Virus record (IMG/VR): IMGVR_UViG_3300025652_000351
Location: 1 to 29,916 of that record
Source of the DNA: a virus
Strand: one strand, 5' to 3'
Length of the DNA: 29,916 nucleotides
Below, piece by piece: positions 1 to 29,916 of this stretch; the first letter of the stretch is position 1; each line of letters starts with the position of its first letter. The notes below the pieces were generated by a model, which made no database searches, was not told the DNA's origin, and saw nothing but the letters and a program-made list of their open reading frames with translations. The position numbers were made by a program, and so were the translations under genes.

Positions 1-114
1 GTAGACCGCAACGTACAGCACCTAGAGCTTATGGTTGCTAAAGACGACTGGGGCAGCGAAGACATGACCGCAGTTAATGCAGCCATCAGCGCAGGTAACG
101 GGTATAGCGCGTAA
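1..114 (+). CDS. C-terminal end of a phage protein, truncated by window edge
   Basis: The first frame is open from base 1 to a TAA at 112-114 and gives 37 residues with no stop. The tail contains HLELMVAKDDWGSEDMTA followed by a short Ala/Gly-rich end. It resembles the extreme C-termini of tail or tail-fibre-associated proteins in marine phages, but the family cannot be named from so little. The stop overlaps the next ATG by one base (TAATG), so it is probably coupled to the small membrane gene downstream. The start lies outside the window. Confidence 0.6.
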   Translation, partial: VDRNVQHLELMVAKDDWGSEDMTAVNAAISAGNGYSA

Positions 115-308
115 TGGACATTATATTCAAAGCCCTAAAGTCTAAGACTGTACAGTTCTCAATTGCTTTGGCCATCCTCAGCATACTGCAAGGCTACGTA
201 GGCTTCTTGCCTGTGTCGCCAGCAGGACAAGCCGCTGTTGGTTGTATCATTGCAAGCTGTGTCACTGTACTGCGCTTTGTGACTGTGGCTCCTATAGCGG
301 AGAAGTAA
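114..308 (+). CDS. Small two-TM membrane protein, holin-like
   Basis: This 64-residue protein has a short basic N-terminus (KALKSKTVQ) followed by two hydrophobic stretches, about residues 15-33 and 40-58, joined by a PVSPAGQ turn. This hairpin topology is common in small phage membrane proteins and class II holins, and similar 'KSKTVQ' peptides occur in the late module of marine podoviruses. The ATG overlaps the preceding TAA. No strong ribosome site is visible, so coupling probably matters. A holin role is an inference; the better holin candidate is at 15729-16106. Confidence 0.6.
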   Translation: MDIIFKALKSKTVQFSIALAILSILQGYVGFLPVSPAGQAAVGCIIASCVTVLRFVTVAPIAEK

Positions 309-767
309 ATGATTGCGGAAATCTCAGCAGTTGTAGGTGTACTTAAGGCTCTTAACGACGGCATAAAAACCGTCAAAGAGTCTGGAGACCACTTGTCAGG
401 TCTGTCGGGATTATTCACTAGCCTCACTGACAGCAAGGTAGCTGTAGAGAGCATTGAAGAAGCCACAAAAGCAGGCGATCATGTACTAACACAGGAAGAA
501 GCGCTGGAGTTGGCGTGGGCTAAGGATGCTATACGGCAGCATGAGAAAGAACTAAAGCGCATTACCCCCAAGGCAGTGTGGCGTGACATGCTAATGATAC
601 AGAACAAGTCTATTCTAGACCACAAGCATAAACTAGAAAAAATTAGACTTGCTAAGTTAAAACAACAACGAAAAGTAACTGATATGCTAAAAAACATAGG
701 AGCTACTATTGTTGTTGTTTCTGTATTTGGTGGTATTTTTTGGTTAATAACTGAAGGTATAATATAA
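309..767 (+). CDS. Phage protein with helical body and C-terminal TM anchor
   Basis: This 152-residue protein starts at an ATG preceded by GGAG with 6 bases between. The N-terminal ~60 residues form a mildly hydrophobic helical region (ISAVVGVLKALNDGIKTVKE). A charged helical section follows (about 60-125), and a single hydrophobic segment at about 128-148 sits close to the C-terminus. Such tail-anchored, coiled-coil-like proteins are common beside lysis genes of marine podoviruses, but no enzyme motif is visible. It may be a spanin-like or virion membrane factor; this is unproven. Its TAA overlaps the ATG of the next gene by one base. Confidence 0.6.
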   Translation: MIAEISAVVGVLKALNDGIKTVKESGDHLSGLSGLFTSLTDSKVAVESIEEATKAGDHVLTQEEALELAWAKDAIRQHEKELKRITPKAVWRDMLMIQNKSILDHKHKLEKIRLAKLKQQRKVTDMLKNIGATIVVVSVFGGIFWLITEGII

Positions 768-943
768 TGGCTGTAGAAGAATCAGTAAAAGAAACGGTAG
801 ACGTAGTAGCTGCTTCAACAGGCATACTTTCTTTAGTTGCTTGGTTACCGCCTACAGCCTCATTGTTTACTATTATATGGTTAGGTATAAGGATATACGA
901 ATCAGATACTGTTCAAAAACTTGTAAATAAAAATAAAGAATGA
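767..943 (+). CDS. Small membrane peptide, holin-like (58 aa)
   Basis: A 58-residue reading frame runs from the ATG at 767, which overlaps the previous stop as TAATG, to a TGA at 941-943. It starts MAVEESVKETVDVVAAS and carries a hydrophobic span from about residue 19 to 42 with a central PP break. It ends in a charged tail, DTVQKLVNKNKE. GAAGG lies upstream at suitable spacing. The size, amphipathic N-terminus, one or two short TM segments and basic C-terminus resemble T7 gp17.5-type class II holins. A structural role is also possible. The stop overlaps the next start by four bases. Confidence 0.6.
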   Translation: MAVEESVKETVDVVAASTGILSLVAWLPPTASLFTIIWLGIRIYESDTVQKLVNKNKE

Positions 944-1965
944 AATTTTATATACTAACATCTAATAACTATAAAGGACTTATGCGTCATTTTGATCCTG
1001 AATATAGTCACATACAAAAAGAAGATGCAGTTGTAATTATTAATAGTTTAGACAGTGCATACATTGAACAAGCTAAAAACTTTTGTATTGTAAAAGATAT
1101 TAAATATTATATCACAGAAAGCAACGGAAGTCCAGCAAAAGGTAAAAATAGTTTGTTAGACATTTTTTTAGAATCTAATAATGACTATTGTGTCATGATA
1201 GACGGCGATGATTTTTTAACTCCGCATGGTGTTTGGATGTATAAGCACTTAGCGGGATTAGAAACTCCCCCGGACGCAGTATGTTTAATTAATCAAACGT
1301 CTTTACGTTATCAAAATGATGTGTTATACTCCGTAAATCCTTTTACTGTAGACTATGAAGATCTTTTAAGCTCTGATTACTATACAATGTTTAAACATGA
1401 TCTTGGGTTGAGCCACGAAAAATCTATGTACTTTCATAATCTTCATAACAAATACTATGCAGAACAGCAAAAGTACAGCGAAGGCTCTGAAGTACATTGT
1501 CGTGTTACATGGATGAGCAAAAAGGCTGCTCAGTTTAAATTTGATGAGGATTTAATTGTAGGCGAAGACACGTTGCAAATGTTGCGTTTAAAGCACGAAG
1601 CTTTAGAAGGACGTTTAAATTTATATACTACAAACGAAAACCCTGCAACATATGTATACGATGAAAGAGAACCCGGAACTGTAATGCTAGAGTCTAGTTT
1701 TGGGACTGATTATGAATGGATGGATGTGTATCTCAATGCTCTTGAAGAAATGAAAGAAAACAATCAACTGCATTTGAATACATGCCTTCCAGAGCTAAAA
1801 ATAGAATATCCTCAAGATTATGTTTATAACGATCTTGAATTAACAGAGCCTCACGTACATGAACTACAGGAAGCTCATCTAGTGTTTCCACAAAACGCTA
1901 CAGATAACTCAATACAGAAGTGTTATGAGTTTTTAAAATCTTTAGACAACAAAAAAGCTGCATAG
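940..1965 (+). CDS. GT-A fold glycosyltransferase-like protein
   Basis: This 341-residue protein begins with a beta-strand typical of sugar transferases (MKFYILTSNN). It contains a nucleotide-sugar-site motif YCVMIDGDDFLTP, with Asp residues 88-91 as the likely DxD metal site, preceded by SPAKGKNSLLDIF at about 64-76. These are hallmarks of GT-A/GT2-like enzymes that transfer a sugar from a nucleotide donor. The acceptor cannot be read from sequence. Its position among virion genes suggests glycosylation of a tail or capsid protein, or of the host surface. The gene is AT-rich, as are the genes after it. ATG overlaps the upstream TGA (ATGA). Function is inferred from motifs only. Confidence 0.6.
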   Translation: MKFYILTSNNYKGLMRHFDPEYSHIQKEDAVVIINSLDSAYIEQAKNFCIVKDIKYYITESNGSPAKGKNSLLDIFLESNNDYCVMIDGDDFLTPHGVWMYKHLAGLETPPDAVCLINQTSLRYQNDVLYSVNPFTVDYEDLLSSDYYTMFKHDLGLSHEKSMYFHNLHNKYYAEQQKYSEGSEVHCRVTWMSKKAAQFKFDEDLIVGEDTLQMLRLKHEALEGRLNLYTTNENPATYVYDEREPGTVMLESSFGTDYEWMDVYLNALEEMKENNQLHLNTCLPELKIEYPQDYVYNDLELTEPHVHELQEAHLVFPQNATDNSIQKCYEFLKSLDNKKAA

Positions 1966-1980
1966 CGAAAGGATAAATAA

Positions 1981-4900
1981 ATGAGCAAGAAAAGAAAACT
2001 AAGAGATACTAAAAAATCTTTGAAGCAATTAAAAGCTAAACGAGCCAACTATGCAGCAGGCGGTTATGGATATGGTGGTGGTAGTTCAAGTTCAAGGGAA
2101 AGGCTTGTAAGAATGGTTCCTATAAAAGAAGAAAGAGATACTGCTTCTAACGAAAGAAACGTTATGGCTCCTCAAGTAATGACAAGAGGAGAAGACGGGA
2201 ATATGTATCCTAATCCAATAGCAGCCGCAGAAGCTAATGAAAGATATGCAGCATCTCAATCTTCTCGTACTTCTAGAACAGGTCTTCCTACTAGTCGAGG
2301 CACAGGTAATCTTAATAATACTACATCTTATATTTTTGATGGTGTGGATTTTAGTGGGGTTTTACCACAAAATTCTGAGTCTTCTGAGTCTTCTGAAGCG
2401 CCTGTTGGGATGCCTATATATGATCCGGGCAGACCTGAGCTTAGACAAATGCAAGCCGTTAAAACTGGCATTGGGGCTGCAAGCACTAGTTCTATAGAAA
2501 GTTTAAAACGTGCTGCTGGTTATGGGGATCGAGGAGCCGCTGAAGCTTTACGCGGCTATGGCATTTCTACAGATATTCAGCGACTAGCAAATATGAAAGA
2601 CATTCAAGCTAAAGCTGTGTCTGCCGGAGAGTTAATAGCAGCACAAGGAGAGGCAGCACAAGCTGATGTTGCAGGCGTAGCATCTCAAGCAGATCAATAT
2701 GCAGATAAGTATGTAGAGCAATATCCTGAATGGAATGCAAAGCAAAAAGCTGAAGCAAAACAATGGGCGTACAACCAAAGAACTGGTGTTAAGTCTCCTA
2801 TGCCTTCATGGTTAATGAATTCAGATTTCTTAAAAGGCATTGAAGCTGCTAATAACATGGAGTATGACACAACTTCAAGAGAAGCTACAAGCTACGAAGC
2901 CGCTAAAGCTGAACGCTTAACAGACACTAAAGCCGCACAAGGCGAAGTATCAGTAACAGCTGAAGCAGACCAAGCAACAGCGGCTACAGTAGATACCGCA
3001 CAACGTGACAAAGCTGCCGAAGAAGCTGCAATGGGCGTTGCGGCTACGCGCCCTGAAGAACGTGATTATGCAACAGCGGTTACAACTGATGAGCGGTTTA
3101 CTGTTGATGAACCTGAAGATATAGATGTCACTACACGCGAAGCTCAAGTAATTTCTCAAGAAGAAATGGATCGATTGAGTCAGATAGCGCAAGAGCGTGG
3201 TGTAGATGTTAGAGACATTCCAGAATACGAACTAGCTCAAACACGCCAAGTACAGGTAGGCCAAGCAGCTCAAATGGGCTATACGCCCCGTTTAGGCGAA
3301 ACACCCGAAGCAGTCGTTGTACGTGCAGAAACCTATGGAGCTGACTTTACGCCCCAAGGCGGTAAGACAGAAATAGATGCAATTCCTGCATACATCAAAG
3401 CTTCTAAGCGTGTTGCACAAGTAGGCGAAGCTTCACAGCGTATTGCAGCTGAGCTGGGCGATGTGCCTTCAACAGACTTAGAAGGCCGTCAAGCTATTAC
3501 AGGCGAAGCTCCTAAAGGAGACGCTGCACAGATTGGCGGTATACCTACAATGGCTGCCGCAACTATGCAAGCGGTTACAGGCCAAGAGCGTACAGTAGCT
3601 GCCGCAGATATGATGGAAGTTGTTGCTGATGTCCCGCCCGAAGTTACAGCGGCTGTTGCACAAGACCCAGCAACTGTTGAAGCTCAGATAGATTCTGGCG
3701 AAGACCCTAAAGTAACAGCAGCTGTTGCAGCACTACCAACAGAAGCTCTTGTATCTACACAGATGGAAGGCTTGTTAGCAGGTATGGAAGACGGAGAGAC
3801 TCCTGCATGGGCTAGACCAGCTGTTGCAGCTATAGAGTCTCAAATGGCCCGTAGAGGGCTTTCTGCTTCTTCTGTAGGTCGCGATGCACTCTTCAATGCT
3901 ATTATTCAAAGTGCATTACCAATGGCTCAGAGCAATGCTCAGGCACTACAAGCTAGAGCGCAACAAAATCTTAGCAACGAACAACAGGCTAACCTAGCTT
4001 CTGCGCAAAATACCATGCAGGTTCGTATGCAAAATCTGGCTAATCGTCAGACCGCTGCATCACAAACAGCAGAAATGGCACAGCAGATTAAAGTACAGCA
4101 AGGAACTTTTGAACAACAAGCAGTAATGACTACTGCGCAACAAGCTCAAGAAACAGCTCTTGCAAACGCTCAAATGGCTCAGCAACGCGCACAGCAAGAA
4201 TCTTCGCAGCGCCAGCAAGCAGCTATCTCGCAGTTAAGTACTAGTTCCCAGTTAGATCTTGCAAACTTACAAGCTCTTAATGCAGCAGGCGCACAAAATC
4301 TAAACGCTGAGCAGCAAGCTAAACTGCAAACATACAATGCACAAGTAAATAAAATTGTACGTCAAGCAGACTTAAATCAGGACATGGAAAAAGCAAACCT
4401 GTCTCCTGCTCTTCAGGTTGAGATGCAAAGAATCTCTGAAATTAACGCAGCTGCTAAAGATACAATGACAGCAGAACAAACTGAGCGGTTAACAAACCTT
4501 CAGGCGTTAATTGATTTCCGCAAAACAGATGCATCTTTTGCGCAGCAGATGGACATGGCTAACATGTCTAATGAGCAGCAGATAGAACTAGCTATGCTTC
4601 AAGATAGGGCCGCTACAGATTCTGCAAACTTTACAGCTGATAATCAATTTAGATTGCAAGAGCTGAATAATATTGTTTCGCGATCTACGCGCCAAGCTGA
4701 ACTAAATGCACGTATGGAAGAAGTAAACCTAGATGCAAGTTTAAAAGTAGAACTATCTGAACTTGCTGAAAAGAACACTACTTCCCGTGCAAACATGACA
4801 GCAGAGCAGCAAACAAGACTTGCAAACTTACAAACTCTTGTAGACTTCCGCAAAACTAATGCAGCTCTGGCTCAGCAAATGGATACTGCAAACCTTGCTA

Positions 4901-6174
4901 ACGAACAGCAAATGGAGCTTGCAAATCTTCAAGAGCGTTCAGCTACTGATGCAGCTAACTTTACTGAATCTAACCGCTTTAGAATGCAAGAGTTGAATAC
5001 GCATGTACAGGTTATGTCGCAGAACGAACAGCTTAAGCAAAACGCTGACATGGCTAAACTGTCTATGCAAGAAAAAATTAGTCTTGCAAACTTGACGCAA
5101 AAGAACGCAGCAGATTCAGAAAGCATGAGTGCAGAAAATGTTGCTGAGCTTCAGATGTACGAAAAGAAAATGGCAGCTGGTCAGCTTAATGCACAGCTTG
5201 CACAACAGATGGGCCTTGCAAATTTAAGTAACGAGCAATCTGCTGCGATGTTTAACGCACAAATAAACGCTAATTTAGATATGAAGCAGTTTGATGCTAA
5301 TCAACAGATGGCGCTTGCAAATAGTCAGTTTATGCAAACTATGACAGCTACGCAGTTTAGCGCGGATCAACAGTCAGCTATTCAAAACGCTACAATGTTG
5401 ACACAAGTAGACTTAGCTAATGCTGATGCAAGGACTCGTGTGTCTGTAGAAAATGCTAAGAACTTTTTAACTATGGACATGGCTAACCTTAGCAACAAGC
5501 AACAGGGCATTGTTATGGATCAACAGATGGCTCAACAGGCTTTGTTATCTGATCAGGCCGCTAAAAACGCCGCGCTTCAGTTTGGCGCAACATCTCAAAA
5601 CCAGATGGATCAGTTTATGATCAGTCAAGCTAATAACATGGCGCAGTTTAACACTAGTGCAACAAACGCTATGAGGTCTTTTAATGTAACTGAATCAAAT
5701 CGCATGGCAGCTATTGAAGCAGGCAACACACTACAAGCCGATCAGTTTACTGCGCAGCTTGAAGCAGACATCAATAAGTTTAATACTTCTATTGATACGC
5801 AGCGAGACCAGTGGAATGCAGCAAATGCACAGGCTATTGAGCAGTCTAATATTCAGTGGCGTAGACAAGCAAACACTGCCGATACAGCAGCAGCTAATGC
5901 GGCTAATCAGCAAAATGTTCAAAATGCTTATAACATTTCTGCGCTAGATCAGACTCAAATGTGGCAGCAACTGCGCGATGAAGCCGCTTATATACGGCAG
6001 AGCTACGAAAATAATGAGCAGCGGGAAGCACAGTTAATTGCAACGGCTATTGGAAATGAGAGTGCAACAAGCAGCAAAGACACAGGAACAACTACAGCTT
6101 CGTTGATAAAGATCTTAGGAAGTTATGGGTATAAATCAGCAACTACACCAATTACGTATGCAGGCGGAGGATAG
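1981..6174 (+). CDS. Giant helical repeat virion protein (1397 aa)
   Basis: The ATG is preceded by AAAGGA. A basic, Gly/Ser-rich N-terminus (residues 1-60) leads into an Ala/Glu/Thr-rich stretch to about 600. A compact conserved-looking block at about 615-665 includes GLSASSVGRDALFNAIIQS. The rest, to about 1340, is Gln/Asn/Ala-rich helix built of 11-residue steps of the type ANLSNEQQ..LANLQ, with 110-residue tandem units. The last 60 residues are Gly/Thr-rich. No enzyme motif or Cys is evident. Similar long repeat proteins lie in the late module of marine podoviruses. A role as a tail-associated or ejected internal virion protein forming a long helical rod is inferred from composition and position. 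Confidence 0.7.
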   Translation: MSKKRKLRDTKKSLKQLKAKRANYAAGGYGYGGGSSSSRERLVRMVPIKEERDTASNERNVMAPQVMTRGEDGNMYPNPIAAAEANERYAASQSSRTSRTGLPTSRGTGNLNNTTSYIFDGVDFSGVLPQNSESSESSEAPVGMPIYDPGRPELRQMQAVKTGIGAASTSSIESLKRAAGYGDRGAAEALRGYGISTDIQRLANMKDIQAKAVSAGELIAAQGEAAQADVAGVASQADQYADKYVEQYPEWNAKQKAEAKQWAYNQRTGVKSPMPSWLMNSDFLKGIEAANNMEYDTTSREATSYEAAKAERLTDTKAAQGEVSVTAEADQATAATVDTAQRDKAAEEAAMGVAATRPEERDYATAVTTDERFTVDEPEDIDVTTREAQVISQEEMDRLSQIAQERGVDVRDIPEYELAQTRQVQVGQAAQMGYTPRLGETPEAVVVRAETYGADFTPQGGKTEIDAIPAYIKASKRVAQVGEASQRIAAELGDVPSTDLEGRQAITGEAPKGDAAQIGGIPTMAAATMQAVTGQERTVAAADMMEVVADVPPEVTAAVAQDPATVEAQIDSGEDPKVTAAVAALPTEALVSTQMEGLLAGMEDGETPAWARPAVAAIESQMARRGLSASSVGRDALFNAIIQSALPMAQSNAQALQARAQQNLSNEQQANLASAQNTMQVRMQNLANRQTAASQTAEMAQQIKVQQGTFEQQAVMTTAQQAQETALANAQMAQQRAQQESSQRQQAAISQLSTSSQLDLANLQALNAAGAQNLNAEQQAKLQTYNAQVNKIVRQADLNQDMEKANLSPALQVEMQRISEINAAAKDTMTAEQTERLTNLQALIDFRKTDASFAQQMDMANMSNEQQIELAMLQDRAATDSANFTADNQFRLQELNNIVSRSTRQAELNARMEEVNLDASLKVELSELAEKNTTSRANMTAEQQTRLANLQTLVDFRKTNAALAQQMDTANLANEQQMELANLQERSATDAANFTESNRFRMQELNTHVQVMSQNEQLKQNADMAKLSMQEKISLANLTQKNAADSESMSAENVAELQMYEKKMAAGQLNAQLAQQMGLANLSNEQSAAMFNAQINANLDMKQFDANQQMALANSQFMQTMTATQFSADQQSAIQNATMLTQVDLANADARTRVSVENAKNFLTMDMANLSNKQQGIVMDQQMAQQALLSDQAAKNAALQFGATSQNQMDQFMISQANNMAQFNTSATNAMRSFNVTESNRMAAIEAGNTLQADQFTAQLEADINKFNTSIDTQRDQWNAANAQAIEQSNIQWRRQANTADTAAANAANQQNVQNAYNISALDQTQMWQQLRDEAAYIRQSYENNEQREAQLIATAIGNESATSSKDTGTTTASLIKILGSYGYKSATTPITYAGGG
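4465..5454 (+). repeat. Three 110-codon tandem units within the giant helical protein
   Basis: Units start at 4465, 4795 and 5125, exactly 330 bases apart, each with Met-(Thr/Ser)-Ala-Glu. Units 1 and 2 are close: both carry DFRKT, then QQMD.AN..NEQQ.EL at unit positions 28-41, then ANFT at 54-57. Unit 3 is diverged but aligns without gaps over at least its first 42 positions (AQLAQQMGLANLSNEQ). A more degenerate copy seems to precede 4465. Because 110 is ten times 11, the unit keeps the hendecad phase of the helix, which fits repeat duplication of a long helical rod. Confidence 0.7.
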
Positions 6175-6177
6175 ATA

Positions 6178-7554
6178 ATGGGCTTATTTAGTAAAATTTG
6201 GAAAGGCGTTAAAACAGGTGTCAAAAGTATTGGCAAAGGAATTAAAAGCGCGTTTAAAAAGTTTGGCAAGTTTATGAATAAGATTGGCATACTTGGTCAA
6301 ATAGCTATGATGTTTATTTTGCCGGGAATTGGTCAAGCTTTAGGGTCGATGTGGACAGGCATAGCGGGCCAGACAGCCGCTCAAGGAGCCGCCGCTGCCG
6401 CTTCAGCCAGTGCGTCTGCTGTAGCCGGAGCCACTGCCGCAGGGGCTACAGCTAGTGCCGCTGCTGCCGCAGGCGCTACAGCCGCCGCAGGTGTTTCAAC
6501 AGTTGCTTCAGGTTTAGCAGGTTATACTGGAGCTTTATCTGGCGTAGCTAATGCGGCAGGAAACATGATGCGGTTTGTTAGCAGTACTGTTGGTAAAGCA
6601 GGAACAGTGTTTAACAATATTACTCAGGGCATTACTGAAACTCTTGGAAACTTTGCAAAAACTGCGGGTAAAAAACTAGGCTTTAAAGGCGACATGTTTG
6701 CAAATGCAGCAGACAATTTCTTTGGCCCCGGAAATAGCGCGTCTTCCAGAAGTTTTGGAGAAGCATCTAGGTTTGGAAATTTAACAGAGTCTAAAAGTTT
6801 TTTTACAGCTAGAGACACTCAGTATGAAAAAGCATTTAAAGCTACAGCAGATGACGCATCTAAAGCAATTACTGACACGCCTGTTAAATCAACGGATATG
6901 CAAGGAAGTACAACAACAGACAACAACTTTAGACAAGCAAGCATGGACACCGCTCCTAAGATTTCAAACGATCCTCTTAACGATCTTTCCGAAAGACAGA
7001 TAAATGACTATGCCGCTCAAGTAACAGACAAAGAATGGATAGATCAAGGCTTCTCACTTAAAGGTCAAATGGGAGATATTGAATATAAGATGGGCGATAA
7101 AAACTGGTATGTCTCTCCTGAAAATCTTTCTAAAATGGACAACTCTCAACTATTTGAATCTTTTCAAACAGGTAAAATGAGGGGAAGTGCATTCTCAGAA
7201 GGTGTAAAAGATTTAGGTCAAAACTTCTTAGACTTGCCTAAAAATATGTACAATGAAGGAAGAAGTTTTTTAAGCAACCCATTAGAAGGAGCTACTGGTA
7301 AGTTACAAAATAAAGCAGTTACTAGAGTCGCTCAAGAAATGGGTCTTGAAGAAAAGCCAGTATATAATCAGTATGCTTATGCCGCTGCTATACCTACGTT
7401 TCAAACAGCAGACGTAGGCACTTATGGCGCTCCAGAACTTATGAATGCTCGCGCTTTTGAACAACAGGTAACGAACAATCCAATGCCTTATGGCTATACC
7501 GCTTTTCAGTATGACAGCTATATGAAGCAATCTAACCAGTATGGCACAGCATAA
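6178..7554 (+). CDS. Virion protein with amphipathic N-terminus and Ala-rich membrane-active region
   Basis: This 458-residue protein starts after a strong GGAGG with 7 bases between. Residues 1-38 form a Lys/Phe/Gly-rich amphipathic region with SIGKGIKSAFKKFGKF, followed by a hydrophobic segment (about 39-56). Residues 65-125 are almost pure Ala/Gly/Ser/Thr. The C-terminal half is hydrophilic and includes a YAAAIPTF segment. The combination of cationic amphipathic helices and a small-residue helix suggests membrane insertion, as expected for an ejection or pore protein delivered with DNA. It lies between the giant repeat protein and other virion genes. No named family is recognised with certainty. 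Confidence 0.6.
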   Translation: MGLFSKIWKGVKTGVKSIGKGIKSAFKKFGKFMNKIGILGQIAMMFILPGIGQALGSMWTGIAGQTAAQGAAAAASASASAVAGATAAGATASAAAAAGATAAAGVSTVASGLAGYTGALSGVANAAGNMMRFVSSTVGKAGTVFNNITQGITETLGNFAKTAGKKLGFKGDMFANAADNFFGPGNSASSRSFGEASRFGNLTESKSFFTARDTQYEKAFKATADDASKAITDTPVKSTDMQGSTTTDNNFRQASMDTAPKISNDPLNDLSERQINDYAAQVTDKEWIDQGFSLKGQMGDIEYKMGDKNWYVSPENLSKMDNSQLFESFQTGKMRGSAFSEGVKDLGQNFLDLPKNMYNEGRSFLSNPLEGATGKLQNKAVTRVAQEMGLEEKPVYNQYAYAAAIPTFQTADVGTYGAPELMNARAFEQQVTNNPMPYGYTAFQYDSYMKQSNQYGTA

Positions 7555-7567
7555 GAGGTTTTAAATT

Positions 7568-8191
7568 ATGGCGACAGTAGAAGAAGAATACAAAAAGATA
7601 CAGATGAGTGGCAAGCGCCCAATTCCGGGACAGTCGTTAACAAACGATCCTGAGAAACCTGAGCTTTACGAAAAAGCTCCTGAGTTTGTTTCAGTTCACG
7701 CTGCTTCTGAATATATGTTTGGAAAGCTTATTGAGCCAGATGCATACACTTCAATCATGGAAGCTGTAGACGAAGGCGTGGCGATCATGGACATAACTCA
7801 GTCTCTTCTTTTTGTAGAGTTTCAAGAAGGTAAATTTAATCCTGATTTAATGTTTATGTTAGTTGAACCTGTTGCATATATGATTATTGCTCTTGCTGAA
7901 AAATTAGACTTATCTATGGTTATTTATCGTGGTGAAGAAGAAGATGAAGAAGCAGAACAACAGTTTCTTGGCCTGACTGTTGCAGAAGACAGACTTAAAA
8001 AGCTTCAAAAAGCAGGGCAAACTGGACGGGTTCCAGCTAGTGTTATTACACCTAAGATGGCAGAACAGATAGAAGAGCTTCCTGAGTTACCTGAAGTAGG
8101 GACAAACAAACAAAGCTTACTAGGTTCTCCAGCAGACGCGCCTGTTTCCACATCACCAGAGAGCTTAATGGCTCCACCACAAGGAGCTTAA
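7568..8191 (+). CDS. Acidic virion-module protein of unknown function
   Basis: This 207-residue protein is preceded by AGAGG at 9 bases. Residues 35-115 look like a compact helical domain with hydrophobic patches (SLLFVEFQEGKFNPDLMFMLVEPVAYMI, read in two parts). This is followed by an acidic stretch EEEDEEAEQQ at about 122-131 and a Pro-rich tail. No catalytic motif is visible. The tight spacing to the gene before (13 bases) and after (4 bases) makes it part of the virion operon. It may be a small structural or assembly factor that works with the two large proteins downstream; that is only positional inference. Confidence 0.55.
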   Translation: MATVEEEYKKIQMSGKRPIPGQSLTNDPEKPELYEKAPEFVSVHAASEYMFGKLIEPDAYTSIMEAVDEGVAIMDITQSLLFVEFQEGKFNPDLMFMLVEPVAYMIIALAEKLDLSMVIYRGEEEDEEAEQQFLGLTVAEDRLKKLQKAGQTGRVPASVITPKMAEQIEELPELPEVGTNKQSLLGSPADAPVSTSPESLMAPPQGA

Positions 8192-8195
8192 AAGA

Positions 8196-10457
8196 ATGGC
8201 TATTAGAGAATTTGGACAGTCGTTGCTTGCAGACGTTAGAAAACGTAAAGATGACCAAGCTAAGAAAAACAAACCTTCTACTTTAGACAAGGCGTTAATG
8301 GTTGGAGCTGCTGTTATACCCATGATAGGGGCTTCTAAAGTTACCGAACAGTTTAATAACTTTTCACAAAACAAAGAAGTGTTAGATACTAACATTATGC
8401 TTACTGCCGCTGAGCGTGTAGATAAAAAATTAAATGCAGTTACAGCCGCACTAGATGAGAAAGGGTTTTCAGCAAAACAATATTTTTTAGAAGAGCAAGC
8501 AGAACGAGATATGGAAGCTGCTTTAGCTCAAAATGAAAAATTTAATAAAGACACAGCTTCTCAAACTCTTTATAAAAATACGTTCCGTAATGATTTTATG
8601 AAAAATCAACAAACTATTGCTAAAGCTGAGTTAGCCGCCTCTCAATACGAACAAGCTTTAGAAGCTCAAGAACGCTTTAAAGCTTCTGGAACTAAAGAAC
8701 AAGCTTTTGCTTTAGGCCAATCTAAATTAGCGCGTGGGCCGTTGACAGCGTTCTTTGGCGCTGAGAAAAGAGAAGCTGCCGCAGTCGAGTCATATAGAAG
8801 TTCAATGTTTGCACAGAGCGCAGGGCGACTTGCAATGTTTGATGAAGTTCTTAAAACAACGGGTGGTGATTTTGTTGAAGCTCGTGAGATTGAAAAGACT
8901 TTAAATTTGGACGAATCTAGAACAGACCGCCCAGTATTTAGAGAAGAGGTAATAGACGGCGTAGTAATTCAAATTGCGGGTAAAAAAGACGTAAACGGTA
9001 AGATTACATGGGACAAGAATCCTCAAGATATTAAGCGATTTGACATTCGATCACCCCTTGGCAAAACAAAAACTCTTTTAGCTCAGTTTAACGTAGTTGA
9101 AAAATTGTCGACAGACATAGACTCTGCGGGCCAATCTGCTGCCATTAAAGAAGGTTTTAAAATGGTTCCTAAAACTGAAGCAGAGTTTGAAAATAACATG
9201 GAGATATACAAAAAGTATATACAAAGTAACGGTTTAGTAACTCTTTCTGAGAATGAAAAAGCAGGTAAAAAATTACTAGCAGAGTCGTTAATTAAATTAG
9301 TAAATAGTGAGTCTTACTTACGCGAACAAAATGATTACGAGAGAGGTGAAGTAGAAATAGCAGAGCTGAAATCTAACATTGCTGCAAACAACGAAGGCGT
9401 TACAGGTGAGCAGCTTGAAACAATTTTTAAAGACAACAAAAAATTACAAAGTGCTTTAACTAGTAACAACGCAATTGCTATTAATTTAGCAAATAGAAAA
9501 ACAGAAGTTGCACTACAAGTTTATCAAGCCTATCCAACTATAGATCCCGAATACGTTAGAGAACCCGCACCTGTAAGTGAAGTTGAAGCACCTATTACTA
9601 ATACAGGAGCTAGTTTTGTAGGCGCTGACGCAACGGCTGCCGATTCAAAAGGCGTTCGGTTTAACAACTGGTTAAATATTAAAGAAGATTTAGAAAAAGA
9701 AAAAGATAATGAGTGGTACGGAAAAGTTGGTTCAGACGGCACCTTTCTTCAGTTTGAAACCGCTGCACAGGGTGTACGCGCAGCAGACAAAGTATTAATA
9801 AGTTATGCAAACAAAGACATCAACACTGTTTCAGATGTCATTACAGCTTGGGCACCTCCTACAGATAACAACCCAACTGAAGACTATATTGATTATGTTG
9901 CTGATAGCTTAGGAATAGATGAAGGAGCAGTAATAGACTTAAACGATCCTGAAGTTCGAGCAGATCTTCTTTCAGCAATGAGCATGTTAGAAAGCGAAAA
10001 AGAAGTTAGCCCCGATGAAATTTTAAGTCTTATTACTTCAGCTAATGCAGAAGCAGAAGCAGAAGCAGAAACTGTGGATCAAACAGGAGAGTTGGCGGAC
10101 GATCTAGGTATTAAAATAATTAGCAGTTCTCCACCTAAGCCTCAAAGAAAAGTTTTTGGGATTAAAACAACAAGCGGAAAAAGTTTACAGACTGTCAAAG
10201 AAGATTTAGATCGTCTTGATACTGAGCTTTTAGAGGACTTACCTACCACTCAAAGAAAAAGACTTTTAAAACGCAGGGCAAAAGCGCAAGTAGAGTTAGA
10301 CAAATTTGAAAGGGTAGCTAAAATTAAAGATCCTACATATACTTCTACGCCTTCTAAAGTCTACGCAGTTAGGATGCTTGAAGAAGACAAAAGAACAATG
10401 AGCCAAGAAGATGCAATTGCTAATTATGTGAGTCGAATGAAAGGGGAAATAAAATAA
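8196..10457 (+). CDS. Internal virion protein with muramidase/transglycosylase-like domain
   Basis: This 753-residue protein is preceded by GGAG. Residues 1-450 are mainly helical and charged. A recognisable lytic-enzyme-like domain lies at about 485-610: FNNWLNIK, GSDGTFLQFETAAQGVRAAD, TVSDVITAWAPPTDNNPTEDY, then YVADSLGID and DPEVRADLLSAMSMLE. This pattern matches the PRD1 'P5/P7-like' phage structural proteins that carry a cell-wall hydrolase. A short Ala-Glu repeat follows at about 618-625, then a basic Arg/Lys-rich tail. The likely role is local peptidoglycan opening at DNA entry, analogous to T7 gp16. The catalytic Glu is not assigned with certainty. The stop overlaps the next ATG (TAATG). 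Confidence 0.65.
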   Translation: MAIREFGQSLLADVRKRKDDQAKKNKPSTLDKALMVGAAVIPMIGASKVTEQFNNFSQNKEVLDTNIMLTAAERVDKKLNAVTAALDEKGFSAKQYFLEEQAERDMEAALAQNEKFNKDTASQTLYKNTFRNDFMKNQQTIAKAELAASQYEQALEAQERFKASGTKEQAFALGQSKLARGPLTAFFGAEKREAAAVESYRSSMFAQSAGRLAMFDEVLKTTGGDFVEAREIEKTLNLDESRTDRPVFREEVIDGVVIQIAGKKDVNGKITWDKNPQDIKRFDIRSPLGKTKTLLAQFNVVEKLSTDIDSAGQSAAIKEGFKMVPKTEAEFENNMEIYKKYIQSNGLVTLSENEKAGKKLLAESLIKLVNSESYLREQNDYERGEVEIAELKSNIAANNEGVTGEQLETIFKDNKKLQSALTSNNAIAINLANRKTEVALQVYQAYPTIDPEYVREPAPVSEVEAPITNTGASFVGADATAADSKGVRFNNWLNIKEDLEKEKDNEWYGKVGSDGTFLQFETAAQGVRAADKVLISYANKDINTVSDVITAWAPPTDNNPTEDYIDYVADSLGIDEGAVIDLNDPEVRADLLSAMSMLESEKEVSPDEILSLITSANAEAEAEAETVDQTGELADDLGIKIISSSPPKPQRKVFGIKTTSGKSLQTVKEDLDRLDTELLEDLPTTQRKRLLKRRAKAQVELDKFERVAKIKDPTYTSTPSKVYAVRMLEEDKRTMSQEDAIANYVSRMKGEIK
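10047..10070 (+). repeat. In-frame hexamer repeat GCAGAA x4
   Basis: Four perfect tandem copies of GCAGAA encode (Ala-Glu)x4 just after the muramidase-like domain. The 6-base unit keeps frame on slippage, so copy-number change would alter only linker length. It looks like a flexible or helical linker. Confidence 0.8.
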
Positions 10458-13400
10458 TGTCTCAGACAACTTTAGAACTTTCAAATGGCACTACGGTTAC
10501 ACTCGAACACCCTGAAGGAGTAACTAAAGAACAGCTTAGACGTTTTGCAGAAAAAGAACAGAAGCTTACAGAAAACGCAGCAGCTAAAGACACTACTAAG
10601 TATTTAGAAGATAAAGAATCTCCTAGCGTAGGGACAGATCTAAAGCGAGTGTTGTTAGACACACAACGAGACGTAGTAAGTTTAATAGATTATCTTCCCG
10701 GAGATGCGTTTGGTTTAGATGATATGGGAACTTTAACTAAGCAAAAGGAGTTAAGCCGCCTTGCAGGTTTTGGGTATCTTGAAACTTCTGAGCATATTGA
10801 TCCGCTAACAGGTAAAATCAAAGCTCCTGAAACTGCTATAGGGATAGCTGCGTCTATTGTTCCGTATGTTGCAGGAGCAGGTGCGTTAGTTAAAGCCGTG
10901 CCTAAGCTTGCTATGAAGTTTGCACCTAAGCTTGCAGCTCGTTCTGTTCCTAAAGCAGTTCAGTATACAGCAGCAGGCGCGGCCACTTCTCAAGTGCTGA
11001 CTGATTTAGATGAGAATTTATTTAATGTTGTATCTGATGTTTTCCCAGAAGGCACACAGAACACTGTAATTCAGGCTTTACAAGCAGATGAAAACGATAC
11101 GCAAGCTTCTAAGCGTCTCAAAATGTTAATAGGCGATGTAGGACTAGGTGTTACAGTTGATGCTTTATTTAAAGCTGCACCAATGCTTAAAAATATAATT
11201 ACTGCTAAAAAACCTACAGCCGATGATGTGGTTGAAGGCTTGAAAGAATTTAGTAAAGCTGAAGAACTTACAAAAGTAAGTCTACGTACATCTGATGCAG
11301 AAACAAGAGCAGCAGGGAAACCTGTTCCTTTTAGAGGAGACTTACCTACTGAGCCACAGGCTTTTAAATCTTCTCCCGATGATCTTGCTCAAATTGAAGC
11401 TCAAAAAGCTGAAGGCAAGAAAGGCGTAGCTTGGGCAAAAGCTAAAATAAATCAAGTGGGCCAGCAGATCTTTACTTCTAGAGGCTATGCGCCGTCTAAA
11501 ATGTTTGCAATGTTTAATCAAAGTCAAGCAGAGCAGCGCGGAACAATTGTTGAAGCTACGCAGATAGCTAGGCGTTTAAACAACTCATTTAAAACTTTTA
11601 CAGACGAAGCAACTAAAACAACCAACATTGAAAAAGCTCAAGAGTTGTTGACAACAGACTTATCAAAATATACTACTCTTGATATAAGCAAACAAGCAAC
11701 GCGCTTGAGTGCAGACCAAGGCATTGGAGTAGAAGTAGCTGAAGCAGTTTTAGATGCTCGTTATTTAATAGACAAATTATCTAATCAAATTTCAGGAACA
11801 AAGGGCTTTAAAAAAGAAGCGTTAAAAAGTATTCAAGAAAACATGGGTACATATTTAAGAACTTCTTACAAGGCTTTTGATGATCCTTCTAATTGGAAGC
11901 TAGATGATGTTTTAAAACAAACAGCAATTGATGACCTACTACCCAGTAAAATGGCAGAGGTTGCAGGCAGAGCATCGAGTAAAAACTTTTCTGAAGATAA
12001 GATTGCAGAACTTGCAGAACAACTTGCAAGAAAAGATGTAGACGATATTTTAAAACAGGTTACAGATAAAGAAACTGTTGATCATCTTACTCAAGTTCAG
12101 AGGGTAGCTAAGTTCCACAAGAAAACAGAAGACATGCCTCAAAGTATTAAAGATCTTTTAGGTGAAATTAAAGATCCAGCCGATAACATTATTTTAAGTG
12201 TGAGCAAAGCTGCGCGTATTTACGAAGTCAATAACTTTTATCAAATAGCTAATCAATTAGGTAAGAACGGCAAGTATATTCAAACTGCTGCGTCTGAAGG
12301 TGTACGTAGTAAAAGACTAAGCACTAAAATAACTAACACTAATTCTATTCTTGACGGGAAGTATACTACTCCTGAAGTAGCTAAGTTTCTAAATAGACAA
12401 GAAGAAACTTTTAAGTTCCTTAGTGAAAATAGTAACGGAGCCGCAGAAGCGTACAAAGTATTTTTAAAATACAAAGGAACTGCTCAGGCATCTAAGACAG
12501 TCTACAGTCATGTTACAGCACTGCGTAACATACTTGGAGGCGCTCAATTTGCTATCGCTAACGGAAACTTGTCTGCTATAAACCCCCTTTCTAAAAATAG
12601 GGGACACATGAAAGTCTTGTGGAATAACATGGCTGGAAAAGGCGACAAAGAACTAGATCAAATTTATAAAAAATATGTAGACTTGGGTGTTATTAATACT
12701 AACCTTAAAGTCAATCAGTTTAGAGAACTTATTAATATTTCTAGTAAGGACTTTGGTACAAAGAAGTTGACGACCCTTATAAATCAGAATCCAATCTTAA
12801 AAGGTATGGAAAACTTCTACATGGCTACTGATGATTATTTTAAAATGTCAGGCTTTCTAGACGAACTAGAAACTTTAAAGAAAGCTAAGCCTACTTCTTC
12901 GTTGGATGTTTTAGAACGCGAAGCTGCGGATATTATCCAAGACACTATTCCTAACTATGATCGAGTGCCTAAAGGACTGAAGAAATTAAACTATCTTCCA
13001 GTTGGTAATTTTATTTCTTTTCCCGCTGAGATACTTAGAACAAGCTTTCATATTGTTAAGCAAGCAAGCAAAGAAATAAACTCAGGTAATACTGTTCTGC
13101 GTAACAGGGGACTACGAAGACTTTCAGGATTTACGGCGGCTGCTGTAGGTGTAAACGAAGCTTCTAAACTATCAGCTAATTTAATAGGGTGGACAGAAGA
13201 AGAAAGACAACAACATACACTTTTAGCAGAAGGCAAGTACGACAAGAACAGCAGCTTTATTTGGAACCGCAGAGAGAACGGCGACATTACAAAAGTTTCT
13301 ACTAAGTACTTAGATTCATACAACACTATTAAAGAGCCAGTGTTGGCTGCTTTAGATAGGATTGTAGACGGTGAGTTAAAGGGTGAGCAGCTTGAAGACT

Positions 13401-15361
13401 ACATCTTTAAAGCAGGCATAGATGGAATGCTTACTCTTTCCACTCCTTTTGTGTCGGAGTCTATTGCAACTAAAGCAACATTAAATGTTTTAGAAGCTAT
13501 ACGTTCTCCTGACGGAAAGACCAGTGACGGTAAAGTGTTGTTGCCGCCAAGCATGTCTACAGCCGAAAAGTTAAGTACTTCTGTATTTGAATTGTTTAAA
13601 GCTGTAGAACCGGGATCTGTAACAAGCCTAAGAAAACTTGGAGATAGCGTAGACGCATACACAGGCGAAGAGCTAGAAAAATTAGGGCCAGTAAATAAAG
13701 ATGCGTTTATAACAAACATAACTGGAATCCGCATATCGCAACACGACCCTGATTCAGCTTTAAAGTTTGCTGTGTCTGATTTTAATAAGCAGACTCGCGC
13801 TAATGTTAAACCTATCTATAAAGTTGGAAAAGACACTGCTGTAACAATGTTGGATAATTATATTGCTCGTCAAAGTAAAAACTATGACTACCAGCAAGAC
13901 CTGTTTAGAAAAGTCAGCGCCTATTCATCTATTAACGGCAGATACAAAACATTAAGAATGCTTACAGATAGTGGTCTGTCAGATCCCGCTGCTCGTGATA
14001 TATACAACGGGAAGTTTAAGCCTACAGCCCCTCCTAAAATAGATGACAGGATTATAGAAGTTTTAAAAGCTTCTACACCTGAAGACGTATCACAGGGGAC
14101 ACAGTTAAGAACTGCTAATCGTGAATACACTTCTGTATTCAGAGAGTTTCAGAAGTTGTCATTGTATGGCGAAGAAGAGATGAATCCCTTTGATGATCCA
14201 GAAGAAGCCTACGAAAGACTAGGGAAGTCCACGGGCGGTGAGGTTACTGAGCCTGTATCTAACGCTCCTAAAGAGCCTGATGAGCGTATTAATAAGCTCA
14301 CAGGCTTGCCGTATAACGAGGGGGCTGGGCCAGCTTACATGGACATTGAAGACCCTTTACGCGTATTGAATATGGCAGCGGGTGGGAGAGTTAAAAAAAG
14401 CGCAGGCGGTAAACTACTTAAAATGTTTATTAAGAAAACTGCACCCAGTGCTGCGCCCGTTATAAAGCAAGCAGACGAAATTGTTGAAAGCGCTGCGTAT
14501 GCTGTTGTTAAAGATAAGAAAGGCAACGCGTTTGTAGGTGTTACTAAAAGCTCAGAAAGCACAGAAGACTCTTTAGGTTTAACGCCTGAGAGTATTGAAG
14601 CTTGGAAGAAAGAACAGAAAGGTTTTAAACAACCCAAAGTTCCTGAAGTTGTAGAAGCCGCAGAAAAACTAGCTAAGAAAGAAATAGACGAAGCTGAGTT
14701 TGACACTATTGTTAATACGTATAAGCCTATAAAGCCTATTACAGAAGTCCCTGACCTTCCTACGCCTGTTGAAATTGCAAGCGCCTTAGACAGTAACAAA
14801 AGAGCTGCTGGCATTGTAAACGTAAATCTTAAAATAGAAGACGGTACTTCCGTTGCTTCTAGACTAGACATTCCTGCTTACGAGCAGAACAACACATGGG
14901 TTGTTTCGTTACATGACGGTAGTAAACGTGGAGGTGCTTCATTAGGCTATGGCCAAACGGCGGTATTAGATAATGTCAAGTTTTCAAGCGAACCTAAAGC
15001 AGCTATAAACATTGCAAAAGGAAAGCCGAAAGCAACTATTGCTAGAATGTACGGGTCTTGGAAAAATCAAAAGCCTGAAGATGTCCATGCGTTAGCTAAA
15101 CAATACATGGATGATCCTGAGTGGACACAAGTAGGAATGAATCCTGACCGACACTCTTTCTTTTATGACAAGCTGACAGGAGAGCCTGTAACATCAGCAG
15201 AGCAAGTTATACAAGTAGGGCCGTTGGTACTGGCTAAAAATGTAACTAAAACATCTAGGACAGATCCGATGTTTAGCATAAACCCTAAAGACCCAGACGC
15301 TCCTCGATTCGCAGCAGGCGGCAAGGTTCTCAACGCACTTAAAAGGAACTGTAGTAAATGA
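10457..15361 (+). CDS. Large polyvalent ejection-type virion protein (1634 aa)
   Basis: The N-terminus (TLELSNGTTVTLEHPEGVTKEQLRRFAEKEQ, read in two parts) is a small module seen at the start of other phage giant proteins. Residues ~120-165 are hydrophobic and Ala-rich, perhaps membrane-active. A long helical body follows. The C-terminal ~190 residues carry motifs of 'large polyvalent protein' domains: GGASLGYGQ, ARMYGSWKNQ, DPEWTQVGMNPDRHSFFYD, and VIQVGPLVLAKN. In T7-like phages the gene at this place encodes the gp16-class protein ejected into the host, and the size fits. Polyvalent proteins are thought to travel with the DNA and counter host functions. The precise activity is unknown. Confidence 0.65.
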   Translation: MSQTTLELSNGTTVTLEHPEGVTKEQLRRFAEKEQKLTENAAAKDTTKYLEDKESPSVGTDLKRVLLDTQRDVVSLIDYLPGDAFGLDDMGTLTKQKELSRLAGFGYLETSEHIDPLTGKIKAPETAIGIAASIVPYVAGAGALVKAVPKLAMKFAPKLAARSVPKAVQYTAAGAATSQVLTDLDENLFNVVSDVFPEGTQNTVIQALQADENDTQASKRLKMLIGDVGLGVTVDALFKAAPMLKNIITAKKPTADDVVEGLKEFSKAEELTKVSLRTSDAETRAAGKPVPFRGDLPTEPQAFKSSPDDLAQIEAQKAEGKKGVAWAKAKINQVGQQIFTSRGYAPSKMFAMFNQSQAEQRGTIVEATQIARRLNNSFKTFTDEATKTTNIEKAQELLTTDLSKYTTLDISKQATRLSADQGIGVEVAEAVLDARYLIDKLSNQISGTKGFKKEALKSIQENMGTYLRTSYKAFDDPSNWKLDDVLKQTAIDDLLPSKMAEVAGRASSKNFSEDKIAELAEQLARKDVDDILKQVTDKETVDHLTQVQRVAKFHKKTEDMPQSIKDLLGEIKDPADNIILSVSKAARIYEVNNFYQIANQLGKNGKYIQTAASEGVRSKRLSTKITNTNSILDGKYTTPEVAKFLNRQEETFKFLSENSNGAAEAYKVFLKYKGTAQASKTVYSHVTALRNILGGAQFAIANGNLSAINPLSKNRGHMKVLWNNMAGKGDKELDQIYKKYVDLGVINTNLKVNQFRELINISSKDFGTKKLTTLINQNPILKGMENFYMATDDYFKMSGFLDELETLKKAKPTSSLDVLEREAADIIQDTIPNYDRVPKGLKKLNYLPVGNFISFPAEILRTSFHIVKQASKEINSGNTVLRNRGLRRLSGFTAAAVGVNEASKLSANLIGWTEEERQQHTLLAEGKYDKNSSFIWNRRENGDITKVSTKYLDSYNTIKEPVLAALDRIVDGELKGEQLEDYIFKAGIDGMLTLSTPFVSESIATKATLNVLEAIRSPDGKTSDGKVLLPPSMSTAEKLSTSVFELFKAVEPGSVTSLRKLGDSVDAYTGEELEKLGPVNKDAFITNITGIRISQHDPDSALKFAVSDFNKQTRANVKPIYKVGKDTAVTMLDNYIARQSKNYDYQQDLFRKVSAYSSINGRYKTLRMLTDSGLSDPAARDIYNGKFKPTAPPKIDDRIIEVLKASTPEDVSQGTQLRTANREYTSVFREFQKLSLYGEEEMNPFDDPEEAYERLGKSTGGEVTEPVSNAPKEPDERINKLTGLPYNEGAGPAYMDIEDPLRVLNMAAGGRVKKSAGGKLLKMFIKKTAPSAAPVIKQADEIVESAAYAVVKDKKGNAFVGVTKSSESTEDSLGLTPESIEAWKKEQKGFKQPKVPEVVEAAEKLAKKEIDEAEFDTIVNTYKPIKPITEVPDLPTPVEIASALDSNKRAAGIVNVNLKIEDGTSVASRLDIPAYEQNNTWVVSLHDGSKRGGASLGYGQTAVLDNVKFSSEPKAAINIAKGKPKATIARMYGSWKNQKPEDVHALAKQYMDDPEWTQVGMNPDRHSFFYDKLTGEPVTSAEQVIQVGPLVLAKNVTKTSRTDPMFSINPKDPDAPRFAAGGKVLNALKRNCSK

Positions 15362-15714
15362 TAGAGAAGTACACATATTTTAAAATAGAAGACTTTGATT
15401 GCCAAGAAACTGGCGAAAACAAAATGAAGCCTCAGTTTATTCACAAGCTTGATCACTTGCGAAAGATTTGTGGCTTTCCGTTTATTGTAACTAGTGGGTA
15501 CAGAAGCCCCAACCACAGCTTAGAAAAACGAAAGCAAACTCCCGGCACTCATGCACAAGGAATTGCCGCAGATATTGCAGTGAACGGTGGCCGACAGCGC
15601 ATGCAAATAGTACAACACGCCACTGCTATGGGTTTCACAGGCATTGGAGTTGCTAAAGGTTTTGTACATGTAGATATACGTGATGATTTTAAACCAGTTC
15701 TTTGGTGCTATTAA
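15358..15714 (+). CDS. M15 family peptidase endolysin
   Basis: This 118-residue protein has the full M15A signature: SGYRSPNHS (46-54), H65-A-Q-G-I-A-A-D72, and H104-V-D106. His65, Asp72 and His104 are the probable zinc ligands and Asp106 a catalytic candidate. M15 enzymes cut D-Ala linkages in peptidoglycan, and single-domain versions act as phage endolysins. There is no signal peptide, so access to the wall would rely on a holin. The 3-TM holin gene follows 14 bases downstream, which supports a lysis cassette. The ATG overlaps the upstream TGA (ATGA), with AAGGAA further upstream. Confidence 0.88.
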   Translation: MIEKYTYFKIEDFDCQETGENKMKPQFIHKLDHLRKICGFPFIVTSGYRSPNHSLEKRKQTPGTHAQGIAADIAVNGGRQRMQIVQHATAMGFTGIGVAKGFVHVDIRDDFKPVLWCY

Positions 15715-15728
15715 GCAGGAGACCTACC

Positions 15729-16106
15729 ATGTTAGATAAATTAATTGGCCCAGTAACAGGACTACTGGACAAGTTCATCGAAGACAAGGATAAGAAGAAC
15801 GCCATAGCCTTTGAACTAGCCACTATGGCAGAGAAGCATGCTCAAGAGTTATCTAAAGGTCAGTTAGAAGTTAACAAGACTGAGGCAGCACATAAGAGTT
15901 TGTTTGTAGCTGGATGGCGACCCGCAATAGGTTGGATATGCGGAATGGCTTTACTCTATTCTACTATCTTAGCTCCCATCTTAGGCATATGGTTTACTGT
16001 ACCGCCTGTAGATAGCGCACTACTTACAAGTGTGTTAATGGGCATGCTAGGTTTAGGTGCTATGCGAACCGCAGAAAAAGTAAAAGGCGTACAAAGGGAG
16101 AAGTAA
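15729..16106 (+). CDS. 3-TM holin (GTA-type holin family)
   Basis: The chosen start is the ATG at 15729, preceded by AGGAG 7 bases away. An ATG at 15702 is in frame but lies inside the endolysin gene without a ribosome site. The 125-residue product has a charged helical N-terminus (KFIEDKDKKNAIAFELA). A core with FVAGWRPAIGWICGMALLY follows, then a second TM containing IWFTVPPVDSALL, and a last hydrophobic segment VLMGMLGLGAM ending in a basic tail. This matches the 'holin of 3 TMs' family first named for gene transfer agent release. It should form inner-membrane holes that release the M15 endolysin. Confidence is high because of the family pattern and the adjacent endolysin. Confidence 0.85.
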   Translation: MLDKLIGPVTGLLDKFIEDKDKKNAIAFELATMAEKHAQELSKGQLEVNKTEAAHKSLFVAGWRPAIGWICGMALLYSTILAPILGIWFTVPPVDSALLTSVLMGMLGLGAMRTAEKVKGVQREK

Positions 16107-16107
16107 A

Positions 16108-16290
16108 GTGGCAGCTAAAAAGAAATCAACAGTAAACAAAGCAGGAAACTATACCAAACCTACCATGCGAAAGAACTTGTTTAATAAAATTAAAGCAGGC
16201 ACTAAGGGTGGCAAAGCAGGACAGTGGTCAGCTCGCAAGGCTCAAATGCTTGCGAAGGAATACAAAGCTAAAGGAGGTGGGTACAAATGA
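16108..16290 (+). CDS. Small basic phage protein with GQWSARKAQ motif
   Basis: The start is GTG at 16108, with GGGAG 8 bases upstream. The 60-residue product is very basic and contains KPTMRKNLF, then GGKAGQWSARKAQMLAKEY and a GGGYK end. This 'KPGQWSARK...EY..GGGY' signature occurs in many phage micro-proteins and some bacterial ones of unknown function. It is the first of four consecutive tiny basic genes. Strong positive charge suggests nucleic acid binding, but no activity is known to me. Its TGA overlaps the next ATG by four bases. Confidence 0.7.
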   Translation: MAAKKKSTVNKAGNYTKPTMRKNLFNKIKAGTKGGKAGQWSARKAQMLAKEYKAKGGGYK

Positions 16291-16433
16291 AAGTTAAAGC
16301 ACCTAAAGGTCATCACTGGATGAAGCAGAAAGACGGCTCAATGAATTTAATGAAGCACACTGGCAAGTTTGTTAAGCACAAAGGAGCTTCACTCGAAGCT
16401 AATTTTAAAGTACAAAAGGTTCATAAGAAATAA
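16287..16433 (+). CDS. 48-residue basic His/Lys-rich protein
   Basis: A short frame runs from ATG 16287 (overlapping the previous TGA as ATGA, with AGGAGG 11 bases upstream) to TAA 16431-16433. The product starts MKVKAPKGHHWMKQKDGSM and has about a dozen Lys and five His but almost no acid. AGGAGG upstream is the strongest ribosome site in this cluster, which supports it as a real gene. The next ATG begins on the last base of its stop. No family is recognised. Confidence 0.65.
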   Translation: MKVKAPKGHHWMKQKDGSMNLMKHTGKFVKHKGASLEANFKVQKVHKK

Positions 16434-16675
16434 TGGCACTTAAAAAATCTCAAAAGTCTTTAAAGAAATGGACAAAGCAAAAGTGGCGTACACCTTCTGG
16501 AAAACCTAGCGGTAAAACTGGCGAAGTATACGCGCCTGCTAAGGCTATAAAGAAACTCAAATCAACTGCGGCAGGCCGAAAGAAACTAGCCGCTGCTAAT
16601 AAAAAGAAGCGTGAAGCTACAGCCAAAGGAAAACAACACGCTAAACACGGATTACACAAAGGTAAGGAACGATGA
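16433..16675 (+). CDS. Basic micro-protein with KSLKKWTKQKWRTPSGK motif
   Basis: This 80-residue protein has Lys/Arg in over a third of positions. The N-terminal signature LKKSQKSLKKWTKQKWRT, followed by SGKPSGKTGE and Y.PAKAIKKL, is seen in phage proteins from very different phage groups, including T4-like cyanophages as I recall. The C-terminal half is a Lys/Ala helix (RKKLAAANKKKREA) similar to histone H1-type tails. A structural or packaging-related DNA-binding role is plausible but unproven. It is coupled on both sides by 1- and 4-base overlaps. Confidence 0.7.
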   Translation: MALKKSQKSLKKWTKQKWRTPSGKPSGKTGEVYAPAKAIKKLKSTAAGRKKLAAANKKKREATAKGKQHAKHGLHKGKER

Positions 16676-16989
16676 GAGAAGACTACAAGAAGGGCGGTAA
16701 AGCAAAAAAGAAAGACCCACGTTTAGCCAGAGCAGGAGTAAGCGGATATAATAAACCGAAGCGTACACCGAATCACCCGAAGAAAAGCCATATTGTTGTG
16801 GCAAAAGAAGGCGACAAGATCAAAACAATCCGTTACGGAGAACAAGGAGCTAAGACCGCAGGTAAGCCCAAGGCCGGTGAGTCAGAAGCAATGAAAAAGA
16901 AACGTGCAAGCTTTAAAGCTCGACACGCTAAGAATATAAAGAAAGGAAAAATGTCTGCGGCTTATTGGGCCGATAAATCTAAGTGGTAG
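16672..16989 (+). CDS. Basic conserved phage protein ending in KMSAAYWADKSKW
   Basis: This 105-residue protein is preceded by AAGGA. It shows GVSGYNKPKRTPNHPKKS, then a short strand set with SHIVVAKEGDKIKTIRYGEQG, and an RASFKARHAKNIKKGKMSAA segment. This arrangement is conserved among phage and some bacterial small proteins with no established function. A short beta-region flanked by basic tails suggests a compact nucleic-acid-binding fold. It is the last rightward gene; the converging leftward arm begins to read through at once after a hairpin. Confidence 0.7.
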   Translation: MREDYKKGGKAKKKDPRLARAGVSGYNKPKRTPNHPKKSHIVVAKEGDKIKTIRYGEQGAKTAGKPKAGESEAMKKKRASFKARHAKNIKKGKMSAAYWADKSKW

Positions 16990-16995
16990 GAAGTC

Positions 16996-17023
16996 GCGCC
17001 CTAGCCTACATGGTTCAGGGCGC
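16996..17023. terminator. Candidate bidirectional terminator hairpin at the arm junction
   Basis: GCGCCCT (16996-17002) pairs with AGGGCGC (17017-17023), a perfect 7-bp GC-rich stem with a 14-base loop. It sits exactly where the two gene arms converge, 7 bases past the rightward stop, and it overlaps the last codons of the leftward gene. The U tract is weak on both sides (TTAGTTCTT on the right), so termination strength is uncertain. Confidence 0.45.
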
Positions 17024-17291
17024 TTAGTTCTTCCTCTAAGTATGCATGTATTTCTTCTAGTTTTGGTTTCGTAAGATTTACAATGTTTCTCATAGTAGTC
17101 AATTCATGGTCTTTAAAGACTTTAGAAAGCTCATGAACAGGGATGCCGGACAGTTCTGTCACGACAATCCCCTCACAATTTACTAGGATTTTGAAGCTTA
17201 TAATGTTGGCTTCTTTGGTCTTAAACGATTTCACAAGCGCCACCAGTGCAAGCCAACTCCTGTGAACCAGTTGTATTATCTTCTTTTTCAT
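17001..17291 (-). CDS. Hypothetical protein overlapping the reductase 3' end
   Basis: The frame gives up to 96 residues and ends on the junction hairpin. From its ATG at 17291, the first 24 residues lie within the reductase gene and read as KKKIIQLVHRSWLALVALV. A GTG nearer the end of the overlap (about residue 20) is an alternative start and would give about 77 residues. The part past the overlap is well formed: strands NIISFKILVNCEGIVVTEL, then helices with KPKLEEIHAYLEEELSAL. No family is recognised. As the last gene of the leftward arm it is probably translated by coupling to the reductase. The exact start is open. Confidence 0.45.
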   Translation of the reverse strand: MKKKIIQLVHRSWLALVALVKSFKTKEANIISFKILVNCEGIVVTELSGIPVHELSKVFKDHELTTMRNIVNLTKPKLEEIHAYLEEELSALNHVG

Positions 17292-19101
17292 GATTTTCTA
17301 AGTCACTCCAATCAACATCTTTAGGCATAGAGTTTAATAGTTCTTTGTACTTATCTTCACTAATATCCTCATAAGGAGCTTGTTGATACACATGGTCACT
17401 AACTGGCAACAAACTAATCCCACTGCACAAATCAAAGTTTTCCCATATCCACTGTGCTACTTGCAAGAACTCGTCATCCGTGTAGTACACAGTGATGCTT
17501 GGTTTATGTTCGCACCAGTGATTCTGGTAAGCCTTCCAAAGCTCTAGCTGGTGCATAGCGCCAACATCTGCAACAGTCACAGAGTTCTTAGGGGCCTTCA
17601 CCGGAAAACTAAACACTGACGATGCGACTGAGGTGACATCTGGCTCTACCGGGAATCCTTCTGCTTCCATAAAGACTGCAAGTGGATCTTTTTTGTCGCT
17701 ACGAACTCTGCGAATGTAATGCTCAGAGAAGCGAGGATGGATACCAGAAGCAGAATCAACAAGCTGAGATACAGTACCGCTTGGCTTAACACATGTAATA
17801 GCCGCAGACTGCTCAATGTTAAGTTTTTCAGCCCACTCTTTATTAGTGTCCACACATACATCTTTTATTTCCTCTAGCCATTTTTCTAACACCGTAGAAT
17901 TGGGATTGCTCAGTGTCTTGTGATCCATGATACCTGTCATGCTCACGCCTAGCAAGGCTTCCTCTTCAGTGTTTTTCTTCCAGCAGTTACGCAAGTATCT
18001 AAAGTCTGTAAGTGTAGACTGTAGTGTACCAATGATAGCAGCTATCTCTGCCTTACTCTTGAGACTAGCCAGTGTGTCATCAGGACGTACTACAATCTCT
18101 GACAGGTTACAGAACTGATTAGAGCGTAGAATGATTTCAGAGCATGGGTTAGTGCCGAAGTCCTGCTCAGGATCACGCCTACCGTTACGGCCTGCAATCT
18201 TCTGAGCTGCTATGCGACTAAAGATACCACGCTCACCAGCTTTAGACTCGTACATAGTGTGCATCTCACCTAAGAAGGCTTCAAAGTCTGGCTTCTCAGT
18301 ATACGCTACGCTGTTGTTAGCCAAAGCTCTGTGTCCTTCGTGTCTCCACCAGTCTCCTGACTTAGCTTTAGCCATACGCTGATCTGAAAGATTTGACAAG
18401 CTAATCAAAGCTGAACGTCTAACGCCGCCTACGACAACGATGTCTGCAATTTTACATACAATGTCATGGCACTCAATGGATGTTAGCTTTCGTCCATGTG
18501 CTTTCTTAAAGACCTCAATGCAAAAATTAAACAAATCAACTAACGGCTCTGGCCCTGATGCACGGCCACCGAAAGTTTTTAGTCTTTGTCCTGCTGGACG
18601 CACACGGCTTATATCCCATTTAGGAATCTTACCAGCATACAGCATAGCTATCAGCTCACGGAATGCAGAGGCCCAGCCTATCTTGCTATCACTAACAACA
18701 ATAACACTGTCAGTCTCGTGGAATGTTTCTGCAATCTCTGGAAGTTTGTTAATGAAGTTACGCTCTACGCTGAAGCCTACGCCTGTACCACACATAAGAA
18801 CATACATCAACTCATCAAAGGATCGCGGTGAATCTATGTGCAGATAACTACAGTTAAACCCTGCAACATTGTCTTTGTTGAGGGCTTCCCCCGCTGTCAT
18901 CATACAGCGCATGCTAGGCATAACTTCCATGTTGTGGATAGCGTTGAAAATCTTTAAAGCTACTGTCTCGTTTATCTGTCCACGATCCTTCCAGAAGTCT
19001 ACATACCTGTTGACTGTCTCGTCCCAACGCTCCCGTCTGCCTTCCTCTGGCAACCATCGTGCGTAGCGGCTCTTGTGTATAAACTGTTGATACTGATCCA
19101 T
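17221..19101 (-). CDS. nrdJ: Adenosylcobalamin-dependent (class II) ribonucleotide reductase, monomeric
   Basis: This 626-residue enzyme reduces ribonucleotides, probably triphosphates, to deoxyribonucleotides for phage DNA synthesis. It resembles the monomeric Lactobacillus leichmannii RTPR type. Key residues are in place: Cys84 in GFNCSY and Cys331 in FCNLSE (the active-site disulfide pair), radical Cys320 in NPCSEI with Asn318 and Glu322, and a C-terminal relay pair in CTGGAC. There is no separate small subunit, as expected for a B12 enzyme. The ATG overlaps the preceding stop (TAATG) with GAGGA upstream. It is shorter than the ~740-residue bacterial RTPR, as usual for phage forms. It needs host or environmental cobalamin. 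Confidence 0.92.
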   Translation of the reverse strand: MDQYQQFIHKSRYARWLPEEGRRERWDETVNRYVDFWKDRGQINETVALKIFNAIHNMEVMPSMRCMMTAGEALNKDNVAGFNCSYLHIDSPRSFDELMYVLMCGTGVGFSVERNFINKLPEIAETFHETDSVIVVSDSKIGWASAFRELIAMLYAGKIPKWDISRVRPAGQRLKTFGGRASGPEPLVDLFNFCIEVFKKAHGRKLTSIECHDIVCKIADIVVVGGVRRSALISLSNLSDQRMAKAKSGDWWRHEGHRALANNSVAYTEKPDFEAFLGEMHTMYESKAGERGIFSRIAAQKIAGRNGRRDPEQDFGTNPCSEIILRSNQFCNLSEIVVRPDDTLASLKSKAEIAAIIGTLQSTLTDFRYLRNCWKKNTEEEALLGVSMTGIMDHKTLSNPNSTVLEKWLEEIKDVCVDTNKEWAEKLNIEQSAAITCVKPSGTVSQLVDSASGIHPRFSEHYIRRVRSDKKDPLAVFMEAEGFPVEPDVTSVASSVFSFPVKAPKNSVTVADVGAMHQLELWKAYQNHWCEHKPSITVYYTDDEFLQVAQWIWENFDLCSGISLLPVSDHVYQQAPYEDISEDKYKELLNSMPKDVDWSDLENHEKEDNTTGSQELACTGGACEIV

Positions 19102-19289
19102 TATTCTTCCTCATCTAGTGGTATGTGGTAGGAGCATGCTTTTAAAAAGTAATTAAACTGCTCTCTCATGTCATGTACTGTTTGCCCGTCGCTATATATC
19201 GTATAGACTATCTTGACTGCTGGACATATTCTCTCTGCTTCTCCGAACTCTGGATAGTGTATAAACTCAAACACTGGTTGTCTGTCCAT
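19101..19289 (-). CDS. Small hypothetical protein upstream of the reductase
   Basis: The likely start is the ATG at 19289, which overlaps the previous TAA (TAATG) and has GGAG 7 bases upstream. Two in-frame ATGs at 19304 and 19295 are further upstream with poorer spacing. The 62-residue product begins MDRQPVFEFIHYPEF and includes AVKIVYTIYSDGQTVHDMRE, ending with DEEE. It looks like a small folded domain (strand-strand-helix) rather than a random frame. No family is recognised. It is directly coupled to the reductase, so a role beside nucleotide metabolism is possible but untested. Confidence 0.55.
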   Translation of the reverse strand: MDRQPVFEFIHYPEFGEAERICPAVKIVYTIYSDGQTVHDMREQFNYFLKACSYHIPLDEEE

Positions 19290-19666
19290 TACCATTCTCC
19301 ACATCCTTCTATGTCACACACAGGATAGTTACGGCAGCCTAAATGCAAAGTCTCGTCATCTACTTTGTCTTCGTCTTTCCAAGTGACATAATTATAAATA
19401 GCTTCCCAAGGTGTTTGTCCGTAGCACTCTATGCTTTTTCTAAACCACAAGAAATCAACCCCCATCATGTATTCATTCCACCTGTCTTCTGGGTTTTGAT
19501 GGGATTTAAAAGACTCTCTAAAGTAATAAAAGCCTAGTAAAGATCGTGTCCTTGAGCCTAATGAAAAGGGGTCTTCTGACCCTACACAACATAACATTAT
19601 ATAGTATTCTCCTTGAGAAGAACATCTTCTATAACAAGCAGATAAGGCATTAAAATAATTAATCAT
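19289..19666 (-). CDS. Cys/Trp/Tyr-rich hypothetical protein
   Basis: This 125-residue protein has eight Cys, several near the N-terminus (ALSACYRRCSS, IMLCCVG) and a final group at the C-terminus (GCRNYP, CDIEGCGEW). It also has many aromatic residues and a YYFRESFK helix. The paired Cys suggest a metal site or redox cluster, but no standard zinc finger spacing is clear. Start and stop both overlap neighbours as TAATG. No known family is recognised. Confidence 0.55.
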   Translation of the reverse strand: MINYFNALSACYRRCSSQGEYYIMLCCVGSEDPFSLGSRTRSLLGFYYFRESFKSHQNPEDRWNEYMMGVDFLWFRKSIECYGQTPWEAIYNYVTWKDEDKVDDETLHLGCRNYPVCDIEGCGEW

Positions 19667-20148
19667 TAGCTATTCTCCGCTATCACTCTTGCTGTTAGCT
19701 CCTGCAAATACCAACTAGCTTTCTGTAAGTCTTCTGCCGGCTTACCTTTGTAGTCGTAGCGCCACAGGTATTTCATGCAGTTGCCCTTGAGATAGCCTCT
19801 GAAAGCCTCTGTAGACATAGACTCTGCTATAGCTTCAATACACTCTATGCTGCCAGTGTTGTAGTGCGCTGGGTTGTGTACTGCATCGTGTTCGTCTTCG
19901 TAATCATCGTCATCGTCATCGTCCTGATTTACCTTAGAAAACAACTCCCACACTTCCTGTCTACCCTTTTCTGTAGTCATATCGTAGTGGTCTGTGTCTT
20001 CTTCTTCCTCGTCTTCCCAAAGGTCTGCATTTTCATTGTGTGCTGCCTTCATCCAAGAATCCAACATAGAAGGTTTTTCAAGGGCAGGGTGGTTTGTTCT
20101 TAACCTGTTCCAATCTTCAGGGGTAGCATCATTCAATCGTTTGTTCAT
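19666..20148 (-). CDS. DUF3310 family protein (predicted nucleotide-kinase-like phage protein)
   Basis: The C-terminal 70 residues carry the DUF3310 signature: NPAHYNTGSIECIEAIAE, FRGYLKGNCMKYLWRYDYKG, and EDLQKASWYLQEL. Family members are sometimes annotated as 'nucleotide kinase', but I know of no firm activity. The N-terminal half (about 1-90) is an added, strongly acidic region with EDEEEED and a run of seven Asp (DDDDDDD) at about 76-82, which the family core lacks. The acidic region may be a flexible tether or nucleic acid mimic. Gene context is DNA metabolism: endonuclease I upstream and the reductase downstream. Confidence 0.8.
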   Translation of the reverse strand: MNKRLNDATPEDWNRLRTNHPALEKPSMLDSWMKAAHNENADLWEDEEEEDTDHYDMTTEKGRQEVWELFSKVNQDDDDDDDYEDEHDAVHNPAHYNTGSIECIEAIAESMSTEAFRGYLKGNCMKYLWRYDYKGKPAEDLQKASWYLQELTARVIAENS

Positions 20149-20284
20149 ACTCTATCTCACTGTTTTTATATCGGGTTTGTTTACGTTTAGTTTCTTTTAA
20201 TTTAGAAGACGTAGATATTTTTTTAAATTTTTTCTTCCGTACAAACCTATCTCGCCTTTCATCTTTTCGGCTGTAGTCAGTCAA
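20129..20284 (-). CDS. Possible small Lys/Arg-rich protein with TTG start
   Basis: An open frame continues through the gap between endonuclease I and the DUF3310 gene. A TTG at 20284-20282 overlaps the endonuclease stop region and has AGAGAG a few bases upstream. It gives 51 residues, including TDYSRKDERRDRFVRKKKF and ending SEIEYEQTIE. The product is strongly charged and its 3' end overlaps the next ATG by 20 bases. Without it there would be a 128-base gap in an otherwise gapless operon. The start codon is non-standard and no family is recognised, so this is a weak call. Confidence 0.3.
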   Translation of the reverse strand: MTDYSRKDERRDRFVRKKKFKKISTSSKLKETKRKQTRYKNSEIEYEQTIE

Positions 20285-20744
20285 AGGTCTCTCTCTTTTT
20301 TGTATTGATCCAGCTATCTGGGATGCTGTCTTCGCTATACCAAGTGAACCCATTTGCAGATGCCCACTCTCCATGAGATCTTTTTGTTCCGTCCTTTCTA
20401 CGCTTTGCTTGTGGCATAGGCGCACTTGGATTCGCAAACAGAAACACTAACTCTGTATCTTCAGGAAGCGCTTTGCTAATCCAAATATATTTACTAAATT
20501 CAGCGTAGTCCCAGAACCTTCCTTTAGCTTCAAGAAGAATCTTCTTACCATCAATATCTTTAAGGAAGTCGGGGTGGTAGTTGTGTTCAACAGTGTACGG
20601 AACCTTTTGAGTGTGAAAGTTCCAGCCGTCTAATATACCCGTGTGTAGCTCATACTCCCAGTTAGAATCATAACCTTTAACTAAGTCTTTTTCAACAGGT
20701 CTTTTAACTCTGGCTTTTCTAAAACCTTTCTTAACTTTTTTCAA
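20277..20744 (-). CDS. T7-type endonuclease I (Holliday junction resolvase)
   Basis: This 155-residue protein fits phage endonuclease I (149 residues in T7). Motifs are NWEYEL (Glu30/Glu32), YHPDF (Asp59), and LLEAKGRF (Glu72, Lys74). These match the catalytic Glu, Asp, and ExK of T7 gp3. The enzyme resolves branched DNA during packaging and helps degrade host DNA for nucleotide salvage. The start codon is TTG at 20744, with a strong GGGAGG 10 bases upstream, and it overlaps the preceding TGA. No earlier in-frame ATG fits. The weak start codon may limit the dose of a toxic nuclease. The C-terminal RRKDGTKRSHGEWA segment is also typical. Confidence 0.88.
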   Translation of the reverse strand: MKKVKKGFRKARVKRPVEKDLVKGYDSNWEYELHTGILDGWNFHTQKVPYTVEHNYHPDFLKDIDGKKILLEAKGRFWDYAEFSKYIWISKALPEDTELVFLFANPSAPMPQAKRRKDGTKRSHGEWASANGFTWYSEDSIPDSWINTKKRETFD

Positions 20745-20917
20745 TGAAGTTGAGCCTCCCGCCTTTCTAGTTCTGCTTCTATGATTAGCCTTAAATCTTC
20801 TAAGAACAGGCCATCTATATCACAGATAGTAGCGTCTTCGTTGTTGTACAAAAAGCTACCTACTGCAATAATCATCTGATCTAATGAGAGACCATTGAGC
20901 GCTGGTTTACTTTCCAT
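20741..20917 (-). CDS. 58-residue acidic hypothetical protein
   Basis: The frame runs from ATG 20917 to TGA 20741-20743 and starts MESKPALNGLSLDQMIIAVG. It is acidic in the middle (EDATICDIDGLFLED) and ends in a charged helix (RLIIEAELERREAQLH). It fills the space between its neighbours and overlaps the endonuclease TTG by four bases, so translation is likely coupled. It also overlaps the upstream gene by 37 bases, which is more than usual here. The coherent amphipathic C-terminal helix and filled gap support it. No family is recognised. Confidence 0.6.
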   Translation of the reverse strand: MESKPALNGLSLDQMIIAVGSFLYNNEDATICDIDGLFLEDLRLIIEAELERREAQLH

Positions 20918-21183
20918 GTGATCAACTCCAAGTCAACATCTTCGATTTCAATATCGGGGAAGATTTTAATTAATTGTTTTATTTTCTTTGTTATCCATTT
21001 GGGATGATAGGCATTCAAATACATTGTCCTGTTTGCCATGAAGTGAGTTTGCTCAGGCATCATAGTCTTGTAAGTATCTACGGTGACCTTCTCAGCTTCT
21101 TCTTCGGGCAATAATTGTTTCATCCAAGAAACTAGCAATGTAATTGAGTGTCGAGTAATGCGTTTGCTTTTTTTTCTATTCAT
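20881..21183 (-). CDS. Small hypothetical phage protein
   Basis: This 100-residue protein starts with a basic segment (NRKKSKRITRH), then helix SITLLVSWMKQLLPEEEAEKV. A conserved-looking core follows, TMMPEQTHFMANRTMYLNAY, then HPKWITKKIKQLIKIFP. The ATG overlaps the TGA of the nuclease gene (ATGA). It is cotranscribed with the RecB-like nuclease and may be an accessory to it. I do not recognise a named family. Confidence 0.6.
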   Translation of the reverse strand: MNRKKSKRITRHSITLLVSWMKQLLPEEEAEKVTVDTYKTMMPEQTHFMANRTMYLNAYHPKWITKKIKQLIKIFPDIEIEDVDLELITWKVNQRSMVSH

Positions 21184-22040
21184 AATAATTCATCTACTTT
21201 CGGTTCGACTACTACTTTGGTTAAGTAAGTTAGGCCGTTTGAGTATTTAAATGTTCTTAAACCTTGACCATCATTGGAATCTGCAAAGCAGTTGTACTTG
21301 TATTTACACCAGCTACAGCCCTTAGCAAGCTTTATATTTCCTTTCTTTCCATCCGGTATTGGAGCGTAACAAAGTTCTGGTGGTGTGTCAAGCTCCAAAG
21401 AAGGAATAAGTTTGTTTATTTTAGATTTAATATTAGGCTTATCAAGATCATCGGGCACATACATGCACAGCTCTCCGCTCTCTTTGTTCAAAACCAAGAA
21501 GCCTCCATTCTCTGTACCCTCTGCTTCCTCATAACCGGCAAGCTGCCCAAGATAACCGAAGGGATCGTCTTGTGCTAAGCGCCCTTCCTTGAACTTGTTG
21601 AATGCAAAACGAGATGCGGTCTTAACATCAACCACCTCACCGTTTATCTTGCAGTCCATATGACCTACGATGCCGTCAACTACAACTTCTTTTTGCTCAT
21701 CTGTTACTTCGTAGTCCACCATGCGTACTAACATCAACACAATCTCTTCAAGCAAGTGGCCGTACAAGAACTTAATCTGTGTCGGGCCATCCACACCACC
21801 GCGTCCTTTAGGATCACGCTTCTCATACCACAACTGGCGAGGAGGTTTACCTACATTAGACATCCGAACAGTGAAATCGGAGTCTCGTTCCCGTGGTGTT
21901 GCCCAAGACATCAAGGCTTCTTTCATTCCTGATATAGTTCGGTCAATGTTCTCTTCGGTGAGAGGCAAAGGTTTGCCATCGTCTGATAACCTCTCAAGCT
22001 CGTTGTAAATTTCAGGTACTAATTCATGTAAGCCCATCAT
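21180..22040 (-). CDS. PD-(D/E)XK exonuclease, RecB/Cas4-like
   Basis: This 286-residue protein has the motif series of RecB-like nucleases: GHLLEE (94-99), GHMD with Asp129, VVDVK with Asp138 and Lys140, and YLGQLAGY with Gln166 (motif QxxxY). A Cys group C242-x2-C245-x5-C251 near the C-terminus resembles the Fe-S region of Cas4/AddB proteins. The N-terminal cysteine that completes that cluster is not where expected, so an Fe-S centre is uncertain (Cys224 could contribute). In T7-like phages this place is held by the gp6 5'-3' exonuclease, which this enzyme probably replaces. The start follows AAGGA. Confidence 0.82.
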   Translation of the reverse strand: MMGLHELVPEIYNELERLSDDGKPLPLTEENIDRTISGMKEALMSWATPRERDSDFTVRMSNVGKPPRQLWYEKRDPKGRGGVDGPTQIKFLYGHLLEEIVLMLVRMVDYEVTDEQKEVVVDGIVGHMDCKINGEVVDVKTASRFAFNKFKEGRLAQDDPFGYLGQLAGYEEAEGTENGGFLVLNKESGELCMYVPDDLDKPNIKSKINKLIPSLELDTPPELCYAPIPDGKKGNIKLAKGCSWCKYKYNCFADSNDGQGLRTFKYSNGLTYLTKVVVEPKVDELL

Positions 22041-22052
22041 AATTTCCTTTGT

Positions 22053-22565
22053 TTAAAGCTCAGTGTTCTGAACAATAGATTTTATATCTTTAAGCGAAGC
22101 CTTGAACCACTCGCCACGTTTTTCTATCTTGTTGTTTGCTAGTTGCTCGTGTACTTTTTCTTCTGCGTTCTTTCTGTTATCAAAGTACTTACAGTATTCT
22201 ACCGCATAATCTCTTAGAGGTGAAGATGTTTGATACCCAGAGCATCTGTCATATGCATCAATAGCTCGTCCTACCTTGAACCACCCATCCCAAGCAGGAT
22301 TAGAGATTATATAAACATAGCCGTATTCCACAGTAGAATACTTATCTAGCGATGCGAATGCTACGCTTTCAAAAGTTTTAAATCTTCCGGGGGTGTGTAG
22401 TGGATGTGAGGCAGGGACATACTTACCGCCAACAAACATACGATTAGAGTTTTTACGTCTGTGCGCTTCGATGCTTCGCCTAGCTCCATCACTTGCTCCA
22501 ACATACCACCACTTGCCGCTTTCAAAAATTGAATTTTTAACATTGGGTATAGTACTTGTATTCAT
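22053..22565 (-). CDS. T5orf172/GIY-YIG nuclease, probable free-standing homing endonuclease
   Basis: The C-terminal domain (from about residue 75) reads YGYVYIISNPAWDGWFKVG, then RCSGYQTSSPLRDYAVEY and EKVHEQLANN. This is the T5orf172/GIY-YIG-like pattern with Tyr-Val-Tyr-Ile, Lys-Val-Gly, Arg and Glu. The N-terminal region (RRKNSNRMFVGGKYVPASHP) is a probable DNA-binding module. The start at 22565 has AGAGG about 7 bases upstream. An in-frame ATG at 22628 lies inside the polymerase gene without a good ribosome site. Free-standing homing nucleases often sit next to polymerase genes, so it may be a selfish insertion. The polymerase C-terminus is intact. Confidence 0.75.
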   Translation of the reverse strand: MNTSTIPNVKNSIFESGKWWYVGASDGARRSIEAHRRKNSNRMFVGGKYVPASHPLHTPGRFKTFESVAFASLDKYSTVEYGYVYIISNPAWDGWFKVGRAIDAYDRCSGYQTSSPLRDYAVEYCKYFDNRKNAEEKVHEQLANNKIEKRGEWFKASLKDIKSIVQNTEL

Positions 22566-22584
22566 CGTGTCTACCTCTGAATTA

Positions 22585-24357
22585 TTAGTGGGTTTCTGAC
22601 CAGTTGTTTCCGACATTATAATCTCCATCTAAGGGGCAGTTTAAGTTTAACCTCTTGCCCGCTTCTATAATAGACTCTACTCCAAGCTTTCCTACAGCAT
22701 CTGCGACAGTTTCATGGCACTCTATCTGCCACTCATCGTGTACGTTAGCTACAAACTTAGCATCTAAGTAAGTCAGTTTAGAATCTAATATTATTAAAGC
22801 CTTCTTCATTACAATAGCTCCTGCGCCCTGCAATAAAGTATTAAGTGCAGCGTGTTCAGAACGAACAGTCAAGCGCCTGCCGTCTAACGCTTTAACGAAT
22901 CCGCTTTTAGCTTCTCGCTGAACTCTGTCCGTAAGCTTCTTAAATGATGGGAGACCATCAAAGAAGCGTTGTCTAAGCTGCTTACCTGCTGCTCTACCTC
23001 GTCCAGCCACTGACCCAAGCTTCGCATCTCCTGCTCCGTAGAGGAGGGCATAGATGAAAGTCTTCGCCTGATTTCTTGATTCAAGTCCTGCAAGTTTTTG
23101 ATTAGCGGTGTGTATGTCTCCGTTAAGGATTTCATTTGTATAGCCCTCATCGTCTAAATAGTGTGCCAACATTCTAAGTTCTAAGCCAGAAGCATCTATG
23201 CCCACAAGTTTATAGCCTTTCGGTACTGTCCAACAAGCACGACAGTCTTCACCGTAGGGCGAGTTACTGCTGGGTATCTGTGCCATGTTAGGATGTGAGT
23301 GAGTCATACGAGATGTCACCGCACCGTTGGGATTGACATATCCGTGAACCCGTCCTGTCTCTTCATTAAGTTCTTTAATCCAGCTTTTAGTTTGTGCTAA
23401 GCGTTTCTGTAGCATCAAGTACTTAGCAATCATTGCAGCTTGCGGGATATTCTTAACCCTATTGAGTGTTGCTTCATCTACAATGGGCTGTCCTGTAGGT
23501 GTATGCTTATTAGGATTCCAGCCAAAGCGAATAAGATATTCACCGATCTGTTTCCTTGAACCTAAGTTAAAAGGTATTTCAGTTTTACGTGCAATGGGCT
23601 TACAGTTTACATCAAGCGTTAGCTTCTCGTATTCTAGGTCTGTCAGCCTTGTGCCCTTTCCGTGTTGGTCTGTAGCTGTCTTAGCTACTGCGCCTGTGGC
23701 AGTAAACTTAGGAGTAAGGATCTGTGTAACAACTACAGGTTTAAACTCCTCCTGTACCTCTTGCTCCAAGTCATGTAGTTTAGTTTCAAACATTGCCATC
23801 AGCCCCATCACCTTCTCAACATCTAATACGAAACCATTGCTCCGCTGCTCATCAATAATCTTAGCTACAGCATGCTCTATCTGAACTGATTGTGGTGTGA
23901 ATCCACGGCTCTCAACCTTGAGTGCTTCATATACTTTAGTATTAAGCAGCACATCGTTCTTACAATACTCTAGCATCTCTGGAGTGTACTGTTCCCATGC
24001 GTCTTCTTGCTGTCCGAAGTCGCCTTTCTTGAACCCCAGCCTGTAGCCCCAGCCCTCAAGACCGTGATTGCCTTCGCGTGTTGGGTTAAACAAACGCGAC
24101 AGCACCAGAGTATCTACAATCTTCTTGTCGAACAGGTCAACACCAGAAATCTTTTTAATTGCAGGAATGTCATAGCCAATTAAGTTATGACCTATCAGTT
24201 TAGTTGCAGAGGATAGAAGTTCATAGCCCTCTTGCAGCTGAGTGTTGTCAAACGTAAACACATCCATAGTATCTACGTCTTGAGCCACGATACAATGAAT
24301 CTTCGTGGGGTCTAAGCCGTCTGCTTCTATATCAAATACTAAGTTACTCATTCGCAT
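22585..24357 (-). CDS. Family A DNA polymerase with 3'-5' exonuclease
   Basis: This 590-residue replicative polymerase has all key motifs. Exo I is FDIEADG (Asp9, Glu11), Exo II GHNLIGYD (58-63), and Exo III YCKNDV (131-136). Palm motif A is GIDASGLELR (Asp388), motif B is RNQAKTFIYALLYG, and motif C is VHDEW (His540, Asp541, Glu542). The residue at the E. coli Pol I 762 position is Tyr436, as in T7 (Tyr526). T7 polymerase is about 110 residues longer, so the thioredoxin-binding insertion is probably absent. The start follows AGGAG. It works with the primase-helicase encoded just upstream. Confidence 0.95.
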   Translation of the reverse strand: MRMSNLVFDIEADGLDPTKIHCIVAQDVDTMDVFTFDNTQLQEGYELLSSATKLIGHNLIGYDIPAIKKISGVDLFDKKIVDTLVLSRLFNPTREGNHGLEGWGYRLGFKKGDFGQQEDAWEQYTPEMLEYCKNDVLLNTKVYEALKVESRGFTPQSVQIEHAVAKIIDEQRSNGFVLDVEKVMGLMAMFETKLHDLEQEVQEEFKPVVVTQILTPKFTATGAVAKTATDQHGKGTRLTDLEYEKLTLDVNCKPIARKTEIPFNLGSRKQIGEYLIRFGWNPNKHTPTGQPIVDEATLNRVKNIPQAAMIAKYLMLQKRLAQTKSWIKELNEETGRVHGYVNPNGAVTSRMTHSHPNMAQIPSSNSPYGEDCRACWTVPKGYKLVGIDASGLELRMLAHYLDDEGYTNEILNGDIHTANQKLAGLESRNQAKTFIYALLYGAGDAKLGSVAGRGRAAGKQLRQRFFDGLPSFKKLTDRVQREAKSGFVKALDGRRLTVRSEHAALNTLLQGAGAIVMKKALIILDSKLTYLDAKFVANVHDEWQIECHETVADAVGKLGVESIIEAGKRLNLNCPLDGDYNVGNNWSETH

Positions 24358-24673
24358 ACTGCTCCTTTAGGATATGCTCTTTATCTTTATTCTTCCAAAC
24401 ATTATTAGGACTGCGGTGATCTTTGAGCATCTCTTCGTAATACTCTTGAAGTACATCAAACTCTATTGCAACGCGCAGCCCCGCTCCAGTGAAGTGTGCC
24501 CAATCAAGAATCCCAACAGGCCTAAACCTTGTTTTGTTTTTAGCTATTAAGAATCCGTTAAAGATTGTACCCTGTCTAGTGTAGCTTACTTCATAAACTA
24601 ATTCAGGGGCTGTCTTTCTAAGATGTTGCAGCGCCTTCTGTAAGGCGTAAGTTCCGTAAGGTGTCTTACTCAT
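24344..24673 (-). CDS. Hypothetical protein between primase-helicase and polymerase
   Basis: This 109-residue protein has a basic helical start (YALQKALQHLRKTAPELVYE). A beta-rich middle follows (VSYTRQGTIFNGFLIAKNK) with a LDWAHFTGAGLRVAIEFDVL segment, then a charged C-terminus. The ATG overlaps the helicase TGA (ATGA) and its 3' end overlaps the polymerase start by 14 bases. The position suggests a replication accessory factor. No family is recognised and no catalytic motif is visible. Confidence 0.6.
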   Translation of the reverse strand: MSKTPYGTYALQKALQHLRKTAPELVYEVSYTRQGTIFNGFLIAKNKTRFRPVGILDWAHFTGAGLRVAIEFDVLQEYYEEMLKDHRSPNNVWKNKDKEHILKEQYANE

Positions 24674-26370
24674 ATTATATCTCCATCAAACTGAGACGCA
24701 TCGTAATCATCTAACTCTCTAAGCCTTCCTGTCTTGCCATCATACAGTAAGTTGCATGCCACTCCGACATCTCCGGTGTATCTAGATTTAAGCACTCGCA
24801 CCTTGGTGGTTGATGCCTCTATTTCATCTTCTGATTGTTGGTTACGCTCAAGTGCAATCACGCAGTCAGATAACTGAGCAATAGACTGTGAGCCTCTGAG
24901 GTGTGATAGGCCTGTCTCGATACCGTTCTCATGTCCACGGTTCCCTTCAACTCTACGCAAGTGTGACACTAGGATCATGCCGCAGCCTGTTTCTTCTACC
25001 ATGGTTCTGAGCTTATGCATGATACTATCAATAGCTTTCCGCTCATCATTCTCCAGTGTAGAGAGAACCAACATGTGTAAGTGATCAACAACAATCCATT
25101 TACAGTCTAGACCAATGATCATGTAGCGTAGCTTGCTGAAGATGTCATCAAGATTATTGACACCGTGGTGAGCATGAATCCAAACACGACCCTCATTATC
25201 ACCCATGAATACTTTCTTGAAGCATTCGTCTAACTGATCGTCTGTGAACTGAGCCTTAACACTGTCGAGGTGTAGCTTGGCGTTAGCTTCAACGGCCATG
25301 ATGCCCTCAGCAGTACGAGACCAGTTCTCTTCAAGGGCTACAACACCTACATTATCTTCTGTGTTATCGATCAGCCAGTGTTCTATCTCACGAGTAACAG
25401 ATGACTTACCCAGCCCTGTGCCGCCAGTGAGAGTGACTAGCTCACCTGCTCTCATGCCTTCTAACTTGCCGTTGAGACCAGACCAAGGATAGGGAATAGC
25501 TGTTTTCTTTTCAGTGCGTAGCTTTTGATAAGCTCCCAGCTGATCAGATAGATTTAAAACACCAGAAGGTGTGTAGAGTTTTGCTTCCCAGAAAGCACTA
25601 ACATATGCAGAATGTCTACCCTGACGCAACATATCGTTTGCATCCTTGTAGTCCACAGGCAGTGTCATGATCTTAGCTTTGCCGGGAGTTAATAGTTTTG
25701 CAATTTGTTTAGCCGCTTCCTTGCCGGGCTTATCGTTGTCGAAGTTAATGACAACAGAGTCGAACGACTCAAGATATTCAAGACTAGCTTTAACATCACG
25801 GACACCTCCCTGTGCCCCTGACTTTATTGATACTGCTGGCCACTTAGAACCCATAAGTTCGTAAGCAGCCATAGCATCGCACTCGCCTTCCACTAATGTT
25901 ATAAACTTACCGCCTGCTTTAAACAGGTTCTCACCAAACAACCCAACTTCTTTAGAGCTTCCTTCCCAAGCAAAAGACTTATCTGGCTTGCGAATCTTTG
26001 AAGCTGCTAGTTCGTGTCCATTATAATAAGGGTAAACATGCTTATCAATCTGGCCTGAATTAGTAACTGTAGCTCTCACCCCATACTTTTTTGCTGTAGC
26101 TAAACTAATCTTGCGATCAGCCAGCTCTACAAATCTAGCATCAGATGTCCGCTGCTGGTGTGAACTCTGTTCCATCTTACTGTTCCTTTGATAAACTTCA
26201 AAGTCCGTTATCGTGTCCGGTTCAATGTCCGGTTGGTGTACTTCCGATGTACTGTAGTTTTTAAAATACTTATTACAACTAAAGCAGAATGCAGACCCAT
26301 CATCATTGATACCTGCTGCATCGCTAGAGCCGCACTCAAAGCACGGCTGGTGCATTTTAACGAAAGGCAT
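24670..26370 (-). CDS. T7 gp4-like DNA primase-helicase
   Basis: This 566-residue bifunctional enzyme matches T7 gp4 (566 residues). The N-terminal zinc-binding motif is Cys10/Cys13 (CFEC) and Cys29/Cys32 (CFSC). The TOPRIM primase has LVEGECDAM (Glu161) and INFDNDKPG (Asp211, Asp213). The helicase has Walker A GGTGLGKSS (316-324), LEENW as the H1a region (347-350), Walker B-like WIVVDHLHML, and ILVSHLRR as motif H3. It unwinds DNA ahead of the polymerase and makes RNA primers. GAGGAG upstream supports the start. Confidence 0.94.
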   Translation of the reverse strand: MPFVKMHQPCFECGSSDAAGINDDGSAFCFSCNKYFKNYSTSEVHQPDIEPDTITDFEVYQRNSKMEQSSHQQRTSDARFVELADRKISLATAKKYGVRATVTNSGQIDKHVYPYYNGHELAASKIRKPDKSFAWEGSSKEVGLFGENLFKAGGKFITLVEGECDAMAAYELMGSKWPAVSIKSGAQGGVRDVKASLEYLESFDSVVINFDNDKPGKEAAKQIAKLLTPGKAKIMTLPVDYKDANDMLRQGRHSAYVSAFWEAKLYTPSGVLNLSDQLGAYQKLRTEKKTAIPYPWSGLNGKLEGMRAGELVTLTGGTGLGKSSVTREIEHWLIDNTEDNVGVVALEENWSRTAEGIMAVEANAKLHLDSVKAQFTDDQLDECFKKVFMGDNEGRVWIHAHHGVNNLDDIFSKLRYMIIGLDCKWIVVDHLHMLVLSTLENDERKAIDSIMHKLRTMVEETGCGMILVSHLRRVEGNRGHENGIETGLSHLRGSQSIAQLSDCVIALERNQQSEDEIEASTTKVRVLKSRYTGDVGVACNLLYDGKTGRLRELDDYDASQFDGDII

Positions 26371-26375
26371 TTGCC

Positions 26376-26603
26376 TTACTCCTCAGTTTGTGCAACTTCC
26401 TCTGTTGCGATAGCCTCTTCCGTAAGGTGGTTTTCTTTAAGATCATTAATTAGTGCTACAGTGGCTGCTTGCATTAAGCCTGCGGTCATTGAAGCTTCTT
26501 GCAACTTGGCGTTTGCTTCTACCAAGTGTGTAAGAATTACCCTACCCTCATCTGAGAGTAGGTCTGATTCATAGTTTACGTTGTCGATTGTTACTAGTGC
26601 CAT
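26376..26603 (-). CDS. Small acidic helical phage protein
   Basis: This 75-residue protein starts VTIDNVNYESDLLSDEGRVI and continues as a long helix with AKLQEASMTAGLMQAATVALINDL, ending in a Glu-rich tail. The 'ID...Y...LSDE' start followed by one long helix resembles small phage proteins of unknown function that often sit near replication genes. The ATG overlaps the stop of the SSB gene (TAATG). An accessory role is inferred from position only. Confidence 0.6.
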   Translation of the reverse strand: MALVTIDNVNYESDLLSDEGRVILTHLVEANAKLQEASMTAGLMQAATVALINDLKENHLTEEAIATEEVAQTEE

Positions 26604-27031
26604 TACAGTTCATCCTCCATTCCGCCATCTAGTGAATCAAACTCTGAACCATCAGGTGAACCAACTTCTACTAAGTCAATAACCTGCATAGCTTGGAAGT
26701 CTAAGCCCTTAAATATCTTGCCTTTCCATTCTGATTCCCACTCCTTGTACTGAACCTTAACGCTTGAGCCGTTACCTACACGAGCATCTAGCGGGTTCTT
26801 GTACGCATCTACCAAGCGGGGTGCTGGACGTACCATGCCGTTCGGGCCGTTAACTTTACGCTTGATTACAACTGCTGGGCCTTCATCCATCTGTTTAATA
26901 GTGAAGCCTCGTGATTGAAAATCTTCAGCAGTCGCCTCATCTACAACTAGATTAACCGAATACACTGGCTCATAAGTTGTGTTAGGTGTAGTGACTGAAG
27001 CCCAATATGCTGCGCCTTGTAGTATTGCCAT
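26603..27031 (-). CDS. Probable single-stranded DNA-binding protein
   Basis: This 142-residue protein is beta-rich: YWASVTTPNTTYEPVYSVNL, then AVVIKRKVNGPNG and GSSVKVQYKEWESEWKGKIF. It carries basic and aromatic residues, as in OB folds. The C-terminus is strongly acidic with GGMEDEL, like the tails of T7 gp2.5 and SSB that contact the polymerase and helicase. Gene order supports this, since the primase-helicase and polymerase follow. AGAGG upstream fits the ATG. A sigma-70-type promoter lies 37 bases upstream. The family is not certain (DUF2815-like or gp2.5-like). Confidence 0.72.
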   Translation of the reverse strand: MAILQGAAYWASVTTPNTTYEPVYSVNLVVDEATAEDFQSRGFTIKQMDEGPAVVIKRKVNGPNGMVRPAPRLVDAYKNPLDARVGNGSSVKVQYKEWESEWKGKIFKGLDFQAMQVIDLVEVGSPDGSEFDSLDGGMEDEL

Positions 27032-27067
27032 GTTGCTTTCCTCTTTGTGGTTGTAAAATGTTTGTGG

Positions 27068-27096
27068 AATATACCACGTTTATTTGTTGCCGTCAA
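27068..27096 (-). promoter_or_regulatory. Sigma-70-type promoter for SSB and replication genes
   Basis: On the minus strand, TTGACG (27091-27096) and TATATT (27068-27073) are separated by exactly 17 bases. Transcription would begin near 27060 and leave a ~30-base leader before the SSB ATG. The -35 lies in the end of the MazG-like gene. It should boost the replication genes over the upstream small genes. Confidence 0.6.
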
Positions 27097-27421
27097 TATC
27101 TGAAGCCTTGATAAAGATTCCGTCCTTCATTATTCCTGTACGATCTTTAATATCTTCATAAGCATGATCAATACAGTGCTTCAAAGGCAGGTTGTTTCGT
27201 ACAGCTATGTTAATTAATATAACTATGATGTCTCCGATGTCATCAACAGGTGTCGTATTTTTGCAGATGCTGTCTGATAACTCCCCAACTTCCTGCATAA
27301 GTTTTAACACTTGTTGTTTATCATCCGACCCATGTATAAGGTTACGAGCTAAGTGCCAAGAGATTATCCGCTGTATTGAAATCTCTATGCCACGGTTTTC
27401 TTCATTTATTTCTTGCTCCAT
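27080..27421 (-). CDS. MazG-like nucleotide pyrophosphohydrolase
   Basis: This 113-residue protein is helical with the MazG metal site: QEVGEL (Glu44, Glu47) and, 14 residues on, VDDIGDIIVIL (Asp61, Asp64). Asp61 takes the place of the usual Glu in the ExxD half. All-alpha NTP pyrophosphohydrolases of this size cleave (d)NTPs or signalling nucleotides, and MazG proteins are common in marine phages. The role is probably nucleotide pool control or removal of damaged nucleotides. The start lies 16 bases inside the preceding gene. Confidence 0.75.
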   Translation of the reverse strand: MEQEINEENRGIEISIQRIISWHLARNLIHGSDDKQQVLKLMQEVGELSDSICKNTTPVDDIGDIIVILINIAVRNNLPLKHCIDHAYEDIKDRTGIMKDGIFIKASDIDGNK

Positions 27422-27654
27422 ATCTCTCCTCCTTTAACTTTTGTTTTAACGGTGTCTGATTTAACAGCCATTAACTCCATCATAGCCTCATATTCAGTCT
27501 TGTCAATAATGTATTGTATTACAGTTTGCTCCCTGACATTGTACATAGAGCAGGCTGTACTTAAAGGAACCTTCCCGTCCACCACATCCAAAGCTGCTTT
27601 AGCTGTAGCCATAGCTTCAAGACTAGGACTGCCAGATATTGTTTGTTCAAACAT
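27406..27654 (-). CDS. Small protein with helix-turn-helix-like segment
   Basis: This 82-residue protein has VVDGKVPLSTACSMYNVREQ followed by TVIQYIIDK (about 24-52). The 'PLSTA..YNV...T' spacing resembles pipsqueak/homeodomain-like HTH domains that bind DNA. The C-terminus is basic (KTKVKGGEIWSKK). The ATG overlaps the previous TAA. As one of the early leftward genes it may be a transcription regulator. The HTH is read by eye and is moderate evidence. Confidence 0.5.
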   Translation of the reverse strand: MFEQTISGSPSLEAMATAKAALDVVDGKVPLSTACSMYNVREQTVIQYIIDKTEYEAMMELMAVKSDTVKTKVKGGEIWSKK

Positions 27655-27800
27655 TATGCTAACTCCAAAAACATAAACAACAATGTGAATAGCACTGCGA
27701 ATATCACCGCAACATTACTCCACTTTATAAACCTGCTAGGTATCCTTGAAAAATCAAGTAGTCTTTTTACTCTCCTTGACTTCAGTAGATTGCTTAACAT
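27654..27800 (-). CDS. 48-residue single-TM membrane peptide
   Basis: The frame runs from ATG 27800 to TAA 27656-27654, with AGGAG 7 bases upstream of the ATG. It begins MLSNLLKSRRVKRLLDFSRI, an amphipathic cationic region, and ends in a hydrophobic span VAVIFAVLFTLLFMFLELA. The end overlaps the next ATG by one base. The gene is nested 47 bases into the preceding frame. The basic-then-hydrophobic plan predicts an inner-membrane peptide with an N-terminus in the cytoplasm. Early small membrane peptides can alter host membrane functions or block superinfection; the role here is unknown. Confidence 0.6.
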   Translation of the reverse strand: MLSNLLKSRRVKRLLDFSRIPSRFIKWSNVAVIFAVLFTLLFMFLELA

Positions 27801-27915
27801 TTTTCATCTCCTCTTTAAATGTTTGTTTAAATATTTCATCAAAATTTTTACTGAACTTATTGTGATCTACTCTTCTAGCTCGATCACCTTTACCGCCATG
27901 AGTTTGTTCGCCCAT
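27754..27915 (-). CDS. Small charged phage protein (GKGDRARRVD motif)
   Basis: The chosen ATG at 27915 has GGAGGG 5 bases upstream; an earlier in-frame ATG at 27966 has no such site and overlaps the preceding gene. The product has 53 residues, starting MGEQTHGGKGDRARRVDHNK with FSKNFDEIFKQ next and a Lys/Glu-rich tail. The 'GKGDR.R.V....F..NFDEIF' pattern recurs in tiny phage proteins of unknown function. The tail of this frame overlaps the start of the TM peptide gene. Confidence 0.6.
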   Translation of the reverse strand: MGEQTHGGKGDRARRVDHNKFSKNFDEIFKQTFKEEMKNVKQSTEVKESKKTT

Positions 27916-27916
27916 G

Positions 27917-28117
27917 TCATCCCTCCATATATACTTGTCCGAATGTAAGAACAAAGAAAGGCACACACAATACTATGCCTTCAAACTGTGCGGCTTCAAA
28001 ACCATCTATGTCATCGCCACACACCCACACTGCACGAGTATCAGTAAACTCTAAGTCTAAACCCACACCGTTTCGTACATTTACACTGAAGTTATACTTT
28101 CCAAAATTGATTGTCAT
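27917..28117 (-). CDS. Small beta-rich hypothetical protein
   Basis: This 66-residue protein reads MTINFGKYNFSVNVRNGVGL, then EFTDTRAVWVCGDDIDGFEA, and ends in a hydrophobic strand VLCVPFFVLTFGQVYMEG. AGGG lies 9 bases before the ATG. It sits directly after the DUF932 gene (1-base gap). The alternating pattern suggests a small beta sheet. No family is recognised. Confidence 0.55.
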   Translation of the reverse strand: MTINFGKYNFSVNVRNGVGLDLEFTDTRAVWVCGDDIDGFEAAQFEGIVLCVPFFVLTFGQVYMEG

Positions 28118-28118
28118 C

Positions 28119-29057
28119 CTATGCTGCCCTCATGAATTGGTTAGATTTAACAGCCTCACGAACTATCTGCTGTCGTTGATTCTGAACTGCTGCAATGTTC
28201 ACCTCATTACTAAGTCGGGAGGCTGTCGCATGAGTTGACCAGTCAGTCAAAGCATTATACACAGCCCAGTAATTATTACCTAGTCGCTGAGAATAAACTG
28301 TTTTATATTTGTTCCAAACATATTCAAGACTGGCGTTGCGTCTGGGAAGATCTCCAAGGATAACTTGAGGATCAACGTACCCTAACCCTATGAGCTTCTC
28401 AGCTGATGTGCATTTGAGAGACTTACAAAAGAATATAAAGGCGCTCTCATCATCAGTCCTTGTCTGCTGCCACTGCTGCCACAGGTCACGCTCTTTGTGG
28501 AAAAGTTGTAAAGACTTAGTGATAACTCGACCACCCTGCTCAATGTCCAAAGACCTTGTGTGCTTTGCTTTAAACACAGCAACCTCACCGCTAACAAAGA
28601 CTTGTAGATTTGTACACGCCTGCTGAATAGCTGCTGCACTGATCATGAACGGCCAAGTACCATCGAAGGATGATATGGACAACAGACTCAGAGCAGCTGT
28701 ATCTCCATCAGCAGTCCTATACGTATGCTCAGGAAGTTTGTACTGCACAAAAGTTCTTGAACCATCATGAGATGTACGGATAGTTTCTTGTATCCCGTTA
28801 ATTGACAGATCAGAACGCTCAATAATATTACGAGTAACATCTATCATGTGCTTAGGTGCAACAGGTTTGTAACCATGTCCGTGTACTCCCAGCTCTTGAG
28901 CTGTATCTGTACGATAGATAATAGACTTGGAGCTTTCATAAGCATCTAAATAAATTAAAGGTGCTGTAGCTATATCAAAATCTGCTGAGCCATAACCCCC
29001 ATTGCGGATTGTAGTTAACGCTGTGTTGTTTGCAAACATAGGTGTAATGTTGTTCAT
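28119..29057 (-). CDS. DUF932-family phage/plasmid protein
   Basis: The best start is ATG 29057, since GGAG lies 6 bases upstream; an in-frame TTG at 29069 covers that ribosome site. The 312-residue product matches DUF932-like phage proteins: RNGGYGSADFDIATAPLIYL at the start, HGHGYKPVAPKHMID, and LLSISSFDGTWPF followed by ACTNLQVFVSGEVAVFKAKH. DUF932 proteins are widespread on phages and plasmids with no settled activity; the fold is shared with LGT/YfjQ-type proteins as I recall. It is the first gene after the strongest leftward promoter, so it should be made early and abundantly. Confidence 0.75.
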   Translation of the reverse strand: MNNITPMFANNTALTTIRNGGYGSADFDIATAPLIYLDAYESSKSIIYRTDTAQELGVHGHGYKPVAPKHMIDVTRNIIERSDLSINGIQETIRTSHDGSRTFVQYKLPEHTYRTADGDTAALSLLSISSFDGTWPFMISAAAIQQACTNLQVFVSGEVAVFKAKHTRSLDIEQGGRVITKSLQLFHKERDLWQQWQQTRTDDESAFIFFCKSLKCTSAEKLIGLGYVDPQVILGDLPRRNASLEYVWNKYKTVYSQRLGNNYWAVYNALTDWSTHATASRLSNEVNIAAVQNQRQQIVREAVKSNQFMRAA

Positions 29058-29089
29058 TTCATTCTCCAAAAAAAAGTTTTAGTCTTCGG

Positions 29090-29117
29090 TTGACATCATT
29101 TGAAAAGAGATTATAAT
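29090..29117 (+). promoter_or_regulatory. Rightward sigma-70 consensus promoter facing the early genes
   Basis: TTGACA (29090-29095) and TATAAT (29112-29117), both perfect consensus, are 16 bases apart on the plus strand. Transcription would start near 29124 and run rightward, antisense to the small early genes. No coding region for it is seen in the window. Confidence 0.55.
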
Positions 29118-29139
29118 ACTTTTAAGGTTTACAAGTCAA
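29110..29139 (-). promoter_or_regulatory. Leftward sigma-70 promoter for DUF932 and following genes
   Basis: On the minus strand, TTGACT (29134-29139) and perfect TATAAT (29110-29115) are 18 bases apart. Transcription would start near 29103, leaving a ~45-base leader before the DUF932 ATG at 29057. It is the likely main promoter of the leftward arm. Confidence 0.7.
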
Positions 29140-29218
29140 CTATTATTTTATTTATAGTATAACTTATAAGATACAAAAGAACTTATGCACTCTATCAAGA
29201 CTATATAGTGTGTATTCC

Positions 29219-29234
29219 TTATAATTAATTATAA
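29219..29234. repeat. 16-bp perfect palindrome TTATAATTAATTATAA
   Basis: The sequence is identical on both strands and overlaps the stop codon of the gene ending at 29229. Being all A/T, it is a weak hairpin, but it could be a protein-binding operator near the facing promoters. Confidence 0.6.
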
Positions 29235-29465
29235 CAAATCCTTATTGTTATCCTCTTCAACGACCTCAACTGGTGAAATATCCACCACCTGATCGCCATA
29301 TGGCTTATAAACGCCAGAGTTTTTGTTGATCTCTGCATATTGTAGGGCTTCTTCGGGTGAACCAGCCGCCACATCTATGAAGTAACCATTCACTTTTGAC
29401 ATCATAACTTTGTAAACCTTTATAGGTTTCTCAACGTCCATCTGCATTACTAACTTATCTATCAT
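29229..29465 (-). CDS. Small hypothetical early protein
   Basis: This 78-residue protein starts MIDKLVMQMDVEKPIKVYKV, followed by MMSKVNGYFIDVAAGSPEEALQYAE (two parts) and an acidic tail VEVVEEDNNKDLL. The middle resembles a beta-beta-alpha unit where SPEEALQYAE is the helix, common in small phage proteins. AGAGG lies 9 bases before the ATG, and the start overlaps the preceding gene by 11 bases. No family or function is recognised. Confidence 0.6.
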   Translation of the reverse strand: MIDKLVMQMDVEKPIKVYKVMMSKVNGYFIDVAAGSPEEALQYAEINKNSGVYKPYGDQVVDISPVEVVEEDNNKDLL

Positions 29466-29631
29466 CTTCTTGAACCTCTGATTTGAGATGTTGGTTTCCT
29501 TCCTTTCGGAAGCGTTTGTTGTAGCCGCGCTTAATCTTTTTAGCTTCTTGGCTTTTAAGACTTATGAATTTTCTCCAGCGGGTCAGAACATCCTGCTCAT
29601 CACCGCCTTTTAGTTTTATTCTATTCCGCAT
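29455..29631 (-). CDS. 58-residue basic early protein
   Basis: The frame runs from ATG 29631 to TAA 29457-29455. It starts MRNRIKLKGGDEQDVLTRWR and continues KKIKRGYNKRFRKEG. 'KGGDE.D.LT.WRK....KKIKR.YNKR.RRE' is a pattern seen in small phage proteins, suggesting a real nucleic-acid-binding micro-protein. It overlaps the preceding gene by 11 bases and the next by 11. The function is not known. Confidence 0.6.
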   Translation of the reverse strand: MRNRIKLKGGDEQDVLTRWRKFISLKSQEAKKIKRGYNKRFRKEGNQHLKSEVQEDDR

Positions 29632-29794
29632 TTTTCTCTACCAGAGCTGAGTGTGCAAGTGTTAGTTCGCGATAGTGTTTGTTCAACAGCCTCGCCCCTG
29701 TTTCGCTCACCTCTGCACCGTTCAAGTCCTCAAGTGTTTCCTCTAGTGCCATTTCGACCAGCTCTAACAGCACAGCGTGTTCACTAATTTTCAT
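29621..29794 (-). CDS. 57-residue acidic helical protein
   Basis: The frame runs from ATG 29794 to TAG 29623-29621 and is preceded by GGGAGAAAGCAA, a good ribosome site. The product starts MKISEHAVLLELVEMALEET and reads LARL-type helices (GARLLNKHYRELTLAHSALV). It looks like two amphipathic helices. The ATG overlaps the previous TGA (ATGA). No family is recognised. Confidence 0.6.
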   Translation of the reverse strand: MKISEHAVLLELVEMALEETLEDLNGAEVSETGARLLNKHYRELTLAHSALVEKNAE

Positions 29795-29916
29795 TTGCTT
29801 TCTCCCAAGTACGTTATAATATAGAAAGGCCCACCACGCTGACCAATTTTATGTGCATCTTCAAGGGTTGCAGCGTACTGCGTACAACCCATCTCATCCC
29901 AATCAATTGCCCACAT
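29791..29916 (-). CDS. Small early protein reaching the window edge
   Basis: The frame is open from the window edge to TGA 29793-29791. It starts at an ATG on the very last three bases and may begin further upstream. The visible 41 residues include MWAIDWDEMGCTQYAATLED and GQRGGPFYIITYLGESK. The next gene's ATG overlaps its stop. Nothing more can be said about its role. Confidence 0.5.
   Translation of the reverse strand: MWAIDWDEMGCTQYAATLEDAHKIGQRGGPFYIITYLGESK

Follow-up and report, generated by a model that had tools for sequence, protein, structure and literature searches.

Does an antisense promoter that overlaps the sense promoter of a phage gene do anything, or does it merely come with the symmetry of the -10 element? 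The question is posed by the region ahead of a DUF932 gene in the window (the whole stretch of viral DNA analysed, 29,916 nucleotides), in which a single palindromic -10 belongs to two near-consensus promoters, one on each strand. It is debated whether bacteria put antisense and bidirectional transcription to use or whether it is noise, and among relatives of this phage the antisense arm persists where the sense arm does not. Judged on its sequence, the arrangement is of a known kind, the bidirectional promoter; what is unusual is the comparative evidence for selection on the antisense arm.

The promoter pair and its genomic setting

The features of the site and its flanks are as follows (window coordinates).

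28119-29057, minus strand: DUF932 gene (ATG at 29057, GGAG ribosome site just upstream; Pfam PF06067, 69.1 bits; phrog_1221)
29090-29117, plus strand: rightward promoter TTGACA-16-TATAAT, 12/12 consensus, antisense to the early genes (TTGACA 29090-29095; TATAAT 29112-29117; spacer 16 bases)
29110-29139, minus strand: leftward promoter TTGACT-18-TATAAT, 11/12 consensus, for DUF932 and the replication block (TTGACT 29139-29134; TATAAT 29115-29110; spacer 18 bases)
29110-29117, both strands: palindromic -10 common to the two arms, ATTATAAT
29089-29094 and 29135-29140: outer arms GTTGAC and GTCAAC
29103-29107 and 29119-29123: inner dyad AAAAG and CTTTT
29124-29125, plus strand: predicted rightward transcription start (A), 7-8 bases past the -10
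29101-29103, minus strand: leftward transcription start predicted from sequence, 7-9 bases past the leftward -10
29229-29794, minus strand: last early genes (78, 58 and 57 aa, from the ORF list), antisense to the predicted rightward transcript

A sequence-only reading had proposed two near-consensus promoters on opposite strands at these positions, overlapping on a single palindromic -10; all of its coordinates are right, as is the overlap. Each arm has the near-consensus -35 and -10 hexamers, 16-18 bases apart, of a sigma-70 promoter. The -10 elements lie on opposite strands with bases in common, as in bidirectional promoters, ATTATAAT being used by both strands, and from this geometry the predicted starts of the two arms are ~21-23 bp apart. 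The pattern TTGACW-15..19-TATAAT has 2 sites in the whole window, both within the pair; 100 dinucleotide shuffles of the window gave a mean of 0.08 sites and never reached two. The two arms were likewise the top two promoter sites in a scan of 20000-29916, and they remained so when the whole window was scored in a weighted scan. We consider it very probable that both arms are active promoters. The directions assigned by the earlier reading also fit: the leftward promoter would drive DUF932, to which its distance is suitable, and the rightward one is predicted to run antisense to the early genes, which are leftward and lie on its path.

The window represents only part of the phage genome. A 100% identical DUF932 and the same upstream sequence are present on a contig of 49,768 bases (G001, locus L003), and the TerL of this contig is 70% identical to that of Pelagibacter phage HTVC115P over 83% of the length and ~51% identical to that of HMO-2011. 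The replication gene set (primase-helicase, DNA polymerase, ribonucleotide reductase) matches in kind that of the HMO-2011-type group. By TerL and replication gene set, the phage is thus placed as related to the HMO-2011-type marine podoviruses. These phages (PMC9038755; HTVC115P, CRP-1, HMO-2011) have the same kinds of replication genes and a close TerL, but none of the isolates read has a DUF932 close to this one (CRP-1, 24% identity), and the parts of CRP-1, HTVC115P and HMO-2011 that were scanned hold no comparable promoter pair. Direct DNA similarity to phage records came to one short match, at the MazG gene. A host search returned no relatives of DUF932 in bacterial genomes, and no RNA polymerase gene was seen among the proteins scanned (part of the gene set). 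A tRNA search returned none, and nothing scored above the gathering score of a known RNA family.

Structural genes run rightward, early and replication genes leftward, and the leftward early block runs on in the 49.8-kb copy. In the parts of that copy that were scanned, comparable near-consensus promoters occur at two places only. One, at the window-equivalent of ~33.9-34.1 kb, is a perfect pair of divergent promoters that separates the early genes from the terminase block; the other is the overlapping pair ahead of DUF932. Two related loci (L086 and L088) have the same two-node layout. From the positions of the two nodes, the rightward arm faces the leftward early promoter over ~4.8 kb.

Conservation of the two arms among relatives

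We collected 209 usable DUF932 upstream sequences (including loci taken more than once from one contig) in five viral-contig scans and sorted them into 33 distinct types. The rightward promoter is kept in 19 of the 33, with a spacer of 16 bases in all 19, in the form TTGACA/TGGACA-16-TAWA(A/C)T (nominal p 0.005-0.015 per type against dinucleotide shuffles, a comparison blind to ancestry). The distance from the rightward -35 to the DUF932 ATG varies from ~28 to 70 bases and the spacer is constant; the geometry of the promoter is therefore the constrained feature. Conservation reaches the predicted start and the first transcribed bases, the predicted start positions being A in 17/19 and 16/19 types. 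In types L070 and L074, a rightward promoter lies at a different position and its spacer is 17 bases long. The rightward promoter is not essential across the family, because 12 of the 33 types (eight that are AT-poorer, and L008, L035, L081 and L170) lack a clear one.

The sense arm is distributed differently. By our grouping, the overlapping leftward promoter is present in 5 of the 19 types (the window type, L015, L043, L055 and L110). Seven others (L014, L032, L042, L114, L152, L153 and L155) have a leftward promoter elsewhere, mostly closer to the ATG and in some cases weak, and the last seven (L004, L018, L019, L023, L050, L053 and L109) have no clear leftward promoter, their best leftward score giving p 0.14 to 0.83. 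Relatives with the leftward boxes but without TTGACA at 29090, which the sequence-only reading had named as the finding that would speak against it, were sought and none was found. The asymmetry is the reverse: the rightward arm is kept without the overlapping leftward arm, and no relative that we found has the opposite arrangement. We infer that, of the two arms, the rightward one arose earlier and is better conserved, and its retention more often than that of the overlapping leftward arm suggests that the predicted rightward transcript has some function.

The exact overlapping geometry occurs in 5 of the 33 types, in all of which the -10 hexamers overlap by 4 bases. A search of a 2.9-million viral collection for a composite pattern with 20 fixed positions found it in 24 contigs, directly beside DUF932 in 23 of them (the exception is L246). 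The -10 is palindromic in 5/5 types with an overlapping leftward -35 and in 1/14 types without one (Fisher p = 0.0005, blind to ancestry). The palindrome is thus tied to the leftward -35, as expected if both arms use ATTATAAT. For a leftward promoter to form over the rightward one, it would be enough that the -10 is palindromic and that a TTGACT stands 18 bases upstream of it.

The arms are conserved or exchanged separately among relatives. L109 and L110 have identical DUF932 proteins and proximal regions, with different upstream modules joined near the -35; both keep the rightward -10 at 16 bases, and the overlapping leftward arm is present in L110 and not in L109, a difference that would have arisen with the exchange of the upstream module. 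L035 and L053 have near-identical DUF932 and different upstream regions. Because identical or near-identical DUF932 proteins go with different early modules, these modules are exchanged at or near the promoter, and the early region 3' of the antisense arm is a mosaic of small ORFs that differ between relatives. On a DUF932 tree, the promoter arrangements are scattered (12 changes, against a shuffled mean of 18.5), so that they have been gained, lost or exchanged several times.

Possible roles of the antisense arm

We favour a reading of the site as a bidirectional sigma-70 promoter placed where early genes meet replication genes, with a conserved antisense arm that probably reduces transcription of the early genes. 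From the geometry, host RNA polymerase would bind in either orientation. Bound leftward, it would transcribe DUF932, MazG, SSB, primase-helicase and DNA polymerase; bound rightward, it would make an antisense RNA that enters the early genes and heads for the strong early promoter ~4.8 kb off. The antisense arm would lower early output, by polymerase collision or RNA pairing, at about the point where expression passes from the early to the replication genes, and the leftward arm would have been gained or exchanged on top of the rightward one in some lineages. Taken singly, the step by which the antisense arm is supposed to act, dampening of the early genes, is nearly an even bet, and we put it forward tentatively. 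The antisense target differs between relatives, which would fit transcriptional interference better than pairing with one mRNA.

Bidirectional promoters of the type described by Warman et al. 2021 (PMC12825309, PMC10268837) likewise lie on opposite strands, have -10 bases in common and produce one antisense RNA. Their published start spacing is 7-25 bp, with 23 bp among the common values, a range that includes the spacing predicted for the window pair. The predicted pair in the window adds a near-consensus -35 on both arms, and it differs in lying at a boundary between early and middle phage genes and in having an antisense arm whose conservation does not depend on the sense arm. The sequence-only reading had supposed that only one polymerase could bind at a time. 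Little polymerase competition was seen at basal activity for five E. coli bidirectional promoters (PMC12825309); the near-consensus boxes in the window would make such competition more likely than in the E. coli cases. The layout also resembles convergent promoters with transcriptional interference (PMC6593788), in that the rightward arm faces a strong leftward early promoter and polymerases would meet; in our case the predicted interference would act over a separation of ~4.8 kb.

A bolder version of this proposal, possible but doubtful, would make the conserved antisense promoter a central early/replication switch in a large marine phage group, with new sense promoters arising repeatedly over its -10, which they would have made palindromic. 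Were this true, the antisense arm would be the selected part and not noise. The site also offers a lead on how early and replication genes are timed in phages without a recognised RNA polymerase gene. The sense arm is all that distinguishes certain near-identical phages (L109 and L110, with the same DUF932), which makes the question of use or noise testable by reporters.

The strongest competitor holds that both arms are active and that the rightward RNA is a functionless by-product of -10 symmetry, as has been proposed for the divergent RNA of many bacterial bidirectional promoters (PMC12825309, PMC10268837). The near-symmetry inherent in a -10, the widespread occurrence of divergent transcription (PMC12825309, PMC10268837) and the lack of a conserved antisense target would all suit this explanation. 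A by-product should, however, accompany a leftward promoter, whereas the rightward TTGACA arm stays in the seven types without a clear one and also in the seven whose leftward promoter lies elsewhere; we regard this explanation as unlikely.

The rightward transcript might instead serve replication by opening or priming an origin at an AT-rich boundary. The site does lie between the early genes and the replication block, its flank (29118-29229) is AT-rich, and reverse-promoter transcription is reported to activate oriV of plasmid RA3 (PMC9455977). Against it, the sign of the GC skew is unchanged across the site (a weak argument, as skew is confounded by gene direction) and direct repeats of 10 or more bases were not found there. 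We rate a role at an origin as possible but improbable. It is less probable still that the conserved sequence is a recombination junction for the exchange of early modules, in which the promoter is incidental. The upstream differences between L109 and L110 and between L035 and L053 would be expected of a junction, but conservation is strongest in the -35, the -10 and the start, with a fixed 16-base spacer, and not in a continuous block. Recombination at a junction may nevertheless contribute.

Symmetry, folding and hairpins around the site

That the symmetric arms are an operator through which one regulator controls both directions, a possibility raised from the outer GTTGAC/GTCAAC arms and inner AAAAG/CTTTT dyad of the window, is very improbable, as the two -35 boxes themselves make up the outer arms and, outside the boxes, the dyad shows no excess over chance in any of the tests on the five types sharing this geometry. 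In these types, 31/90 or 28/95 positions outside the boxes pair (two centres), against chance expectations of 27 and 31, and with three centres the dyad is not above chance (p 0.16 to 1.0). The inner dyad is present where the sequence-only reading placed it, but does not exceed chance over the five types, and the proposed symmetric target for a single regulator was not supported. The outer symmetry is gone in relatives that have the rightward but not the leftward promoter.

Two proposals for the antisense RNA were rejected. A conserved antisense target gene was discarded, the early block being a mosaic of small ORFs, and a small RNA with a nearby terminator was set aside on finding no conserved hairpin plus T-run in the first few hundred antisense bases; no intrinsic terminator was found close 3' of the rightward start. 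Folding of the first 120 antisense bases is strong in few types (z -5.5 in L110 and -3.6 in L043; 0.3 in the window). A search for a published transcriptome of a close relative returned none; PMC12753301, on HTVC022P and HTVC027P, says nothing of antisense RNA or of promoters.

Several local structures were observed in passing. In L110, a 15-bp perfect hairpin (ATTAGATCTTATGAG / CTCATAAGATCTAAT) follows closely on the rightward start and separates the promoter pair from the last early gene; a related hairpin is present in L043. In L014, L032 and L114, CCTTTAAAGG-like palindromes (CTTTTAAGG, CTTTAAAGG) recur just 3' of the rightward -10; the start region that is conserved includes CTTTWAAGG. 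Inside a GP88-like gene (PF17338) of L082 (4131-4163, plus strand), a hairpin and T run resemble a terminator in the antisense direction, and similar hairpins in the same direction occur in L086 and L088; conserved coding sequence may account for them. Finally, the window has a palindrome, TTATAATTAATTATAA, with flanks at 29214-29239, and a very similar 20-base stretch lies ahead of the L055 DUF932 gene, turned the other way with respect to that gene.
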